A stretch of 64,000 nt of DNA from positions 62,001 to 126,000 of the forward strand of contig CALSNJ010000004.1 of assembly GCA_943787745.1 (NCBI GenBank), given 5' to 3'. The notes under the pieces are model-generated. The model saw nothing but the letters and a program-made list of their open reading frames with translations, did not search any database and was not told where the DNA came from. Position numbers and translations under genes: made by a program. This document shows, piece after piece, positions 1 through 64,000 of this stretch. This stretch comes from an uncultured Alphaproteobacteria bacterium (GTDB lineage: Bacteria; Pseudomonadota; Alphaproteobacteria; UBA6615). The number at the start of each line of letters is the position of its first letter. The first letter of the stretch is position 1.

Positions 1-950
1 CTCTCGGGCGGACCATAGGTGAGCCAGTCTTCAATCGTCAGGCCATTGCCACGCGACTTTGAAATCTTCTCGCCATTCTCATCAAGAAACAGCTCATAGG
101 TCAGTCCGGCCGGCGGTTTGGACCCCAGAATGCGGCAGATACGGCCCGACAGGTTCACGGAATCAATCAGATCCTTGCCCGACATCTCGTAATCGACAGA
201 CAGCGCGTCCCAGCGCATCGCCCAATCAGCCTTCCATTGCAGCTTGCACGCCCCACCCGTGACCGGTGTTTCCACCAGCTCATTGGTCTCAGGGTCCCGA
301 TAAACGACCGTCCCGGCATCCGGGTCGACCTTCTCCATCGGCACCTGCAGCACCACGCCGGTGCGCGGGGAGATCGGCAGAAAAGGACTGTAGGTTTCCT
401 GCCGCTCTTTCCCGAGTGTCGGCAGAATCACCTGCATGACCGCATCGTAATTGGCGAGCATCTTGAGCAGGGTGGCATCGAACTCACCAGCGCGGTAGCA
501 CGCCGTCGAGCTTCGGAACTCATACTCAAAACCAAAGGTATCAAGAAACGCCTGCAGGCGCGCGTTGTTATGCGCCCCAAAGCTGTCATGGGTGCCAAAC
601 GGGTCCGGCACTTCGGTCAGCGGCTTGCCGAGATGTTCGGTCAGCATCTCCTGCTCGGGCACATTTTCAGGCACCTTGCGCAAACCGTCCATGTCATCGG
701 AAAACGCAATCAGGCGGGTCGGGATGTCCGACATCGCAGCAAAGGCGTTGCGCACCATGGTCGTGCGCGCCACTTCGCCGAAAGTTCCGATATGGGGCAA
801 CCCCGAAGGACCATAGCCGGTTTCAAACAGCACATAGCCCTTGTCCGGCGCGTGCGAGGCTTCCGCCCCGCCCAGCCGTTTAACAACGTCCCGGGCTTCC
901 TGAAACGGCCAAGCCTTTGCGGCCTGTACCAACTCGCGATCAATCGCCAT
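1..950 (-). CDS. lysK: Class I lysyl-tRNA synthetase, partial (3' end outside window)
   Basis: This gene charges tRNA-Lys with lysine in the cytoplasm. The ATG at 950-948 begins [16 protein letters not shown] and about 316 codons are open to the window edge, so the C-terminal anticodon-binding part is missing. The class I signatures are visible: a HIGH-type motif (PHIGT, residues 52-56) in the Rossmann fold and a KMSKS-type motif (KISKS, residues 295-299). Most bacteria use the unrelated class II LysRS; the class I form is usual in archaea and many alphaproteobacteria. The small repeat protein lies 75 bp upstream on the same strand. Identification is confident because both catalytic motifs and their spacing fit. 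Confidence 0.93.
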
Positions 951-962
951 ATGTGCCTGTGT

Positions 963-988
963 TTCCGCCGATGAAATTCGTGGCGGAA
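963..988. promoter_or_regulatory. Short inverted repeat upstream of lysK
   Basis: TTCCGCC (963-969) and GGCGGAA (982-988) form a 7-bp perfect inverted repeat with a 12-nt centre, ending 12 bp before the lysK start on the minus strand. It could be an mRNA hairpin in the lysK leader or an end-of-transcript structure for the upstream small gene. There is no T-run. Function is unknown. Confidence 0.25.
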
Positions 989-1025
989 CCTAGGCGCGGG
1001 GCGAAATCAGGTCAACCGGCAGAAG

Positions 1026-1346
1026 CTAAACCTTGATATCCACCCGCTGGCTTGCCGGTTCCGGTGCCGGTTCATCACCAGCCCAGTTTGTGGCTTCCTG
1101 AGAGGTCGCCCAGGACTCGGCCTTGATCTGTGGCTTCTCCGGACCTTCGCTGCTGGCCCAGTTTGTCGCCTCCTGAGACGTCGCCCAGGAATCCTGCGGC
1201 GCGCCTGGGGCGGCAGCCTGCTCCGTGGTGGCCCAGTTCTCAACTTCCTTGGAGACGGCCCAGTTCTGACCCGCCGACTGGCCGGTACCCGCAGCGGTTG
1301 GCTGTGGCACCAAGGTTGAGACTGCACCGCTTGAATTTACATTCAT
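1026..1346 (-). CDS. Small hypothetical protein with three 25-residue Trp repeats
   Basis: I do not recognise a family. The 106-residue protein starts at the ATG 1346-1344, chosen because AAGGAG lies 6 bases upstream; the frame stays open to 1451 but has no better site. After a Pro/Ala/Thr/Gly-rich N-terminus come three 12-residue units spaced exactly 25 residues apart: NWAVSKEVENWA (28-39) and two identical copies of SWATSQEATNWA (53-64, 78-89). Each unit carries two Trp nine residues apart, and the linkers are Pro/Ala/Glu-rich. There is no signal peptide or membrane segment. It is probably a largely disordered cytoplasmic protein with short amphipathic helices. Very low Cys/His content argues against metal binding. 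Confidence 0.7.
   Translation of the reverse strand: MNVNSSGAVSTLVPQPTAAGTGQSAGQNWAVSKEVENWATTEQAAAPGAPQDSWATSQEATNWASSEGPEKPQIKAESWATSQEATNWAGDEPAPEPASQRVDIKV
1080..1265 (-). repeat. Tandem 75-bp coding repeat, three units
   Basis: The segment beginning gcccag recurs at 1081, 1156 and 1231, that is with a period of exactly 75 bp, inside the small Trp-repeat gene. The first two copies are nearly identical over about 35 bp; the third is more diverged. The in-frame period shows the repeat was kept as protein. Confidence 0.85.
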
Positions 1347-1524
1347 ATCCGTTTCTCCTTCCTGGAAATGCGGCGGCCTCTGCACACGCAGGGACTGATC
1401 GCAGGTTGTAATATTGGCTCCCCGAGCCATCACGTCACCTTGTATCGCCAATGATTTCGCGCGAACTCATGAGATATTTCGGGAAAACTTTATAGATTCG
1501 GCGGCATCCGGCTAATGTCCGCGC

Positions 1525-4278
1525 ATGTCTGCCGCTTCCACCCTTCCCCACGAACTGCCAGCGCTTGTCGCAACTCGTTCTTTTGCCAGCTGGCGTGCGC
1601 CGAGCGGGGAAAGCGAAGCTCTGGGTGCCGAGGAAGCCGTCCGTCGCGCCCAAGCCTCACCCCCCATTCTCTGCCACGCGCCGGCCACATCACGCCGCCT
1701 CGGGGTCGACCATGTTGAAGGTTATGACGTGCTCGAACTGTTTGCGCTCGCCCGCCCAGCGCAGTTCACCCTGCCCACGATCCGCGGACTGGCACGCACG
1801 CTTTCAATCAATGCACCCGACAGTGCCGAAGATGTGGAAGTCCTCATCGCGGTCGCATCTGCCCTTCTGAACGATATCGCCACCAACAAGGACGAGCACG
1901 GCGAACTGATCGGGATCGCCCGAGCCCTGCAACGTGCCGGATGGCTCTGGGGGCCCTTCGTTCTGGACGCGCTGGGGGTCGACGCCATGAGCGACCAGGG
2001 TGCCGCCGCCGCAACAAGCGCATTGGCCGTCTGGCGCAAAGTCCCCGAGTGGACGGAATCTGCACCCGAGCCCCCACCGGCCAATGACGCGGTCTCCGAG
2101 GACGAAGCACGTGATCGCCTGGAAGTCTTGCTGGGCGATGGTTCGGAAAGCCGGGAAGGTCAGCGGGACTACGCTGCGGCGGCAGCTGCGGCCTTTGCAC
2201 CCCCGACAGCACCAGACACGCCGAACATCGTGCTGGCCGAAGCCGGCACCGGAACCGGCAAGACGCTGGGCTATATCGCCCCGGCGAGTGTCTGGTCAGA
2301 GAAGAATGCCGGACCGGTCTGGATCAGCACCTACACGCGCAACCTGCAGCAGCAGATCGATCAGGAGCTCGACCACCTCTATCCCGACCCGGACGTCAAA
2401 GCCCGGCAGGTGGTCATCCGCAAGGGGCGTGAGAACTATCTGTGCCTGCTCAATCTGGAGGACGTCGCCGGGCGGTTCACCGGGCTGCAACGGCGCAATG
2501 CCGTGGGCGTGGCGCTGACGGCCCGCTGGGTACAAGCCACACGGGATGGCGACCTGGGCGGTGATTTCCCGGCCTGGCTGGTTGATCTGGTCGGGGTGGG
2601 AGCAACCCTCGGTCTGGCTGACCGCCGTGGCGAGTGCATCTATTCCGCCTGCAGCCACTACAGCCGCTGCTTCGTCGAACATTCAATCCGCAAGGCCCGA
2701 CGCGCGCGACTCGTGGTTGCCAACCATGCTCTGGTGATGATTCAGGCTGCTATGGGCGGCATCGGTGGCGATGACAATACGTTGCCCACTCGCTATGTGC
2801 TCGATGAAGGGCATCATATTTTCGATGCTGCGGATTCTGCTTTCGCAGCCCATCTGAGCGGACGCGAGATGGCTGATCTACGGCGCTGGCTGCTTGGCGC
2901 GGAAGGCAGTGGGCGTCGCCGCCCGGGCAGTCGAGCCCGGGGCCTGCGCGAACGCGTTGAGGACCTGATCGCAGCGGATGACTCCGATGCCACTGAGGCT
3001 CTGGCTGCCGCATTGGAGGCTGCGCAGGTCCTGCCCGCGCCCGCATGGCTCAACAGACTATCCGGAAACTCGCCGCAAGGTGCTGCCGAAGCTTTCCTCG
3101 CCGAATGCCGATTGCAGGTCTACGCGCGTGCCCCCGAAAATCATGGCCCTTATTCGCTGGAAACCGATGTCCGCCCGCCCGCTGAGGAACTTCCCGGAGC
3201 GGCGGAGGAGCTACGCGACGCCCTCGTTGCACTCGCCACACCATTACGAAAACTTTGCACACGTCTACTCCGCCGACTTGATGAAGACGCCGACGAACTC
3301 GAAAGCACCACACGCGTGCGCATAGAGGCCGTCAGCAAAGCCCTGCAGCGGCGCGCAGAAATGACCCTCGGCGCCTGGATCGACATGCTAGACAGCATCA
3401 ACGAACCAGCCTCTGATTCTTTTGTCGACTGGATGGAGGTCGAACGTATCGACGGTCGCGAAATTGATGCCGGATTGTTCCGCCATTGGGTCGATCCCAC
3501 CGTGCCATTTGCGGCCTCCATGGCCCCTGTGGCCCACGGAATGGTGATCACCTCGGCAACCCTCACCGACAGAACCGGTGACGCAGAAGCCGACTGGCGA
3601 ACCGCAGAATCACGAACCGGGTCCATCCATCTGCCCAAACCCGCCATCCGGTCACGGGTCGAATCCCCGTTCGACTACGGCACTCAAACCAAAGTGTTTG
3701 TGGTCACGGATGTACGCCGCAATGATGCCGATCAGGTGGCGGCCGCCATGCGCGAGTTGTTCCTGGCATCAGGAGGTGGCGCGCTGGGTCTGTTCACATC
3801 AATTGCGCGCCTGCGACAGGTTCACGCACGTATGGCCGATGCGCTGGATTCAGCCGGGCTCCCGCTTTACGGCCAGCACGTGGACCAGCTCAATGTTGCC
3901 ACTCTGATCGACATCTTCCGGGCCGAGACCGATGCCTGCCTGCTGGGCACGGATGCGGTTCGCGACGGTGTGGATGTTCCCGGGCGTTCGCTTCGGATGC
4001 TCGCATTCGACCGTATCCCATGGCCACGCCCAACGATCCTGCACCGTGCGCGCCGAGATGCCTTTGGAGGACGCAACTATGACGACATGCTCGCACGCCT
4101 GCGGCTGGCACAGGCCTATGGCCGCCTGATCCGCCGTCGTGATGACAAGGGTGTGTTTGTGGTTCTGGACGCTGCGACCCCCACGCGCCTGTTTGGCGCT
4201 TTCCCTGAGAGCGTAACACCCGAACGGGTTGGACTGGTGGACGCGATCGAGGCGACCGAAGAATTCCTCGCGGACTAA
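1525..4278 (+). CDS. DinG/XPD-family ATP-dependent DNA helicase
   Basis: This is a superfamily 2 helicase of the DinG/Rad3 type, expected to unwind DNA or R-loop structures 5' to 3' using ATP. The 917-residue protein has about 200 N-terminal residues of lineage-specific sequence, then Walker A AGTGTGKT at 240-247 and the Walker B box DEGH at 427-430. Between them sit four Cys (307, 371, 376, 382; the last three as C-x4-C-x5-C) in the place of the XPD/DinG iron-sulfur cluster. The C-terminal part has the SATL motif and a QAYGRLIRR arginine-finger motif. The stop shares bases with the convergent AEC permease gene. The gene is longer than E. coli DinG because of the N-terminal extension. Confidence 0.88.
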   Translation: MSAASTLPHELPALVATRSFASWRAPSGESEALGAEEAVRRAQASPPILCHAPATSRRLGVDHVEGYDVLELFALARPAQFTLPTIRGLARTLSINAPDSAEDVEVLIAVASALLNDIATNKDEHGELIGIARALQRAGWLWGPFVLDALGVDAMSDQGAAAATSALAVWRKVPEWTESAPEPPPANDAVSEDEARDRLEVLLGDGSESREGQRDYAAAAAAAFAPPTAPDTPNIVLAEAGTGTGKTLGYIAPASVWSEKNAGPVWISTYTRNLQQQIDQELDHLYPDPDVKARQVVIRKGRENYLCLLNLEDVAGRFTGLQRRNAVGVALTARWVQATRDGDLGGDFPAWLVDLVGVGATLGLADRRGECIYSACSHYSRCFVEHSIRKARRARLVVANHALVMIQAAMGGIGGDDNTLPTRYVLDEGHHIFDAADSAFAAHLSGREMADLRRWLLGAEGSGRRRPGSRARGLRERVEDLIAADDSDATEALAAALEAAQVLPAPAWLNRLSGNSPQGAAEAFLAECRLQVYARAPENHGPYSLETDVRPPAEELPGAAEELRDALVALATPLRKLCTRLLRRLDEDADELESTTRVRIEAVSKALQRRAEMTLGAWIDMLDSINEPASDSFVDWMEVERIDGREIDAGLFRHWVDPTVPFAASMAPVAHGMVITSATLTDRTGDAEADWRTAESRTGSIHLPKPAIRSRVESPFDYGTQTKVFVVTDVRRNDADQVAAAMRELFLASGGGALGLFTSIARLRQVHARMADALDSAGLPLYGQHVDQLNVATLIDIFRAETDACLLGTDAVRDGVDVPGRSLRMLAFDRIPWPRPTILHRARRDAFGGRNYDDMLARLRLAQAYGRLIRRRDDKGVFVVLDAATPTRLFGAFPESVTPERVGLVDAIEATEEFLAD

Positions 4279-5213
4279 CCGGTCCCGAAATAAGCCAGCA
4301 ATCCACTTACCGTCACAACCGAGAACACTGTCGAAAGCAAAATCGCAGCTGAACTTCGCTGCACGAAAATCCCGTATTTCTGGGCGATCACGAAGCACAG
4401 TGTCCCGGTGGGAAGCGCGGCCATCAACACCGCGCCGCGCGTGAACTCAAAGTCCAGATGGAACACCGAAACGGCCAGCCACCATGTAATCAGGGGATGC
4501 AGGACCAGCTTAGCAAGCACCAGCCAGCTGACTTCTCCCAAACCCGACGACACCGGCTTGCCAACCAGAAACAGACCCATTGCGAACAATGCGCACGGCC
4601 CCGAGGCCGATCCCATCAGACTGGCAAAATTGGACAACCAGACAGGTAAACCCAGACCGAAGGCTGACCACAGAATTCCGGCCACTGGCGCCAGAAACAA
4701 CGGCCCGCGCAAGACGGCAAGCAATGCGTCGCCCAACACGCGTCCAGGTGAATTTCCCGACCCACTTCCGATCTCCACAAACAGAATGGAAAGACCAATG
4801 ATTAATGCGGAATTAACCGCCGTCGCAATGACTGCCGGCAAAGCCCCGTCTGCTCCGAAGGCGGCGATGAAAAGCGGAATACCCATATAGCCGGTGTTGG
4901 CAAAAATGGAGGTGAGCCCATGCAGGGTCAGGCCAGAGAAGCTGTTGGGAAAGAATACTTTCGCAACCAGGATTGAGGGCAACGCTACAGCCGCCATCCC
5001 AAGAATGAATGTCCAGATAAACGGCCAATTGAAGACATCGCCAAGCGGCACGGTCGCCATCGAGAGAAACAAGACAGGTGGCAACGCGAACCAATAAACA
5101 AACTTATTCAGGGCCTCGGAACTGGTTTCACCCAAAATCCGAGAGCGCCCGGCCAGAAACCCGGCGAGCATAATGGCAAAAACTGGAAGAGCGACATCGA
5201 CAACAGCAGACAT
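4275..5213 (-). CDS. AEC-family (auxin efflux carrier-like) permease
   Basis: This integral membrane transporter belongs to the AEC/Mem_trans family, whose bacterial members export or import small carboxylates; the substrate cannot be read from sequence. The 312-residue protein is hydrophobic throughout, with about ten membrane segments in two halves, from VVDVALPVFAIMLAGFLAGR at the N-terminus to VFSVVTVSGLLAYFG at the end. The ATG at 5213-5211 is preferred over GTG codons at 5222 and 5219 because AGGTGG lies just upstream of it. It stands alone on the minus strand, divergent from the TerB-like gene. Its TAG stop overlaps the helicase TAA. Confidence 0.85.
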   Translation of the reverse strand: MSAVVDVALPVFAIMLAGFLAGRSRILGETSSEALNKFVYWFALPPVLFLSMATVPLGDVFNWPFIWTFILGMAAVALPSILVAKVFFPNSFSGLTLHGLTSIFANTGYMGIPLFIAAFGADGALPAVIATAVNSALIIGLSILFVEIGSGSGNSPGRVLGDALLAVLRGPLFLAPVAGILWSAFGLGLPVWLSNFASLMGSASGPCALFAMGLFLVGKPVSSGLGEVSWLVLAKLVLHPLITWWLAVSVFHLDFEFTRGAVLMAALPTGTLCFVIAQKYGIFVQRSSAAILLSTVFSVVTVSGLLAYFGTG

Positions 5214-5357
5214 AATCACCACCTATATGTGGCAACCGACAGAGTGTCGATACTTCTTCCGGCTGAGACAGTTTTACCTTCGACGCCTTGACGACCCGGA
5301 CCAGCAACGCTTTAACCGCACCTGAACCAGGCCAACCCAGATAAGGACAGCCGCAAA

Positions 5358-5762
5358 ATGATCGAATCCCAGACAGCACTTCTCTACACGATGGTGATGA
5401 TGTCGGCCGCCGACAGCGAAATGAGCGACCGTGAAATCTCCCGCATTGGTGAGATTGTGCGCCAACTGCCCGTCTTTAAGGGCTTCGATGCAGATCAGAT
5501 GGCTGATGTTGCTCAGGAATGCGCTGGCGTCCTTGCGCAGGATGACGGTCTCGACAAAGCACTCGCACAGATCCGCGATGCGCTTCCCGACCACCTGCGT
5601 GAGACCGCCTATCTGGTGGCTTGCGATATCGCAATCGCCGATCAAAAGGCTGAGCAGGAAGAACTGCGCCTGCTGGAGATGCTTCGCGACACGCTCGATC
5701 TTGACCGTCTCAACGCCGCCGCCATCGAGCGTGCAACCCGCGCGCGCTACGCCACAGCCTGA
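5358..5762 (+). CDS. TerB-family protein
   Basis: This small acidic all-helical cytoplasmic protein of 134 residues matches the TerB fold. TerB proteins are named for tellurite-resistance operons but many are stand-alone with unknown roles. The sequence has the usual pattern: an N-terminal helix with AADSEMSDREISRI (an acidic 'DSxMSxxE' metal-site-like motif), then QLPVFKGFDAD and a C-terminal AYLVACDIAIADQKAEQEE, the second acidic site typical of the family. AAGGA is 10 bases upstream of the ATG. The dehydrogenase gene follows after 8 bp, so the two are probably co-transcribed. No other ter genes are nearby, so a tellurite role is unlikely. Confidence 0.82.
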   Translation: MIESQTALLYTMVMMSAADSEMSDREISRIGEIVRQLPVFKGFDADQMADVAQECAGVLAQDDGLDKALAQIRDALPDHLRETAYLVACDIAIADQKAEQEELRLLEMLRDTLDLDRLNAAAIERATRARYATA

Positions 5763-5770
5763 GCGACATC

Positions 5771-6652
5771 ATGGGCGCACTCGACGGCAGGAAAATCGGA
5801 TTCATCGGTCTCGGCCTGATGGGCCGCCCCATGGCGCGCAACCTGCACAAGGCCGGCGCGACCATGATGATCACGAGTCGCAGCCCCGGTCCGGCAGAAG
5901 AGCTGGCCAGCGAAGGCATGACGGCACTGGCCACACCGCGTGAGGTGACAGATGCCTGTGACATCACGATCCTGATGGTCACAGACACCAGCGCCGTGGA
6001 CAAGGTTTTGCACGGACCCGACGGTGTTATCGCCGGACTTTCACCGGGCAAGTACGTCATCGACATGAGCACCACCAAGGTACGCGAAACCCGGGCATGG
6101 GCCGAAGAGGTCAAAGCCACCGGCGCGCATTACATCGACGCACCGGTCTCGGGCGGAACTCCCGGAGCTGAAGCCGGCAATCTGACCATCCTGATAGGTG
6201 CTGACGAAGCTTCGCTGCCCGGCGCCATGCCGGTCTTCGACGTGCTGGGTGAAAACATCACCCATATCGGCGACATTGGCGCCGGACAGGTCACCAAGAC
6301 CGCCAATCAGGCGATCGTGGGTATGACCCTCGCGGCAGTCGCCGAGGGGCTAACTCTCGCCGCCCGTGCCGGTGTGGACCCGGGAAAGGTCCGGACCGCA
6401 TTGCTCGGCGGATTTGCCGAATCCCGCGTGCTTGACCTGCACGGCGGGCGGATGGTCGACCGTGCTTTCGAACCGGGCGGACGGGCCTCGGTTCACCACA
6501 AGGACATTCTTCAGGCGCTTGAGCTGGCCGAACAGGTCGACCTTGATCTGGTCTCGACCAAAACCAACCTGAAACTCTGGCAAAAGATGCTCGATCGCGG
6601 CTGGCAGGATCTCGATCAGGCCGGAATCATTCGCGCGGTCGAAGAGGACTGA
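5771..6652 (+). CDS. NAD(P)-dependent beta-hydroxyacid dehydrogenase (3-hydroxyisobutyrate / tartronate semialdehyde reductase family)
   Basis: This enzyme of 293 residues oxidises a short 3-hydroxyacid or reduces its semialdehyde with NAD(P). The N-terminal Rossmann domain has GFIGLGLMGRPMARNL near residue 9, and the substrate-binding consensus DAPVSGGTPGAEAGNLTI is present near residue 120. The catalytic Lys lies in GAGQVTKTANQ near residue 175. An all-helical C-terminal dimerisation domain follows. These three signatures place it with GarR, MmsB and GLYR-type enzymes, but they do not settle the substrate. It sits 8 bp behind the TerB-like gene and ends just before the bidirectional terminator. 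Confidence 0.85.
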   Translation: MGALDGRKIGFIGLGLMGRPMARNLHKAGATMMITSRSPGPAEELASEGMTALATPREVTDACDITILMVTDTSAVDKVLHGPDGVIAGLSPGKYVIDMSTTKVRETRAWAEEVKATGAHYIDAPVSGGTPGAEAGNLTILIGADEASLPGAMPVFDVLGENITHIGDIGAGQVTKTANQAIVGMTLAAVAEGLTLAARAGVDPGKVRTALLGGFAESRVLDLHGGRMVDRAFEPGGRASVHHKDILQALELAEQVDLDLVSTKTNLKLWQKMLDRGWQDLDQAGIIRAVEED

Positions 6653-6700
6653 GTTCTACCGACCGGTACTGCCCCGAACCACTCGGGTAAGCACACAAAG

Positions 6701-6729
6701 AAAAAGGGCCGCACAAGTGTGCGGCCCTT
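6701..6729 (-). terminator. Rho-independent terminator of groESL
   Basis: A 10-bp perfect stem (GGGCCGCACA at 6706-6715, TGTGCGGCCC at 6718-6727) with a 2-base loop is flanked by five A on the left. On the minus strand this gives a GC-rich hairpin followed by TTTTT, 26 bases after the groEL stop. The shorter TT on the plus side may also stop transcription from the dehydrogenase gene. Confidence 0.88.
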
Positions 6730-6754
6730 CTCAATTCGTCCGGATGGGACAGGC

Positions 6755-8437
<1,683 letters not shown>

Positions 8438-8755
8438 TTAAGCGGCCTTTTTGGCCTTCTTCTTGGTGGCTTCGATCACACCCATGATGTCGGACTCCTT
8501 CATAATCAGAAGCTCTTCGCCATCGATGGATACTTCCGTACCCGACCATTTGCCGAACAGAACGCGGTCGCCCGCCTTCACATCCATGGGAGTGGTCTTT
8601 CCGTCTTCATTCGTGGCGCCAGGGCCCACGGAGACAACTTCGCCTTCAGACGGCTTCTCTTGAGCCGTATCGGGAATGATAATTCCGCCGGCAGTCTTTT
8701 CGTCAGAACCTACGCGGCGTACTACCACGCGGTCATGCAAGGGGCGAAAACCCAT
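8438..8755 (-). CDS. groES: Co-chaperonin GroES (Hsp10)
   Basis: GroES caps the GroEL chamber as a heptamer. The 105-residue protein begins [13 protein letters not shown], contains the mobile-loop region [13 protein letters not shown] (about residues 19-31) and the motif [15 protein letters not shown], then ends in a Lys-rich tail (TKKKAKKAA) that is longer than in E. coli. The ATG at 8755 follows AGGAGG by 7 bases. It is first in the operon; the CIRCE element lies about 50 bp upstream. Confidence 0.98.
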
Positions 8756-8806
8756 CGCTTTATCCTCCTGTTAAATCAGAATGTTTCGCATGTCGCAGCC
8801 AGGTTG

Positions 8807-8833
8807 CTAGCACTCATGTCATGCGAGTGCCAG
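8807..8833 (-). promoter_or_regulatory. CIRCE operator (HrcA-binding) for groESL
   Basis: CTAGCACTC (8807-8815) and GAGTGCCAG (8825-8833) are inverted arms with a 9-base spacer, matching the CIRCE consensus TTAGCACTC-N9-GAGTGCTAA with only end mismatches. HrcA binds this element and releases it on heat stress. It sits right next to the predicted -10 of groES and inside the transcribed leader. Confidence 0.93.
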
Positions 8834-8834
8834 A

Positions 8835-8863
8835 CAGGTAGTGATCCGGGTTCCCGGTGTCAA
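8835..8863 (-). promoter_or_regulatory. Predicted housekeeping promoter of groESL
   Basis: On the minus strand a perfect TTGACA (8863-8858) is followed 17 bases later by TACCTG (8840-8835). The -10 is weak, but the perfect -35, the 17-base spacing and the position directly before the CIRCE element fit a CIRCE-repressed housekeeping promoter. A separate heat-shock sigma site was not recognised. Confidence 0.55.
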
Positions 8864-9031
8864 CAGGGGCACCAGAGCAAAGCGACATATTTTTTGCACA
8901 TGATTGTCTGCCGTCTCGTGGGGGCCACCCATAATTCATTGAAATCAATTCATTTTCTTCGCACAGCTCGAATTCCGCTGGAAAGCTCAAGGGCCCAATG
9001 TGAAAACCATCGAGACCGTCTTCGACCTCCA

Positions 9032-9745
9032 CTAAGGGGTCAGATAGGCGTCTCTGACCTGTTCATCAGCCGCAATTTCAGCCATTGGACCCGACACAAG
9101 AACTCTCCCGCGCTCGATGACGGCCGCTCGATCTGCCACATGGGTAGCAAAACGGACATTTTGCTCGGACAACAGCACCGTGAGCCCCTCGGCCGAGAGT
9201 GTTTTCACTGTCGCAGCAATCTGCTGAACGATCACAGGGGCCAAACCCTCGGACGGTTCATCGAGGAGGATGATGTCGGGATTGCCCATCAGGGTCCGGG
9301 CAATCGTCAGCATCTGCTGTTCGCCCCCCGAGAGCTGACCCGCCAGCCGGTCCCGCAACCCTGCCAAAGGCGGAAACAAATCAAACACACGCTCGACAGT
9401 CCAGCTGCGGGTCACGCGACCATCGACACGTGTTCCGACAAGCAGGTTTTCATCAACACTCAGACCCGCAAAAACCCGACGTTCTTCGGGCACATAACCG
9501 ACCCCGGCACGATTCACCTGATAGGCTGGCCAGCCGGTCACCTCTTCACCGTCGACACGAACCGATCCGGCACCAATATCGACCAGACCCATGATCGCCT
9601 TGAGGGTGGTGGACTTGCCCGCACCATTGCGACCGAGCAAGACCGTGACCGACCCCTTCGGCACTTCAAGATCAAGATCAAACAACGCCTGCGCGGCGCC
9701 ATAGAAAGCATTCAGGCCTGTTATACGAAGGGCGTGATCACTCAT
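9032..9745 (-). CDS. livF: Branched-chain-type ABC transporter ATPase LivF (system 1)
   Basis: This is one of the two cytoplasmic ATPases of a HAAT-family importer. The 237-residue protein has Walker A GRNGAGKST at 38-46, the signature LSGGEQQ in the middle and Walker B IILLDEPSEGLAP, the last being typical of LivF rather than LivG. The start overlaps the livG stop as ATGA, indicating translational coupling. It is the last gene of the operon substrate-binding protein, livHM, livG, livF. The transported compound is unknown: HAAT systems carry branched-chain amino acids, amides, urea or aromatic acids. Confidence 0.92.
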   Translation of the reverse strand: MSDHALRITGLNAFYGAAQALFDLDLEVPKGSVTVLLGRNGAGKSTTLKAIMGLVDIGAGSVRVDGEEVTGWPAYQVNRAGVGYVPEERRVFAGLSVDENLLVGTRVDGRVTRSWTVERVFDLFPPLAGLRDRLAGQLSGGEQQMLTIARTLMGNPDIILLDEPSEGLAPVIVQQIAATVKTLSAEGLTVLLSEQNVRFATHVADRAAVIERGRVLVSGPMAEIAADEQVRDAYLTP

Positions 9746-10503
9746 GGCGCGCCTGCTGCGTCATCAAAAGCCCCAAGATAGACCGCGCGCACGGTGTCGT
9801 TTTCGCGGACTGCGTCGGGTGAACCCTCCGCGATGATCTTCCCCCGGTCGAGCACGATAACTCTGTCGGCATGGCCGAACACCACATCCATATCGTGCTC
9901 AGTGAAGAGAACAGACACGCCAACATCCGATACCAGTGAATCCACAAGTGACATCATCGCCCCCCGCCCGTCGCCGGCCATGCCCGCCGTCGGCTCATCC
10001 ATAAGCAGAAGTGACGGCTTGTTGGTCAGTGCAACTGCGACTTCGAGGCGTTTGAGATCTCCATAAGCAAGTTCAGACACAGCCCGTGCCGTCGCATCCG
10101 ACAGGCCCACCTGTGCAATCAGAGCTTCCGCCTCTTCGCGGTATCGCTTGCGCAGCGCCAGCCCGAAACCCGTCGCTCTTCGATGAAATGTTGAAAGCGC
10201 GACCTGAACATTCTCAAGAACCGTCATGCTCGCAAAGGTCGCGGTAATCTGAAATGTCCGCCCCACGCCATGGCGCCAGACCCGGTGCGGCGGCAGGCCG
10301 GTAATATCAGCACCCGATACCGTGACCCGTCCCGCATCCGGTCTGATCTGACCGTTGATGGAATTGAAAAGCGTCGTCTTGCCCGCCCCGTTGGGTCCGA
10401 TCAACGCGACCCGCTCGCCCGCCGCAACAGTGAAAGACACGCCGTCGACAGCGCGTACGCCGCCATAGGCCTTGGCAAGCTTCTCAACCACGAGGACGTT
10501 CAT
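9742..10503 (-). CDS. livG: Branched-chain-type ABC transporter ATPase LivG (system 1)
   Basis: This is the second ATPase of the importer, 253 residues. Walker A GPNGAGKT lies at 36-43, the signature region reads LAYGDLKRLE (the degenerate LivG-type signature) and Walker B is LLLMDEPTAGMA. The HRVWRHGVGRTFQ segment is typical of LivG. The start overlaps the livHM stop as ATGA and its own stop overlaps the livF start in the same way, so the three are translated together. Confidence 0.92.
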   Translation of the reverse strand: MNVLVVEKLAKAYGGVRAVDGVSFTVAAGERVALIGPNGAGKTTLFNSINGQIRPDAGRVTVSGADITGLPPHRVWRHGVGRTFQITATFASMTVLENVQVALSTFHRRATGFGLALRKRYREEAEALIAQVGLSDATARAVSELAYGDLKRLEVAVALTNKPSLLLMDEPTAGMAGDGRGAMMSLVDSLVSDVGVSVLFTEHDMDVVFGHADRVIVLDRGKIIAEGSPDAVRENDTVRAVYLGAFDDAAGAP

Positions 10504-12341
10504 GGCAACGTCCTTCGGGTGAACAGGCTCGACAATCCTGCGAGCCCACGCGGCAATGCCACAACGAGAACCACAATCAGAACACCGAGTGCCAACTGCC
10601 AGAGATCCGTTAGCCGGGTCAGTTCGGTTTCGATCTCCGTGAAGACGATCGCGCCAAGAATGGGTCCGGCGAGTGATTGCAAGCCGCCGAGCAAGACCAT
10701 CACAAGACCATCGACCGAGGTCGATACAAACAACACTTCGGGAAAAACACTCCCCTTGGCGAAGGCGAAGAACCCACCCGAAACACCTGCGGCGGCACCT
10801 GCCAACGTGAAGGCCAGCCAGCGATGCCGCGTGACATCCACACCGATCGAGGCCGCACGCAGCGCGGAATCCCGCGTCGCCCGCAGGGTGTAACCAAACG
10901 GCGCAAACATCACATGACGCAATGCCCAGATCATGGCCGCGCAGACAACGAAGGCGAGGTAATAGAATGTTGTCGGATCGGACGCCCAGGCACTCGGCCA
11001 GACCCCCAGTATGCCGTTGTCACCGCCGGTGAAGTCGATCCACTGGAACGCCGCCGACCAGGCAATCTGCGCAAACGCAAGCGTCAGCATGGCCATGTAA
11101 ATACCTGTCAGGCGCACACAGAACCAACCGAAGACAAGCGCACCCAATGCCCCGGCGAGGGGTGCCAAAAGCAATGCAGGCGCCATACCTGCAGAAAGAT
11201 GAAAGACAGCCAGTCCAGCCCCATAGGCCCCCAGGCCGAAATACGCCGCATGCCCAAAGGTGATCAGGCCACCGCCCCAAATCAGGAAATGCAGGCTGGC
11301 TGCAAACAAGGCCAGAATCGCGATCTCGGTCAGGATCACCACTCCAAAGTCACTGAACAGCAGCGGCGCAATCAGGCCCACACCCAACAATCCCAACCAG
11401 CCGATACGGGCCAGCCGGTCAGACGGTCGCAACGGGGGATCGGGATTGCGCACATCTTCGGCGGTCGCAAACTCGGGTTTTCCGAACAGGCCGCTTGGCT
11501 TCAACACGAGCGTCACAGCCATCACCAGAAAGATCAGAACAAGCGTGATTTGCGGAAAGATCACCAGACCAAACGCCAACAGAAGACTGATCAGGACAGC
11601 GGCAACAAACGCCCCAACAATCGAGCCCATACCGCCGACCACGACGACAACAAAGGCATCCACGATAATGTTCAGGTCCATCGACAGGCTGGCGGCTTGC
11701 CGCGGCAATTGCAGCGCACCACCCAGCCCAGCAAGCGCGGACCCCAAAACAAAGGCCGCCGTGAACAGCCAGCGCTGATCAATTCCGAGAGCAGCCACCA
11801 TCTGCCGGTCTTCCGTCGCAGCACGCAGCAAAACCCCAAACCGTGTTTTCTGAAACAACAGCCAAAGCCCGCCCAGAACACCCACGGACACCCCGATCAG
11901 AAACAAGTCGTAGCTGGGAATGGCGTGACCGAGAATATCCACAGCCCCGTCCAGGCCTGGCATGCGAGGCGCGAAGAGGTCATCCGGACCCCAGACACTG
12001 CGCGTCAAATCCTGAACGATCAGGACCACACCAAATGTCGCCAGGAGCTGAAACAGTTCCGGTGCCTTATAGATGCGCCGCAATAAAGCGGTTTCGATCA
12101 CCGCCCCGATCAAGCCAACCGCAACTGCAGCGATCAACAAGGCCAGGAGATAGCCCAGAAAACTGTCGCCCATCACGCTGACGAGGCTGAAGGCGATATA
12201 GGCTCCCAGCATGTACAGCGAGCCATGAGCGAAATTCACGACACGCGTGACCCCGAACACAATCGACAATCCGACTGCGATCAGAAACAGCGAGGCTGCA
12301 CTGGCAAGTCCTGTAATCGCCTGGGCGACGATGAAGCTCAC
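10500..12341 (-). CDS. Fused LivH-LivM permease of branched-chain-type ABC transporter (system 1)
   Basis: This 613-residue membrane protein joins both permease subunits in one chain. Residues 1 to about 290 match LivH (VFGVTRVVNFAHGSLYMLGAY, then GGMGSIVGAFVAA), ending with VLKPSGLFGK. After a short charged linker (about 292-305) the rest matches LivM, including LITFGHAAYFGLGAYGAG and GDNGILGV. In the second transporter here these are separate genes of 308 and 317 residues. The start is GTG at 12341, supported by GGAGG five bases upstream. It lies between the binding-protein gene and livG. Confidence 0.92.
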   Translation of the reverse strand: MSFIVAQAITGLASAASLFLIAVGLSIVFGVTRVVNFAHGSLYMLGAYIAFSLVSVMGDSFLGYLLALLIAAVAVGLIGAVIETALLRRIYKAPELFQLLATFGVVLIVQDLTRSVWGPDDLFAPRMPGLDGAVDILGHAIPSYDLFLIGVSVGVLGGLWLLFQKTRFGVLLRAATEDRQMVAALGIDQRWLFTAAFVLGSALAGLGGALQLPRQAASLSMDLNIIVDAFVVVVVGGMGSIVGAFVAAVLISLLLAFGLVIFPQITLVLIFLVMAVTLVLKPSGLFGKPEFATAEDVRNPDPPLRPSDRLARIGWLGLLGVGLIAPLLFSDFGVVILTEIAILALFAASLHFLIWGGGLITFGHAAYFGLGAYGAGLAVFHLSAGMAPALLLAPLAGALGALVFGWFCVRLTGIYMAMLTLAFAQIAWSAAFQWIDFTGGDNGILGVWPSAWASDPTTFYYLAFVVCAAMIWALRHVMFAPFGYTLRATRDSALRAASIGVDVTRHRWLAFTLAGAAAGVSGGFFAFAKGSVFPEVLFVSTSVDGLVMVLLGGLQSLAGPILGAIVFTEIETELTRLTDLWQLALGVLIVVLVVALPRGLAGLSSLFTRRTLP

Positions 12342-12393
12342 AACATCCTCCAGCGCCCGTCCGCAGCCCTAGAGCAACAGGAGCGGCAAGGCT

Positions 12394-13614
12394 TTATCCG
12401 TCGGGACGCAGCTTCTTAACCGTTTCGTCGTCCGGCAGGTAGTCCGCACCATCGGCATAACGAAAATCGACCATCACACCCCGGCCGTCACGCTTGGCCG
12501 TCCGGCCGACATAGGCACCCATGGTCGACTGGTGGTCGAGCGCCCGGAAAGTGATATCTCCAAACGGCGTGCCAAGGCTGAGGTCCTTCATGGCCGCAAC
12601 CATGGAACCGGTATCTGTCGAACCTGCTTTTTCCAGCATCGCGGCAATCGTGATAATCGTGTTGTAGCCGACGATGGAGCCCGCACGAGGATAGTCGTCA
12701 AAGCGTTTCTGATAAGCATCCCGGAATGCATCATGCGCCGGTGTGTCAATCGTCTGCCAGGGATAACCCGTGACAATCCAGCCCTCGGGTGCCTCTGCCT
12801 TGAGCGGATCGAGATATTCCGGCTCACCCGTCAGCAAACTTGCGACCTCGCGATCCTTGAACAAACCGCGCAGCTGGCCTTCCCGCACGAACTTCGCGAG
12901 ATCAATGGAGAAGGTGACGTTGAAAATCGCGTCTGGCTTGGAACGTTCGAGAGCTTGGACAGTCGCACCGGCATCCAGCTTGAACAAAGCCGGCCATTGC
13001 GCCTCAACAAATTCAACATCGGGACGCAGTCCCGAGAGAACGTCCTGGAAGGCCTTCACCGCAGACTGACCGTATTCATAATTTGGCGCCACCGTGGCCC
13101 ACCGCTTGGCGGGGAGTTTGGCCGCTTCCTCTGCCAGCATTGCGGCCTGCATATAAGTCGAGGGGCGGAGCCGGAAGGTGTAGGGATTTCCCTTGGACCA
13201 GACAATCGCATCGGACAATGGCTCTGAGGCCACAAACAGCGTCTTGTTGCGATTGGCAAAATCGGCAACCGCCAGGCCGATATTCGACAGGAACGTGCCT
13301 GCCAGAAGGTCGACATTCTCACGCCGCACAAGTTCTTCGGCGAACTTGATGGCGTCGGCAGGCTTGCCGCCATCGTCGCGTGAAATCACCTCAAGTGGGC
13401 GCCCCAGAACGCCGCCGCCGGCGTTGACCTGTTCCACCGCGAGTTCCCAACCATTGCGGTACGGCACCGTGAAGGCAGCCAGTGGTCCGGTATAGCTGTT
13501 GATCTCGCCGATGCGGATCGGGCCGTCCTGCGCCACGGCAGTGCCCAAAGAAAAAACTGAAAAAACCGCCCCGAGCAGGGCTGGAATAGACTTACGAACG
13601 CTCATGCGCAGCAT
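12394..13614 (-). CDS. Periplasmic substrate-binding protein of HAAT-type ABC transporter (system 1)
   Basis: This periplasmic receptor captures the substrate for the LivHM/LivG/LivF system. The 406-residue protein has a signal peptide of about 28 residues ending in GTAVAQ, then IRIGEINSYTGPLA, the start of the type I periplasmic fold. The ATG at 13614 follows AAGGAG by 8 bases. The motif RDDGGKPADAIKFAEELV matches Leu/amide/urea-binding proteins (Peripla_BP_6). Ligand-contact residues do not allow a firm substrate. It is the first gene of the operon and diverges from fprA. Confidence 0.88.
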   Translation of the reverse strand: MLRMSVRKSIPALLGAVFSVFSLGTAVAQDGPIRIGEINSYTGPLAAFTVPYRNGWELAVEQVNAGGGVLGRPLEVISRDDGGKPADAIKFAEELVRRENVDLLAGTFLSNIGLAVADFANRNKTLFVASEPLSDAIVWSKGNPYTFRLRPSTYMQAAMLAEEAAKLPAKRWATVAPNYEYGQSAVKAFQDVLSGLRPDVEFVEAQWPALFKLDAGATVQALERSKPDAIFNVTFSIDLAKFVREGQLRGLFKDREVASLLTGEPEYLDPLKAEAPEGWIVTGYPWQTIDTPAHDAFRDAYQKRFDDYPRAGSIVGYNTIITIAAMLEKAGSTDTGSMVAAMKDLSLGTPFGDITFRALDHQSTMGAYVGRTAKRDGRGVMVDFRYADGADYLPDDETVKKLRPDG

Positions 13615-13679
13615 GATCGTTTCTCCTTATGCAATCGATGACCTGAGGCGTGTTTGCCACGCTCTTCCGTTCCCCGTTT

Positions 13680-13699
13680 CGACAATAAACATTTTGTCG
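13680..13699. promoter_or_regulatory. Inverted repeat in the divergent promoter region of transporter 1 and fprA
   Basis: CGACAA (13680-13685) and TTGTCG (13694-13699) are perfect 6-bp arms around an 8-base AT-rich centre. The position, 66 bp before the binding-protein start and 130 bp before fprA, suits an operator for a divergent regulator, but no regulator gene is adjacent. The arms are short, so this may be chance. Confidence 0.3.
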
Positions 13700-13775
13700 T
13701 TACGCATCATATGGGCAGTAATAGGGGAAGGTCGAATCCCAAGCAAAGTCGTTTGCGAGATCATGTTTCTGTGGG

Positions 13776-13805
13776 TTGGAAGACGACTCAGACAATGTCT
13801 ATAGT
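13776..13805 (+). promoter_or_regulatory. Predicted promoter of fprA
   Basis: TTGGAA (13776-13781) and TATAGT (13800-13805) are separated by 18 bases and would start transcription about 15-20 bases before the fprA ATG. A strong AGGGGGG ribosome site follows. The match is moderate; spacing is one base above the optimum. Confidence 0.42.
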
Positions 13806-13828
13806 TCTCAGGTCCTAGGGGGGAAACT

Positions 13829-15130
13829 ATGACAATAAACGTTGCCGTAATCGGCTCAGGGCCAAGCGGGTTCTACACGGTCGACGCTCTGATGAAGAGT
13901 GACAAGGATGTACGGGTCGATATTATCGAACGCCTGCCAACTCCATTCGGTTTGATCCGCGCAGGTGTTGCGCCCGATCACCAAACAACAAAGAAGGTCG
14001 TGCGCGTCTACGAAAAGACCGCGCTGGCCGACGGTGTTGGATTTTACGGCAATGTGGAAGTCGGTCGTGACGTCACGATGGAAGAACTCAAGGACATGTA
14101 CGACGCCATCGTGCTGGCCGTCGGCGCACCACGGGACCGCAAGCTGGGAATCCCCGGCGAGGACAAAGCCGGCGTCTTCGGTTCCGCTGATTTTGTTGGC
14201 TGGTACAACGGCCATCCGGACTTCACCGATTTGCAGCCCGATCTGAACACCAGCACCGTCGTTGTCATCGGCAACGGAAATGTTGCCGTAGATGTGGCGC
14301 GTGTACTGGTAAAGACCGAAGAAGAAATGACCGCGACTGATATCGCCGATCACGCGGCAGACGCGATCAAGGCGTCCCCTATTACAGATGTCTACATGGT
14401 TGGCCGCCGTGGCCCGATCGAAGCAAAATTCACGAATGTTGAGTTGCGCGAGATGGGCAAGCTGGACAATTGCACCCCCATCATCGACCCCTCCATCCTT
14501 CCCGACGGCGTTGAAGGCGAATGGTCAGACCGCGACCTGCGCCTCAAGGAACGCAATCTTGCGACGATGAAGGAGTTCCCGGATGTAGATCCGGCCGGCA
14601 AGGACAAGCGCGTCCATTTCTCCTTCTATGCCAAGCCAATCGAAATTCTTGGCGGCGACACCGTCGAAGGCATTCGCATGGAGCACACAAAGGTCGAAGA
14701 TGGTCGTTCGGTTGGCACTGGAGAGTTCTTTGACATCTCGTGCGGATTGGTGATCCCCGCCATTGGGTACTTCTCGGACCCCTTCCCCGGCGTCCCCTTC
14801 GATGAAGGTAACGGAATTGTGGTCCACAACGAGGGACGTGTGGGTGATGGTGTTTATGCTGTCGGATGGATCAAACGTGGCCCAACCGGAGTCATCGGCT
14901 CCAACAAACCCGATGGCGAGACGGCTGCCGCGCAAATTCTTGAGGATATCGCCGATGGCTCAAAACCCGGCCGCGAGGCGCTGGAAGCCCATCTGGCAGA
15001 GCGTTCTGTCCGGATTGTCGGCTACAAGGACTGGCAAACAATTGACGCCGCCGAAGTCAGCAACGCCAAACCCGGCTCGCCCCGTCGCAAATTCGTGACC
15101 GTCGATGCGATGGTCGCCGCGCTTGACTGA
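13829..15130 (+). CDS. fprA: Adrenodoxin-type ferredoxin--NADP+ reductase
   Basis: This FAD enzyme passes electrons between ferredoxin and NADP(H). The 433-residue protein has the FAD-binding GSGPSG at 9-14, the adrenodoxin-reductase motif RAGVAPDHQTTKKV near residue 48, a second nucleotide-binding site VIGNGNVAVDVAR near residue 148, and the C-terminal GWIKRGPTGVIGSNKPD. These are hallmarks of the mammalian adrenodoxin reductase/mycobacterial FprA group, unlike plant-type FNR. It lies 150 bp upstream of korAB on the same strand, so the natural partner may be the ferredoxin reduced by that enzyme. Confidence 0.93.
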   Translation: MTINVAVIGSGPSGFYTVDALMKSDKDVRVDIIERLPTPFGLIRAGVAPDHQTTKKVVRVYEKTALADGVGFYGNVEVGRDVTMEELKDMYDAIVLAVGAPRDRKLGIPGEDKAGVFGSADFVGWYNGHPDFTDLQPDLNTSTVVVIGNGNVAVDVARVLVKTEEEMTATDIADHAADAIKASPITDVYMVGRRGPIEAKFTNVELREMGKLDNCTPIIDPSILPDGVEGEWSDRDLRLKERNLATMKEFPDVDPAGKDKRVHFSFYAKPIEILGGDTVEGIRMEHTKVEDGRSVGTGEFFDISCGLVIPAIGYFSDPFPGVPFDEGNGIVVHNEGRVGDGVYAVGWIKRGPTGVIGSNKPDGETAAAQILEDIADGSKPGREALEAHLAERSVRIVGYKDWQTIDAAEVSNAKPGSPRRKFVTVDAMVAALD

Positions 15131-15280
15131 CGTGTCAAACAACCTAGCTGGAAGATACGGGTTCGAGTTTGTGCTTGAAACACGTGTGTAAGCGGATGAA
15201 GGTGTTCAACCAACGGTCGGAACTCACTGGCCATATAACAATACAAAAATTCATAGAGTTTTACGGGAAGGAAATGCCCG

Positions 15281-17149
15281 ATGTCTGAAGTAGCGGCCAT
15301 CGATCGACCGGACGAAAACCGGCAGGAAATTGAATCGGCAGTTGTCCGGTTTGCTGGCGACTCCGGTGACGGAATGCAGCTCACCGGCAGCCAATTCACC
15401 ATGACGGCGGCGATCTCCGGGAACGACCTCGCGACGTTCCCCGACTTCCCGGCAGAAATTCGCGCCCCTGCGGGCACGACCTTTGGTGTGTCGGCGTTCC
15501 AGATCAATTTCGGTGCACGAAAGATCATGACATCGGGCGATCAGCTCGATGTTCTGGTGGTGATGAATCCCGCCGCGCTGATCACAAATCTGGAAGACGT
15601 CAAACCGGGCGGAATTGTTATTGCCGATAGCGGCGCGTTTACCGATCGCAATCTCGCCAAGGCGGGATACGAAGAGAACCCGCTCGACAATGACAGCCTC
15701 GAAGGATACCGGCTGGTCAAAATCGACATGTCGCGGCTCACGGTTGAAGCCGTCAAGGAATTCGGCCTCTCCAACAAGGAAGCGCTGCGATCCAAAAACA
15801 TGTGGGCGCTGGGGCTGATCTACTGGATGTATGGCCGCAAGCGTGAAGCTTCGGTCGACTGGCTGAAAAGCAAATTCGCCAAAAACCCGGAAATTGCCGA
15901 CGCGAACATCGCAGCCCTCAACGCTGGCCACGCCTTTGGTGAGACCGCCGAAATGCCTGCTGAGCTCGGCACCTTTGAAGTCGAAACAGCCGATATCTCG
16001 CCGGGCGTTTACCGGACGATCACTGGTGCAGAATCTGTTTCGCTTGGGCTTCTCGCAGGCTCACAGCTCGCCGGGCTCAACATTTCGTTCTGTTCCTACC
16101 CGATTACCCCGGCATCGGCCTTGCTGCACCACCTCGCACGCATGAAGGATTTTGGGGTTATCACCTTCCAGGCTGAAGACGAGATTGCAGCAGCCGCTGC
16201 CGCGCTGGGCGCTTCATATGCTGGTTCACTGGGGATCACGTCGTCATCCGGCCCGGGAATTGCGCTCAAGATGGAAGCGATCGGCCTCGCCATCGGCACC
16301 GAATTGCCCATGGTTATCGTGAACTCCCAGCGCGCGGGCCCTTCGACCGGCTTGCCGACAAAGACCGAGCAATCCGATCTTTATCAGGCTGTTTTCGGAC
16401 GCAATGCTGACGCGCCGATGCCGGTCATTTCCGTATCGACCCCGTCCGACGGCTATGACGTCGCCATTGAGGCCATTCGAATCGCCACGAAGTACATGAC
16501 CCCTGTCATGGTTCTGACCGACGGGTACATCACCAACGCATCCGAGCCATGGCTCATCCCGGACCCGTCGACCTATGACCGATTTGACGTCACCTTCCGC
16601 ACGGATCCGGAAAATTTCCAGCCATTCATGCGCGACGACACCACGCTGGCCCGTCCCTGGGTAAAACCGGGTACGCCGGAGATGATGCACCGTATCGGCG
16701 GCATCGAACGGTCCTATGACACCGGCCATATTTCCTATGACCCGGCCAATCACCAGAAGATGACCGATGTGCGCGCGGCAAAAGTGAACGGCATTGCCAA
16801 CGACATCCCCGAGCAGGAAGTCGCAGTCGGTGCTGCCGGCGGCAAGTTGGCCGTTGTGGGTTGGGGTTCGACCTACGGGCCCATCAACCGGGCTGTCGCC
16901 AATCTTCGTGACGAAGGTCTCGATGTCTCCCAGATTCATCTGCGTTACATCTGGCCACTCCCCCGAAATCTGGGAGAACTGCTGCACAGCTATGATCAGG
17001 TGCTGGTCGCCGAAATGAACACCGGGCAGCTCCGCACTCTTTTGCGGTCGGAATATCTGGTGCCCGCCGAAGGCCTCAACAAGGTCAACGGCAAGCCTTT
17101 CCTCATCGCCGAACTTGAAGACGCCATTCGCGCACGGCTGGAGAATTAA
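15281..17149 (+). CDS. korA: 2-oxoacid:ferredoxin oxidoreductase, fused gamma-alpha subunit
   Basis: KorA with KorB oxidatively decarboxylates a 2-oxoacid (most likely 2-oxoglutarate) to the acyl-CoA and reduces ferredoxin. The 622-residue protein carries an N-terminal gamma domain (RFAGDSGDGMQLTGSQF near residue 22; about 20-190) fused to the alpha pyrimidine-binding domain, with SYPITPASALLHHLA near residue 270 and the glycine-rich SSGPGIALKMEA. The C-terminal region GWGSTYGPINRA begins the last domain. AAGGAA lies upstream of the ATG. The fused two-gene arrangement is typical of aerobic alphaproteobacteria. korB begins two bases after the stop. Confidence 0.93.
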   Translation: MSEVAAIDRPDENRQEIESAVVRFAGDSGDGMQLTGSQFTMTAAISGNDLATFPDFPAEIRAPAGTTFGVSAFQINFGARKIMTSGDQLDVLVVMNPAALITNLEDVKPGGIVIADSGAFTDRNLAKAGYEENPLDNDSLEGYRLVKIDMSRLTVEAVKEFGLSNKEALRSKNMWALGLIYWMYGRKREASVDWLKSKFAKNPEIADANIAALNAGHAFGETAEMPAELGTFEVETADISPGVYRTITGAESVSLGLLAGSQLAGLNISFCSYPITPASALLHHLARMKDFGVITFQAEDEIAAAAAALGASYAGSLGITSSSGPGIALKMEAIGLAIGTELPMVIVNSQRAGPSTGLPTKTEQSDLYQAVFGRNADAPMPVISVSTPSDGYDVAIEAIRIATKYMTPVMVLTDGYITNASEPWLIPDPSTYDRFDVTFRTDPENFQPFMRDDTTLARPWVKPGTPEMMHRIGGIERSYDTGHISYDPANHQKMTDVRAAKVNGIANDIPEQEVAVGAAGGKLAVVGWGSTYGPINRAVANLRDEGLDVSQIHLRYIWPLPRNLGELLHSYDQVLVAEMNTGQLRTLLRSEYLVPAEGLNKVNGKPFLIAELEDAIRARLEN

Positions 17150-17150
17150 G

Positions 17151-18173
17151 ATGAATGTCCAAAGCCCCCCCGAAAAACTGACCGCACGCGACTACGCGAC
17201 CGATCAGGAAGTTCGCTGGTGCCCCGGTTGTGGCGACTATGCCATCCTGAAGGCCGTGCAAAACACGCTGGCCGAACTGCAGGCGGACCCGAAGAACACC
17301 GTTTTCGTGTCCGGTATCGGCTGCGCCGCGCGCTTCCCCTATTACATGGAAACCTATGGCTTCCACACCATCCACGGCCGCTCACCGGCGGTTGCGACAG
17401 GTGTGAAGCTCTCCAACCCGGACCTCGATGTCTGGGTTGTGGGTGGCGACGGCGACATGCTGTCCATCGGTGGCAACCACACGATGCATGCCATCCGGCG
17501 CAATGTTGATGTTCAGCTTCTGCTGTTCAACAACCAGATTTATGGACTGACCAAAGGGCAATATTCACCGACCTCAAAGATCGGCACGAAATCACCTTCG
17601 ACGCCACTGGGATCCATCGACAACCCGGTATCCGCAGCACAATTTGCGCTCGGCGTTGGCGGCACCTTTATCGCCCGTTCGACCGACATCATGCAGAAAC
17701 ACCTTTCGGGTGTTCTCAAGCGCGCCCATGGCCACCGCGGCACGTCCTTCGTGGAAATCTTCCAGAACTGCATTGTCTACAATGACGGTGTCTTCAAGCG
17801 CTTCACCGAGAAGAGCGTGCAGGCCGAAATGCAAATCCATGTTGAGCACGGCCAACCGCTCCTGTTCGGCAAGGACAAGGACAAGGGCCTGATCCTGAAC
17901 AAGGATGAGATGCGGCTCGAAGCCGTCACCCTGGGCGAGAACGGCATTACCGAAGCCGATATTGCTGTCCACGACGAGACCAATCGCTCACTGGCCACCA
18001 TGCTGGCCCAGATGGACCCGCCGACCATGCCAGTGGCTCTCGGTGTGCTCTATTGCGAAGCCGCACCCACTTACGAAGCATCCGTCCACGCGCAGATTGA
18101 CCACGCCCGTAAGGATGGTGAAGGTGATCTCGCCAAACTGCTCCATCGCGGCCAAACCTGGACTGTCGAGTAA
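17151..18173 (+). CDS. korB: 2-oxoacid:ferredoxin oxidoreductase beta subunit
   Basis: KorB binds thiamine diphosphate and one 4Fe-4S cluster. The 340-residue protein has Cys 24 and 27 in WCPGCGDY, Cys 58 in SGIGCAARF and Cys 207 in FQNCIVYND, the four cluster ligands of the family. The ThDP site is GDGDMLSIGGNHTMHAIRRN followed by LLFNNQIYGLTKGQ. The ATG at 17151 follows the korA TAA by one base; an upstream in-frame ATG at 17115 lies inside korA and is unlikely. There is no extra ferredoxin domain, so electrons go to a separate ferredoxin. Confidence 0.94.
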   Translation: MNVQSPPEKLTARDYATDQEVRWCPGCGDYAILKAVQNTLAELQADPKNTVFVSGIGCAARFPYYMETYGFHTIHGRSPAVATGVKLSNPDLDVWVVGGDGDMLSIGGNHTMHAIRRNVDVQLLLFNNQIYGLTKGQYSPTSKIGTKSPSTPLGSIDNPVSAAQFALGVGGTFIARSTDIMQKHLSGVLKRAHGHRGTSFVEIFQNCIVYNDGVFKRFTEKSVQAEMQIHVEHGQPLLFGKDKDKGLILNKDEMRLEAVTLGENGITEADIAVHDETNRSLATMLAQMDPPTMPVALGVLYCEAAPTYEASVHAQIDHARKDGEGDLAKLLHRGQTWTVE

Positions 18174-18235
18174 GCCGACCATTCTCCGGCGAACGTGCCT
18201 GCGACCGAGTGGCGCGCCGCCTTGCGAAAATTGTC

Positions 18236-18272
18236 TGCGGGTTCCACATTTCGATTGAAACTGGAACCCGCA
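18236..18272 (+). promoter_or_regulatory. Stem-loop covering the ctaA ribosome-binding region
   Basis: An 11-bp perfect inverted repeat (TGCGGGTTCCA at 18236-18246, TGGAACCCGCA at 18262-18272) with a 15-base loop ends two bases before the ctaA ATG. The only ribosome-site-like bases (TGGAA) lie in the 3' arm, so the folded RNA would hide them. There is no T-run to make it a simple korB terminator. Confidence 0.6.
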
Positions 18273-18273
18273 C

Positions 18274-19347
18274 ATGACTGCCACAACGGCCAACCCACCC
18301 AATCCTGATATCCCCGCACCGCGCGCAAACCGTGCAATCGCGATCTGGCTGTTCGCCTGCGCTGCCATGGTCTTTGCCATGGTTGTAATCGGCGGCATCA
18401 CCCGGCTTACAGGATCCGGGCTTTCCATGGTCGAATGGCGGCCGGTCTATGGCTTTCTCCCCCCGCTTTCTGCCGAGGCATGGCAGCGGGTCTTCGACCT
18501 GTATCGCGCAACGCCCCAATATCTGGAAATCAATGCTGGAATGACCGTTGAGGCATTTCGCGGCATCTTCTGGTGGGAGTATTTTCATCGCCTCTGGGGC
18601 CGGATCATCGGGCTGGTTTTTTTCCTGCCCTTCCTCTGGTTTCTGATCCGCGGGCGCATTCGCGGCATGTTGGCGTTGAAGCTGTTTGGTATTTTCCTGC
18701 TGGGTGGTGCCCAGGGAGCGCTGGGCTGGTACATGGTCAAAAGCGGGCTTGTTGATATTCCCGAGGTCAGCCAGTACCGCCTCGCGGCGCATTTCTTCAT
18801 GGCCTTCCTGATCTACGGGCTGCTGATCTGGACCGCACTTTCACTACTCTACCCCGAGCGAAATGCGATCGGCGATGCCCGCCATCACCGGATAAGACAA
18901 CTCGCCATTGCTGCGCTGGCCCTTGTGGCCATCACCGTTGTCTCGGGCGCGTTTGTCGCTGGCACGGATGCGGGTTTCATCTTCAACACCTTTCCGTTGA
19001 TGGACGGCAGGATTATCCCACCCGGCTATTTCGAAGACCTCTGGGCATCCTTCGAGGACCTGGCGACAATCCAGTTCAACCATCGCGTTCTGGCGCTGGT
19101 CACATTCGCAACTGTGATTTGCGTCTGGTGGCAAAGCCGTTGGCTGGCCTTGATCCCGCGTGCACGCCGGGCCGCAAATGTGCTGTTCATTGCCGCGGTC
19201 GGGCAGGTGGCGATTGGCATCACCACGCTGCTTATGGTCGTCCCGGTCTATATGGGCGCCACCCATCAGGCCGGCGCCTTGGTCCTCTTCACGGCCACCA
19301 TCTGGTTTGTCTTCGAACTCCGCCCGCCTTCACGACAAGCTCACTAA
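18274..19347 (+). CDS. ctaA: Heme A synthase (CtaA/COX15)
   Basis: CtaA hydroxylates heme O to give heme A for aa3-type cytochrome oxidase, in the inner membrane. The 357-residue protein has eight hydrophobic helices and the family motifs: VVIGGITRLTGSGLSMVEWRPV (first helix end), FWWEYFHRLWGRIIG with a heme-contact His, FIFNTFPLMDG, and FNHRVLAL and GATHQAGALVLF with the second His pair. This is the proteobacterial/mitochondrial type 2 architecture. No ctaB/ctaC genes are adjacent. A stem-loop covers its ribosome site, and its TAA overlaps the photolyase stop. Confidence 0.96.
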   Translation: MTATTANPPNPDIPAPRANRAIAIWLFACAAMVFAMVVIGGITRLTGSGLSMVEWRPVYGFLPPLSAEAWQRVFDLYRATPQYLEINAGMTVEAFRGIFWWEYFHRLWGRIIGLVFFLPFLWFLIRGRIRGMLALKLFGIFLLGGAQGALGWYMVKSGLVDIPEVSQYRLAAHFFMAFLIYGLLIWTALSLLYPERNAIGDARHHRIRQLAIAALALVAITVVSGAFVAGTDAGFIFNTFPLMDGRIIPPGYFEDLWASFEDLATIQFNHRVLALVTFATVICVWWQSRWLALIPRARRAANVLFIAAVGQVAIGITTLLMVVPVYMGATHQAGALVLFTATIWFVFELRPPSRQAH

Positions 19348-20789
19348 CTGCTTTTGATCTCTTTGTAGGCCTCAAGTGCCCGCGTGCGGGCCACCGCATG
19401 GTCCACCAGAGGCTCGGGATAGGTCTCTCCCAAGCTGACGCCTGCAGATGCCAAAACCTCTCCAGCAGCCTCCCAGGGCCGATGAAGGAACTTGCCAGGC
19501 ATCTCCGCCAGTTCGGGCACCCAGCGACGCACATACTTTCCCTCAGGATCGAATTTCTCGCCCTGCGACATCGGGTTGAATATCCGAAAGAAAGGCGAGG
19601 CATCCGCACCTGAACCCGCAACCCACTGCCAGTTGCCCGCATTGTTGGCCAGATCGGCATCCACCAGCGTGTCCCAGAACCACGACTCACCTTCGCGCCA
19701 ATCGACCAGCAGGTCCTTGATAAGGAATGACCCGACGATCATCCGCACCCGATTGTGCATGAAGCCCGTGTGCCAGAGTTCCCGCATCCCGGCGTCAACA
19801 ATTGGGAACCCGGTCTGTCCACGCTGCCACGCAGCAAGCCCTTCCGGGTTGTCATGCCATGGGAACCCATCGAAAACCGGTTTCCAGTTCCGGGTCGCGA
19901 TCTCGGGAAAATGAAACAGCAGATGATGATTGAAGTCGCGCCACGCCAGCTCACGCAACAGACTCTCCGCACCTTTTGCACGCGCACCGCCTTCATCCAG
20001 CAGGAGCGAGGCCGCACGCCAGACCTGATCGGGGCCGATTTCGCCCCAGTGGAGATGCGGCGACAGGCAGCTGGTCCCGGCTCGATCGGGTCGATCCCGG
20101 TCTTCGGGGTAGTCGGCAACCGGGCCATCGAGAAACGCGTGGAGCCGTTCGCGCGCCGCGGTCTCTCCGACGTTCCAGGTCTCGCGCAATCCACCGGCCC
20201 AGTCCGGCGCGGTGGGGCAAAGCGTCCAATCCGCAAGGGCGTCACTGTCCAGCGCCGGACCAGGTGTGAGGCTTTCGGGAAGCTCCGCCACATCCGGCAA
20301 GTCATAAAGTTCACGCAGACGTCTCCAGAACGGCGTGAAGACCTTATAGGGTCCGCCCTGACCGGTTTCGATCTGCCAGGGCTCCATCAGCAGGGAGCCA
20401 TTAAAGCTTCCCACGTCCAGACCATCGACCTTCAGGGCATCCTTGATGGCTGTGTCCCGCGCCACCGCACCCGGCTCATAACAGCGATTCCAATAGACGG
20501 CGTGCGCCCCGGATTGTGACACGACATCCGCGATCACGTGCCGCGCAGAACCTTTCCGCAGCACGAGTGTCAGACCTTTGGCCCGCAGATCAGCGCGTAA
20601 GGATTCAAGGCTCTGGTGCAGCCACCATCGCGACGCACCTCCGTGGGCACGGATATCCGGCGTCTCTTCGTCCAGGATGTAAATTGGGACAATCGGTCGG
20701 CCTGAAGCGACGGCCGCCGAAAGCGCCGGATTGTCGATTATCCGGAGATCTTGCCGAAACCAGAGAATGGCAGGTGATTTTGATGACAT
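19344..20789 (-). CDS. phrB: Deoxyribodipyrimidine photo-lyase
   Basis: Photolyase uses light and FADH- to split cyclobutane pyrimidine dimers. The 481-residue protein has the N-terminal antenna domain (ILWFRQDLRIIDNPAL) and the C-terminal FAD-binding domain with TSCLSPHLHWGEIGP, ELAWRDFNHHLLFHFP and the signature DAGMRELWHTGFMHNRVRM. WVAGSGADASPFFRIFNP is the canonical class I ending. It follows pdeM by 40 bases on the same strand, so it is probably the last gene of a repair operon. It is class I CPD-type or a close cryptochrome-like relative; CPD repair is most likely. Confidence 0.95.
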   Translation of the reverse strand: MSSKSPAILWFRQDLRIIDNPALSAAVASGRPIVPIYILDEETPDIRAHGGASRWWLHQSLESLRADLRAKGLTLVLRKGSARHVIADVVSQSGAHAVYWNRCYEPGAVARDTAIKDALKVDGLDVGSFNGSLLMEPWQIETGQGGPYKVFTPFWRRLRELYDLPDVAELPESLTPGPALDSDALADWTLCPTAPDWAGGLRETWNVGETAARERLHAFLDGPVADYPEDRDRPDRAGTSCLSPHLHWGEIGPDQVWRAASLLLDEGGARAKGAESLLRELAWRDFNHHLLFHFPEIATRNWKPVFDGFPWHDNPEGLAAWQRGQTGFPIVDAGMRELWHTGFMHNRVRMIVGSFLIKDLLVDWREGESWFWDTLVDADLANNAGNWQWVAGSGADASPFFRIFNPMSQGEKFDPEGKYVRRWVPELAEMPGKFLHRPWEAAGEVLASAGVSLGETYPEPLVDHAVARTRALEAYKEIKSS

Positions 20790-20829
20790 GATTGGCCCCG
20801 AACTCCGTAAGACGTTGCTTTTCTCTACG

Positions 20830-21564
20830 TCAGGCCGCGCGGTTTGGATCGGGAATCAACTGGTCTCGTCGGAACCTGAAAAGCCCCTTGCGGCCAATCA
20901 TAAAGACCTGAAAATCAGACGACAGAAGATTAGCAATCGCTGGTTCGGTGGCATTCAGCCCGCCCGTGAAGGCGCCGAAAGCCGGAAGGATCATCAGTCG
21001 GCCATCCGTCGCAAAACACCGGCCGGAAATACGCCGTCCCCGCACACGCACCGCCGCCTTGGGATGATAGTGGCCGATCACCTCCCCTGCGGGGATCGCG
21101 GCATCGGGGCCATGGTCCACGTCGTGGCGCAGCAGCAGATTTCCCACCCGCAACTCCGGAGCAGCCTTGCCACCATAGCCATCCGGCGGTGCCGGGTCGT
21201 GATTTCCCGCGATCCAGACCCAATCCTGCTTGGCCACCATGCGCGCCAGACGGTTGCGATCGGTCTCTGCCATGCGGGTCTCGCCCGCGAGGTCGTGCAA
21301 GGTATCGCCCATGCACACGACGCGTTTGGGCTCGATCCGTTTGATCACATGTTCGAGCCGTCGCAGGGTCTCCGCCGTGTCATAGGGCGGCAGCATCGCG
21401 TGGCCCCGCGCGGCAAACGCCGAGCCTTTCTCGAAATGCAGATCGGCAACCAGCAGATCCTCGGTCTCGGGCAGCCAGGCCACACCGGAGTGGTCGAGGA
21501 CGACGGTTTGCCCACCAACGATGATGGGTATGGTCGTCGGAGATGTGTCGCGTTCAGGCGGCAT
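20830..21564 (-). CDS. pdeM: Ligase-associated DNA damage response phosphoesterase PdeM
   Basis: PdeM is a calcineurin-like metallophosphoesterase found with a bacterial Lhr-like helicase and, usually, an ATP-dependent DNA ligase and an exonuclease. The 244-residue protein shows the metal-binding blocks in order: ADLHFEKG, GDTLHD, AGNHDP and IGHYHPKA. The ATG at 21564 is chosen because the protein then starts close to the conserved core (TIPIIVGGQTVVLDHSG) and overlaps the helicase stop by only 11 bases; the open frame extends to 21663 inside the helicase gene. It is coupled to the upstream helicase. Confidence 0.88.
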   Translation of the reverse strand: MPPERDTSPTTIPIIVGGQTVVLDHSGVAWLPETEDLLVADLHFEKGSAFAARGHAMLPPYDTAETLRRLEHVIKRIEPKRVVCMGDTLHDLAGETRMAETDRNRLARMVAKQDWVWIAGNHDPAPPDGYGGKAAPELRVGNLLLRHDVDHGPDAAIPAGEVIGHYHPKAAVRVRGRRISGRCFATDGRLMILPAFGAFTGGLNATEPAIANLLSSDFQVFMIGRKGLFRFRRDQLIPDPNRAA

Positions 21565-24010
21565 CGAAACCCAGTTCCTTTGTCCCGGTGTTATCCATGG
21601 CCTCAGAGATAAGCTCATCTGCCGATTCGCCGAGCAATTCATCGATGGCCGCGCCGTAGACACTCTCCCGACCGATCTCCAGCAGGATGGGCACGGCCAG
21701 CGGCGACACGCGGTCCAGATGCCGGTGGGTGATTTTCCCTTTCACCCGCGCCAGCATCCCGGCCAGCCGACGCACATCGGTCAGGCCCGAGGCCGCATCG
21801 GCGCGGGTGGCGCGCAGCAGCACATGGTTGGGCTCGTGGGTGCGCAGCACGTCGTAGATCAGGTCCGAGTTGAAGGTGACCTGCCTGCGGCTCTTCTCTT
21901 CGCCGGGATGGCGACGCTGGATCAGACCGGCGATCACGGCGACGTTCCGGAAGGTGCGCTTGAGCATGGAGGATTCCGCCATCCAGGCTTCCAGGTCATC
22001 GCCGAGCATATCTTCGGAAAACAGGGACTCCATATCGGCGGCTTCCACCGACCGGGTACTCCACACCCCAATCACATAATCGGTTGCAACAAATCCCAGC
22101 GGGTTCAGCCCTGCGCGTTCCATACGTTTGGTCAGCAACATGCCCAGGGTCTGATGGGCGTTCCGGCCTTCAAAGCAATAGGCCACCAGATAGTGCTTGT
22201 TGCCACGGGGAAAGCTCTCGACCAACAACCCGTCTCGCGAGGGCAACAGCGAACGCCAGCGTTGAACCTCCAGCCATTCGGCGACCTGTTCTGGCAAGCC
22301 GGACCACGTCTTCGGGTCCGACAGGATCGTGCGCACACGGTCGGCCAGATGGGTCGAAAGCGGCAAGCGTCCCCCCACATAGGCGGGCACGGCGGGCGCA
22401 TCCCCCTTGCCCGGGCGCGTGATGACGCTGGTTTCGCGCAATTCCACGAATTCCAGCAGGCGGCCGGCAAAAATGAATGTGTCGCCTTCGGTCAGGTGAT
22501 TAACGAAACTCTCCTCCACCTCCCCCAGAACACGCCCGCGCCCCAGCCGCACCTTGAGGGTCGGCGCCTCGACGATGGTGCCGACATTCATCCGGTAGTC
22601 GCGGATCGCGGTCTTGCTGGTAATCTCATACAACCCGTCGGATTTCCGGAAGAGCCGCTTGAAGCGGTCATAGGCGCCCAGCGCATAGCCGCCGGTCGCA
22701 ACAAACCCAAAGACATCGTCATAGTCCTCACGGGTCAGTCCCGCATAGGGGCCCGCCGTTCGGACTTGCTCGAAAAGCGCGTCGCGATCCACAGGTCCGG
22801 CGCAGGCCGCACCCAAAATGTGCTGGGCAAGAACGTCGAGGCCACCGGGGCGTTCGGGCACACCATCGAGCGTATGTGCCGCGATGGCATCGAGCGCGGC
22901 GCGACATTCGAGCACTTCAAACCGGTTGGCGGGCACCAAGACAGCGCGGCTCGGATTGTCGAGTTGGTGATTGGCGCGGCCGATGCGCTGCAACAGCCGG
23001 GTTGCCCCCTTTGGGGCTCCGACCTGCACGACAAGATCAACTGCCGCCCAGTCGACGCCCAGATCAAGTGACGAGGTGGCCACCACCGCATCAAGCTCAC
23101 CGCGCACCATCGCGGCCTCCACCTTGCGGCGTTGTTCAACGGCCAGACTCCCGTGATGCAGGGCGATCCGGAGGTTGTCCTCGTTCAGTCGCCAAAGTTC
23201 CTGAAATACAATTTCGGCCTGGGCGCGTGTGTTCACAAAGACAAGCGTCGTCCCGCCATCTTTGAGCAGATCATAAATTTCCGGAACCGCATGAGCCCCC
23301 ATATGCCCCGACCACGGCAAGCGGGCGCCGGTCTCAAGGACAGCGACATCCGGTTCGGCGCCATCCACGCCCAGTACAAGCTCCACATCATCGGCATTGG
23401 CTGTGGTCGAGAGCCAGCGCCGCAGCCGGTCCGGATCGGCCACGGTTGCGCTCAGCCCGACCCGGCGCACGTGCGGGGCCAGCGCCTGCAAACGCGACAG
23501 GCCCAGCGCCAAAAGATCGCCGCGCTTGTTGTCTTCGATGGCGTGCAGCTCATCGAGAATGACACATTGCAGAGAGGCAAAGATCTCCGGCGCATCTTCG
23601 TAGGAGAGCAGCAGGGCCAGACTTTCGGGCGTCGTCATCAGCATATGTGGCGGTTTCTTGCGCTGCCGCTGCCGCTTGGATTGTGGCGTGTCCCCGGTTC
23701 GGGTCTCGGCGCGGATCGGCAGCGCCATCTCCGCAATCGGCACTTCCAGATTGCGGTGAATATCCACCGCCAGTGCTTTCAATGGCGAAATATAAAGCGT
23801 GTGGAGACCGTCTTCGGGCGCATCGCCAGAAATCAAATCCACAAGGCTTGGCAGGAAGCCCGCAAGCGTTTTGCCGCCGCCGGTCGGGGCGATCAGCAGC
23901 GCGGATTGCCCGGCCCTTGCCGCTTCAAGCATCGCAAGCTGATGGGCGTGCGGACGCCAGCCACGCGCGGCAAACCAATCCGCCAGAATATTGGGCAGAT
24001 CCGTCGTCAC
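21554..24010 (-). CDS. Ligase-associated Lhr-like DEXH-box DNA helicase
   Basis: This superfamily 2 helicase of 818 residues belongs to the Lhr-core group. Motifs in order are QLAMLEA (Q motif), APTGGGKT (Walker A, about residue 40), ILDELHAIE (DExH), LSATV (motif III), VFVNTRAQAE, VATSSLDLGVDW and RIGRANH (motif VI). A C-terminal DUF4175/WH-like Lhr region follows. The start is GTG, overlapping the HIT gene stop as GTGA. The gene order HIT, helicase, pdeM, phr suggests a DNA repair operon; the DNA ligase and nuclease usually found beside it are absent from the window. Confidence 0.9.
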   Translation of the reverse strand: MTTDLPNILADWFAARGWRPHAHQLAMLEAARAGQSALLIAPTGGGKTLAGFLPSLVDLISGDAPEDGLHTLYISPLKALAVDIHRNLEVPIAEMALPIRAETRTGDTPQSKRQRQRKKPPHMLMTTPESLALLLSYEDAPEIFASLQCVILDELHAIEDNKRGDLLALGLSRLQALAPHVRRVGLSATVADPDRLRRWLSTTANADDVELVLGVDGAEPDVAVLETGARLPWSGHMGAHAVPEIYDLLKDGGTTLVFVNTRAQAEIVFQELWRLNEDNLRIALHHGSLAVEQRRKVEAAMVRGELDAVVATSSLDLGVDWAAVDLVVQVGAPKGATRLLQRIGRANHQLDNPSRAVLVPANRFEVLECRAALDAIAAHTLDGVPERPGGLDVLAQHILGAACAGPVDRDALFEQVRTAGPYAGLTREDYDDVFGFVATGGYALGAYDRFKRLFRKSDGLYEITSKTAIRDYRMNVGTIVEAPTLKVRLGRGRVLGEVEESFVNHLTEGDTFIFAGRLLEFVELRETSVITRPGKGDAPAVPAYVGGRLPLSTHLADRVRTILSDPKTWSGLPEQVAEWLEVQRWRSLLPSRDGLLVESFPRGNKHYLVAYCFEGRNAHQTLGMLLTKRMERAGLNPLGFVATDYVIGVWSTRSVEAADMESLFSEDMLGDDLEAWMAESSMLKRTFRNVAVIAGLIQRRHPGEEKSRRQVTFNSDLIYDVLRTHEPNHVLLRATRADAASGLTDVRRLAGMLARVKGKITHRHLDRVSPLAVPILLEIGRESVYGAAIDELLGESADELISEAMDNTGTKELGFDAA

Positions 24011-24420
24011 GTGGCCTCGAAGGCGTCCCGCAGGACGGTCAGTCGTGCGTCCAGCTCACTCGCTTCATAGGGTTTGGCCGGCACCACGCCCCAGATCGGC
24101 TGCGGCCAGGACGCATCATGGGCAAAGCGCGCGATCACATGAATATGCAGTTGCGGCACCATATTTCCCAGCGCCGCCACATTGATCTTGTCCGGTGAGA
24201 ACAGCGACTTCAGAACTTTGCTGGCCCGGGTAATCTCCAGCGTCGCAAGTGCCATATCCTCCGGCGAGAGGTCATCAAAGTCGCGCAGCCCGTCCCGTGC
24301 TGGCACCAGCACCAGCCATGGGTAATTGGCGTCCTTGATCAACAAAACCTCGCAAAGCGGCCAGGTCGCAACGGTCTCCGTGTCGGCGGCGAGTTGGGGA
24401 TGAAGTTCAAAACTGGTCAT
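24007..24420 (-). CDS. HIT-family nucleotide-binding protein
   Basis: HIT proteins are small hydrolases or transferases acting on nucleotide-phosphate bonds. This one is 137 residues with the family triad in QLHIHVIAR near residue 98 (H-phi-H-phi) and the N-terminal block LLIKDANYPWLVLVP. The third His of the classic HxHxH triad is replaced by Arg or lies in a divergent position, as in the alphaproteobacterial HIT subgroup. The ATG at 24420 is preferred over TTG at 24426; ribosome-site evidence is weak. Its stop overlaps the helicase start. Confidence 0.83.
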   Translation of the reverse strand: MTSFELHPQLAADTETVATWPLCEVLLIKDANYPWLVLVPARDGLRDFDDLSPEDMALATLEITRASKVLKSLFSPDKINVAALGNMVPQLHIHVIARFAHDASWPQPIWGVVPAKPYEASELDARLTVLRDAFEAT

Positions 24421-24562
24421 ATTCAAATTCCGTATTTCGGCCCCAGACCTTACCCCGATCCGTCCCCCGGCTCACAGGGTGAAACGCAGTCGATTATCCG
24501 GGACGACAAACCAGCCAAATTGCGCGAACATCAAGCATCCGGAACACACGAGTGAGAGCCCT

Positions 24563-25546
24563 ATGAAAGCCGTCTGGTATGAAGAACTCGGACCCGCCGA
24601 TGATGTTCTGGTCGAGGGCGAAATGGACACGCCTGAAGCCGGTCCCGGTGAGGTTCGCGTGCAGCTCTGTGCATCCGGCATCAATCCGGCTGACGTGAAG
24701 CGTCGCGGCCTTGGCACCTATGGGCTGGAGCATCCGCGGATCATTCCCAACAGTGACGGTGCGGGAATTGTCGATCAGATCGGCGACGGCGTTGAGTCCA
24801 GCCTGCTCGGGCAACGCGTCTGGCTGTTCAACGGTCAGCGCAGCGGGCGGGCCTTCGGGACGGCAGCCGAATACATCACGCTGGATTCCTGGCTGGTGGC
24901 ACCCCTTCCCGACGATCTGAGTTTTGCCGAGGGCGCGTGTCTGGGCATTCCCTGCATGACCGCCCATCGTAATGTCTTCGCGGACGGGCCCGTGACCGGC
25001 AAAACGGTTCTGATCACCGGTGGCGCCGGGGCCGTCGGCCACTACGCCGTACAGTGGGCCAGACGTGGCGGTGCAACCGTCATTGCCACGGTGAGTGGCC
25101 CCGAAAAGGCGGCCCATGCAATTGCTGGCGGTGCACATCACACGGTCAACTATCGCGATGCAGATGCCGCAGAGCAGATCATGGACCTGACCGGAGGCGC
25201 GGGTGTCGACCGGATCGTCGAAGTCGATCTGGCGGGAAATCTTGCGATGAGCCTGAAGGTACTCAAGAACACGGGCATGATCTCGGTCTATGCCTCAAAC
25301 GGCGATCCGGAAAACCTGTTCATGCGTATGGCCCTGAAGAACGTGGTGGTCCGCTTCATGGTCCTCCACAGCGTGCCACGCGATGCCATCGACCATGCCC
25401 GCGCGGACATTGCAGACTGGCTGGCCGAAGGCACGGCAATGCACACCGTTGCCGCCACCTTCCCGCTGGCCGCCTGCGCCGAAGCGCACAAATTCGTGGA
25501 AAGCGGCCACAAGCTGGGTACCGTGGTGGTCGAACCAAACCAATAG
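24563..25546 (+). CDS. NADPH:quinone reductase-like medium-chain dehydrogenase
   Basis: This MDR-superfamily oxidoreductase of 327 residues resembles zeta-crystallin/Qor. It has a GroES-like N-terminal domain (GEVRVQLCASGINPADVKRR, about 30-49) and a Rossmann domain with VLITGGAGAVGHYAVQWAR (about 148-166). The catalytic-zinc Cys/His/Glu set of alcohol dehydrogenases is not seen, so a zinc-free quinone reductase is expected. The ATG at 24563 is chosen over 24479 because GAGAG precedes it and the protein begins with the typical MKAVWYEELG. The membrane protein gene follows after 10 bp. Confidence 0.87.
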   Translation: MKAVWYEELGPADDVLVEGEMDTPEAGPGEVRVQLCASGINPADVKRRGLGTYGLEHPRIIPNSDGAGIVDQIGDGVESSLLGQRVWLFNGQRSGRAFGTAAEYITLDSWLVAPLPDDLSFAEGACLGIPCMTAHRNVFADGPVTGKTVLITGGAGAVGHYAVQWARRGGATVIATVSGPEKAAHAIAGGAHHTVNYRDADAAEQIMDLTGGAGVDRIVEVDLAGNLAMSLKVLKNTGMISVYASNGDPENLFMRMALKNVVVRFMVLHSVPRDAIDHARADIADWLAEGTAMHTVAATFPLAACAEAHKFVESGHKLGTVVVEPNQ

Positions 25547-25556
25547 AGGGCCAGCC

Positions 25557-26174
25557 ATGAACATCAAACCCTTCGAATGGACCGTGCTCGGCGTGACCCT
25601 GGGGTACACAGCGATCTTCGGTGCGATTTTCATGACCGCAGGAAACAGCGAGTTCCTCTGGTACATCGTTACGATGCTGATCCTTGTCGGACTGGTCGCA
25701 CTCGGACAACGCAAAGCTGAATTCCCCGCCTGGATTCTCTGGGCGCTGTCGCTGTGGGGCTTTGCCCACATGGCGGGCGGCGGCGTGCCGGTCGCAGGCA
25801 GCGTGCTTTATGCCCATGTTGTAGTGCCCGTTTACGCGTCGGGTGATTTTGTCTTCCTGCGCTACGACCAGTTCGTACACTTCTACGGGTTTGGCGTGAC
25901 CGCAATTGTGCTCTGGTATCTGCTCCGCAGGCATTTTCCGGTCTTGATCGGAACCACGAGCATTCTGGTTTTCCCGGTTCTGGGTGCCATGGGATTGGGT
26001 GCGGTGAACGAGATTATCGAGTTTATTGCGGTGGTTGTTTTCCCCAACACCAATGTCGGTGGGTACATCAACACCGCACTCGACCTCGTGTTCAACGCAT
26101 TGGGGGCGATTGTCGCCATGGTTCTTGTACGCGTGTTCGCGAGCAGGCCCGAGCATCAATCGGCGCAGGTCTAG
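25557..26174 (+). CDS. YjdF-like membrane protein (DUF2238)
   Basis: This 205-residue inner-membrane protein has about six hydrophobic helices and the family blocks YDQFVHFYGFGVTAIVLW and GLGAVNEIIEF, both with charged residues buried in the membrane. Family function is unknown. The ATG at 25557 is preceded by GAGGG. It lies 10 bp behind the quinone reductase gene, suggesting co-transcription, but that gives no functional clue. Confidence 0.8.
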   Translation: MNIKPFEWTVLGVTLGYTAIFGAIFMTAGNSEFLWYIVTMLILVGLVALGQRKAEFPAWILWALSLWGFAHMAGGGVPVAGSVLYAHVVVPVYASGDFVFLRYDQFVHFYGFGVTAIVLWYLLRRHFPVLIGTTSILVFPVLGAMGLGAVNEIIEFIAVVVFPNTNVGGYINTALDLVFNALGAIVAMVLVRVFASRPEHQSAQV

Positions 26175-26183
26175 AGCCCGACC

Positions 26184-26624
26184 TTACATGCCGTCGCCTT
26201 TTGGCCGACGCCGCAGGGATTTTGTGCGGCCGCGTTGCCCCTTGGATTGCAGACGCCGCTCCTTCGACCCCCGGGTCGGGCGGGTCGGCTTGCGCGTGCG
26301 CGGCGCCACTGCAGCGCGCCGAAGCAAATCCAGAAGGCGATCTTTGGCGTCTGCCCGGTTGCGCTCCTGAGTCCGGAACCGCTCGGCCCGCAACACAAGC
26401 ACATCATCATTGGTCATGCGGGTGCCCGCGAGTTTGCGCAGGCGCATCTTCAGATCAGACGGCAAGCTGGGCGAAGCGCCCACATCAAAACGCAACTCCA
26501 CTGCTGTCGACACCTTGTTGACGTTCTGCCCGCCGGGGCCGCTGGCTCGCACGAACCGCTCCTCAAGCTCCCGTTCGGGAACGAAAACCGTCCGGCTGAC
26601 CTGAAGACCTTCGGGATCGACCAT
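26184..26624 (-). CDS. arfB: Alternative ribosome-rescue factor ArfB
   Basis: ArfB (YaeJ) hydrolyses peptidyl-tRNA on ribosomes stalled without a stop codon. The 146-residue protein has the catalytic GGQ at 31-33 within RASGPGGQNVNKVST and a long Arg/Lys-rich C-terminal tail (RTRKPTRPTRGSKERR) that enters the empty mRNA channel. It lacks the codon-recognition domains of RF1/RF2. The ATG at 26624 overlaps the upstream gene's TGA as TGATG; an in-frame ATG at 26651 is less likely. Confidence 0.93.
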   Translation of the reverse strand: MVDPEGLQVSRTVFVPERELEERFVRASGPGGQNVNKVSTAVELRFDVGASPSLPSDLKMRLRKLAGTRMTNDDVLVLRAERFRTQERNRADAKDRLLDLLRRAAVAPRTRKPTRPTRGSKERRLQSKGQRGRTKSLRRRPKGDGM

Positions 26625-27493
26625 CAGGCTGGCGGGTGTGCCGCGACCCATTTTTCGGCAAAGGCCCGGTAATCATTGGGGGTACGGCCCAAAATCATGC
26701 CGAGCACCTTCCCGTTACCGCCGGGCAGACCATACTGGTCATAATGCTCACACATCTTCACGAAGCCCTCGATGGAATAGTCGTCCTGCCCGCGTTTCTT
26801 CGCGGCATCAATCCAGATTTCAATATCGCTTTTTTCGGCACGGATATCCCGTCCGGTAACATCAGCGAAAACGGCCGCCATCGCAGCGTGGCTCAACGGC
26901 GCCGGGCTGCACATTTCAAAAGCGCCTCCGGTCCAGCCGTCTTCGGTCAGCATGATGGCCGCAGCCTCACCCACATCATCCAGATCCACGACACTGAGGG
27001 GGATTTCAACGCTGTAGAACCGGCGATAAATTCCGGTCTCGAGAATGCTGGGCCATTCCACGCTGATATTCTGCATGTACATGGTTGGCGAAAGGATCGT
27101 GTAGGGGACGAGGGATTCTATCAGATATTCCTCGACCCGCAGCTTCTCCCAATGATGCAGCAACTGACTGCATTGGGGATGAACGAGTGAATGGAAGGCA
27201 AATTGCGAAACACCCTCCGCCTTTGCGGCATCAATCATGCGCACGCCGATCTCGAACTCATCGCCCTGAAACCGCGGACCGATATGATAGACCCTGTCGA
27301 CTCCAACCATGGCTGTCTTGAGGTCAGTGTCCGAGCGAAAATCACCAAGAACGACCTCCGTTGCGCCAGCAGCTCTGGTCCGGTCTGCACTTTCTTCACT
27401 GCGGGTCAGAACACGGATATCAGCATTGCGTGCGGCGAGTTGGCGAAGAATGGCCAGGCCCGTCGGGCCGGCAGCTCCGGTCATTAAAATCAT
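26624..27493 (-). CDS. NmrA-like NAD(P)-binding protein
   Basis: This atypical short-chain dehydrogenase of 289 residues begins with the NAD(P) motif MTGAAGPTGLAILRQL (GxxGxxG near residue 7). Downstream, HSLVHPQCSQLLHHWEK and SLVPYTILSPTMYMQN match the NmrA/TMR/QOR2 group, which includes sugar-nucleotide-like sensors and quinone reductases. The usual Ser-Tyr-Lys catalytic set is not seen. The ArfB gene follows with a one-base overlap. Two inverted repeats lie about 90-135 bp upstream and could be its operators. Exact activity is unknown. Confidence 0.8.
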   Translation of the reverse strand: MILMTGAAGPTGLAILRQLAARNADIRVLTRSEESADRTRAAGATEVVLGDFRSDTDLKTAMVGVDRVYHIGPRFQGDEFEIGVRMIDAAKAEGVSQFAFHSLVHPQCSQLLHHWEKLRVEEYLIESLVPYTILSPTMYMQNISVEWPSILETGIYRRFYSVEIPLSVVDLDDVGEAAAIMLTEDGWTGGAFEMCSPAPLSHAAMAAVFADVTGRDIRAEKSDIEIWIDAAKKRGQDDYSIEGFVKMCEHYDQYGLPGGNGKVLGMILGRTPNDYRAFAEKWVAAHPPA

Positions 27494-27581
27494 GCGTCAG
27501 ATTCCTTTTCATACGCTCGGGACACCTGTTATCCGACCCGCCCTTCTTATCAGATACCGATCAGGCGAGCATCTCATGACA

Positions 27582-27601
27582 TGGAACGGTTATACGTTCC
27601 A
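27582..27601. promoter_or_regulatory. Inverted repeat (candidate operator) upstream of the NmrA-like gene
   Basis: TGGAACG (27582-27588) and CGTTCCA (27595-27601) are perfect 7-bp arms around a 6-base centre. On the minus strand the centre includes TATAAC, a good -10 sequence, so a bound repressor would cover the promoter of the NmrA-like gene. The architecture fits TetR- or HxlR-type operators. No regulator gene is adjacent. Confidence 0.5.
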
Positions 27602-27610
27602 AAACCTCTA

Positions 27611-27629
27611 ACATTTATGCCATAAATGT
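27611..27629. promoter_or_regulatory. Second inverted repeat in the same divergent region
   Basis: ACATTTAT (27611-27618) and ATAAATGT (27622-27629) are perfect 8-bp arms around GCC. It lies 9 bp beyond the first inverted repeat and 62 bp before the sterol-desaturase-like start. It could be a second operator or an mRNA hairpin. Confidence 0.42.
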
Positions 27630-27691
27630 CTGGGGGAAGGCTTGTTGGTCTTGGGTGCGGGCGCACTCACATCCTTTGCGGAGGACATGTT

Positions 27692-28639
27692 TTGAGCACT
27701 GTTACATCGGGGGAGATCGACGCCATTACCGGCGACGGTCGGGAACGCAATTTTGCGATTTACGTCCTGTCATTTCTGCTTTGGCCCGTCATTCTGTCGA
27801 CCTGCATCTACATGACCGCACTTGGTCTCGCGGCAGATCACGCGGCACTGTATTTCAACATCACCTATATCTGCCTGGCACTCGGTCTGTTCACGCTGGA
27901 ACGCCTCCTGCCCCATGAGCGGAAATGGCTGCGGAACGATGGCCAGATGCTGGCCGATCTGGCGCATACGCTCCTCAACAAGGGCTTTGTCCAGGTTTTG
28001 GTGGTTGTCGGTCTCGCCATTGGTGTCGCCGAAGTTGCCGCATCCAAAGGTGGCGGGTTCTGGCCAGCCCACTGGCCGATTGCCTTCCAGATCATGCTTG
28101 GCCTCGTGATCGCCGAAGCAGGCCTCTACACCGCCCATCGGGTGGCGCATGAATGGTCCTTTCTCTGGCGTTTTCATGCTGTTCACCACAGCGCACCGCG
28201 CCTGTGGTTCTTCAACACCGGGCGTTTTCACGTGGTTGATACGGTGACCAGTATTCTGCTGAGCCAGCCGCTGCTGTTCCTGGCCGGTGCGCCGTCAGAA
28301 ATCTTTATCTGGGTGACATCGATCACGGCTTTCATTGGCATGCTGACCCACTGCAATATCGAGATGCGGTTCGGGCCATTGAACTATGTGTTCAACACCC
28401 CTGCCGTTCACCGTTGGCACCATTCGCGCATCCCTGCCGAAGGCAACAGCAACTACGGCGAGAACCTGATGCTCTTCGACGTGCTGCTCAGGACGTTCTA
28501 CTGCCCCAAACGTCGACCACCAGCCAATATCGGGATCAACGACCCAATGCCGACCAAGTTCCTTGGCCAGGTCGCACATCCATTCCGCAAGGATCAAAGC
28601 ACGCTCGCGGCGTCACGAACGGCAATCGACAGCCACTAA
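27692..28639 (+). CDS. Sterol desaturase / fatty acid hydroxylase-family membrane enzyme
   Basis: This di-iron membrane hydroxylase of 315 residues carries the His clusters HRVAH (149-153), HAVHH (162-166) and HRWHH (240-244), matching the FA_hydroxylase superfamily. About four to five hydrophobic helices precede and separate them. The TTG at 27692 is chosen because GGAGG lies seven bases upstream; no ATG in frame gives a good site. Substrate is unknown: family members hydroxylate sterols, carotenoids, ceramides or alkylglycerols. Confidence 0.85.
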   Translation: MSTVTSGEIDAITGDGRERNFAIYVLSFLLWPVILSTCIYMTALGLAADHAALYFNITYICLALGLFTLERLLPHERKWLRNDGQMLADLAHTLLNKGFVQVLVVVGLAIGVAEVAASKGGGFWPAHWPIAFQIMLGLVIAEAGLYTAHRVAHEWSFLWRFHAVHHSAPRLWFFNTGRFHVVDTVTSILLSQPLLFLAGAPSEIFIWVTSITAFIGMLTHCNIEMRFGPLNYVFNTPAVHRWHHSRIPAEGNSNYGENLMLFDVLLRTFYCPKRRPPANIGINDPMPTKFLGQVAHPFRKDQSTLAASRTAIDSH

Positions 28640-28655
28640 TGCGCCTATGGCGCAT
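28639..28655. terminator. Possible bidirectional terminator hairpin
   Basis: ATGCGCC (28639-28645) and GGCGCAT (28649-28655) form a 7-bp perfect stem with a 3-base loop between the convergent desaturase-like and MFS genes. No T-run follows on either strand, so it may act as a weak or factor-assisted terminator. Confidence 0.35.
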
Positions 28656-28664
28656 CGCAAGAAA

Positions 28665-29924
28665 TCAGCTGCGTCGAGCTTCGCGCCCAAGCAGAAGCCA
28701 GACGAAGGCAATAGCCTGCAGTATCAGCGCGAGACCGAAGGCGGCCTGATACCCGGCCTTGGCGTAACCGCCATCTGCGGCGGCAGGCCAAAGGTTGATC
28801 ACTTCACCCATGCCCCATTGCAGCGCAAAAGCCATGGCAAAGATCATCAGATTCTGGGCCGTATTGGCCCGCCCGGCCAATCCTGCCGAGAAGGTTTGCG
28901 CCAGCACAGAGAAAGCCAGCACACCCGTTGCCCCCATGGCGCCGATGAAGAACCACAGGAGCACCGGCATCTCGGCCCATTCCAGCAGCACCAACACCTG
29001 CAGCACCATGAAGACGCCCATCCCCGTGCCTGCAACGAAAATTGTTGGGACGCCACGGCGTGCCAAACGGTCAGCCGCCAATCCGGTGCCGATATTTCCG
29101 ATTACAAAACCGGCGGCGCCCGCGAGCAGAACAAAGCTGACCGCTTGCGAGTCCAGTCCCGCGACGTCTCGCAACCAGGGGCCGGCCCAAAGCGTCTGGA
29201 TGGCCAGAAAACTGCCCTGAGAGAACGCAGCCAAGGGTGCGATCCGCCAGAAAGCGCGGCTCACGAATATTCCCTTCAACCCGCCAATGCGGACAGACAA
29301 GGGCTCTGCAGATCCAGCGCGCGTGCGTTCGGGAACGACAAACCAGATCGCAACGGCAACAAGTGCCGTCGCGATGGAGAGCGCGATGAAGCCATTGCGC
29401 CAGCCGATTTCCGCAACAACCAGCTCTGTCGGGGCCGTGGCCACCATCGCGCCGAGTCCGCCAAAGGCGACAATCAGGCCATTCATCAACGGCAACCGGT
29501 CCATCGGGAACCATTCGCTCATTGCCTTAAATGAGCCCATCAGACAGGCGGCCACGCCGAGGCCAATCAACCCACGGCCCAGCACCAACCCCCACAAGCT
29601 GTCGCCGAGCGCAAACACCAACGCACCCATTGCGGCAATGACCAAAAGGATGGTTTCCACCCGGCGTGGGCCATGACTGTCGAGATAGACCCCGATGGGA
29701 ATTTGGGCCGCTGCGAAAGTGATGAAATAAGCGCTGCTCAACATACCGAGCTGTGCTGCCGAAAGCCCCAGCTCAACAGCAAGATCAGGGCCGATCACCG
29801 CATTGACGGTGCGATACAGATAGGAAAAGAAATAGCCTGTCGCGAACGGCAGAAAGACCACGGCCATCAGGCGCGGAAGCGAGAGCTTTCGGTCTTCCGC
29901 CGCAGGTGCGCTTGGGCTGGTCAT
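28665..29924 (-). CDS. MFS transporter
   Basis: This 419-residue major facilitator permease has twelve predicted helices. Typical features are VVFLPFATGYFFSYLYRTVNA in the first helix and the loop 2-3 motif GVYLDSHGPRRVE (G-x3-D-x2-G-x-R-x). The overall pattern fits anion/organic-acid permeases, but the substrate is not readable. The enoyl-CoA hydratase gene ends 12 bp upstream on the same strand, so the transporter may import a compound degraded through CoA thioesters. Confidence 0.87.
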   Translation of the reverse strand: MTSPSAPAAEDRKLSLPRLMAVVFLPFATGYFFSYLYRTVNAVIGPDLAVELGLSAAQLGMLSSAYFITFAAAQIPIGVYLDSHGPRRVETILLVIAAMGALVFALGDSLWGLVLGRGLIGLGVAACLMGSFKAMSEWFPMDRLPLMNGLIVAFGGLGAMVATAPTELVVAEIGWRNGFIALSIATALVAVAIWFVVPERTRAGSAEPLSVRIGGLKGIFVSRAFWRIAPLAAFSQGSFLAIQTLWAGPWLRDVAGLDSQAVSFVLLAGAAGFVIGNIGTGLAADRLARRGVPTIFVAGTGMGVFMVLQVLVLLEWAEMPVLLWFFIGAMGATGVLAFSVLAQTFSAGLAGRANTAQNLMIFAMAFALQWGMGEVINLWPAAADGGYAKAGYQAAFGLALILQAIAFVWLLLGREARRS

Positions 29925-29936
29925 ACCAGTGATGCC

Positions 29937-30716
29937 CTAGCGGCCACGAAACTTCGGCTTTTCCCGGTTTTTGAAGGCGTTGTAACCGGCCATATAGTCC
30001 TGACTGTCCGCGTAATCGAACTGGGCCTCAAGCTCGGCCCGGCTCAATGGACGCGGGTCGGCGAGCCGCGCCAGAGCGGCCCGATGATAGCGGTGTGACA
30101 GAGGCGCCCCATCAGCGATACGGCGCGCGGCCTTCATGACTTCATCTTCGAGATCAGCGTCGGGCACGACCCGTGTCAGCAGGTTTTTCGCAAGCGCCTC
30201 CTCTGCCGTAATCGCACGGCCCTCGAGCAGAATTTCAGCCGCAACGGCCCGCCCGCCAGCATCCACCAAGTACTGGACCAGATGGTAGCCGAGGAACAAA
30301 CCGATATTTTTTGCCGGCACACCAAAGCGCCCGGATTCGCCCGATAGACGCAAATCCGCAGCCAGGGCCAACTCAAAACCGCCGCCGATACAAAAGCCAT
30401 GGATCATCGCGATGACCGGAAGGCGCGAATCTCGAACAGCCAGAAACGCACGGTCGGTGGCCGCCTCATAAGCCTTCACCTTACGGCGGTCAGACCGCTC
30501 AGCCTCGAAATTGGTAATGTCCGCACCCGCGCAAAAGGCTTCCTCACCGGCACCACGCAATATGATGCAGCGCAGAGCATCGTCCTCGCCCAGTATCTCG
30601 ATCGCATCACCCACAGCAATCCAATCTTCCTGACGCAGGGCATTACGTTTTTCGGGGCGGTGAATTGAAACGATCGCGATATCCTCGCGCCGTTCAACCT
30701 GAACGGTATCAGTCAT
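29937..30716 (-). CDS. Enoyl-CoA hydratase/isomerase-family protein
   Basis: This crotonase-fold enzyme of 259 residues hydrates or isomerises a CoA thioester. The oxyanion-hole segments are AFCAGADITNF (about residue 60-70) and the glycine-rich MIHGFCIGGGFELALAADLRL (about 104-124). The position of the first catalytic Glu is Leu/Gly-neighboured rather than the classical EAxFG, so hydratase activity is likely but not certain. It precedes the MFS gene by 12 bp and follows the CobW-like gene by 78 bp. Confidence 0.86.
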   Translation of the reverse strand: MTDTVQVERREDIAIVSIHRPEKRNALRQEDWIAVGDAIEILGEDDALRCIILRGAGEEAFCAGADITNFEAERSDRRKVKAYEAATDRAFLAVRDSRLPVIAMIHGFCIGGGFELALAADLRLSGESGRFGVPAKNIGLFLGYHLVQYLVDAGGRAVAAEILLEGRAITAEEALAKNLLTRVVPDADLEDEVMKAARRIADGAPLSHRYHRAALARLADPRPLSRAELEAQFDYADSQDYMAGYNAFKNREKPKFRGR

Positions 30717-30794
30717 GGCGTTCCTGTTTTTCTTGTTTTCCGGGAAATCCGATTGTTGGCAGTATCCCGCAAAACAAGCGGGCGCGCGAGCAGT

Positions 30795-31904
30795 TCAGAC
30801 CGCGCCAATTTTCGGGGACGGGTTTACCTGCAGTCGAGAATCCGAGAACCAGCTGAGCGTGTCTTCAATGGTCTTTCGCTCCACATCGCGGGTGATGAAC
30901 ACAATCCGTGTACGCCGATCCTCAGAAGGCCAGGCATCCAGAACCGCAGGCGGATGAAAAACATGCTGCACACCGTGGATCACCACCGGTTTGTCCATCT
31001 CGGCCACATTCACGATACCTTTGATACGCAAAAGATCCGGTCCCTTTAGCATCATGATTGTATCGAACCACTGCTCGAGTGCATCAAGGCGCAAGGGTTC
31101 GTCATAGGTCACGCAGAAGGAGCTGATGTGGTCGTCATGGCGGTTCACGTCATGTTCGTGGGTGTGTTCATGATTGTGATCATGGGCGTGGTCGGACGCC
31201 TGTTCATCGGCATAGGCTTCATCCTGCAACCAGCGCTCCACGTCCGGGCCTTTGCTGGCCGGGTTGAACAGCCCGGCATTGAACAGAACCTCGGGCTCGA
31301 CCTCTCCGTTCACGACATGCTGGCGTGGGGCCGCCGGATTGATGAGCTCAAGCCGTGCTTCCAGTGAGGCCGTGACCTTGGCATCCACCATGTCTGTCTT
31401 GGTGATCAGAAGACGGTCGGCCACGGCCGCCTGCTTCACGGATTCAAACTGTCGGTTGAGCGTGTCTTCCCCGTTCACCGCATCCACCGTGGCGATCACA
31501 CCATCGAGGCGAAAATAATTGGTTACCAGCTGATCCGACATCAGCGTGTGCAGGATCGGTGCCGGATCAGCCAGACCGGTGGTTTCGATCAGGATCCGCT
31601 CAAAAGACGGAACATCCTCACGCAGGCGCAGCATCATCAGATCGCGCAACGTGTTCACCAGATCTCCGCGCACGGTGCAGCACAGACAGCCGCTGTTGAG
31701 CAGCACCATGTCCTCCGCGCCGGTCACCGTTAATTCGTGATCCAGCCCAACCTCGCCGAATTCATTGACGATAACGGCGGATTTCTCCATGCCGGGATGG
31801 TGGAGAATATGATTGAGAACCGTCGTTTTGCCGCTGCCCAGAAAGCCTGTCAGCAGAGAAACCGGGATCAATTCAGTCAAACTTTCGGGTGTTTTACCGT
31901 TCAT
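30795..31904 (-). CDS. COG0523 (CobW-family) GTPase, putative metal chaperone
   Basis: This G3E-family GTPase of 369 residues is likely a zinc or cobalt chaperone. It has Walker A GFLGSGKTT near residue 20, the CxCC metal motif GCLCC near residue 73, ETTGLADPAP, and a TKTD guanine-specificity motif. A His/Asp-rich stretch at about residues 239-260 contains nine or more His and would bind metal. The ATG at 31904 is preferred over GTG at 31913, with AGGTG six bases upstream. It diverges from hisI, a metal-dependent enzyme, across a 109-bp gap; see the hisI entry. Confidence 0.9.
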   Translation of the reverse strand: MNGKTPESLTELIPVSLLTGFLGSGKTTVLNHILHHPGMEKSAVIVNEFGEVGLDHELTVTGAEDMVLLNSGCLCCTVRGDLVNTLRDLMMLRLREDVPSFERILIETTGLADPAPILHTLMSDQLVTNYFRLDGVIATVDAVNGEDTLNRQFESVKQAAVADRLLITKTDMVDAKVTASLEARLELINPAAPRQHVVNGEVEPEVLFNAGLFNPASKGPDVERWLQDEAYADEQASDHAHDHNHEHTHEHDVNRHDDHISSFCVTYDEPLRLDALEQWFDTIMMLKGPDLLRIKGIVNVAEMDKPVVIHGVQHVFHPPAVLDAWPSEDRRTRIVFITRDVERKTIEDTLSWFSDSRLQVNPSPKIGAV

Positions 31905-31931
31905 TTTCCGCACCTGTCATCACACGCCCGC

Positions 31932-31962
31932 TTGACATTCCGCGCGGGCAAACCGTTATAAC
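31932..31962 (+). promoter_or_regulatory. Predicted hisI promoter
   Basis: A perfect TTGACA (31932-31937) and a near-perfect TATAAC (31957-31962) are 19 bases apart (or 18 to TTATAA). The position, 50 bases before the hisI start and upstream of AAGGAAAG, supports a real promoter, though spacing is long. Confidence 0.5.
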
Positions 31963-32013
31963 ACGCCCAGAACCGGGTGGCACAAAGTCCGCCCTGCAAG
32001 GAAAGCATCGAAG

Positions 32014-32499
32014 ATGAGTGAAACCGGCAATTCCATGTTCGCACAACGTGTCTCCATCGAGCAGGTCGAGGAAGGTCATGAACTGGCCCCGAAGTTCGAC
32101 GCAGATGGTCTGATGCCTGTGGTCACCACTGACGCGACAAGCGGCGAAGTGCTGATGCACGGCTATATGAACGCGTTGGCCCTGACCAAGACCATCGAAA
32201 CCGGCGAGGCCCATTACTGGTCCCGCTCCCGCAAGGTGCTTTGGCACAAGGGTGCCACTTCGGGTCTGGTACAGAAGGTTCAGGAAATCCGGATTGACGA
32301 TGATCAGGATGCGGTCTGGCTATTGGTCGATGTCCAGGGTGGTGCGAGCTGCCATGTGGGGTACCGCTCGTGCTTCTACCGTTCGGTCCCGGTCGGTGCC
32401 GACGCTGATGCGCCCGTCGCATTGAACTACGAAGAATCCGAAAAGGTCTTCGACCCTGTTGAGGTTTATGGCGACGCGCCGAACCCGACGAAGCTTTAA
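32014..32499 (+). CDS. hisI: Phosphoribosyl-AMP cyclohydrolase
   Basis: HisI opens the purine ring of PR-AMP in histidine synthesis. The 161-residue protein has the conserved [32 protein letters not shown] and [15 protein letters not shown] blocks. The usual zinc set is three Cys; here the last two are present (113 and 120), while the first, expected in a DCDxD motif, is Asp 96 in DDDQD (95-99). The Asp residues that bind magnesium are kept. No other his genes are near. It diverges from the COG0523 GTPase. Confidence 0.94.
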
Positions 32500-32525
32500 A
32501 CGGTACGGAAATCGACCAAGCTTGG

Positions 32526-32601
32526 TTGTCATACGCGGACTTGAGCCGCGTATCTCGCCTCCACCCCAGCGAGATGCCAGGGTCAAGCCCGGGCATGACA
32601 A
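32526..32601. repeat. Intergenic palindromic repeat, family A
   Basis: This 76-bp imperfect palindrome begins TTGTCAT and ends ATGACAA, with inner arms GCGGACTTGAGCCGCG and CCAGGGTCAAGCCCGGGC. Similar elements are widespread between genes of alphaproteobacteria. It lies between the convergent ends of hisI and the hydrolase, where it may form an mRNA 3' structure. Confidence 0.72.
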
Positions 32602-32607
32602 TATCTC

Positions 32608-33411
32608 TTAGACCGTTTCCGATTCGATCAGACCCGCGACAAACCTCGCCATAACATCAAGCACCGCCTCGGGCTGATCGCGTTGCGGAGAATGACGGCA
32701 ATCGGGGATGAGCAGGGTCTCGGCCCGGCCGCTCACTTGTGCGGCAATCGTATCAAGTTGCGCGCCAGAGCCATATTCATCGCCTTCGCCCTGGAGCACC
32801 AGAACCGGTGCCGTGATGCCGGACAGATATTCCTCGATGTTCCACGCACGGAAGGCGGGGTTAAGCCAGATGTCGTTCCAGCCCCAGAAGGTTGCATCGC
32901 CATCGGTGTGATGACGCCCGATACGTGCCGGCAGATCGGTGGTCTCATAAGCGCCCTTGGCGTCCTCAATCCCGGCGATGGTGATGTCTTCGACGAACAC
33001 ATGCGGTGCCATCACCATCAGCCCGCGCACCGGCCACTTGGCGGCACCCGCATGAATCAGTGAAATCGAGCCGCCATCGCTGTGGCCAACCAGAATTGCA
33101 TCATCAAGGCCTAGCGCGTCTCGCAACGCGGGCAGAACCTCCAGGGCCTCGCGATGCATGTAGTCCACCGCACGCTTGCCTTCCAGAACGTCCGATCCGC
33201 CGTAGCCATAGCGGGACCAAACCAGCGCGGGCAGCCCTGTCCGTTCAGCCAACTGCGCCGGAAAATCACGCCACAATCTCGCTGAACCCAGCCCCTCATG
33301 AAGAAAGACCAGCACCGGCTCTCCCGCTTGCCGTGGCCGGGTCCAATAATGTTCCAGCCGGCGGCCGGTCACGGTGACATATTCGATCTTCGGGGACACA
33401 CTTTCGCTCAT
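32608..33411 (-). CDS. Alpha/beta-fold hydrolase
   Basis: This cytoplasmic hydrolase of 267 residues has the oxyanion motif FLHEGLGSARLW near residue 36, the nucleophile elbow GHSDGGS (Ser near residue 108) and a C-terminal His in DCRHSPQRD. It resembles the MhpC-like ester or C-C bond hydrolases found beside benzoyl-CoA epoxidation clusters. The start diverges from boxC over a 134-bp gap, so shared control with the box genes is possible. Substrate is unknown. Confidence 0.85.
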   Translation of the reverse strand: MSESVSPKIEYVTVTGRRLEHYWTRPRQAGEPVLVFLHEGLGSARLWRDFPAQLAERTGLPALVWSRYGYGGSDVLEGKRAVDYMHREALEVLPALRDALGLDDAILVGHSDGGSISLIHAGAAKWPVRGLMVMAPHVFVEDITIAGIEDAKGAYETTDLPARIGRHHTDGDATFWGWNDIWLNPAFRAWNIEEYLSGITAPVLVLQGEGDEYGSGAQLDTIAAQVSGRAETLLIPDCRHSPQRDQPEAVLDVMARFVAGLIESETV

Positions 33412-33545
33412 CGCTCTTCCAGTTTCTGCTTGTCGTCAATTGGTCGGAGACAGGCTGCACAAGCTCCACAAACGGGCCTGTGTGACCTATCCTGCCAACC
33501 ACACCACTGGTCTTCTACCCGGAAACAAGCGAGCATTGCGATCCC

Positions 33546-35195
33546 ATGATCGCCTTTGACACCCATCCCGATCAATACAAGCACTGGCGTCTGTCGGTCG
33601 ACGGTCGCGTCGCAACCTTGACCCTTGATGTGGACGAGGCCGGCGGTCTGGTCCCGGGCTATGAGCTGAAACTGAACTCCTACGATCTCGGCGTCGATAT
33701 CGAGCTCTATGACGCGGTCCAGCGGCTGCGCTTCGAACACCCCAACGTCGCCGCTGTGGTCGTGACCTCGGCGATGGAGCGCGTGTTCTGCGCCGGGGCA
33801 AACATCCCGATGCTCAAATCTTCCAGCCATGGTCACAAGGTGAACTTCTGCAAATTCACCAACGAGACCCGCAATGCCATTGAGGATGCCAGCGCCAACT
33901 CCGGGCAGGCCTATATCTGCATGGTGAACGGCACGGCAGCGGGCGGCGGCTATGAGCTGGCGCTGGCCTGTGATGAAATCCTGCTGGTCGATGACGGATC
34001 AAGCGCGGTGTCCCTGCCCGAGGTGCCCTTGCTCGCCGTCCTGCCGGGCACCGGCGGCCTGACCCGTGTGGTCGACAAGCGTCATGTGCGGCGCGACCTC
34101 GCGGATTTCTTTTGCACCACCGGCGAAGGCGTGCGTGGAAAACGGGCGCTGCAATGGAAGCTGGTCGATGCGTTGGTCCCCCGCTCCAAACTGGACGACA
34201 CCGTTGCCCAACATGCGGCAGATCGCGTCGCGGATTCCGACCGGCCCGCCACCGCAAAGGGCATCGAACTGCAGCCCGTCAGACGCACCATCGGCACCGA
34301 CGATATTGCCTATCCAAATCTCTCCATCACAATCGACCGCGACCTTCGCACCGCGACCTTCACAGTGAACGCACCCACGGAGACACCCCCGGCAGACCTG
34401 GCCGCCATTCATGCGGCTGGCGTTGACTACTGGCCCTTGGCGATCGCCCGCGAACTGGATGACGCGATCCTGCATCTGCGCTTCAATGAAGAGGAAATCG
34501 GCACCTGGGTCTTTCGGACAGAAGGCGATCCGGAATTGGTTGCTGCGGCGGACGAAGCCCTGCTCGCCCATTCCGATGACTGGCTCATCCGCGAGATCAC
34601 GCTGTATCTGCGACGCACGCTCAAGCGCATCGACGTGTCATCGCGCTCACTGATCACTCTGATCGAGCCCGGATCGTGTTTTGTCGGCACCCTTTTCGAG
34701 TTGGCGCTCGCAGCCGACCGGTCCTACATGCTCGATGGCGGTTTTGAAGGCAGCAACACGCCGCCAGCGACCATCCGGCTGACCGGTATGAACACCGGGC
34801 CACTGACCATGTGCAACGGTCTGACACGCCTGCAAACGCGCTTTTACGGCGATGAACCCGCGCTCGCAGCCGCACTGGCCGAAACCGGTAACGACCTTGA
34901 GGGGTTAGACGCCGCGGAAATCGGACTTGTCACCTTTGCTCCTGATGACATCGACTGGGAGGATGAGGTCCGCCTCGCCATCGAGGAACGCGCCGCCTTC
35001 TCCCCCGATGCGCTAACCGGCATGGAAGCAAGCCTGCGCTTCCCCGGCCCAGAAACGATTGAAAGCAAGATTTTTGCCCGCCTGAGCGCATGGCAGAACT
35101 GGATTTTCCAGCGCCCAAATGCTGTGGGCGATGACGGAGCACTTGAATTGTTTGGCACTGGCAAGCAACCTGAATTTGATCGGAAACGGGTCTAA
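33546..35195 (+). CDS. boxC: Benzoyl-CoA-dihydrodiol lyase BoxC (2,3-epoxybenzoyl-CoA dihydrolase)
   Basis: BoxC opens the ring of 2,3-epoxybenzoyl-CoA to 3,4-dehydroadipyl-CoA semialdehyde and formate. The 549-residue protein is a double-length crotonase-fold protein as expected for BoxC (about 550). The oxyanion elements are VFCAGANIPML near residue 79, the glycine-rich NGTAAGGGYELALACDEILL near 125, and a second SRSLITLIEPGSCFVGTLFELALAADRSY near 363. The ribosome site is poor. boxB follows after four bases. Confidence 0.94.
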   Translation: MIAFDTHPDQYKHWRLSVDGRVATLTLDVDEAGGLVPGYELKLNSYDLGVDIELYDAVQRLRFEHPNVAAVVVTSAMERVFCAGANIPMLKSSSHGHKVNFCKFTNETRNAIEDASANSGQAYICMVNGTAAGGGYELALACDEILLVDDGSSAVSLPEVPLLAVLPGTGGLTRVVDKRHVRRDLADFFCTTGEGVRGKRALQWKLVDALVPRSKLDDTVAQHAADRVADSDRPATAKGIELQPVRRTIGTDDIAYPNLSITIDRDLRTATFTVNAPTETPPADLAAIHAAGVDYWPLAIARELDDAILHLRFNEEEIGTWVFRTEGDPELVAAADEALLAHSDDWLIREITLYLRRTLKRIDVSSRSLITLIEPGSCFVGTLFELALAADRSYMLDGGFEGSNTPPATIRLTGMNTGPLTMCNGLTRLQTRFYGDEPALAAALAETGNDLEGLDAAEIGLVTFAPDDIDWEDEVRLAIEERAAFSPDALTGMEASLRFPGPETIESKIFARLSAWQNWIFQRPNAVGDDGALELFGTGKQPEFDRKRV

Positions 35196-35199
35196 CGCC

Positions 35200-36615
35200 A
35201 TGAATATCGACTACAATGAAACCATCCCCAACAATGTGGACCTCGGTGATGACCGCCGCCTGCTCCGCGCGCTTGAGCGCTGGCAGCCCGCCTATATTGA
35301 ATGGTGGAAGGAGATGGGTCCGGTCCAGTCGGACATGCACAAAATCTATCTGCGTACCGCGGTCAGCGTCGACACCGATGGCTGGGCCCATTTCGATTAT
35401 GTCCACATGCCCGAATATCGATGGGGCATCTTTCTCAACCAGCCCGAAAAAGATCGCAAGATCGGCTTCGGTGCGCACAAGGGAGAGGATGTCTGGACAG
35501 ATATTCCCGGCGAGTACCGCAGTGAACTCCGTCGCCTGATCGTCACACAGGGCGACACCGAACCCGCCTCGGTCGAACAGCAGCGTCAGCTCGGCCGGAC
35601 AGCGCCCTCGCTTTATGACCTGCGCAATCTCTATCAGGTGAATGTTGAAGAAGGCCGCCACCTCTGGGCCATGGTCTACCTGCTGCACGCCTATTTCGGA
35701 CGTGACGGCCGCGAAGAGGCCGACGAGATGCTCGAACGCCATGCGGGAGACCCGGACCGCCCTCGTATCCTGAAAGCTTTCAACGAGGAAACCGCGGACT
35801 GGCTGTCCTTCTTCATGTTTACCTATTTCCAGGACCGGGACGGCAAGTTCCAGCTCGCCGCGCTGGCCGAAAGCGGTTTTGACCCGCTCGCGCGCACCTG
35901 CCGCTTCATGCTGACCGAAGAAGCTCACCACATGTTCGTGGGCGAAACCGGTATCATGCGCGTCCTGCAGCGCACCTGCGAGTTGATGAACCAACACAAC
36001 ACGGATGATGTCCGCCCCTATGGCGGGATCAATATCAACACGATCCAGAAATGGATCAATTTCCACTATTCGATCTGCCTCGATCTCTTCGGCTCGGAGC
36101 GTTCGACCAATGCGGCGAACTACTTCTCCATGGGCCTGAAGGGACGCTATCGAGAGAGCAAGCTCGACGACGACCACAAGCTCGACGGGGAACAAGTTGA
36201 AATTCCGAGAGTGACCGAGAACGGGATCGGCTCTGAAACCATCGCAGCCCTGACGACCATGAACCTGAAGCTGCGACAGGATTACACCAAGGACAGCCAA
36301 CGCGGTTTGAACCGATTCAACAAGATGATCGATGCCCATGACATCGACGCGACACTGAGCCTGCCCGCCGACACCTTCAACCGCTCCATCGGCATCTATG
36401 CCGGGATCAACGCCACGCCCGAGGGCAAACTGATCTCCGGCGAAGAGTGGGCCGCCTCAAAACACGCCTGGCTGCCGACCGACGACGATCACAAATATGT
36501 TCGCTCGATCATGATACCCGTCACCGCGCCCGGTAAAATGGCAAGCTGGATCGCACCGCCCAAACGTGGCATCCATGGCCAGCCCATCGATTACGAGTAT
36601 GTTCTTTTCCATTAG
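35200..36615 (+). CDS. boxB: Benzoyl-CoA 2,3-epoxidase oxygenase component BoxB
   Basis: BoxB is the di-iron monooxygenase that makes 2,3-epoxybenzoyl-CoA from benzoyl-CoA and O2, with electrons from BoxA. The 471-residue protein has the ferritin-like metal motifs E151-x2-H154 (in EEGRHLW) and E240/E241-A-H243/H244 (TEEAHHMF), spaced as in BoxB. The ATG at 35200 follows the boxC stop by four bases. boxA, the reductase partner, is not in the window, so the electron source must be elsewhere or atypical. Confidence 0.95.
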   Translation: MNIDYNETIPNNVDLGDDRRLLRALERWQPAYIEWWKEMGPVQSDMHKIYLRTAVSVDTDGWAHFDYVHMPEYRWGIFLNQPEKDRKIGFGAHKGEDVWTDIPGEYRSELRRLIVTQGDTEPASVEQQRQLGRTAPSLYDLRNLYQVNVEEGRHLWAMVYLLHAYFGRDGREEADEMLERHAGDPDRPRILKAFNEETADWLSFFMFTYFQDRDGKFQLAALAESGFDPLARTCRFMLTEEAHHMFVGETGIMRVLQRTCELMNQHNTDDVRPYGGININTIQKWINFHYSICLDLFGSERSTNAANYFSMGLKGRYRESKLDDDHKLDGEQVEIPRVTENGIGSETIAALTTMNLKLRQDYTKDSQRGLNRFNKMIDAHDIDATLSLPADTFNRSIGIYAGINATPEGKLISGEEWAASKHAWLPTDDDHKYVRSIMIPVTAPGKMASWIAPPKRGIHGQPIDYEYVLFH

Positions 36616-36656
36616 GAAACGGAACTCGCCGCCGTATGCGCGGAGGATTAAGAAAC

Positions 36657-38234
36657 ATGAACCCCAACACCGTCGCAGTCGATAGCACTGTCAGCCCGGC
36701 CAAACTGACCTTCGCCAACAGCTTCAACGTCGCCGTTCCCTTTATTGACCGCCATGTCACTGAAGGACGTGGCGATAAAGTTGCGATCCGCACAACTGAT
36801 GGTGACACCACCTATGCCGAACTGCTGGAAGGCGTAAACCGGGCTGGCAACGTGTTGATCAGCCTGGGGTTGAAACCCGGCGACCGGGTTCTCATGGTGG
36901 TGAAAGATTCACCCACATTCCCGTTCCTGTTCTGGGGCGCCATCAAGGCAGGCTTCGTGCCGGTCCCGGTCAACACATTGCTCCACGCCAAGGACTATCA
37001 GTACATGGCGATCGATTCCGACGCGGCCTGCGTTGTCTGGTCGCCGGAGTTTGAGTCCTGTATTCGGGCGGCACTTGACCGGATGGCGATACAGCCGCTT
37101 CACCAGTTCCCCACCGAGGGAGACGGCAAAACCTTTGCATCCCTTCTCGCCAACGCCTCGACAGACCTGAACCCGTTTCCCGCGTCTGCAGATGCAGACT
37201 GTTTCTGGCTGTACACTTCGGGCTCGACCGGCGACCCGAAGGGCGCGGTACACGCGCATAAGGACATGGTCGTCACCAGCCAGTATTACGGTGTTGAAAC
37301 CCTCAGCATCACCGAAAAGGACATCTGCCTGTCTGCGGCAAAGCTGTTTTTTGCCTATGGACTGGGCAATGCCATGACCTTCCCATTCTGGGTCGGCGGG
37401 CAGGCCGTGCTGTGGGGTGGCCGCACAACGCCCGATAGTATGTTCGAGCATATCGAGCGATTTAGACCGACTCTCTATTTTGGTGTCCCAACACTGTTTG
37501 CCACTCAGCTTCAAACCCTGTCACATACCTCTCCGGATCTCTCGAGCCTGCGCGTGTGCGTGTCCGCCGGAGAGCCGCTCCCCGCCAATATTTTCAAGCG
37601 CTGGGAAGCACGTACAAATCTCAAGATCCTCGACGGCATCGGAACGACAGAAAACCTCCACATCTTCATCAGCAACCGGCCCGATGACGTTCGCACCGGC
37701 GTCAGCGGACGCCCTGTCCCCGGATATCAAATCAAAATCGTGAATGACAAAGGCGGCCCCGTGAAACAGGGCGAGATTGGCCATTTGATGGTGCGCGGCC
37801 AATCCGCCACATCACGTTACTGGAAACTGCCCGAACGCACGGAAGCAACTCTGGTCGATGGCTGGCTGCGCACCGGAGATTCCTACTATCAGGACGAAGA
37901 CGGTTATTACATCTGCTGCGGACGCAGCGATGACATGCTCAAGGTTGGCGGTATCTGGGTGTCTCCTGTGGAGATCGAATCGCGCCTGATGGACCACGAG
38001 GCCGTCCTCGAAGCTGCCGTGGTGGGCCGCACCGACGATGATCAACTGGTCAAGGCCGAAGCCTTCATCATCCTTGATGAAGGCCACACGGCCTCCGATT
38101 CACTTGCAGAGGCATTGCAGGCCTTCTGCAAGGCTGGTCTCGCACGCTACAAATACCCACGTTGGGTGCATTTTGTGGATGAGTTGCCCAAGACCGCGAC
38201 GGGGAAAATTCAAAGATTCATCCTGCGGGCCTGA
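36657..38234 (+). CDS. bclA: Benzoate-CoA ligase
   Basis: This ATP-dependent acyl-CoA synthetase of 525 residues activates benzoate (or a related aromatic acid) to its CoA thioester, the entry step of the box pathway. The P-loop-like motif YTSGSTGDPKGAVHAH is near residue 193, the DGIGTTENLHIF motif near 330 and the adenylation motifs GWLRTGDSYYQDEDGYYICCGRSDDMLK near 410. PKTATGKIQRF supplies the catalytic Lys. The ATG at 36657 has GGAGGA ten bases upstream; the in-frame ATG at 36636 is inside that site. Confidence 0.93.
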   Translation: MNPNTVAVDSTVSPAKLTFANSFNVAVPFIDRHVTEGRGDKVAIRTTDGDTTYAELLEGVNRAGNVLISLGLKPGDRVLMVVKDSPTFPFLFWGAIKAGFVPVPVNTLLHAKDYQYMAIDSDAACVVWSPEFESCIRAALDRMAIQPLHQFPTEGDGKTFASLLANASTDLNPFPASADADCFWLYTSGSTGDPKGAVHAHKDMVVTSQYYGVETLSITEKDICLSAAKLFFAYGLGNAMTFPFWVGGQAVLWGGRTTPDSMFEHIERFRPTLYFGVPTLFATQLQTLSHTSPDLSSLRVCVSAGEPLPANIFKRWEARTNLKILDGIGTTENLHIFISNRPDDVRTGVSGRPVPGYQIKIVNDKGGPVKQGEIGHLMVRGQSATSRYWKLPERTEATLVDGWLRTGDSYYQDEDGYYICCGRSDDMLKVGGIWVSPVEIESRLMDHEAVLEAAVVGRTDDDQLVKAEAFIILDEGHTASDSLAEALQAFCKAGLARYKYPRWVHFVDELPKTATGKIQRFILRA

Positions 38235-38284
38235 CCCGGATCACGCCGCAAACACGCGCCCCCTTTTCAAAGGAAGAGCAGGCC

Positions 38285-39235
38285 ATGGAACTTCACCCGC
38301 AAATCCGCAAAGCCGTCGGCATGATGGCCGGCGTGAGCTTTCCCGACCTGAGCCCGGGCGAAGCACGCGCCGTGCTGCGTGAACGGGTCGCCATCCTCAA
38401 CCAACCACCTGTGCCGCTCCGCCGGGTGATGGACCTCTACCCGTCAGGACCGGGCGGGCCGGTACCCCTGCGCGTTTATGTTCCGGTGACCGCACCGACC
38501 GACGAAGCCCTGCCGGTCGTCGTGTATTTCCACGGCGGCGGCTGGACCATCGGCTGTCACGACACCGTAGAGCCGCAATGCCGCTACATGGCCAATGCAG
38601 CACGCGCCATCTTCGTGTCGGTCGAATACCGGCTGGCGCCCGAGCACAAATTTCCCGCTGCCTTCGATGATTGCCAATGGGCCGTGCGCTGGGTGCACGA
38701 ACATGCCGCCGAACTCGGTGCCGATCCCACCCGCATTGCCGTCGCGGGCGATAGCGCCGGCGGCAATCTGACCGCCGTGACCGCCCAGCAATTGCGCGAA
38801 TCCGGCCCAAAACTGGCTGCGCAGGTGCTGATCTGTCCGATCACCAATCTGATCTTCGACACCCCTTCCTACATCGAAAACGCGGAGGGGCCCGTCCTCA
38901 CGCGGCGCATGCAGGACCGCTGGGTAGAGAACTATCTCGATGACGAAGCGCTACGACACGACCCGCGTGTCTCGCCATTGCTGGCCAATGACTTTGCGGG
39001 GCTTCCCCCAGCCACGGTGATCACGGCGAGCCATGACCCTCTGCGGGATGAAGGCATCGCATATACCGAACGCCTCGTTGCGGCGGGCGTGCCGGTGCGC
39101 CAGCGCAACTGGGAAGGCTACACCCACCTGTTTCCAAGCATGGGCGGCTATGTGGATGCCGCCTTCGAGGCGCTGGACTTTGCTGCCGGGGGATTGCGGG
39201 AGGCGTTTGAAGACGCCGGCACCAACAAGTCGTAA
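38285..39235 (+). CDS. Hormone-sensitive-lipase-family esterase
   Basis: This carboxylesterase of 316 residues has the family HGGG oxyanion motif (VYFHGGGWTIG near residue 83) and the nucleophile elbow GDSAGGN (near residue 156). SHDPLRDEG and GYTHLFPS supply the acid and His. AAGGAAG lies upstream of the ATG. It follows bclA by 50 bp on the same strand and is probably the last gene of the box operon. It might free aromatic acids from esters for BclA, but this is inference. Confidence 0.9.
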   Translation: MELHPQIRKAVGMMAGVSFPDLSPGEARAVLRERVAILNQPPVPLRRVMDLYPSGPGGPVPLRVYVPVTAPTDEALPVVVYFHGGGWTIGCHDTVEPQCRYMANAARAIFVSVEYRLAPEHKFPAAFDDCQWAVRWVHEHAAELGADPTRIAVAGDSAGGNLTAVTAQQLRESGPKLAAQVLICPITNLIFDTPSYIENAEGPVLTRRMQDRWVENYLDDEALRHDPRVSPLLANDFAGLPPATVITASHDPLRDEGIAYTERLVAAGVPVRQRNWEGYTHLFPSMGGYVDAAFEALDFAAGGLREAFEDAGTNKS

Positions 39236-39266
39236 CCCGGACCGCTCAGACCGACAGGATTCTGCC

Positions 39267-39343
39267 GTCATCGCGAGCCCCGAAGGGGCGCGGCGATCCA
39301 CTGTCAGACTGGATTGCTTCGTTGCTGCGCGCCTCGCAATGAC
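39267..39343. repeat. Intergenic palindromic repeat, family B
   Basis: This 77-bp imperfect palindrome runs from GTCATCGCGAG to CTCGCAATGAC (10 of 11 outer bases pair), with inner GGCGATCCA and TGGATTGCT. Elements with this 'GTCATTGCGAG' end are common between genes in many proteobacteria. It separates the convergent esterase and cupin genes. Confidence 0.75.
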
Positions 39344-39357
39344 AGAAAGGCCACGCT

Positions 39358-39780
39358 CTATTTCTCGTGGATGACGTTCTGCGAACCATCCGCACCCATG
39401 AACACCACCAGAATTCGCACAGGCACATCGCCATCATTGATGCCGTTATGGGTCACAGTTTCGGCTTCCATGAAGGCTTCGCCCTTACGATAGGTGCGCT
39501 TGCCATGGGTGCCGTAGTCCACGGTCACCTGACCCTCAAGAATATAGCCGTATGTCGGGACACCATGACGGTGCGGACCGGTTTCCTCGCCGGGTTTCAT
39601 GGTCACGATCAGGCTGGTGACCTTTGCCGGACCCGATTCGGGATAGACCAACGTCTCGCCAACGATGTTCTTCGAGCCGTCGAACAACGGCACAACCCGG
39701 GCGTAGTCATCGGCAGCCAGGAGCGGCGTGGTCGCAAGGCAGAACAGCAATGCGAGAGGGAAAGAGCGTTTCAAGCGCAT
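39358..39780 (-). CDS. Secreted cupin-domain protein
   Basis: This 140-residue protein has a signal peptide of about 22 residues (MRLKRSFPLALLFCLATTPLLA) and a single cupin barrel: motif 1 as GPHRHGVPTYGYILEGQVTVDYG and motif 2 as GEAFMEAETVTHNGINDG. His and Glu at these sites usually bind a metal. It is the last gene downstream of the second ABC transporter, 36 bp after livF, on the same strand. A periplasmic enzyme or binding role is likely; the substrate is unknown. Confidence 0.83.
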   Translation of the reverse strand: MRLKRSFPLALLFCLATTPLLAADDYARVVPLFDGSKNIVGETLVYPESGPAKVTSLIVTMKPGEETGPHRHGVPTYGYILEGQVTVDYGTHGKRTYRKGEAFMEAETVTHNGINDGDVPVRILVVFMGADGSQNVIHEK

Positions 39781-39816
39781 GAGTTGGATACCTTCGATTG
39801 AATTATGACAGGGGCC

Positions 39817-40518
39817 CTAAACCCCCAGATACCGCTCCTGCAGCGCCTTGTCGGCACGGAGTTCATCTGACGTGCCGTTCCAAACAACACGGCCCTTTTC
39901 CACGATGTGGTGGCGGTCGGCGATCCGGGTGAGTGCGGCGACGTTCTTGTCGATGACCAGAATCGACTGCTTCGCAGTCTTGAGGTCGGACAGGCAGGAC
40001 CAGATTTCCTGACGGACCAGAGGTGCCAGACCTTCGGTGGCTTCATCCAGGACCAGAAGTTTGGGGTTGGTCATCAGGGCGCGACCGACCGCGAGCATCT
40101 GCTGCTCGCCACCGGAAAGCTGATTGCCGGCGCTTTCCAGACGCGGCGTGAGCCCGGGGAACAGGTCGATCACCTTGTCGAAGGTCCAGCTTTCGCCTTC
40201 GCCCTCGCGCGGACGTGCCGTCGCGACCAAGTTTTCACGGACGGACAGGTTCGGAAAAATCTGCCGGCCCTCGGGCACAAGACCGATCCCGGCCTGTGCC
40301 ACCTTGTGAGACGGCAAACCGTGGATCCCCAGACCATCAAACATGATCCGCCCGGCATCCGGGCGCAGGATGCCCATAAGTGCGCGGATGGTCGTCGTCT
40401 TGCCCATGCCGTTGCGGCCGAGCAGGGTGGCGACCTCTCCGGCACCGATGGCAAAATCCATCCCGAACAGCACTTGGCTGTCGCCATAGGAGGCATTCAG
40501 GCCACGCACCTCAAGCAT
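39817..40518 (-). CDS. livF: Branched-chain-type ABC transporter ATPase LivF (system 2)
   Basis: This 233-residue ATPase has Walker A GRNGMGKT at 34-41, signature LSGGEQQ and Walker B LLVLDEATEGLAP, which places it with LivF. The start overlaps the livG stop as TGATG. The system lies beside the box genes and probably imports an aromatic or other organic acid; similar Liv-like systems for aromatic acids are known in alphaproteobacteria, but the substrate here is inferred only from position. Confidence 0.91.
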   Translation of the reverse strand: MLEVRGLNASYGDSQVLFGMDFAIGAGEVATLLGRNGMGKTTTIRALMGILRPDAGRIMFDGLGIHGLPSHKVAQAGIGLVPEGRQIFPNLSVRENLVATARPREGEGESWTFDKVIDLFPGLTPRLESAGNQLSGGEQQMLAVGRALMTNPKLLVLDEATEGLAPLVRQEIWSCLSDLKTAKQSILVIDKNVAALTRIADRHHIVEKGRVVWNGTSDELRADKALQERYLGV

Positions 40519-41276
40519 CAGACGATCTCCTCTTCGCCCAGATAGGCTTCGCGGACCGCAGGATCGTTGCGGATGTCATCCCGTGCGCCCGTGGCGATGA
40601 CCTTGCCGTAGACGAGCACCGTGATCCGGTCGGCCAGCGCGAAGACGGCATCCATGTCGTGTTCAACCAGCAGCATGGTGTAGTCACCCTTGAGCGCCCG
40701 CAGGAAGGTGATCATGCCCTGACTTTCCTCCGGGCCCATGCCGGCCATCGGCTCGTCGAGAAGCAGGAATGTCGGTTCGGTTGCCAGCGAGATCGCGATC
40801 TCCAACTGGCGTTGTTCGCCATAGGCGAGATCACCGGCACGGACCTCCATCCGGTCGCCAAGCCCGACCCGCTCGAGCAAGGCACGCGCGGGATCGATCA
40901 GACTGGTATCACGTGATACCGGCTTCCAGAACCGGAAGCTGTGACCCTGGGTCGCCTGTACCGAGAGCATGACGTTCTCGAGGGTTGTGAAATCCCGGAA
41001 GATACTGGTGATCTGGTAGGATCGTGCCAGGCCCGCGCGCACCCGCGCCGGACCGGCCATGCGCGTGATATCCCGCCCGTTGAACAGGATATTGCCCGCA
41101 TCCGGACGCATCTCACCCGAGAGCATATTCACCAGCGTCGTCTTGCCCGCGCCATTGGGACCAATGACGGCGTGAATCTCGCCGGTTTCCACCGACAGGG
41201 ATAGATTGTCCGTCGCGGTCAGGCCGCCGAAGGTCTTGATCAGGCTGTTCGCACTCAGTGCGACGGGTTTGGTCAT
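40518..41276 (-). CDS. livG: Branched-chain-type ABC transporter ATPase LivG (system 2)
   Basis: This ATPase of 252 residues has Walker A GPNGAGKT (residues 39-46), the LivG signature LAYGEQRQLE, Walker B LLLDEPMAGMG and the ARSYQITSIF segment. The ATG at 41276 gives the protein start MTKPVALSANSL; a GTG at 41288 is in frame, overlaps the livM stop by eight bases and would add four residues. Ribosome-site evidence is weak for both. Confidence 0.91.
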   Translation of the reverse strand: MTKPVALSANSLIKTFGGLTATDNLSLSVETGEIHAVIGPNGAGKTTLVNMLSGEMRPDAGNILFNGRDITRMAGPARVRAGLARSYQITSIFRDFTTLENVMLSVQATQGHSFRFWKPVSRDTSLIDPARALLERVGLGDRMEVRAGDLAYGEQRQLEIAISLATEPTFLLLDEPMAGMGPEESQGMITFLRALKGDYTMLLVEHDMDAVFALADRITVLVYGKVIATGARDDIRNDPAVREAYLGEEEIV

Positions 41277-41280
41277 GGCA

Positions 41281-42234
41281 TCACTCACGGCGTGACTTCG
41301 GCGTCAGAAGCCCGGCAATACCGCCGCGCGCAAACAGTACAACCAGAACCAGAAACGGCCCGAAGATGATGTGCCAGTGATGGGTCCAGCCCGCGAGAAT
41401 TTCCGACAACATGAGGAAGACAAACGCACCCGTGACCGGCCCGAACAGCGTCGACATACCGCCGAGCACAACCATGAAGATCAGCTCACCCGAGCGGGGC
41501 CAGTTCATCATGTCCGGTGAGACAAAACGCTCAAAATTTGCCTGCAACAGTCCCGCGATACCGCACATGATTCCGGCGATGACAAAGGCGGTCAGGCGAT
41601 ACCGGTAGGTCGCAACGCCAATGGACTGAACCCGTGCATCGTTGGATTTGGCCGCGCGCATGATATTGCCAAAGCGGGAGTTCACAAGACGCCAGCTGAC
41701 CAGCACGCTCGCCACTAGGAAGGCGAAGATCGTGTAATACATGGTCATTTTGTCTTCGAGGGAGAAGAACGAGACCCCGAAATCGCTGCGCGCAAGGATG
41801 TTCAGGCCGTCATCGCTGCCATAGCGCTCCGCGCTGACCGACAGGAAAAAGATCATCTGCGCCAGCGCCAGGGTGATCATGATAAAATAGACACCCTTGG
41901 TCCGCAGGCTGATCGCCCCGAAGATCAGCGCGATCAGGCCGCTCAGGCCGATGGCGAGCGGCCACTGGATCCAGGCATTGGTCACCCCGTGAAAGGCCAG
42001 TATGCCCACTGTATAGCCGCCGATCCCGAGATAGACCGCGTGGCCGAAGCTGATCAGCCCGCCATAGCCCATGATCAGGTTGAGACTGACCGCCGCAATT
42101 CCCCAGATCATGATCCGGGCAAACACAGTCACATAGAAGGTTTCACCGATGGCGGGCGCCACAAAGGGCGTCAACGCGAAGATCACCATCACGACGGCGG
42201 TGAACATGTTTGCCGGATTCTTCAGTGCATTCAT
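41281..42234 (-). CDS. livM: Branched-chain-type ABC transporter permease LivM (system 2)
   Basis: This 317-residue inner-membrane permease has about ten helices and the LivM core LIMGYGGLISFGHAVYLGIGGYTVG, then LRTKGVYFIMITLALAQ. Its start overlaps the livH stop as ATGA, so both permeases are translated together. Unlike transporter 1 it is not fused to LivH. Confidence 0.92.
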   Translation of the reverse strand: MNALKNPANMFTAVVMVIFALTPFVAPAIGETFYVTVFARIMIWGIAAVSLNLIMGYGGLISFGHAVYLGIGGYTVGILAFHGVTNAWIQWPLAIGLSGLIALIFGAISLRTKGVYFIMITLALAQMIFFLSVSAERYGSDDGLNILARSDFGVSFFSLEDKMTMYYTIFAFLVASVLVSWRLVNSRFGNIMRAAKSNDARVQSIGVATYRYRLTAFVIAGIMCGIAGLLQANFERFVSPDMMNWPRSGELIFMVVLGGMSTLFGPVTGAFVFLMLSEILAGWTHHWHIIFGPFLVLVVLFARGGIAGLLTPKSRRE

Positions 42235-43157
42235 TGTGCACCTTTTGGCGGGAACAGCCCTTGTGGCCGGAAGAACAGGATCGCGGCCATCAGGATATAA
42301 ATCAGCATCGAGGAGACAGCCGGACCCGCGGACTCCGCCGCGTTGGCGGGCAGGAACAGCAGCAGCAGGACGTCCAGAAACGAACGGCCCAAAGTATCAA
42401 TAAGACCGGTGACGATGGATGCGATGAACGCGCCGCGTATCGAACCGATCCCCCCGATCACGATCACCACAAAGGCGAGGATCAGAACATCCTCCCCCAT
42501 GCCAATGGCCGCCTGGGTGATCGGCGTGATGATCAGCCCGGCCAGCCCGGCAAGCACTGCCCCGATCCCGAAGACGATAGAGAAAAGCTTGGGAATATTC
42601 ACACCGAGCGCCCCAGCCATGGTGCGGTTCGACGCCCCGGCCCGGATCAGCATGCCGATCCGGGTCTTGCCGACCAGCAGATACAGGCCAAAGGCGACCA
42701 GCAGGCCGATCACGATGATCACGATCCGGTAGACCGGATAGGTGATGCCAAAGCCCAGCGAGACAATTCCGTCCAGATAATCAGGCAGCGGCACCACAAG
42801 ACCTTCGGGGCCCCAGATCAGGCGGACGGCCTCGTTGAAAAACAGAATCAGCCCGAAGGTCGCAAGCACCTGATCGAGGTGATCGCGCGGATAGAGCGTG
42901 CGCAGGGTCGTCATTTCGACGACGACTCCGATCACCAGCATCGCCGGCACCATCAGGATCACACCGAGCACAAACGACCCGGTCAGCAGCGCAAAGGTGC
43001 CACCGACAAAGGCCCCGATCATGAACATTGAGCCATGGGCCAGATTTACCAAATCCATGATGCCGAAGACGAGCGTCAGCCCGGCGGCCATCAGGAACAG
43101 GATAATCCCGAGCTGAAACCCGTTTAGAACCTGTTCGGTGAGAAGGACGTAATCCAT
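42231..43157 (-). CDS. livH: Branched-chain-type ABC transporter permease LivH (system 2)
   Basis: This 308-residue permease has the LivH signature LVFGIMDLVNLAHGSMFMIGAF (residues near 28-49) and GGIGSIRGAFIAS near 226. It pairs with LivM in the inner membrane. It follows the binding-protein gene across an 85-bp gap that holds a very stable UUCG-loop hairpin. Confidence 0.92.
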   Translation of the reverse strand: MDYVLLTEQVLNGFQLGIILFLMAAGLTLVFGIMDLVNLAHGSMFMIGAFVGGTFALLTGSFVLGVILMVPAMLVIGVVVEMTTLRTLYPRDHLDQVLATFGLILFFNEAVRLIWGPEGLVVPLPDYLDGIVSLGFGITYPVYRIVIIVIGLLVAFGLYLLVGKTRIGMLIRAGASNRTMAGALGVNIPKLFSIVFGIGAVLAGLAGLIITPITQAAIGMGEDVLILAFVVIVIGGIGSIRGAFIASIVTGLIDTLGRSFLDVLLLLFLPANAAESAGPAVSSMLIYILMAAILFFRPQGLFPPKGAQ

Positions 43158-43192
43158 AGCAACTGGGTAATCAGGCCGGAGCAGACATGCAA

Positions 43193-43216
43193 GCGGGGAT
43201 ACCGAAGTATCCCCGC
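43193..43216 (-). other. UUCG-loop hairpin between binding-protein and livH genes
   Basis: GCGGGGATAC (43193-43202) and GTATCCCCGC (43207-43216) form a 10-bp perfect stem whose minus-strand loop is TTCG, an extra-stable tetraloop. It lies 26 bases after the binding-protein stop. No T-run follows, so it more likely protects the upstream mRNA end from decay or partly stops transcription, giving more binding protein than permease. Confidence 0.75.
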
Positions 43217-43242
43217 GGGCACATTAGCTTTCCGAAACCCAA

Positions 43243-44421
43243 TCAGGGCATCTTGCACTGGCTGGCATAAGGATCCTGATGGTCCTTGAGAACCACGCGA
43301 CCCCCAGCCGTGGTCCAGTTGCCGTCGGCATCCTTGACCACCGTGCGTTCATAGAAGTTCTGGATGGGGAAATGATTGTTGCCCATCGTGAACTTGCCAC
43401 GCACAGACGGGAAATCCGCTTTCTTGAGCGCGGCGCGCATGCCAGCTGTGTTGAGCACGTCACCATTCACCGCCTCGATGGCCGACTTGATGTACATGAT
43501 CGAGTCATAGCTTTGCGCGGCATAGAAGGACGGATAGCGACCATATTTGGCCCGGAAATCCGCCACAAACTTCTTGTTGGCGGGGTTGTCCAGATCCGGC
43601 GCCCAGAACTGGGTCATCTTGGTGCCCAGCACGGTTTCCATATTGGCCTTCTGGAAAAGGGGCAGACTGATCGAATCCAGTGTGTAGACCGAGTAAAGCG
43701 GCACAGTACCGGCAAGACCCGCCTGCTGGTACTGCTTGATGAAGGCCGGTCCGGCCGGCCCCGGGTAGAAGGTGAAGACACCTTCAGGCTTGGCGGCCTT
43801 GACCTTGGAGAGTTCTGCAGACCAGTCACGCTGGGACGGCCAGACGGTCATGTCCTTGCCGACAATCTTGCCCTTGAAGGTGCGTTCCACGCCAGCAACC
43901 ATATTCTGGCCCGCCGCATAGTTCGGTGCCACCAGATAAAGCGATTCAACGCCCTCCTGATTCAGCAACTCACCGAGCGCCATCGGCGTCTGGTCATTCT
44001 GCCAGGCGATATTGAAGAAGTTCTGATTGCATTGGGCACCTGCGAGCGGCGACGGGCCGGCATTGGCGCTGATCAGGATCTTGCCTTCATTGAGAACCAC
44101 AGGCGCAGAGGCCAGCAGGACGTTGGACCAGATGTAACCGGCCACGATGTCGACATTGTCGCTGAGCACCAGACGTTCGGTCGCCTGCTTGCCCTTCTGT
44201 GAATTGAATTCATCATCAGCGTAGATAATCTCGACATCGAGATTGGCCATCTTGCCACCAATATGCTCAACCGCCAGATCAACAGCATCGCGCATATCCT
44301 TGCCGATCACCGCCACCGGCGTGGTCAAGGTGGTGACAAAGCCGATCTTGACCTTGTCGGCAGCCGCAGGGCTTGCCAGGAGAGTCAGCAGTGCTGCTGA
44401 TCCCACGATTTTTTTCAACAT
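43243..44421 (-). CDS. Periplasmic substrate-binding protein of HAAT-type ABC transporter (system 2)
   Basis: This periplasmic receptor of 392 residues has a signal peptide (MLKKIVGSAALLTLLASPAAA) followed by DKVKIGFVTTLTTPVAVIGK, the start of the type I binding fold. The ATG at 44421 is chosen because GGAGGAG lies 8 bases upstream; the open frame to 44532 has no signal peptide. YDSIMYIKSAIEAVNGD is typical of the group that binds aromatic acids as well as amino acids. It lies 91 bp behind the FadJ-like gene. Confidence 0.89.
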   Translation of the reverse strand: MLKKIVGSAALLTLLASPAAADKVKIGFVTTLTTPVAVIGKDMRDAVDLAVEHIGGKMANLDVEIIYADDEFNSQKGKQATERLVLSDNVDIVAGYIWSNVLLASAPVVLNEGKILISANAGPSPLAGAQCNQNFFNIAWQNDQTPMALGELLNQEGVESLYLVAPNYAAGQNMVAGVERTFKGKIVGKDMTVWPSQRDWSAELSKVKAAKPEGVFTFYPGPAGPAFIKQYQQAGLAGTVPLYSVYTLDSISLPLFQKANMETVLGTKMTQFWAPDLDNPANKKFVADFRAKYGRYPSFYAAQSYDSIMYIKSAIEAVNGDVLNTAGMRAALKKADFPSVRGKFTMGNNHFPIQNFYERTVVKDADGNWTTAGGRVVLKDHQDPYASQCKMP

Positions 44422-44512
44422 TTTCAGTCTCCTCCCTGAAAGATTGGCGCTATCGGAACACAACACTCCCCATAAGAAAAGCGCCCGCCGGGTAAGCCTT
44501 TGGATTGATGTC

Positions 44513-46606
44513 CTAGCGGGTAAAAGCTCCACCCTCTTTTGCCAGCCTTGTAAGCAACGGCGAAGGCTCCCAGAGCTTGCCGTGTTCGGCGTGAAATTCC
44601 CTCACCCGTTGGTCGATTTCCGGCAGGCCGATTTCGTCGGCCGTAAACATGATCCCACCGCGCCAGCGCGGATAAGCAAAGCCGTAGAGCCACATGATAT
44701 CGATATCCGAAGCCCGTGCCGCGATGCCTTCATCGAGGATTTTCGCGCCTTCATTGATCGCGGCGTAAAGACACCGTTCGCGGATTTCATCATCGGATAT
44801 GTCGCGACGCGGGGTCCCCTGCTCTTTGGCAACTTCGATGGCAATGGCCTCGGTTTCAGGATCGGGCACCGGGCGGCGACCGCCGTCCTCATAGCTGTAC
44901 CAGCCCTTGCCGGCCTTGATTCCAAAGCGACCCAGCTCACACATCCGGTCGGCCAGATGCATGTAGCGATGCGCGGGGTCATGCTGATCGGCCAGCGATT
45001 GTCGCATCCGCCAGCTCACATCCAGCCCGGAAAGATCGCTCACGGCCAGCGGCCCCATGGGCATACCAAGTCCGGTCAACACGGCGTCCACTTGGGCTGG
45101 CGACGCGCCCTCCTCAACCAGAAATGTTGCCTCCCGGACCATCGGCAAACGCGAACGATTGGCGATAAAACCATGGCAAACCCGGGCCAGCACGCCGATC
45201 TTTCCGGTTTTCTTGGCCAGTGCCATGCCTGTCGCGATGGCATCCGGCGCGGCCTTGGCCGGACGCACAACTTCGAGCAGCCGCATGGCGTTGGCGGGTA
45301 CGAAGTAATGCAGACCAATCACATCTTCCGGACGGGACGTCGCGGCGGCGATTGCATCGATATCCATATAGGACGTGTTCGTCGCAAGGATCGCGCCCGG
45401 TTTGGCGACCTTGTCCAGATCGCCGAAGATCTGCTTCTTCACATCAAGGTCTTCAAACGCGGCCTCGATCACCAGATCGGTGTTCGACAGCGCCTCAAAC
45501 CCAACGGCACCGGTAATCCGCGCGAGGCGTTCGTCTTTCTCCGCCGCATCAATGCGTCCGCGCTGGACCATCCCGTCATACAGCTTGACGATCTCCGTCA
45601 TGCCGTTGTCGAGTGCCTCCTGGGATGTCTCGACGACTGTCACCGGCAGCCCGGAATCGGCCAGGCTGGCCACGATTCCCCGCCCCATGGTGCCTGCCCC
45701 AATCACACCCGTGCTGGCGATCTCACGTGGTGCGATCTCCTTGCCAATATCGGGAATTTTCGAAGCTTCACGTTCGGCAAAGAACGCGTAACGCAGTGCC
45801 TGGGACTGATCGCTGTTCTTGCAGAGCTCAAACCGTTTGCGATCAGCCTGCACCGCGTCCGGATAGGACATCGTCATGCCATCGACAACGCTGTCGATCG
45901 CCTGATGGGGAGAATCCTGACCTCGCATCCGGCGGTTTGCGAGCTCGCGATATTTCTCGATGGTCTCGGCGTGGTCTTCGGGAGACCCGATGCCCGTACG
46001 CGGTTCGCTGGAAATACGCCGCGGTGTGCCATCGGCGATGATCTTCTCTGCAAAGGCGACCGCGCCCGCGCGCAGATCACCCTCGATGAGGTCATCAACG
46101 ATCCCGTATTCCAGAGCTGTGGCCGCACCCACCGGTTTGCCAAGGACAATCAGCTCCAACGCATGATCCAGCCCGGCCACCCGGGGCAGCCGCTGGGTGC
46201 CCGCCGCACCCGGGAATATGCCGAGATTCACTTCCGGCGTGCCCATACGGGCGCTGGGAACGGCAACGCGGAAATGGCAGCCCAGTGCCAGCTCCAACCC
46301 GCCGCCCAGGGCAGTGCCGTGAATCGCGGCCACGATGGGTTTCTCAATCGTATCGAGATGATCAACAATCGCGATCAGATGCGGCTCAAGGGTCGGCTGG
46401 TCAAACTCCCGGATATCCGCACCTGCCGGGAATGTTCGCCCCAAACCGATCAGCACAATGGCTTCCACACTGTCATCGGCTGCCGCGCGATCCACCTGCG
46501 CCATAATGCCTTCGCGCACCCCGATTCCCAGCGCGTTGACCGGTGGGTTATCGATGGGCAGAATTGCAACGCGGCCTTCGGTTTCATAACCGACGAGATC
46601 ACTCAT
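44513..46606 (-). CDS. FadJ-like bifunctional enoyl-CoA hydratase / 3-hydroxyacyl-CoA dehydrogenase
   Basis: This 697-residue fusion catalyses two beta-oxidation steps. Residues 1 to about 185 are a crotonase domain ([19 protein letters not shown]), then a 3-hydroxyacyl-CoA dehydrogenase with NAD-binding [13 protein letters not shown] near 295 and [19 protein letters not shown] with the catalytic His near 430. A helical C-terminal domain ends it. The ATG at 46606 has AAGGGG six bases upstream; ATG 46612 is too close to that site. It may be the first gene of the transporter 2 operon. Confidence 0.93.
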
Positions 46607-46710
46607 TTTCATCCCCTTATCAGGGCGCCGGTTCGTTGAATTTTACCGCCAGCGCGTCTGTGGTGGCCATGATGCGGAACCGCGTGCGTGCGGTCAATTG
46701 GAGTAGAAAC

Positions 46711-47187
46711 GTGGCAAAATATTCCCATCCCGATGCCTTTCTGGACCTCGTCGGTCAGGAGATTGTGGTCAGTGACTGGCACACGATCACACAGGACCAG
46801 ATCGACCAGTTCGCCGCCGCCACGGGAGACCATCAGTGGCTGCATGTGGACACCGACCGGGCCGCCAAGGAAATGCCCGATGGCAAAACCATTGCCCACG
46901 GCTTTCTGGTCCTCTCGCTGATCCCCGGCATGGCCGCTGACCTCGGTGATGTCGACAACCTCAACAACACGATCAACTATGGCCTAAACAAGGTTCGCTT
47001 CACGGCCATGGTGCAGGTGAACTCCCGCGTTCGCTTGCGGCAAACCCTCAAATCCGCAGAGAAACGCGCCGATGGCAGCGTCCATCTGGTTTTTGAGGGC
47101 ACCATGGATATGGAAGGCAGCGAACGCCCGGCCATGGTCGCCGAAACCATCCGGCGGCTTTACCCGACGCCGGGCATGACCGCATGA
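46711..47187 (+). CDS. MaoC-family enoyl-CoA dehydratase
   Basis: This hot-dog fold hydratase of 158 residues acts on (R)-3-hydroxyacyl-CoA or related thioesters. The catalytic Asp/His lie in FAAATGDHQWLHVDTDRA (near residue 30), and PDGKTIAHGFLVLSLIPGM is the conserved active-site block. The GTG at 46711 is chosen because GGAG lies 8 bases upstream and the protein then starts near the domain edge; no ATG gives this. It diverges from the FadJ-like gene and overlaps the kinase gene start as ATGA. Confidence 0.88.
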   Translation: MAKYSHPDAFLDLVGQEIVVSDWHTITQDQIDQFAAATGDHQWLHVDTDRAAKEMPDGKTIAHGFLVLSLIPGMAADLGDVDNLNNTINYGLNKVRFTAMVQVNSRVRLRQTLKSAEKRADGSVHLVFEGTMDMEGSERPAMVAETIRRLYPTPGMTA

Positions 47188-48254
47188 GCCCCGCCGACCG
47201 CACATTCTCGCGCACCGATCAGGTGGTGCCGGTTCTCGAACAGCACCGGTTCGACACCGCGCCGCTGGTCGCCTGGATGGAGACCAACATCGAAGGCTTT
47301 GCCGGCCCCATCGAGATCGCGCAGTTTCAGGGCGGGATGTCGAACCCGACCTTTTTGCTGACAGACGCCAATCAGTGCCGCTACGTCCTGCGCAAAAAAC
47401 CGCCGGGGGAATTGCTGCCATCCGCCCATGCCGTCGACCGGGAACACCGGATCACCAGCGCATTGGGACCAACGCCTGTCCCCGTCGTGCGGACATTGGC
47501 GCTGTGTGAAGACACGTCCATTGTCGGCACCGAGTTTTTCCTGATGGATCACGCCAATGGCCGGGTGTTCCATGATCCCTCGCTGCCAGACTCCACACCT
47601 CAAGAACGCAGCGCAGTTTACGCCTCAATGATCGAGACCCTGGCCGCCTTGCATCAGGTGGATTTCGAAAAAGTCGGACTGAGCGACTACGGACGGGTTG
47701 GCGGCTATATGGGCCGTCAGGTTGCCCGCTGGTCGAAGCAGTACGAAGCCAGCAAGACAGATGAGCTTCCAGAAATGGACAAGCTCATGGTCTGGCTGCC
47801 CGAGAACATGCCCGACGACAGCGAGACCACCATCGTCCACGGGGATTTCCGGTTGGAGAACCTCGTCGTGGCGCACAATTCAGCCGATGTGATCGCCGTG
47901 CTCGATTGGGAACTCTCCACACTCGGGCATCCGCTCTCCGACCTTGCCTATAACTGCCTGCCCTATCACTGGCCGGAGGAATCCTTCGGGGATATGCGTG
48001 GGCTTGACCCGAGCACGCCGGGCATACCCTCCGAAGAAGATTATGTCGCCGCCTACTGCCGCCATGCCGGACGGGGCGAGATCGAGAATTGGACCTTCTA
48101 TCTCGTGCTCTCGCTGTTCCGCCTCGCCGCAATCATTCAGGGGGTCTACTACCGGGGCCTTCAGGGCAACGCGTCCTCTCCTGAAGCGCTGTTGCGCCGG
48201 GACCTGACACGACAGCTGTCTATCCGCGCATGGCATCTCGTCCAACAAGGGTAA
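47184..48254 (+). CDS. APH-family acyl-CoA-linked kinase (ACAD10/11 kinase-domain-like)
   Basis: This phosphotransferase of 356 residues has an aminoglycoside-phosphotransferase fold: a nucleotide loop QGGMSNPTFLL near residue 50, the catalytic HGDFRLEN (219-226) and the metal-binding DWE (241-243). It matches the N-terminal kinase domain of mammalian ACAD10/11 and bacterial LvaA, which phosphorylate 4-hydroxyacyl-CoA. It is coupled to the MaoC gene and followed by a GMC oxidoreductase after 10 bp. Aminoglycoside resistance is not suggested. Confidence 0.88.
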   Translation: MSPADRTFSRTDQVVPVLEQHRFDTAPLVAWMETNIEGFAGPIEIAQFQGGMSNPTFLLTDANQCRYVLRKKPPGELLPSAHAVDREHRITSALGPTPVPVVRTLALCEDTSIVGTEFFLMDHANGRVFHDPSLPDSTPQERSAVYASMIETLAALHQVDFEKVGLSDYGRVGGYMGRQVARWSKQYEASKTDELPEMDKLMVWLPENMPDDSETTIVHGDFRLENLVVAHNSADVIAVLDWELSTLGHPLSDLAYNCLPYHWPEESFGDMRGLDPSTPGIPSEEDYVAAYCRHAGRGEIENWTFYLVLSLFRLAAIIQGVYYRGLQGNASSPEALLRRDLTRQLSIRAWHLVQQG

Positions 48255-48264
48255 GCTGAGCACC

Positions 48265-49887
48265 ATGACCGACGAATTCGACTACATCATTATCGGGGCC
48301 GGCTCAGCGGGTTGTGTACTCGCAAACCGTCTTTCGGCGGGCGATGCCACGGTTTGCCTACTCGAAGCTGGCGGGCGCGATATCAACCCGATGATTCACA
48401 TCCCGGCCGGGTTCATGAAAACCCTGACCGACAAACGGGTGAACTGGCTGTTCCAAAGCGAACCCGGCGAAGGCACCGCCGGCCGCCGCATTCCCGCGCC
48501 GCGCGGGAAAGTCCTTGGCGGATCCAGCTCCATCAACGGGCATGTCTACAACCGCGGCCCCCACAACGACTTCAACACCTGGTCGCAATTGGGAAATCGT
48601 GGCTGGAGTTACGCTGACGTCCTCCCCTACTTCAAACGCAGCGAAAACCGGATCGGAGATGGTGACGACGGCTACCATGGCCATGACGGTGAGCTCGCGG
48701 TCACCGATATCGACGATCATGATCCGGTCTGCGATGCCTTCATCGATGGTGTCGAGAATATGGGCATCCCTCGCAACCCGGATTACAACGGCGCCAATCA
48801 GGCTGGTGTCGGTTACTTCCAGCGCACAATCAAGAACGGGCGGCGCATGAGCGCCGCGGTGTCCTTCCTCAATCCGGTGCGACACCGAAAGAATCTCGAT
48901 ATCCGCACGAATACCCATGTCGAACGCATCTTGTTCAAAGGCCGTCGTGCCGTCGCCGTGCGCTACAAACGTGGAGGCAACACGGTTGAAGTCAAAGCCC
49001 GCCGGGAGATCATCCTGTCCGGTGGCTCCGTCGCCTCGCCGCAAATGCTTCAGGTGTCCGGTGTTGGTCCGGCAAGTCTGCTCAAAGACATCGGTGTGCC
49101 GGTGACCCACAACCTGCCGGCTGTGGGTGAAAACCTAAGTGACCACTACGCGGTACGCATCGCCAACCGCGTCGCCGGGCAATCGACCATCAACGAACGT
49201 TCACGCGGGCTGGCACTGGGTCGCGAGATCGGGAAATGGCTCCTCACCCGCAAGGGAATTTTGTCCCTTTCACCCTCGCTGGCCTATGTCTTCTGGAAAT
49301 CCCACGAAAGTCTGGAAGACCCCGACCTGCAGTTCATCTTCACCCCGGCCAGCTACATGCAGGGTGTACCGTCCCAGCTCGAGACCTATCCGGGCATGAC
49401 CATTGCCTGCTGGACCATGCGCCCCCAAAGCCGTGGCTATATCCGCGCCCAATCAGCCCACACCCGGGACGCCCCCGCGATCCAGCCAAACTATCTTTCC
49501 CACGAATATGATCAGCAGGTGCTGCTCGCCGGTCTGCGTCTGGGCCGGGATATGATGCAAACACCCGAGATGGCCGCGGTGTTCGATCACGAGACCACCC
49601 CCGGCAAAGACGTACAGAGCGATGACGAAATTCTCGACTACGCGCGGGCCATGGGCACGACGGTGTTTCACCTGATGGGGTCCTGTCGCATGGGCCCGGC
49701 ATCCGACAACAACAGCGTGGTCGATGATGAACTTCGGGTGCACGGTATCGAAGGATTGCGTGTCGTGGATGCCTCGGTGATGCCGACGGCGCATTCAACC
49801 AACACCAATGCCGCAACGATCATGATCGCCGAAAAGGCCTCCGACATGATCCTTGGGAAAACGCCACCGCCTGCAGCGGAACTGTAA
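48265..49887 (+). CDS. GMC-family FAD-dependent alcohol dehydrogenase
   Basis: This glucose-methanol-choline oxidoreductase of 540 residues has the ADP-binding IIIGAGSAGCVLANRL (about 9-24), the first GMC signature RGKVLGGSSSINGHVYNRG (about 80-98) and the second signature SGGSVASPQMLQVSGVGP (about 252-269). The active-site His in FHLMGSCRMG and the pair in PTAHSTNTNAATIMIAEKASD are present. No signal peptide is seen. It resembles aliphatic alcohol or choline dehydrogenases and is probably co-transcribed with the kinase and MaoC genes. Confidence 0.9.
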   Translation: MTDEFDYIIIGAGSAGCVLANRLSAGDATVCLLEAGGRDINPMIHIPAGFMKTLTDKRVNWLFQSEPGEGTAGRRIPAPRGKVLGGSSSINGHVYNRGPHNDFNTWSQLGNRGWSYADVLPYFKRSENRIGDGDDGYHGHDGELAVTDIDDHDPVCDAFIDGVENMGIPRNPDYNGANQAGVGYFQRTIKNGRRMSAAVSFLNPVRHRKNLDIRTNTHVERILFKGRRAVAVRYKRGGNTVEVKARREIILSGGSVASPQMLQVSGVGPASLLKDIGVPVTHNLPAVGENLSDHYAVRIANRVAGQSTINERSRGLALGREIGKWLLTRKGILSLSPSLAYVFWKSHESLEDPDLQFIFTPASYMQGVPSQLETYPGMTIACWTMRPQSRGYIRAQSAHTRDAPAIQPNYLSHEYDQQVLLAGLRLGRDMMQTPEMAAVFDHETTPGKDVQSDDEILDYARAMGTTVFHLMGSCRMGPASDNNSVVDDELRVHGIEGLRVVDASVMPTAHSTNTNAATIMIAEKASDMILGKTPPPAAEL

Positions 49888-49891
49888 TTTT

Positions 49892-51133
49892 CTAATTCGT
49901 TGCCAGTTCCAGCAGCGCACCCAGCAGGACCTGCCCACCCGCGGTTGACCACTCGGTCGAGATGTCTTCGGCTTCGTTGTGGCTGATGCCGTCAACGCAG
50001 GGAATGAAGATCATCGAGGTGGGTGCAACGGCAGCGATGTAGCAGGCATCATGGCCCGCTCCCGACGTCATCTCGCGCGCGGCAAAGTCACGTGCCCGGG
50101 CGGCATTTCGCACGGCAGACACGCAGCGTTCATCAAACACGATCGGTGCGATATAAAAAATCTGCTCGAATTCGGACTCCAAGCCAATATTATCGGCGAT
50201 CTTCGTCAGACCATCACGCAACTTTGCATCCATTTCGGCCAGAACATCATCATCCGGGTGCCGGAACTCCGAGGTCAGAAAGACTTGTCCCGGGATCACG
50301 TTGCGTGAATTCGGGTAGGATTCGATCATCCCCACGGTCGAACGCGCATCGGGGGCATATTCCATCCCGATCGCATTGACCAACTCGATAACCCGGGCCG
50401 CGCCCAGCAGCGCATCCCTGCGACGGTCCATGGGAGTGCTTCCCGCATGGGATTCCTGGCCCGTGAGCGTATATTCATACCAGCGCTGTCCTTGTGCCTT
50501 GGTCACAATGCCAATAAGCGCATCCTCTTCTTCAAGGATCGGACCCTGCTCGATATGGGCTTCCACATAAGCGTGGAATTCTCGTCCGCCGACGGGCATG
50601 TCCCCCGCATAACCGATACGCTTCAACTCGGCACCGAGTGTCACGCCATCCACATCTTCCTTGGCATGTGCCTCTTCCAGTGTGAAAGCGCCGGCAAAAA
50701 CACCCGACGAAATCATAGCCGGGGCAAACCGGCTGCCCTCCTCATTCGTCCAGCAGACCACCTCGATGGGATGATCGGTCTCATACGCCATGTCGTTGAG
50801 ACTGCGGATGACCTCCAGCCCGGCGAGAACGCCATAAACGCCATCGAACTTGCCCCCGGTTGGCTGGGTATCGAGATGGCTGCCCGTCACCACCGGCGGG
50901 AGGTTGTCGTCCCGGCCCGCACGCCGCGCGAAGATGTTGCCCATCGCATCAACGCGCACCGTGCATCCTGCGGCTTCACACCACGACACAAACAGATCGC
51001 GTCCCTCACGGTCCTCATCGGTCAGCGCAAGGCGGCGATTGCCCCCCGCCACACCGGGGCCGATCTTCGCCATTTCCATCAGGCTGTCCCAAAGCCGATC
51101 CCCGTCGATCGAGAGGTTGCGCGGTTCGTTCAT
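49892..51133 (-). CDS. M20-family amidase/hydantoinase-type hydrolase (N-carbamoyl-amino-acid or allantoate amidohydrolase)
   Basis: This di-metal hydrolase of 413 residues belongs to the Zn-dependent AllC/UPB/HyuC group. The metal ligands lie in TGSHLDTQPTGGKFDGVYG (near residue 80), the acid-base Glu in CWTNEEGSRFAP (near 125), and EAHIEQGPILEEE near 192. The ATG at 51133 has GGAG 8 bases upstream; the open frame extending to 51559 overlaps the divergent gene. The substrate (ureidoglycine-, carbamoyl- or related amide) cannot be fixed. Confidence 0.88.
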   Translation of the reverse strand: MNEPRNLSIDGDRLWDSLMEMAKIGPGVAGGNRRLALTDEDREGRDLFVSWCEAAGCTVRVDAMGNIFARRAGRDDNLPPVVTGSHLDTQPTGGKFDGVYGVLAGLEVIRSLNDMAYETDHPIEVVCWTNEEGSRFAPAMISSGVFAGAFTLEEAHAKEDVDGVTLGAELKRIGYAGDMPVGGREFHAYVEAHIEQGPILEEEDALIGIVTKAQGQRWYEYTLTGQESHAGSTPMDRRRDALLGAARVIELVNAIGMEYAPDARSTVGMIESYPNSRNVIPGQVFLTSEFRHPDDDVLAEMDAKLRDGLTKIADNIGLESEFEQIFYIAPIVFDERCVSAVRNAARARDFAAREMTSGAGHDACYIAAVAPTSMIFIPCVDGISHNEAEDISTEWSTAGGQVLLGALLELATN

Positions 51134-51224
51134 GATTTCATCTCCATCCCGCACCGCCACCAGTGGCAAGCCTGCGGGCAAGTCGATACCATAATGATCC
51201 CCGCCACGAATTCCAGACACCCAG

Positions 51225-52847
51225 ATGCTCGAACAGACCGGACGCCCCGTCACCATGGCCCCAAATGCCATGGTCACCTCCCCACATTCACTGGCCTCTG
51301 CTGCGGGCGTGGATGTCCTGCGGGCCGGCGGGTCCGCTGTTGACGCGGCCATGGCAACAAGTGCCGCTCTGGCCGTGCTGTACCCGCATATGACGACAAT
51401 CGGCGGAGACGCATTCTGGCTGATCCATGACGCCAAATCCGGCGACATCAAATATCTGAATGGTGGCGGCCGGGCGGTGAAGGCAGCGACCCGAGACAAC
51501 ATGAAAGACCGCGGCCTCGACGAAATTCCGTTCCGTGGCATTGTGCCGGCCACGATCACGGTACCGGGCGCTCTGGCGAGCTGGGTCGAGGCGCACGCCG
51601 CCTATGGCAAACTGCCAATGACCCGCATTGTCGAAAGTGCGGTCGGCTATGCCCGGGACGGGTTCCCGGCCACTAAACGTGTCTCGGACATGATCGCCCA
51701 GAACAAGGACCTCGTGAGCCAGGTCGCCGAGACAGCCGAAATTCTGCTGCCCGGCGGCGACGTCCCCAGGCCCGGCGACAAGATCGTCAACCCGAACCTC
51801 GCCCGCACCCTCGAGATTTTTGCAGAACAGGGCCGGGATGGCTTCTACGCCGGTGAGGTCGCGCAGGAAATCGTCCGCGCCACACAAGCACTCGGCGGGC
51901 TTGTCACGATGGAAGATTTCGCCGGACAGCACGCCCAGTGGAGTGATCCGATCTCCACAGACTATCGGGGCGTCACCGTCTTCAACACACCGCCGCCCAC
52001 ACAAGGCATCACCGTGTTGCAGATGCTCAACCTGCTGGAGCGCTACGACCTCTCCAGCATGCCGTTTCTGGGACCCGATCATGTACATCTGATGGTCGAA
52101 GCCAAGCAGCTGGCCTTCCATGACCGCGACCTGCTGATTGCCGATCCTGATTTTGCCGATATTCCCGTCGCGCGGCTTCTGTCCAAATCATATGCCGAGG
52201 AACGCAGCGCGCTGATCGACATGACATCGGCCATACCGTGGGATCAGGTCCCCTCCTATGGCAGCCTCGATGGCGATACGGTCTTCATGGCTGTGGTTGA
52301 TGCCGAAGGGAATGCCGTGTCCCTGATCCAGAGCCTCTATTCCGCCTTTGGCTCCGGCGTGGTGGCCGGGAACACCGGAGTGATGCTGCAGAATCGCGGC
52401 TCCTATTTCTCTCTCGACCCCGATCATCCCAACACGCTGGAACCGGGCAAAATCCCGCTGCACACGCTCATCGCATCGATGACGAAACGCGACGGGAAAC
52501 TCTGGTCCTTACTGGGTTGTCAGGGCGCGGACGGTCAGCCGCAGGTCCAGCTTCAGCTGCATGTCGACATGATCGATTTCGGGCTGGATATCCAGCAGGC
52601 GCTCGAACAGCCCCGGTTCCTGTCGGGCCGGATCGGCCTGACCGAGCCGCGCGATCCGTTGCACGTCGAAGGACGGATATCTGAAGAAACGATTTCCGAA
52701 CTGGCCGCCCGCGGCCACAAGATGAATGTATGGCCAGCCTGGCAGAACCGCGCCGGCCAGGCCCATGGCATCGTCATTGATCCGGAAACCGGAACGCTAT
52801 CCGGCGGCTCCGACCCGCGCAGCGACGGCGCTGCAATCGGGTACTAG
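51225..52847 (+). CDS. ggt: Gamma-glutamyltransferase-family protein
   Basis: This Ntn-hydrolase precursor of 540 residues should cleave itself into two subunits before Thr 352 (in DGDTVFMAVVD), the catalytic residue. The N-terminal MAPNAMVTSPHSLASAAGVDVLRAGGSAVDAA and TPPPTQGITVLQMLNLLE match gamma-glutamyltransferases. No signal peptide is seen, unlike periplasmic GGT, so this is probably a cytoplasmic family member that cleaves gamma-glutamyl or related amide bonds. The ribosome site is poor. It diverges from the M20 hydrolase over 91 bp. Confidence 0.88.
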   Translation: MLEQTGRPVTMAPNAMVTSPHSLASAAGVDVLRAGGSAVDAAMATSAALAVLYPHMTTIGGDAFWLIHDAKSGDIKYLNGGGRAVKAATRDNMKDRGLDEIPFRGIVPATITVPGALASWVEAHAAYGKLPMTRIVESAVGYARDGFPATKRVSDMIAQNKDLVSQVAETAEILLPGGDVPRPGDKIVNPNLARTLEIFAEQGRDGFYAGEVAQEIVRATQALGGLVTMEDFAGQHAQWSDPISTDYRGVTVFNTPPPTQGITVLQMLNLLERYDLSSMPFLGPDHVHLMVEAKQLAFHDRDLLIADPDFADIPVARLLSKSYAEERSALIDMTSAIPWDQVPSYGSLDGDTVFMAVVDAEGNAVSLIQSLYSAFGSGVVAGNTGVMLQNRGSYFSLDPDHPNTLEPGKIPLHTLIASMTKRDGKLWSLLGCQGADGQPQVQLQLHVDMIDFGLDIQQALEQPRFLSGRIGLTEPRDPLHVEGRISEETISELAARGHKMNVWPAWQNRAGQAHGIVIDPETGTLSGGSDPRSDGAAIGY

Positions 52848-52859
52848 GCACAGAAAGCC

Positions 52860-52922
52860 TCATGCTGAGCTTGTCGAAGTATGGGGTGCGCCCTCCCCCT
52901 TCGTCAGGCTCAGGGTGAGGGC
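52860..52922. repeat. Intergenic palindromic repeat, family C
   Basis: This 63-bp imperfect palindrome has outer arms CCTCATGCTGAGCTTGTCGAAG and CTTCGTCAGGCTCAGGGTGAGG pairing with four mismatches. The 'GAGCTTGTCGAAG' type is very common between genes in proteobacteria. It separates the convergent GGT and cytosine-deaminase-like genes. Confidence 0.75.
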
Positions 52923-52947
52923 TTTGAAGAACAGGCGCTGACTTAAG

Positions 52948-54183
52948 CTAGGGTCGGTTCAGTTCGGGACGGTCCCAACGGAAGGTGCGACGCCCGGCCT
53001 TGAAGCCATGCAGCGGCTGCGCGTTGATCGCGACGGCTTCATCAGGTGATGAAGCGCCCCAGATCACGAGGTCCGCGGAGCTTCCGACAGACAAGCCATT
53101 GTCCTCACGCCCAATCAGACGCCCGGGCATGGTTGTGACCATTGCGAAGGTCTCCAATAATTCTTCCGTCGTCCCGCGCTGCAAAACATTGGCGTACATA
53201 TTGGCAATCCGCATCAGCGACCCATCGCCGAACGGCGTGAACGGGTTGAGGATATTGTTGGTCGAGAGGCAGCAATTCACACCGTGCGAGACCAGCGCAT
53301 TGGCATCCGCAACACCGCGCATCACCGAATGATCCTGATGACGGCCGACCGTAAACAAATCGGTCGCTGGCAGGACGGTCACCGTCACACCACTATCGGC
53401 CAGCAGCTTGCCGAGGTCTTTCAGCTTGGCCGGCGGCATGCTCGCATATTTGGAGCCATGACCCACGGCCACGCGTCCACCCCAACCGTATTTATCGGCG
53501 AGTTCGCAGACCTGATAAATGTCGAGATGATCGTGGTTGGGTCCCACATCGAGATGGATATCGACATCGACGTCATATTCGTTGGCAAGTTCAAAAATGC
53601 GCGCGATCTGACCTGGACCATTCTCGTCGTAGCTCGGTGCGCCACCGATGGCTTTCGCGCCGCGCTCCAGACCTTCAACGAGATTGGCATCTCCCTCGGG
53701 AACACCCGTCCAGCCTTCCTGAAGGAAGACACAAAGATCGAGATCAATGCCCCAGGCATAATCCTTGGCGAGTTGCTCGAGTGCATCGAAACTCTTCATA
53801 CCCACATTGGGATCAAGCTCCACATGGGTGCGCATATGGGTTACGCCTGCCACAAGCGAGGTTTCCAGAGACGCCTGCGCGCGCTGGTAGACATCCTCAA
53901 CCGTAAAGCTGGGCTTTACAGCCGCGACGCGCTTCATATGGTCGGTGCCACGATCAGGTGACGGCTCGGAACGGTCGAGAATGCGTGACTTGTCGAGATG
54001 GATATGGGTTTCGATCAGTCCGGCGGAGACAAGACAGCCGCCCGCGTCAACGCTTTCACCTTCATCAGCGAGCCCGGTGCCAATGGCCGCGATCTTGCCA
54101 TCCGAAACACCAATATCCTGAAGCGGCGCGCCCTTGGGAACGCTCGCGAGCTGTGCGTTTCGCACGATCAGATCAAAACTCAT
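52948..54183 (-). CDS. Cytosine-deaminase-like amidohydrolase
   Basis: This metal-dependent amidohydrolase of 411 residues has the N-terminal beta-sandwich (FDLIVRNAQLASVPKG) and the HxH metal motif LIETHIHLDKSRI near residue 60. A second His lies in HVDIHLDVGPNHD-like DVDIHLDVGPNHDHLD and VAVGHGSKYAS supplies the third. SADLVIWGASSPDEAV is the C-terminal sandwich. The LDKS signature is that of cytosine deaminase-like enzymes. AGGGGAG precedes the ATG. Together with the M20 hydrolase and GGT it may act on cyclic amides or amidines. Confidence 0.87.
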   Translation of the reverse strand: MSFDLIVRNAQLASVPKGAPLQDIGVSDGKIAAIGTGLADEGESVDAGGCLVSAGLIETHIHLDKSRILDRSEPSPDRGTDHMKRVAAVKPSFTVEDVYQRAQASLETSLVAGVTHMRTHVELDPNVGMKSFDALEQLAKDYAWGIDLDLCVFLQEGWTGVPEGDANLVEGLERGAKAIGGAPSYDENGPGQIARIFELANEYDVDVDIHLDVGPNHDHLDIYQVCELADKYGWGGRVAVGHGSKYASMPPAKLKDLGKLLADSGVTVTVLPATDLFTVGRHQDHSVMRGVADANALVSHGVNCCLSTNNILNPFTPFGDGSLMRIANMYANVLQRGTTEELLETFAMVTTMPGRLIGREDNGLSVGSSADLVIWGASSPDEAVAINAQPLHGFKAGRRTFRWDRPELNRP

Positions 54184-54252
54184 GTCTTACTCCCCTCAAA
54201 ACCTGAAATTACTTTGCCTGAGACGAGGGTCCCAAAGGCATGACGATATAGC

Positions 54253-54582
54253 TTAGCTCTTATTCGGTGCCTGGTCCCGGTCCTCAGGCCCATAATCACG
54301 CTGCACTTCAGCAACTCGCAGACGATAATTCGCAAAAATTCCGCCACGGCCCTTCGCCTGCGCAATCCGATGTTCCGCGTGCTCACGCCACGCTTTCACC
54401 GCAGCTTCATCCCGGAAGAACGACAGCGCCAGATACTTGCCCGGCTCGTAGATGCTCTCAAAACGTTCGACAGAGATGAACCCTTCGATCTCATCGAGCT
54501 CTGCGCGCAACTCATGCGCAATATCGAGATAGTCGTCTTTCCGGTCTTCGGCGGGCCAGACTTCGAAGATCACCGCGATCAT
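54253..54582 (-). CDS. Antibiotic-biosynthesis-monooxygenase (ABM) domain protein
   Basis: This 109-residue ferredoxin-like-fold protein (MIAVIFEVWPAEDRKDDYLD, EGFISVERFES, GKYLALSFFRDEAAVKAWREH) is a single-domain ABM protein; members range from heme-degrading and quinol monooxygenases to proteins with no known activity. The ATG at 54582 follows the acyl-CoA dehydrogenase stop by four bases, so they are co-transcribed. The frame open to 54774 overlaps that gene. Confidence 0.82.
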   Translation of the reverse strand: MIAVIFEVWPAEDRKDDYLDIAHELRAELDEIEGFISVERFESIYEPGKYLALSFFRDEAAVKAWREHAEHRIAQAKGRGGIFANYRLRVAEVQRDYGPEDRDQAPNKS

Positions 54583-54586
54583 GGCG

Positions 54587-55822
54587 CTAGGCCGTTCCGC
54601 GATTGCGCGGCCAGCCATCGACCTGGCGGCGCAGTTCAAGCCGTGCAATCTGGCGTCGATGCACTTCGTCGGGGCCATCAAACAGACGCATGGCACGGGT
54701 CCGGGCATACATCGCAGCAAGCGGGAAATCATCTGACATCCCGCCGCCACCATGAAGCTGTATCGCGCGATCAATCACACCGAGCGCCATATTGGGCGCG
54801 GCCACCTTGATCATGGCGATTTCCTGCCGGGCTTCTTTTGTGCCGACCTGATCAATCATCCAGGCCGCTTTCATCACCAGCAGGCGACACATCTCGATCT
54901 CGATGCGCGACTGCGCAATGCGCTCCTCGGTGATGCCCCGCTCGGCAAGCAACTTGCCCCAGGTTTCCCGCTCGGTGGCCCGCTTGCACATCGCTTCCAG
55001 CGCACGCTCGGCAACACCGATCACACGCATGCAATGATGGATGCGCCCCGGCCCCAGACGACCCTGTGCAATCTCAAAACCGCGCCCTTCGCCCAGCAGC
55101 AGGTTTTCAGCAGGCACGCGTACATTGTCGAAGATCACCTCGGCATGGCCATGCGGTGCATCGTCATAGCCCATGACATTCAGCGTTCGTTTGACCGTCA
55201 GGCCGGGCGTGTCCCGCGGCACCAGTATCTGAGACTGTTGCTGATGCCGGTCCGCCGTGGGGTCGGTCTTCCCCATCACGATCATGATCTGGCAGCGCGG
55301 ATTTCCCGCGTTGGAAATCCACCATTTGCGGCCGTTGATGACGTATTCATCGCCATCCCGGGTGATCGCACATTCGACATTGGTGGCGTCCGACGACGCC
55401 ACATCGGGCTCAGTCATGGCGAAGGCCGAACGGATATCACCATTCAGCAAAGGCGTCAGCCACGCCTCCTGCTGGGCGGGCGTGCCGTACATGTGCAGAA
55501 CTTCCATGTTCCCGGTATCGGGCGCATTGCAGTTGAAGACCTCGGGTGCCCAGTCGACCCGGCCCATAATCTCGCAAAGCGGAGCATATTCCGCATTGGC
55601 CAGACCCGCGCCGTGGTGGGCATCCGGCAGGAACAGGTTCCAGAGACCACGCTCGCGCGCCTTAACCTTCAGGTCTTCCATGATCTGCGGCGTTTGCCAG
55701 CGCGTTCCCTGCGTTTCGAGTTGTTCTTCGAATGTGTGCTCGTTCGGGTACACAAACTCGTCCATGAACGAAATCAGTTCCTCCCGCATCTCTTTGCAGC
55801 GTGCGGTCAATTCGAAATCCAT
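54587..55822 (-). CDS. Acyl-CoA dehydrogenase (ACAD10/11-like)
   Basis: This FAD-dependent dehydrogenase of 411 residues has [16 protein letters not shown] near residue 133, [15 protein letters not shown] near 162 and [35 protein letters not shown] near 360, the last being typical of the ACAD10/11 dehydrogenase domain. The first catalytic-base position of classical ACADs is not clear. It may use phosphorylated 4-hydroxyacyl-CoA made by the APH-type kinase, but it may instead be a generic long- or branched-chain dehydrogenase. Confidence 0.9.
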
Positions 55823-55843
55823 TATTCTTCCCCGATCCTCGAT

Positions 55844-55853
55844 TGTCGCGACA
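55844..55853. promoter_or_regulatory. 10-bp palindrome in the ACAD/SDR divergent region
   Basis: TGTCGCGACA is a perfect 10-bp palindrome in the 97-bp gap between the divergent acyl-CoA dehydrogenase and SDR genes. It could be part of an operator for both genes; it is short enough to be chance. Confidence 0.25.
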
Positions 55854-55919
55854 GGTGTCCCACCGCAAGTCTTGCCCTAGAATAGCGCCTTCCGGTCCGC
55901 AGGGGGAGCTTCCAAGACC

Positions 55920-56693
55920 ATGTCCACCAAATCACCATTCGATATCACCGGCAAGACGGCCATCGTGACGGGCTCTACCAAGGGTATCGGACGGGCCATC
56001 GCCGTGGCGCTGGCAGAAGCGGGCGCCAAGGTCGCCGTCTCAAGCCGTGATGCGGGACGGGTCGCCGAAACCGCGCAATCGCTCACGGAGTCCGGCCACA
56101 AAGTGATCGGCATTCCCTGCAATGTCGGACGCAAGCAGGAACTCCAAAATCTGGTCGATCAGACCAAAGCCCAGCTCGGTCCAATCGACATCCTGATCTG
56201 CAACGCCGCCATCAATCCCTATTACGGCCCGGCAATGGAAATTCCTGATGATGTGTTCGCCAAGGTTATGCACACCAATATTCAGGCCCAGCTCTGGCTG
56301 ACCCAGATGGTGGTGCCGGACATGAAGGCGCAAAAAGATGGCGCGATTATTCTGATTTCATCGATCGGGGGATTGCGCGGCAGCGACGTGATCGGTGCCT
56401 ATAACATCTCCAAGGCAGCAGATATCCAGCTCGCCAAGAACCTGGCTGTCGAGCTCGGTCCCGACAATATACGCGTCAACGCGATCGCACCGGGTCTGGT
56501 CAAAACAGATTTCGCACGCGCGCTCTGGGAAAACCCGGAATTTGCCGAGCCCCGCATCGCGGCAACGCCCCTGCGTCGACTGGGAGAACCAGAAGACATT
56601 GCCGGAGCCGCCGTGTTTCTGGCGTCAAACGCCGGGCGCTGGACAACCGGGCAGACAATCGTGATCGATGGTGGGGCGACCGTGCCTGTCTAG
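55920..56693 (+). CDS. SDR-family oxidoreductase
   Basis: This classical short-chain dehydrogenase of 257 residues has the cofactor motif TGSTKGIG at 17-24, the NNAG-like CNAA at about 97, and catalytic Tyr 161 and Lys 165 in YNISK with Ser about 14 residues earlier. INAIAPGLVKTDFA follows. The sequence suggests an NAD(H)- or NADP(H)-dependent hydroxyacyl or alcohol dehydrogenase; residues after the glycine motif (SSRD) favour NADP(H). It is convergent with the second FadJ-like gene, sharing CTAG. Confidence 0.9.
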   Translation: MSTKSPFDITGKTAIVTGSTKGIGRAIAVALAEAGAKVAVSSRDAGRVAETAQSLTESGHKVIGIPCNVGRKQELQNLVDQTKAQLGPIDILICNAAINPYYGPAMEIPDDVFAKVMHTNIQAQLWLTQMVVPDMKAQKDGAIILISSIGGLRGSDVIGAYNISKAADIQLAKNLAVELGPDNIRVNAIAPGLVKTDFARALWENPEFAEPRIAATPLRRLGEPEDIAGAAVFLASNAGRWTTGQTIVIDGGATVPV

Positions 56694-58822
56694 CCGGTCC
56701 GGCCCTTATCCCATTCTTTGAACGAAGATCCAGAATCAGCGAGTTCACGAAGCAACGCCGTGGGTTCCCACTTGTCGCCCCATTCGGCATGGAAGTGATC
56801 GAGGGTTTTCACCACCTCCGCCAAACCGACCGTGTCGGCATAGAACATCGGACCACCACGCCAGCGCGGGAACCCGTAACCGTGTTGCCAGATCACATCG
56901 ATATCGGATGCTCGAATCGCCAGATCCTCTTCGAGAATTTTCGCGCCCTCATTGATCAGCGAATAGATGCAGCGCTGGAGAATTTCTTCATCGGAAATAT
57001 CCCGGCGGTTGATCCCCATCTCGGCCGATCGTTCGGTCAGCATGGTTTCGATCAACGGATCGGGAACGGCCGTGCGCCCGTCTTCGTATTTGTACCAGCC
57101 CGCGCCGGTTTTCTGGCCGTAGCGACCCAGATCACAAATCCGCCCCAGAAGCGGTGAGAAACGTTCCTCCGCTGGACGTGTCTCGGCGCGACGTTTTTCG
57201 ATGGCCCAGCTGATATCGAGTCCGGCCAGGTCGTAGACCCGGAATGGTCCCATGCGAAAACCGAAGGTCTCGATCACCCGGTCCACATCCTGCGGCAGCG
57301 CGCCTTCCTCAACAAGGAAATCACACTGGCGGAAATACGGTGCCAGCATGCGGTTGCCGACAAACCCGTCACAAACCCCAACCACCACGCCCGTTTTGCC
57401 AAGTTTTTTCGAAAGATCGAGAACCGTCGCAATGATGTCCTTCGATGTCTTTTCGGCCCGCACAACCTCCAGCAGGGTCATCACATTGGCCGGGCTGAAG
57501 AAATGCAGCCCCAGCACGTCTTCAGGGCGTTTCGTGATCGCCGCAATGGCATCGACATCCAGCGTCGACGTGTTTGTCGCGAGGATTGCACCGTCCTTGG
57601 CAAGTCGGTCGAGCTCGGTGAAAACCGATTTTTTGACCTCCATCTCCTCGAACACAGCTTCGATCACGAGATCGGCTTCAGACACCGCCGCCATATCAAC
57701 CGACCCGGAGATACAAGCCATGCGGGCCGCCATCTCTTCGTCCGTCAGGCGACCACGTTTGCGGGTCACGTCATAATTGCCCTCAATCCGGGCGAGGCCC
57801 TTATCGAGGTTTTCCTGGGACGCTTCGATGACCGTCACGTCCATGCCGGCATTCGCAAACGACATGGCGATCCCACCACCCATGGTTCCCGCTCCCAGAA
57901 TCGCAACTTTCTCGATTTTTCGCCGTGGGATATCTGCCGGAATATCGGGAATTTTTGACGTCTGGCGCTCAGCAAAAAACGAATGAACCAGCGAGCGGGA
58001 TTCATCAGATGCAACGGCCTCTTCACTGATCTCAGCTTCGCGTGCCCAACCGTCCCGAAAGGACATGGTCAAAGTGTTCGCCACACTTTCAAGACAACGG
58101 AAGGGAGCCTCCATACCGCGCGCCGATTTTTCCAGTCGCGCGCGAACTTCGGCAACAACCGCTTCGCCTTCTTTCAGGTTCAGATCGATTTCAATTTCGC
58201 TGGTCCGGCGCGGCACCACATTCTGCTCAACAAGCTTGGATGCGTAGGCAATCGCACGCGCAACAAGGTCCGCATCTGTGACAATACGATCCACAAGTCC
58301 GATCTCAAGAGCCGTTGCTGCATCCACCGGCGTTCCGCTGGTGATCATCTCAAGCCCCTTTTGGAACCCGACAAGTCGCGGCAGGCGTTGTGTGCCGCCC
58401 GCACCTGGCACGACACCCCGATGAACTTCGGGCAATCCCAATTTGGCCTCGGAATCGACAATCCGATAGTGACAACCCATCGCAAGTTCCAGTCCCCCGC
58501 CAAGAGTAGGACCATGAATGGCCGCCACCACAGGTTTATCGCTTTCTTCAACAAGGTTCATAAGGTGCCGCGTCATCGGACGCACAGCCCGGTTGGGCGT
58601 GTTGAATTCACGGATATCTGCGCCGCCGCAGAAATTGCGGCCAGCACCACAGATGACAATCGCCTTGATGAGCTTGTCCGTCTGCGCGAGGTCAATCAGC
58701 TCAGCGATCGATATCCGAACATCCTTCGCCAGCGCATTGACTGGCGGATTGTTAATCGTGATGACGCCCACAGCGCCGCTTTGGCGATACAAGACATGCG
58801 CGCTTCCATTGGTTACAGCCAT
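56690..58822 (-). CDS. FadJ-like bifunctional enoyl-CoA hydratase / 3-hydroxyacyl-CoA dehydrogenase (second copy)
   Basis: This 710-residue fusion has a crotonase domain (residues about 1-195; [20 protein letters not shown]) and a dehydrogenase with the NAD motif VAILGAGTMGGGIAM near 313 and GLHFFSPANVMTLLEVVRAE with the catalytic His near 450. The C-terminal helical domain repeats twice. It is a paralogue of the FadJ-like gene at 44.5-46.6 kb with the same domain order. GGAG lies just upstream of the ATG. It stands alone, divergent from the DASS-like transporter. Confidence 0.94.
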   Translation of the reverse strand: MAVTNGSAHVLYRQSGAVGVITINNPPVNALAKDVRISIAELIDLAQTDKLIKAIVICGAGRNFCGGADIREFNTPNRAVRPMTRHLMNLVEESDKPVVAAIHGPTLGGGLELAMGCHYRIVDSEAKLGLPEVHRGVVPGAGGTQRLPRLVGFQKGLEMITSGTPVDAATALEIGLVDRIVTDADLVARAIAYASKLVEQNVVPRRTSEIEIDLNLKEGEAVVAEVRARLEKSARGMEAPFRCLESVANTLTMSFRDGWAREAEISEEAVASDESRSLVHSFFAERQTSKIPDIPADIPRRKIEKVAILGAGTMGGGIAMSFANAGMDVTVIEASQENLDKGLARIEGNYDVTRKRGRLTDEEMAARMACISGSVDMAAVSEADLVIEAVFEEMEVKKSVFTELDRLAKDGAILATNTSTLDVDAIAAITKRPEDVLGLHFFSPANVMTLLEVVRAEKTSKDIIATVLDLSKKLGKTGVVVGVCDGFVGNRMLAPYFRQCDFLVEEGALPQDVDRVIETFGFRMGPFRVYDLAGLDISWAIEKRRAETRPAEERFSPLLGRICDLGRYGQKTGAGWYKYEDGRTAVPDPLIETMLTERSAEMGINRRDISDEEILQRCIYSLINEGAKILEEDLAIRASDIDVIWQHGYGFPRWRGGPMFYADTVGLAEVVKTLDHFHAEWGDKWEPTALLRELADSGSSFKEWDKGRTG

Positions 58823-59049
58823 CGCTCCCCCCGAAGCACATGCTTATTGGCAACACTCAAACCGAGTATACCACGCACACCATCAGGATAACATTCGGAC
58901 CTTCAGGTCACGAATAGCTGCCGCGCATTTGAGTAATGGTCCGTGGCTCGCACAGGTGCCGCGCGCCTGCTAAAACAGGGGTCGGGTCAATCTGGCCCGT
59001 CGGGCCGCAAACTGCGCCCGGGAAATCATGTATCGAACGGAACCCGTTG

Positions 59050-60444
59050 ATGGCCGGTGACAGCGCAATTCGTCCAAACGTGTCGCAACTTTCGGCACTG
59101 TTGGCTTCAATTATTGCAGCCGTTCTGCTGGCCGCGCCCCTTTGGAGTGACGCCCCCGGGGTTATGCCCGCCGCTGGCGTCATCCTGTTTGCGATTGTGA
59201 ACTGGGCGACAGGTGCCCTGCCCCAGCACATCACAGCATTGCTGCTTTTTCTGATTACTGTCGTCCTCAAGATCGCGCCTGCAGACGTCGTCTTCTCAGG
59301 GTTTCACGCCAGCGCAACATGGCTGGTCTTCGGCGGATTCATTATCTCGATCGCAGCCCAGCAATCCGGACTGGCCGCGCGAATTGTTCGCGTGCTTCTG
59401 ACCCATCTTCCCGCACGCTATCTCGCCATGGCCGCAGGTCTCGCAGGCGCGGGTGTGTTGCTCAGCTTTATTATGCCATCTGCATCGGGACGCGTGGTTC
59501 TGATGGTGCCGCTTGCTGTTGCTCTGGCCGGGCGGCTCGGATTTGCCGAACGTACACGCGCGCGCCACGGTCTGGTGATCGCCGCAGGCTGGGGCACAAC
59601 CATTCCTGCTTTTGGCATTTTGCCATCCAATGTTGTGAATATGGCCTTCGTGGGCGCCTCCGAAAGCATCTTCGGGATCGGGTTTACCTATTTCGGCTAC
59701 ACTGTTTTGAATTTCCCTATCCTGGGCGTATTGGCCACGATGATCTCGGTCATCCTGATCACGCTCCTGTTCGGCGCCAAGCCGAACCCGCAGGGCGACG
59801 CCGAAATGGGGACGCGAACCAGCCCGGCAGAGCAGCGATTGATGGCGATCATGCTGATTGCACTCGCATTCTGGATGACGGATTCGCTGCATGGCATATC
59901 ACCAGCCTGGGTGGCCATGGCAGCAGCTCTCCTGTGCACGACCCCGGGGATAGGTGTGGTGTCCTCCTCTGTGATGATCAAAGACGTCAATTACGGCGCC
60001 TGGATGTTCGTCGCGGGCGTCATCGGAGTGGGTGCAATCGCCAACCACACAGGACTTGGTGCCGCCATGGGAGAGTGGCTGCTCGCCACCGTGCCGCTCA
60101 GCAAGGATGGGGGCATTGTCACCTTCTACGAGATTTTCGCGGTGAGCGCGGCTGTCGGGCTGGTCACAACCTTCCCCGCAGCACCGCCGATCGTCACGTC
60201 TTTCTCGGATGCCATCGCACAGGCGACTGGATGGCCACTGAAGTCCGTCCTTCTGGCACAGGTTCCCAGCTGGATGATCTACGCCTTCCCGCATCAGGCA
60301 CCGCCAGTGGCCATCGCCATGGCACTGGGTGGCGTACCGATGCGCGAAGGACTGCGATTCCTCGCGGTCTATTTCATCATCGGAATCCTGATCGTGTTGC
60401 CGCTGCAATATTACTGGGGGCACATGCTCGGCATGTATCCCTGA
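59050..60444 (+). CDS. SLC13/DASS-like anion transporter
   Basis: This 464-residue inner-membrane protein has about eleven to twelve hydrophobic helices and repeats of the DASS fold: IMPSASGRVVLMVPLAV and TTFPAAPPIVTSFSDA are the two helix-hairpin regions that bind substrate in the family. The ATG at 59050 is chosen because the first helix then starts about 15 residues in; the frame opens at 58936 but adds an Arg/Cys-rich, non-helical stretch. It may take up a dicarboxylate or sulfate-like anion. Membership is moderately certain. Confidence 0.75.
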   Translation: MAGDSAIRPNVSQLSALLASIIAAVLLAAPLWSDAPGVMPAAGVILFAIVNWATGALPQHITALLLFLITVVLKIAPADVVFSGFHASATWLVFGGFIISIAAQQSGLAARIVRVLLTHLPARYLAMAAGLAGAGVLLSFIMPSASGRVVLMVPLAVALAGRLGFAERTRARHGLVIAAGWGTTIPAFGILPSNVVNMAFVGASESIFGIGFTYFGYTVLNFPILGVLATMISVILITLLFGAKPNPQGDAEMGTRTSPAEQRLMAIMLIALAFWMTDSLHGISPAWVAMAAALLCTTPGIGVVSSSVMIKDVNYGAWMFVAGVIGVGAIANHTGLGAAMGEWLLATVPLSKDGGIVTFYEIFAVSAAVGLVTTFPAAPPIVTSFSDAIAQATGWPLKSVLLAQVPSWMIYAFPHQAPPVAIAMALGGVPMREGLRFLAVYFIIGILIVLPLQYYWGHMLGMYP

Positions 60445-60487
60445 TCCGAGTATCCAGTCTACAGACCCAGACCAAGGAGAACGCGAA

Positions 60488-60799
60488 ATGCTGTTCATGG
60501 TACGCATCAAGGTCGAACTGCCCGGCGATATGGACCCGGCCAGAGTTCAGGAGCTTGGCGAAGCCGAGGCCGACCGCGCAATCGAAGCCATCAATGCCGG
60601 CCAGATGCGCAAGATCTGGCGGATCGTGGGCGAGCGCTCAAACTTCTCGATCTGGGAAACCGATACGCTCGAAGAGTTTCACGAACTTATTTCATCCTTC
60701 CCGCTTCATCCGTGGATGAGCGTGGATGTCACGCCAATGATCGAGCACCCCGCGACGAAGGCCTATGAAGAACGTGTGGGGCCGTTTCCCACGTTTTGA
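60488..60799 (+). CDS. Muconolactone Delta-isomerase-like protein
   Basis: This 103-residue protein (MLFMVRIKVELPGDMDPARV, WRIVGERSNFSIWETDTLEE, SFPLHPWMSVDVTPM) fits the muconolactone isomerase (MIase) family in length and in the conserved WETD and HPxM motifs. MIase acts in the catechol branch of the beta-ketoadipate pathway, but no catechol genes are nearby, so it may have another role. It follows the DASS-like gene by 43 bp. Confidence 0.85.
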   Translation: MLFMVRIKVELPGDMDPARVQELGEAEADRAIEAINAGQMRKIWRIVGERSNFSIWETDTLEEFHELISSFPLHPWMSVDVTPMIEHPATKAYEERVGPFPTF

Positions 60800-60807
60800 C
60801 GGGATAC

Positions 60808-60827
60808 ACGGGGCCTAATAGCCCCGT
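60808..60827. terminator. Hairpin at convergent end of MIase-like and GST genes
   Basis: ACGGGGC (60808-60814) and GCCCCGT (60821-60827) form a 7-bp GC-rich stem with a 6-base loop straddling the GST stop. No T-run is present, so it is a weak candidate terminator for both genes. Confidence 0.4.
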
Positions 60828-61618
60828 TCGGCTTTCAGCTCCGACGCTGTCCGATAGACCTCTGGGTAACGCTCTGAAATACGCGCACCAGGATAGAACG
60901 CTGCCGCGTAAGACGGGCGCTCCTGAATGCGTTTGAACCAGGCCGTCATCTCGGGCAGGTCGTTTTCCCAGAGGAAGGCATATCCAAGGTCGTCCATACG
61001 ATCGATCAGCGGCGTCACCTGTGCATCCACCATTGTGTACTGGTCGCCCATGATCCAGGGCCCACCCAGCTCGACGATGGCGGCATCAATCCGTTCGCAG
61101 GTCTGACGAATCTGGAACTCGGCATATTCAAGCTCATCCTTGCCAAACCCCTTCTGGGACATGCGCTGATAGAACTGTTTGCGCAGGGGCAACCGATCGG
61201 CGTGGGCGGCGAAATCGTCATTGCTCGCTTTGGCGAACCGCATTGGCGCCAGCATATTTGCAAAAGTTGGCACCCGCACCGCGACCGTGGGCACCTCATC
61301 GATATAGCGCATCCATGCGCGCATCTTTGCGCGGCCCACAGCTGTGTCCGGCATCAGCGGCGGATTGGGAATGATTTCTTCGAGATACTCCAGAATGGCC
61401 GAAGATTCGACGAGGATCGTGCCGTCATGCACGAAGGTCGGCACCACGCCATTGGGATTGATCTTCAGATAATCCGGCTCGAGCTGCTCGAACTTCCCCA
61501 GATCGACATCGTGTTCGACCCAGTCCTTGTTCATCTCGGGCAGGCCTTTCTCGGCCAAGGTGACGCGCACCTTCTGACTGCAGGTCGACTGCGGCGCCTG
61601 ATACATCTCGATCTTCAT
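60815..61618 (-). CDS. Glutathione S-transferase-family protein
   Basis: This 267-residue GST has the N-terminal thioredoxin domain with a possible catalytic Cys in QSTCSQKVRV (residues 10-19), the cis-Pro/substrate motif NGVVPTFVHDGTILVESSAILEYLEE (near 55-80) and a C-terminal helical domain ending in FYPGARISERYPEVYRTAS. The SxCSQKVR pattern is shared with beta-etherase and dehalogenase-like GSTs, but the substrate is unknown. It is the downstream copy of a tandem pair; the upstream copy would end in ATGA overlap with this start. Confidence 0.88.
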   Translation of the reverse strand: MKIEMYQAPQSTCSQKVRVTLAEKGLPEMNKDWVEHDVDLGKFEQLEPDYLKINPNGVVPTFVHDGTILVESSAILEYLEEIIPNPPLMPDTAVGRAKMRAWMRYIDEVPTVAVRVPTFANMLAPMRFAKASNDDFAAHADRLPLRKQFYQRMSQKGFGKDELEYAEFQIRQTCERIDAAIVELGGPWIMGDQYTMVDAQVTPLIDRMDDLGYAFLWENDLPEMTAWFKRIQERPSYAAAFYPGARISERYPEVYRTASELKAERGY

Positions 61619-62389
61619 TCTGCGTCTCCGTCCTTAAAAAACTGTGGGTACTTCTCGCTCACATTGGTGCCGGGATAGAACGCGATATCAAACGAAGGGC
61701 GCATTCTGTATCCGGCCGAACCACGCGGTCATTTCGGGAAGATCATCCTCCCAGAGTTTCGCATATCCCAAATCCGCCATACGCTGGATCAGCGGCGTGA
61801 GCGTGACATCAATGAGCGTGTAGTCCGAGCCGAGAATCCAAGGGCCGCCGGACTGAATGACTGCGGCATTGACCCGTTCAGCCGTCTGCCGAATCTGGCC
61901 CAGTGCGTTGTCCACTTCACTTTCCGCGAAACCATCGATCCGGCCCATCCGGCGATAAAACGCCTTGCGCAAAGGAAGTTTCTCGACCCGCTCCTGAAAC
62001 TCTTCCTCAGGCATGTTTTCATAGCGCAATGGCCGGAACACCTGATTGAAGGACGGCACCCGGACAGCCGGTGTCGGGACTTCTTCCATGTAACGCATCC
62101 AAACGCGCAGACGGGCCCGCGGGAGCGGTGCACGGGGCACAAGGGAGGGCTCGGGGAAAATTTCATCCAGATATTCAACGATGACCGAAGACTCAATAAT
62201 CGGCTCGCCATCATGCACGAGGGTGGGAACTACGCCGTTCGGATTAAGCTTCAGATACTCCGGTGTGAGGTGGTCTCCGGTCGCGAAATGCAGTTCATGG
62301 CTGGTCCATTCGATACCCTTTTCAGCCAGACAAATCCGAACCTTCTGGCTGCACGTAGAGTGACCTGAGTGATAAAGCTCTAACGCCAT
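61615..62389 (-). pseudogene. Glutathione S-transferase paralogue with 3' frameshift
   Basis: The open frame (62389-61688) encodes a 233-residue GST, again with STCSQKVRI near the N-terminus, that stops at TGA 61690-61688. The sequence just downstream, read one frame over, continues RPSFDIAFYPG and SEKYP, matching the paralogue's RPSYAAAFYPG and SERYP, and ends in TGA overlapping the next gene's ATG. One extra base at about 61698-61701 would explain it. It may be an error in the sequence, a recent mutation or a true short form lacking the last helix. The first domain and most of the second are intact. Confidence 0.8.
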
Positions 62390-62496
62390 TGACTGATCCT
62401 CCCAACAAATTGAAGCGCGCGATCTCGAAGTCGCGCTTAGGCTGTTTATACCAATCTCTGTTCACGAAGTCCCTCAACCGAATTTGCGTGGCTGAT

Positions 62497-63525
62497 ATGA
62501 TTCGATTTCTTTTGGCTTTTACCGTGGTACTGACATTTCCGTTTGGTGCGAGCGCCATCGATCTAACCAACTGGCCCGACCACACGACCATGAATGGCGC
62601 GCGCGGGACACCAATCATCTACCCCAGCCATAGTCCCTTCACCCTGTGGGAGGTTGGCAAAAGCGAACAACTTGATCCACCCACGGATGCCCAGGCGGTT
62701 CTGTTTATGCCCACAGATGCGAGCGCAACTGCCCCTGTGCCCGCGGTTATTCTGTTACACGGCGCTGCAGGTGTTCTCGGTGCGCGCGAGCTGACCTATG
62801 GCGCGCAATTTGCCGAGATGGGAGTGGCAGCTCTTGTGGTCGACGCTTTCGGAGCCCGACGGGACCGGGCAACAGGTTTCATTGACCGGCTGTTGCAGGT
62901 CACCGAGACCATGCTCGTCGCAGATGCGTATTCCGGACTGCGGCATCTCAATTCTCTGCCCAAGATCGATGGAGACCGGGTCGCGTTGATGGGGTTCTCC
63001 TATGGCGGCTTGTCGACAATGCTCGCCGCCTTCGAACAAACAGCAAAAACACTCAGTCCCGACGGACTCCGGTTCGCGGCTCATGTGTCCTTCTACGGCC
63101 CCTGCCTGGCCCGGTTCGACAACACCCAGGCAACCGGTGCGCCAGTACTCCTGTTGGCCGGGTCCGAAGACGAAATCATAGATCGGGAGCGATGCAATGA
63201 GGTCGTCGAAGATTTGCGTGAGGGTGGCGCTCAGGCGGAGTTCGTCATGTATGACGGTGCCTATCATCAATGGGACGGTCGATTTGCCGGTCCACGCACC
63301 ATCGGCCGCAATCTCGCGCCATGTGAGCTCAATGTGAATGAACGCGGTGTTGTGCGGGACACGTTTACGCTTCTTCCCATGTCGGGACCGTTTCTGCGCA
63401 AGGTCATTCTGGGGCTTTGCGTCGGTAGCGAAGGTTACCTAATCGGGCGTGATGACGAAGTGCGCGCAAAATCAAATCAGAAGGTTGGTGTATTCCTGAT
63501 GAACGCGTTCAAGCGCCGTAACTAA
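62497..63525 (+). CDS. Secreted dienelactone-hydrolase-family protein
   Basis: This alpha/beta hydrolase of 342 residues has a signal peptide (MIRFLLAFTVVLTFPFGASA) and the dienelactone hydrolase arrangement: VILLHGAAGVLGAREL (oxyanion region near residue 90), nucleophile elbow GFSYGGLS near 170 with Ser instead of the Cys of true dienelactone hydrolase, and YDGAYHQWDGR with the His near 255. The ATG at 62497 is chosen because the signal peptide starts there; the frame opens at 62389. It is likely periplasmic. Substrate is unknown. Confidence 0.84.
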   Translation: MIRFLLAFTVVLTFPFGASAIDLTNWPDHTTMNGARGTPIIYPSHSPFTLWEVGKSEQLDPPTDAQAVLFMPTDASATAPVPAVILLHGAAGVLGARELTYGAQFAEMGVAALVVDAFGARRDRATGFIDRLLQVTETMLVADAYSGLRHLNSLPKIDGDRVALMGFSYGGLSTMLAAFEQTAKTLSPDGLRFAAHVSFYGPCLARFDNTQATGAPVLLLAGSEDEIIDRERCNEVVEDLREGGAQAEFVMYDGAYHQWDGRFAGPRTIGRNLAPCELNVNERGVVRDTFTLLPMSGPFLRKVILGLCVGSEGYLIGRDDEVRAKSNQKVGVFLMNAFKRRN

Positions 63526-64000
63526 AGCGCCTTTGCCCAAACAACGAAGATGGGATCACTGCGCTCACCGGGAGACAAGTCTTCATAGAAGGGCTCATCG
63601 AACCCGTTGGTTTGCCGGAAATACGTCGCGACAAGCCCGATATGCCCCGGATCATCAAGCGCGCGCCACACCGCCACCGCCTTCGTCGGAAAACACCGAT
63701 TGGAAAAGCTGACGATACAGACACCCTCGGGCCGCAAGACACGGGAAATATCTCCAAACACATCCAGCGGCCGCGTCAGATATTGCACCGAAAGTGCAAT
63801 TAGGCAGGCATCAAAAGACTGATCGTCAAACGGCAACACCGGTTTGGCATTCAGGTCATGAACAACATGAGCTGTCAGCTGTGAATTGGCGGACAGTTCG
63901 GCGGCATTCATGCCCAGCCCCGTAACATCCTGGCAGCCGTGGTCCTCGGGCAGATGAGACACCCAGCTCGACATCAAATCGAGGACGCGCGCATCTTCAG
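63522..64000 (-). CDS. Class I SAM-dependent methyltransferase, partial (5' end outside window)
   Basis: Only the C-terminal about 158 residues are in the window, entering as EDARVLDLMSSWVSHLP, motif I of a Rossmann methyltransferase in a divergent form, then SFDACLIALSVQYLTRPLDVFGDISRVLRPEGVCIVSFSN (motifs II and III). The gene begins beyond position 64000. Its TAG overlaps the TAA of the dienelactone-hydrolase-like gene. Substrate is unknown. Confidence 0.8.
   Translation of the reverse strand, partial: EDARVLDLMSSWVSHLPEDHGCQDVTGLGMNAAELSANSQLTAHVVHDLNAKPVLPFDDQSFDACLIALSVQYLTRPLDVFGDISRVLRPEGVCIVSFSNRCFPTKAVAVWRALDDPGHIGLVATYFRQTNGFDEPFYEDLSPGERSDPIFVVWAKAL

Follow-up and report, generated by a model that had tools for sequence, protein, structure and literature searches.

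A hairpin superposed on the predicted ctaA promoter as a candidate read-through insulator in an alphaproteobacterial lineage

Introduction

The transposase genes of IS10 and IS50 have their own promoters, and structure formed in read-through RNA blocks their translation. Such mobile elements guard in this way against outside promoters, whereas ctaA and korB, the genes considered here, are a housekeeping pair.

The closest described systems are found in phage T4. According to the account in PMC3014915, the long early RNAs of gene e hide the ribosome-binding site (RBS), whereas the RNAs from the late promoter lack the 5' strand of the hairpin and are well translated. The ctaA locus resembles the RBS hairpins of gene e and of I-TevI (td intron), in which the promoter sits at the hairpin's 5' strand and the short RNA is translated (PMC3014915). 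The T4 systems have a phage late promoter and mapped RNA ends, while ctaA is a chromosomal gene for respiratory assembly with a predicted sigma-70-like promoter, known from its sequence alone.

A second term of comparison is given by the promoters of the RegB/RegA systems (PrrBA, ActSR, RegSR). The RegA-type sites are called degenerate (PMC5506826, PMC4263372). The consensus sequences are printed as SSGNVRDNHYSNCSS for RegA and GNGRCRTTNNGNCGC for RegR (PMC5506826), a table of RegR boxes is given in PMC4064962 and a RegA/PrrA consensus in PMC5435760. PMC5506826 also states that searching RegA-bound promoters for a motif was unsuccessful and describes, for Acidithiobacillus ferrooxidans, an EMSA of RegA with the cta operon, whose first gene is ctaA, with binding reported for the upstream regions studied. 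The ctaA locus shares with these promoters a half-site box upstream of the -35 element of a cytochrome oxidase assembly gene, as well as the regulator pair in the genome. On the other hand, the bases between the ctaA half-sites fit the published consensus in part only, and the site is a predicted one.

The window analysed is a stretch of 64,000 nucleotides from an uncultured alphaproteobacterium. The best reading of the hairpin before its ctaA gene, at slightly better than even confidence, is that it may insulate against read-through in the manner of T4 gene e and lie over a redox-controlled ctaA promoter.

Materials and Methods

The protein search covered 60 genomes, including that of the window, and placed ctaA in 50 of them. 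The family of the window comprises 24 genomes, of which 22 carry ctaA, and two (G005 and G016) gave no ctaA match. The comparison was made on 20 family loci; L021 and L025, where the promoter pattern is incomplete (in L025 the box is imperfect), were excluded, as were the non-family loci L022, L023 and L026-L031 and another 20 of the genomes that carry ctaA. The start codons of the relatives were set by a scripted rule, and the box of L024 was placed by eye. The 17-bp promoter spacing was first seen by eye and afterwards tested over spacings of 8-29. As a composition control for RBS masking, only the sequence upstream of the predicted transcription start was shuffled (200 shuffles). The region upstream of the main cox2 gene was located by the length of the encoded protein.

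Results

The hairpin is placed on the + strand directly before ctaA (18274-19347, +), which encodes a heme A synthase of the COX15-CtaA family (Pfam PF02628, E 2.3e-108; 307.4 bits against NCBIfam NF045570, below its cut-off of 550). The 5' arm (18236-18246, +) and the 3' arm (18262-18272, +), assigned by exact complementarity and predicted folding, are 11 nt long each and 100% complementary, so that the perfect 11-bp stem of the preliminary description is confirmed. Between the arms there is a loop of 15 nt, within which an inner TTTC/GAAA helix of four pairs is also predicted to form. The TGGAA bases that resemble a ribosome site lie within the stem, as had been described, and belong to its 3' arm. 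A single base (18273, C) separates the stem from the ctaA ATG at 18274. The segment 18230-18276 folds at -22.0 kcal/mol, with a z of -4.95 relative to shuffled sequences (0/200 as low) and of -5.77 in a second run (0/300).

A search of the 3.27-Mb genome for the exact pair of arms, separated by 5-30 bases and without mismatch, found a single copy, so that the hairpin is not part of an exact repeat family. For stems that are perfect over 10 bp or more and have loops of 3-20, the 64-kb window gives six listings, corresponding to four distinct places, among which the ctaA hairpin is the one with a long loop. Eight Markov-1 simulations gave 0 to 6 listings, so that a perfect stem of such length somewhere in 64 kb is unremarkable. 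The remarkable point is its placement, exactly between promoter and start codon, and not its mere existence.

Other structures were observed in the window. A perfect 11-bp stem with A/T flanks (6704-6729), similar to a bidirectional intrinsic terminator, is located between the convergent genes 5771-6652 (+) and 6755-8410 (-). A long imperfect palindrome at about 32500-32607, also between convergent genes, folds at about -43 kcal/mol on the - strand, and a palindromic repeat-like sequence with CTTCGACAAGCTCAGC and its partner is found at about 52858-52947, downstream of the gene 52948-54183 (-).

Comparison of the family indicates that the hairpin overlaps a promoter. A -35 element TTGCGA (18222-18227, +), whose TTG is invariant in 20/20 genomes at a fixed distance from an upstream box, is followed by a -10 element CACATT (18245-18250, +), the first two bases of which belong to the 5' arm of the hairpin. 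The pattern opens with a variant of the box TGCGACYGATRGGCGCG; after a constant gap of 5 come the TTG of the -35, 17 bp past the hexamer and the CAnnnT of the -10. It is complete in 20 of the 22 family genomes with ctaA, and these 20 represent seven genera. CAnnnT stands exactly 17 bp past the -35 in all 20, and at any other spacing from 8 to 29 in none. The genus-weighted information, in bits per column, is 1.60 for the box, 0.84 for the gap between box and -35, 1.20 for the -35 and 1.45 for the -10, against 0.38 for the spacer and 0.26 outside these parts. A conservation profile of this kind marks a promoter that has a regulator site directly upstream. The elements depart from the consensus (3/6 positions of the -10 match TATAAT and 4/6 of the -35 match TTGACA), and a standard sigma-70 consensus scan of the window did not list this ctaA promoter. 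In L019, a -10-like CAGACT is found 7 nt before the ctaA ATG and suggests a leaderless message.

From the position of the -10, transcription of ctaA is predicted to start at about 18257 (+ strand, about +/- 2), in the loop of the hairpin. With a -10 that overlaps the end of the 5' arm and a start predicted inside the loop, the RNA made from the ctaA promoter would lack the 5' arm and carry a leader of about 17 nt. Consequently, the hairpin would act only on RNA that enters from korB. The position of the predicted promoter relative to the arm (-10 at 18245-18250, arm at 18236-18246) corresponds to that of the T4 gene e type. The preliminary description had suggested that temperature, a protein or a heme-related signal might control the translation of ctaA through the hairpin, and had named a transcript start inside or after the stem as what would remove this idea. 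Such a start is what the comparative promoter evidence, with its 17-bp spacing kept in 20/20, predicts, and that form of control is not supported.

The upstream box TGCGACCGAGTGGCGCG (18200-18216, +), conserved in 20 genomes of seven genera at about 1.6 bits per column, fits the half-sites GNGRC-N5-GNCGC of RegA/PrrA/RegR. These half-sites are present without mismatch in 18/20 of the ctaA boxes and with one mismatch in the other 2/20; because the boxes were located by TGCGAC in 19/20, the free test is the second half-site and its spacing alone. Compared with the complete consensus sequences, the boxes show 0-2 mismatches to the 15-base RegA consensus of R. capsulatus (19/20 have 1-2) and 2-4 mismatches to that of RegR in all 20. 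Of the 13 regions in which korB is in tandem, four hold additional matches to the half-sites, counting both strands. A scan for the half-sites followed by TTG retrieved 19 places in the window's own genome versus 10 for the reversed pattern. A class-wide scan for an exact form of the box, to which the window's own box does not conform, retrieved 3/385 sampled genomes, two of them from the family; among the sampled genomes from elsewhere in the class this form is therefore rare. The only match outside the family lies in G281, contig 3, 658743-658759 (L133).

In the genome of the window, the RegA gene directly follows the RegB gene, as in a cognate two-component pair. The adjacent genes exceed the cut-offs of both NF033792 and NF033791, with 506 bits for the RegB kinase (cut-off 350) and 303.2 bits for the RegA regulator (cut-off 250). 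A RegA-type regulator over the cut-off is present in 19/24 family genomes; none over the cut-off was found in three genomes that bear the box (G013, G020 and G021, which are 97, 82 and 87% complete). The RegA/PrrA-like site upstream is a likelier control signal on ctaA itself than the hairpin.

A conserved TGCGACAWGGTGTCYC is found upstream of the main cox2 gene in 17/20 family loci (L159-L161, L163-L175 and L177, where L170 is the window genome), and its reverse strand fits GNGRC-N5-GNCGC. Taking the start that a cox2 protein of 293 residues would have, the box precedes it by about 100-210 bases; it falls outside what is likely to be coding sequence and keeps no constant reading frame. The remaining main cox2 loci have TGCGACGTTTGGCCGC (L176) or only looser forms of TGCGAC (L162 and L178). 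By eye, TGCGACAWGGTGTCYC is followed by TTGTTG and, about 17 bases further on, by a T/A-rich hexamer similar to TATTTT. The TGCGACAWGGTGTCYC region is probably the promoter of the main cytochrome oxidase with a RegA-type site. Its presence upstream of the main cox2 gene strengthens the redox part of the proposal; the overall confidence is limited by the insulation step. A second cox2-type gene diverges from ctaA in six relatives of three genera (L013, L014, L016, L017, L018 and L020), with a second box between the two genes that has 0-1 mismatch to the RegR consensus. In these six loci the gene order korB-ctaA is not kept, and the intergenic region holds two RegA-like boxes.

Upstream of ctaA in the window, korB (17151-18173, +) is placed in tandem and is a possible source of read-through. 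It encodes the beta subunit of a 2-oxoacid:ferredoxin oxidoreductase (TIGR02177 and Pfam TPP_enzyme_C; the TIGR02177 match has E 5.3e-77 and 259.1 bits, just under the cut-off of 261.9). Opening the ctaA RBS is predicted to cost 16.4 kcal/mol in the korB read-through RNA and 2.2 kcal/mol in the transcript predicted for the gene's own promoter; the RBS would thus be paired in the long RNA and free in the short one, as in T4 gene e. The earlier claim that the stem would mask the ribosome site is therefore upheld, and the masking recurs in relatives. The mean difference in opening cost is +6.02 in the 13 genomes with korB in tandem and +0.18 in the other seven, among which the largest value is +3.3 (L024). 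In all seven, the upstream gene is divergent (cox2 in six and, in one, a siroheme-synthase-like gene named by eye), and hence no read-through is expected.

Relative to the upstream shuffles, masking has a mean z of +2.84 in the 13 tandem genomes and of -0.32 in the seven divergent ones. The z is positive in 13/13 tandem genomes, and in 9/13 at most 11/200 shuffles reach the observed value; the window has a z of 7.60 (0/200). Masking is weak (z under 2) in 5/13 tandem genomes, namely L003, L005, L007, L012 and L019, and the divergent locus L024 has a z of +1.36 (21/200). For the predicted own transcripts of the tandem genomes, the degree of structure is unexceptional (mean z 0.37). Since the division into tandem and divergent loci coincides with phylogeny (g1, g4 and g5 versus g2, g3, g7 and g9), 13 versus 7 does not represent 20 independent events and the contrast is suggestive: predicted masking appears to accompany a korB in tandem, but not a divergent gene.

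A second and weaker hairpin is predicted around the box (18188-18221, +). Its z is only -0.85 in the window, and it is strong in several relatives, with a 14-bp stem in L007, for example. At the position of the reported hairpin, none was found in L019 and no significant stem in L003, L006, L007 and L012. In L019, korB is in tandem, yet neither hairpin is significant.

The preliminary description had proposed a comparison of relatives for conserved pairing with compensatory changes. For the reported stem, such covariation is weak in the window's genus: in set A3, 2/30 predicted pairs of both hairpins show a two-sided change, and the covariation term (+3.08) is unfavourable to the structure. In set A2, where both hairpins are pooled with other helices, 6/37 pairs show two-sided changes. 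In the test of the named structures, 24/500 shuffles reach the observed values; two two-sided compensatory changes, in one genus, fall in the box hairpin, and four pairs at the -10 are invariant and consequently uninformative.

Discussion

The proposed mechanism combines the promoter and the hairpin in the same stretch of DNA. The ctaA gene would be transcribed from its own promoter, probably under a RegB/RegA (PrrBA, ActSR) system acting through the box just before the -35. With the hairpin superposed on this promoter, the -10 starting in the 5' arm and transcription beginning in the loop, RNA from the own promoter would be devoid of the 5' arm and its ribosome site would stay open. On the other hand, read-through RNA from korAB would contain both arms and fold, hiding the SD-like bases beside the start codon. 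The hairpin would in this way insulate ctaA from korAB read-through, and the output of heme A synthase would track its own promoter, which probably responds to oxygen or redox state. We infer the ctaA start site, the binding of RegA, the existence of the read-through RNA and the lowering of translation by masking.

The main rival is a U-poor 3' end of korB. According to it, the hairpins form the end of the korB mRNA, either as a terminator poor in U or as a block to 3' exonucleases, and RBS masking is a by-product; we consider it unlikely, though deserving of real weight. In its favour, both hairpins are present where korB is in tandem and missing where the neighbour is divergent: the box hairpin has a mean z of -2.48 in the tandem genomes versus +0.45 in the divergent ones, and the RBS hairpin of -1.89 versus -0.17. 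The two compensatory changes in the box hairpin of one genus also speak for it. However, of the features of an intrinsic terminator the GC-rich stem is present and the U-tract is absent: no T-run occurs 3' of the stem (after 18272, + strand), as noted earlier in arguing against a plain korB terminator, whereas a stem with a T-run exists at 6704-6729 of the same window. A terminator scan, which allows loops of 3-8 only, did not list the ctaA hairpin. Inspection by eye of nine relatives in which korB was not seen beside ctaA (L197 left out) revealed no common counterpart or terminator after korB, and a terminator has no need to overlap an RBS.

A regulated leader is improbable; it would need a longer ctaA message whose 5' end precedes the stem, and a hairpin that yields to temperature, a protein or heme. 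The RBS-like bases are indeed paired in the long RNA. A thermometer or a heme riboswitch needs the 5' arm in the main message, and the conserved promoter, with its predicted start in the loop, argues against this. Moreover, the stems of RNA thermometers are usually imperfect, whereas the perfect GC-rich 11-bp stem, at -22 kcal/mol, seems too stable for one. The arm sequences and loop sizes vary between genera, unlike those of a ligand-binding element, and a search of the whole window with Rfam at the gathering score returned 0 matches to known riboswitch or RNA thermometer families.

It is very improbable that the inverted repeat over the -10 and the start acts at the DNA level as a repressor site. 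The repeat straddles the -10 and the predicted start, and an inverted repeat is found there in several relatives, but the spacing and sequence of the arms differ between species, where an operator would be expected to hold its spacing, and the repeat is not evident in the genomes with divergent neighbours despite the same promoter. A functionless chance stem over an ordinary promoter can be given no more credence, for although a 64-kb stretch is expected to contain a few perfect stems of this length and L003 and L006, of the same genus, have no strong stem, masking exceeds the shuffled mean in 13/13 tandem genomes, clearly so in nine, with differing arm sequences.

The proposed insulating hairpin over the ctaA promoter may have a wider significance. 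Tentatively, and with somewhat less than even confidence, the locus may be a chromosomal and conserved device of the T4 gene e type in an alphaproteobacterial lineage, in which the DNA of box and promoter doubles as RNA hairpins that would silence the translation of read-through RNA where the neighbour is in tandem and are absent where it is divergent; this may be a general means of insulating tightly packed genes that are separately controlled. No description of a hairpin nested with the ctaA promoter was recognised in the titles and abstract beginnings of open-licence papers. If the reading is true, it would offer a cheap and testable rule for insulating neighbour genes without a terminator, with a single stretch of DNA serving as promoter and as RBS-blocking hairpin. 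It also carries a warning, since hairpins seen before genes in sequence only may be absent from the main message of the gene. For the lineage concerned, which is known largely from metagenome assemblies, it would tie the synthesis of heme A, together with the genes of the main cytochrome oxidase, to a redox system of the RegB/RegA type.

Follow-up and report, generated by a model that had tools for sequence, protein, structure and literature searches.

A one-base gain, very probably private to one assembly, displaces the conserved C-terminal tail of a LigF-like GST gene

Introduction

LigF, a beta-etherase of Sphingobium sp. SYK-6, is the nearest described counterpart of the GST considered here and a precedent for the loss of a C-terminal tail. 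The LigF tail has been described as disordered by prediction and not required in vitro, the protein cut after residue 242 (delta-242) having 109% of the activity of the full-length enzyme (PMC4777856). For a protein encoded in two frames, the precedent is programmed +1 frameshifting of the prfB type. This requires a suitable shift direction and a UGA at or soon after the shift, and is further characterized by the slippery heptamer CUU UGA C, an upstream Shine–Dalgarno stimulator and conservation. Finally, recently frameshifted genes and consensus indels in draft bacterial genomes present a single one-base indel in a gene that is otherwise intact and constrained, and that is intact in relatives.

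Here, a tandem pair of GST genes, GST1 and GST2, is compared with these systems. The pair lies in a 64,000-nucleotide stretch (hereafter the window) of an alphaproteobacterial genome assembled into 3.27 Mb on 7 contigs (G000). The original prediction held that GST1 stops early because of a one-base gain, and that its native tail continues in the next frame.

Results

Read from the sequence on the minus strand (62389-61688), the zero frame of GST1 ends in ...WFGRIQNAPFV*, so that the early stop claimed after RIQNAPFV is indeed present (Table 1). From 61701 downward, the +1 frame encodes RPSFDIAFYPGTNVSEKYPQFFKDGDAE and is closed by the TGA at 61617-61615. The claim that this frame encodes a paralogue-like tail was likewise borne out, its counterpart being the C-terminal region of GST2, RPSYAAAFYPGARISERYPEVY. 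The 85-nt displaced segment reached BLOSUM62 scores of 75 against the GST2 tail and 126 against the orthologue tail, while 5000 mononucleotide shuffles gave maxima of only 36 and 40, respectively; the similarity is far above chance. The tail TGA overlaps the next ATG as had been described. Further, the shifted frame brings GST1 back to 257 residues, the usual length of its orthologues, and the simplest event is therefore a net gain of one base within the short interval given in Table 1. Both this regained length and the alignment with 11 orthologues support the one-base gain of the original prediction. A six-frame Markov scan, run to find switches of coding frame, lacked the sensitivity needed for a tail of 28 codons.

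Table 1. Positions of the GST1/GST2 features in the window
Feature	Coordinates	Strand	Remarks
GST1 zero-frame ORF	61688..62389	(-)	233 aa: 228 native residues plus NAPFV, then premature TGA (61690-61688)
Net one-base gain, approximate site	61702..61705	(-)	From DNA alignment with 11 orthologues; four bases against one orthologue codon
Displaced native C-terminal tail, +1 frame	61615..61701	(-)	28 codons plus TGA
ATGA overlap	61615..61618	(-)	Tail TGA and GST2 ATG (61618-61616); ATGA or GTGA in the orthologues compared
GGAG, likely GST2 ribosome-binding site	61626..61629	(-)	Within the GST1 tail, 7 nt upstream of the ATG; motif read from the sequence, function putative
GST2, intact paralogue	60815..61618	(-)	267 aa; 55% identity to GST1

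The orthologous tandem gene was sought in 60 related genomes, and the site was readable in 11 (G001, G002, G004, G005, G009, G015 and G019-G023), all of the same genus or family and with 77-84% identity. Five of these orthologues were also found as named records, from alphaproteobacterial or proteobacterial MAGs, some of which are labelled Rhodospirillaceae. In 11 of 11, the long frame runs uninterrupted through R-P-S-F with no stop at the site, and the GST1 orthologue ends in an ATGA or GTGA overlap with the gene that follows. With the orthologous proteins as tblastn queries, the window copy of GST1 falls into two frames, split at 61697-61716. The interruption was seen in this copy alone, and the gain is present in none of the 11 orthologues. 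Since every readable orthologue is long, the shift is confined to this assembly; the comparison with relatives that the original prediction had proposed leaves the frameshift reading standing. However, the nearest copy by N-terminal match, that of the sixth genus member G003 (best match, 98% over 58 residues), is not among the 11, since its contig ends before the site. Separately, a further GST paralogue in G009 (G009:C3:660863-661563, minus strand) gave two adjacent overlapping matches (query residues 1-100 and 94-231) and may itself be frameshifted.

The initial 22 codons of the displaced tail were compared one by one with those of two genomes of the same genus, G002 and G004. Against G004, 11 codons differ synonymously and none nonsynonymously, and against G002 the counts are 12 and none. 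Elsewhere in the gene, synonymous and nonsynonymous codon differences number 98 and 33, respectively, against G004, and 91 and 38 against G002. This pattern points to strong selection on the tail until very recently. A tail long out of frame would have gained amino-acid changes; if it is no longer translated, the shift is thus either very recent or absent from the organism. An intact frame in relatives and a displaced frame free of decay, the two marks of a private frameshift, are both found here. Taken together, the evidence gives us high confidence in a net one-base gain that is private to this assembly and not programmed, being either a consensus error or a very recent real mutation.

That GST1 is instead a genuine short gene, with the similarity past its stop a fossil or due to chance, is extremely unlikely: its ORF is intact to the stop and its Pfam domains are complete, but every readable orthologue is long, the tail alignment lies far above the shuffles and the first 22 shifted codons differ synonymously only. 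Within the tail, the stretch RPSFDIAFYPGTNVSEKYPQFF (window 61636-61701) has identical amino acids in four same-genus genomes (the window's own, G001, G002 and G004) and is predicted to be ordered.

GST1 matches the Pfam families GST_N_2 (E 3.9e-20) and GST_C_2 (E 5e-09), both over the curated cut-offs, and so combines the N-terminal thioredoxin-like and C-terminal helical domains of the cytosolic GST superfamily. An AlphaFold model of an intact orthologue fits GST folds at a pLDDT of 91.7 when 31 sequences are supplied (50.8 with 7 sequences). In the predicted model, helix 218-228 is the last element kept in GST1, and the short helix 231-236 would be lost together with the ordered residues that follow, up to about position 250; the mean pLDDT is 94 for residues 231-240 and 89 for residues 241-250. 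For the intact orthologue, LigF (PDB 4xt0) is the top solved structure by profile (E 3.4e-55) as well as the top fold match (TM 0.82 / 0.87, 27% identity), and the delta-242 construct ends at profile position 237 in the alignment. An identity of about 27% does not imply beta-etherase activity. Further, GST1 reaches only 19.4 bits with the curated NCBIfam beta-etherase model NF042997, whose cut-off is 440, and is hence not classed as a beta-etherase.

The original prediction offered sequencing error, recent inactivation or a programmed shift as the origin. The first two are supported. As to the third, +1 frameshifting, whether programmed or incidental, would join both frames and yield the long protein; CCC-U and GUU UGA are examples of where slippage might occur. 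The direction of the shift is suitable, the zero-frame stop is a UGA soon after the gain, as the prfB type requires, and the tail amino acids are perfectly conserved over 22 codons. However, all three further characters of the prfB type are absent from GST1. The heptamer CUU UGA C is not found, GTT rather than CTT preceding the stop, and none of AGGGGG, AGGAGG, GGAGG, AGGAG and GGGGG occurs as a Shine–Dalgarno-like sequence in the 30 nt upstream of the stop. Conservation of the shift site, expected of any programmed +1 frameshift, is likewise lacking, with neither the gain nor a stop at the site in any of the 11 orthologues. Moreover, shuffled sequences fold as well as the RNA around the site (z = -0.07), and scans for Rfam families, promoters and terminators returned no match. 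Frameshifting of this kind is accordingly considered very unlikely. We regard as highly improbable, too, its fuller form, in which the gain is real, slippage at CCC-U or GUU-UGA produces the long protein and recoding sets GST1 dosage and GST2 coupling in a single lineage.

The indel background of the assembly was estimated by tblastn comparison of genes between samples of this genome (about 560 kb) and of relatives (about 630 kb). In these sampled stretches, 2 of 122 homologous places (~132 kb) carry clear frameshifts, namely GST1 and a gene that we take to be CoxG-like from its recognizable sequence and its CO-dehydrogenase-like neighbours, not from a family search. The latter lies on the minus strand of the same contig, 8.3-8.9 kb past the window end (L052:8299-8899, contig C4:134299-134899). 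It has a net one-base gain at about L052:8750-8766 (contig C4:134750-134766), 8.8 kb beyond the window, and is intact in the relatives G001 and G002 (L096:16840-17436 and L101:6187-6780). This second one-base gain indicates a low indel background in the assembly, a density that would be compatible either with residual errors in the consensus or with recent pseudogenes of the ordinary kind. A few ambiguous N-terminal splits were left out of the count. Also excluded were several seeming splits that the homology screens had raised and that proved to be over-long start calls or antisense shadow ORFs.

In G001, at least 4 genes are clearly split when set against the window genome. Its stretches L097 and L098 hold many genes that fall across frames, as if by many assembly indels; examples are the counterparts of the intact window genes at 58936-60441, 44516-46612 and 62389-63522. 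The splits in G001 illustrate the frequency that such indels reach in some assemblies.

Discussion

Whether the private gain is an error or a mutation was weighed by judgement rather than by calculation. We give a residual consensus error an even chance. The other form of the private gain, a real and recent one that leaves the cell with a shortened GST, whether inactive or functional like tail-deleted LigF, is judged to have slightly less than an even chance. The low indel density, explicable by ordinary recent pseudogenes, is in its favour, as is, with slight weight, a site that on direct reading holds no homopolymer and is hence less typical of long-read errors. The tail, however, is free of any decay, and the second clear frameshift also falls in an otherwise intact gene, as errors would give, which adds slight weight to an error.

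Were the gain real, translation of GST1 would end 69 nt upstream of the GST2 start, and the product would be a 233-residue LigF-like GST that keeps both GST domains and lacks the last 29 native residues. Stop-start coupling between GST1 and GST2 would presumably be lost, and GST2 would retain its own putative ribosome-binding GGAG. With regard to the recent inactivation that was originally proposed, a recent mutation is supported; inactivation is unproven, as both Pfam GST domains are kept and a tail-truncated LigF is fully active in vitro (PMC4777856). The delta-242 result is encouraging for residual function of a shortened GST. It is not decisive, because the truncation in GST1 reaches about 10 residues deeper and would also remove the predicted short helix 231-236.

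Beyond annotation, the importance of the case is slight: GST1 should be flagged as frameshifted, and one-base gains affect no fewer than two conserved genes of the assembly. A small structural point concerns the tail itself. While the LigF tail is predicted disordered and dispensable, that of the GST1 family is predicted ordered and strongly conserved, and in 11 of 11 orthologues its coding sequence runs into the start of another GST gene. With recently frameshifted genes and consensus indels of draft bacterial genomes, GST1 shares the single one-base indel, the intact and constrained remainder of the gene and the intact relatives, and no feature sets it apart from them. In comparison with the known systems, GST1 is an ordinary frameshift in one assembly rather than a new recoding signal.
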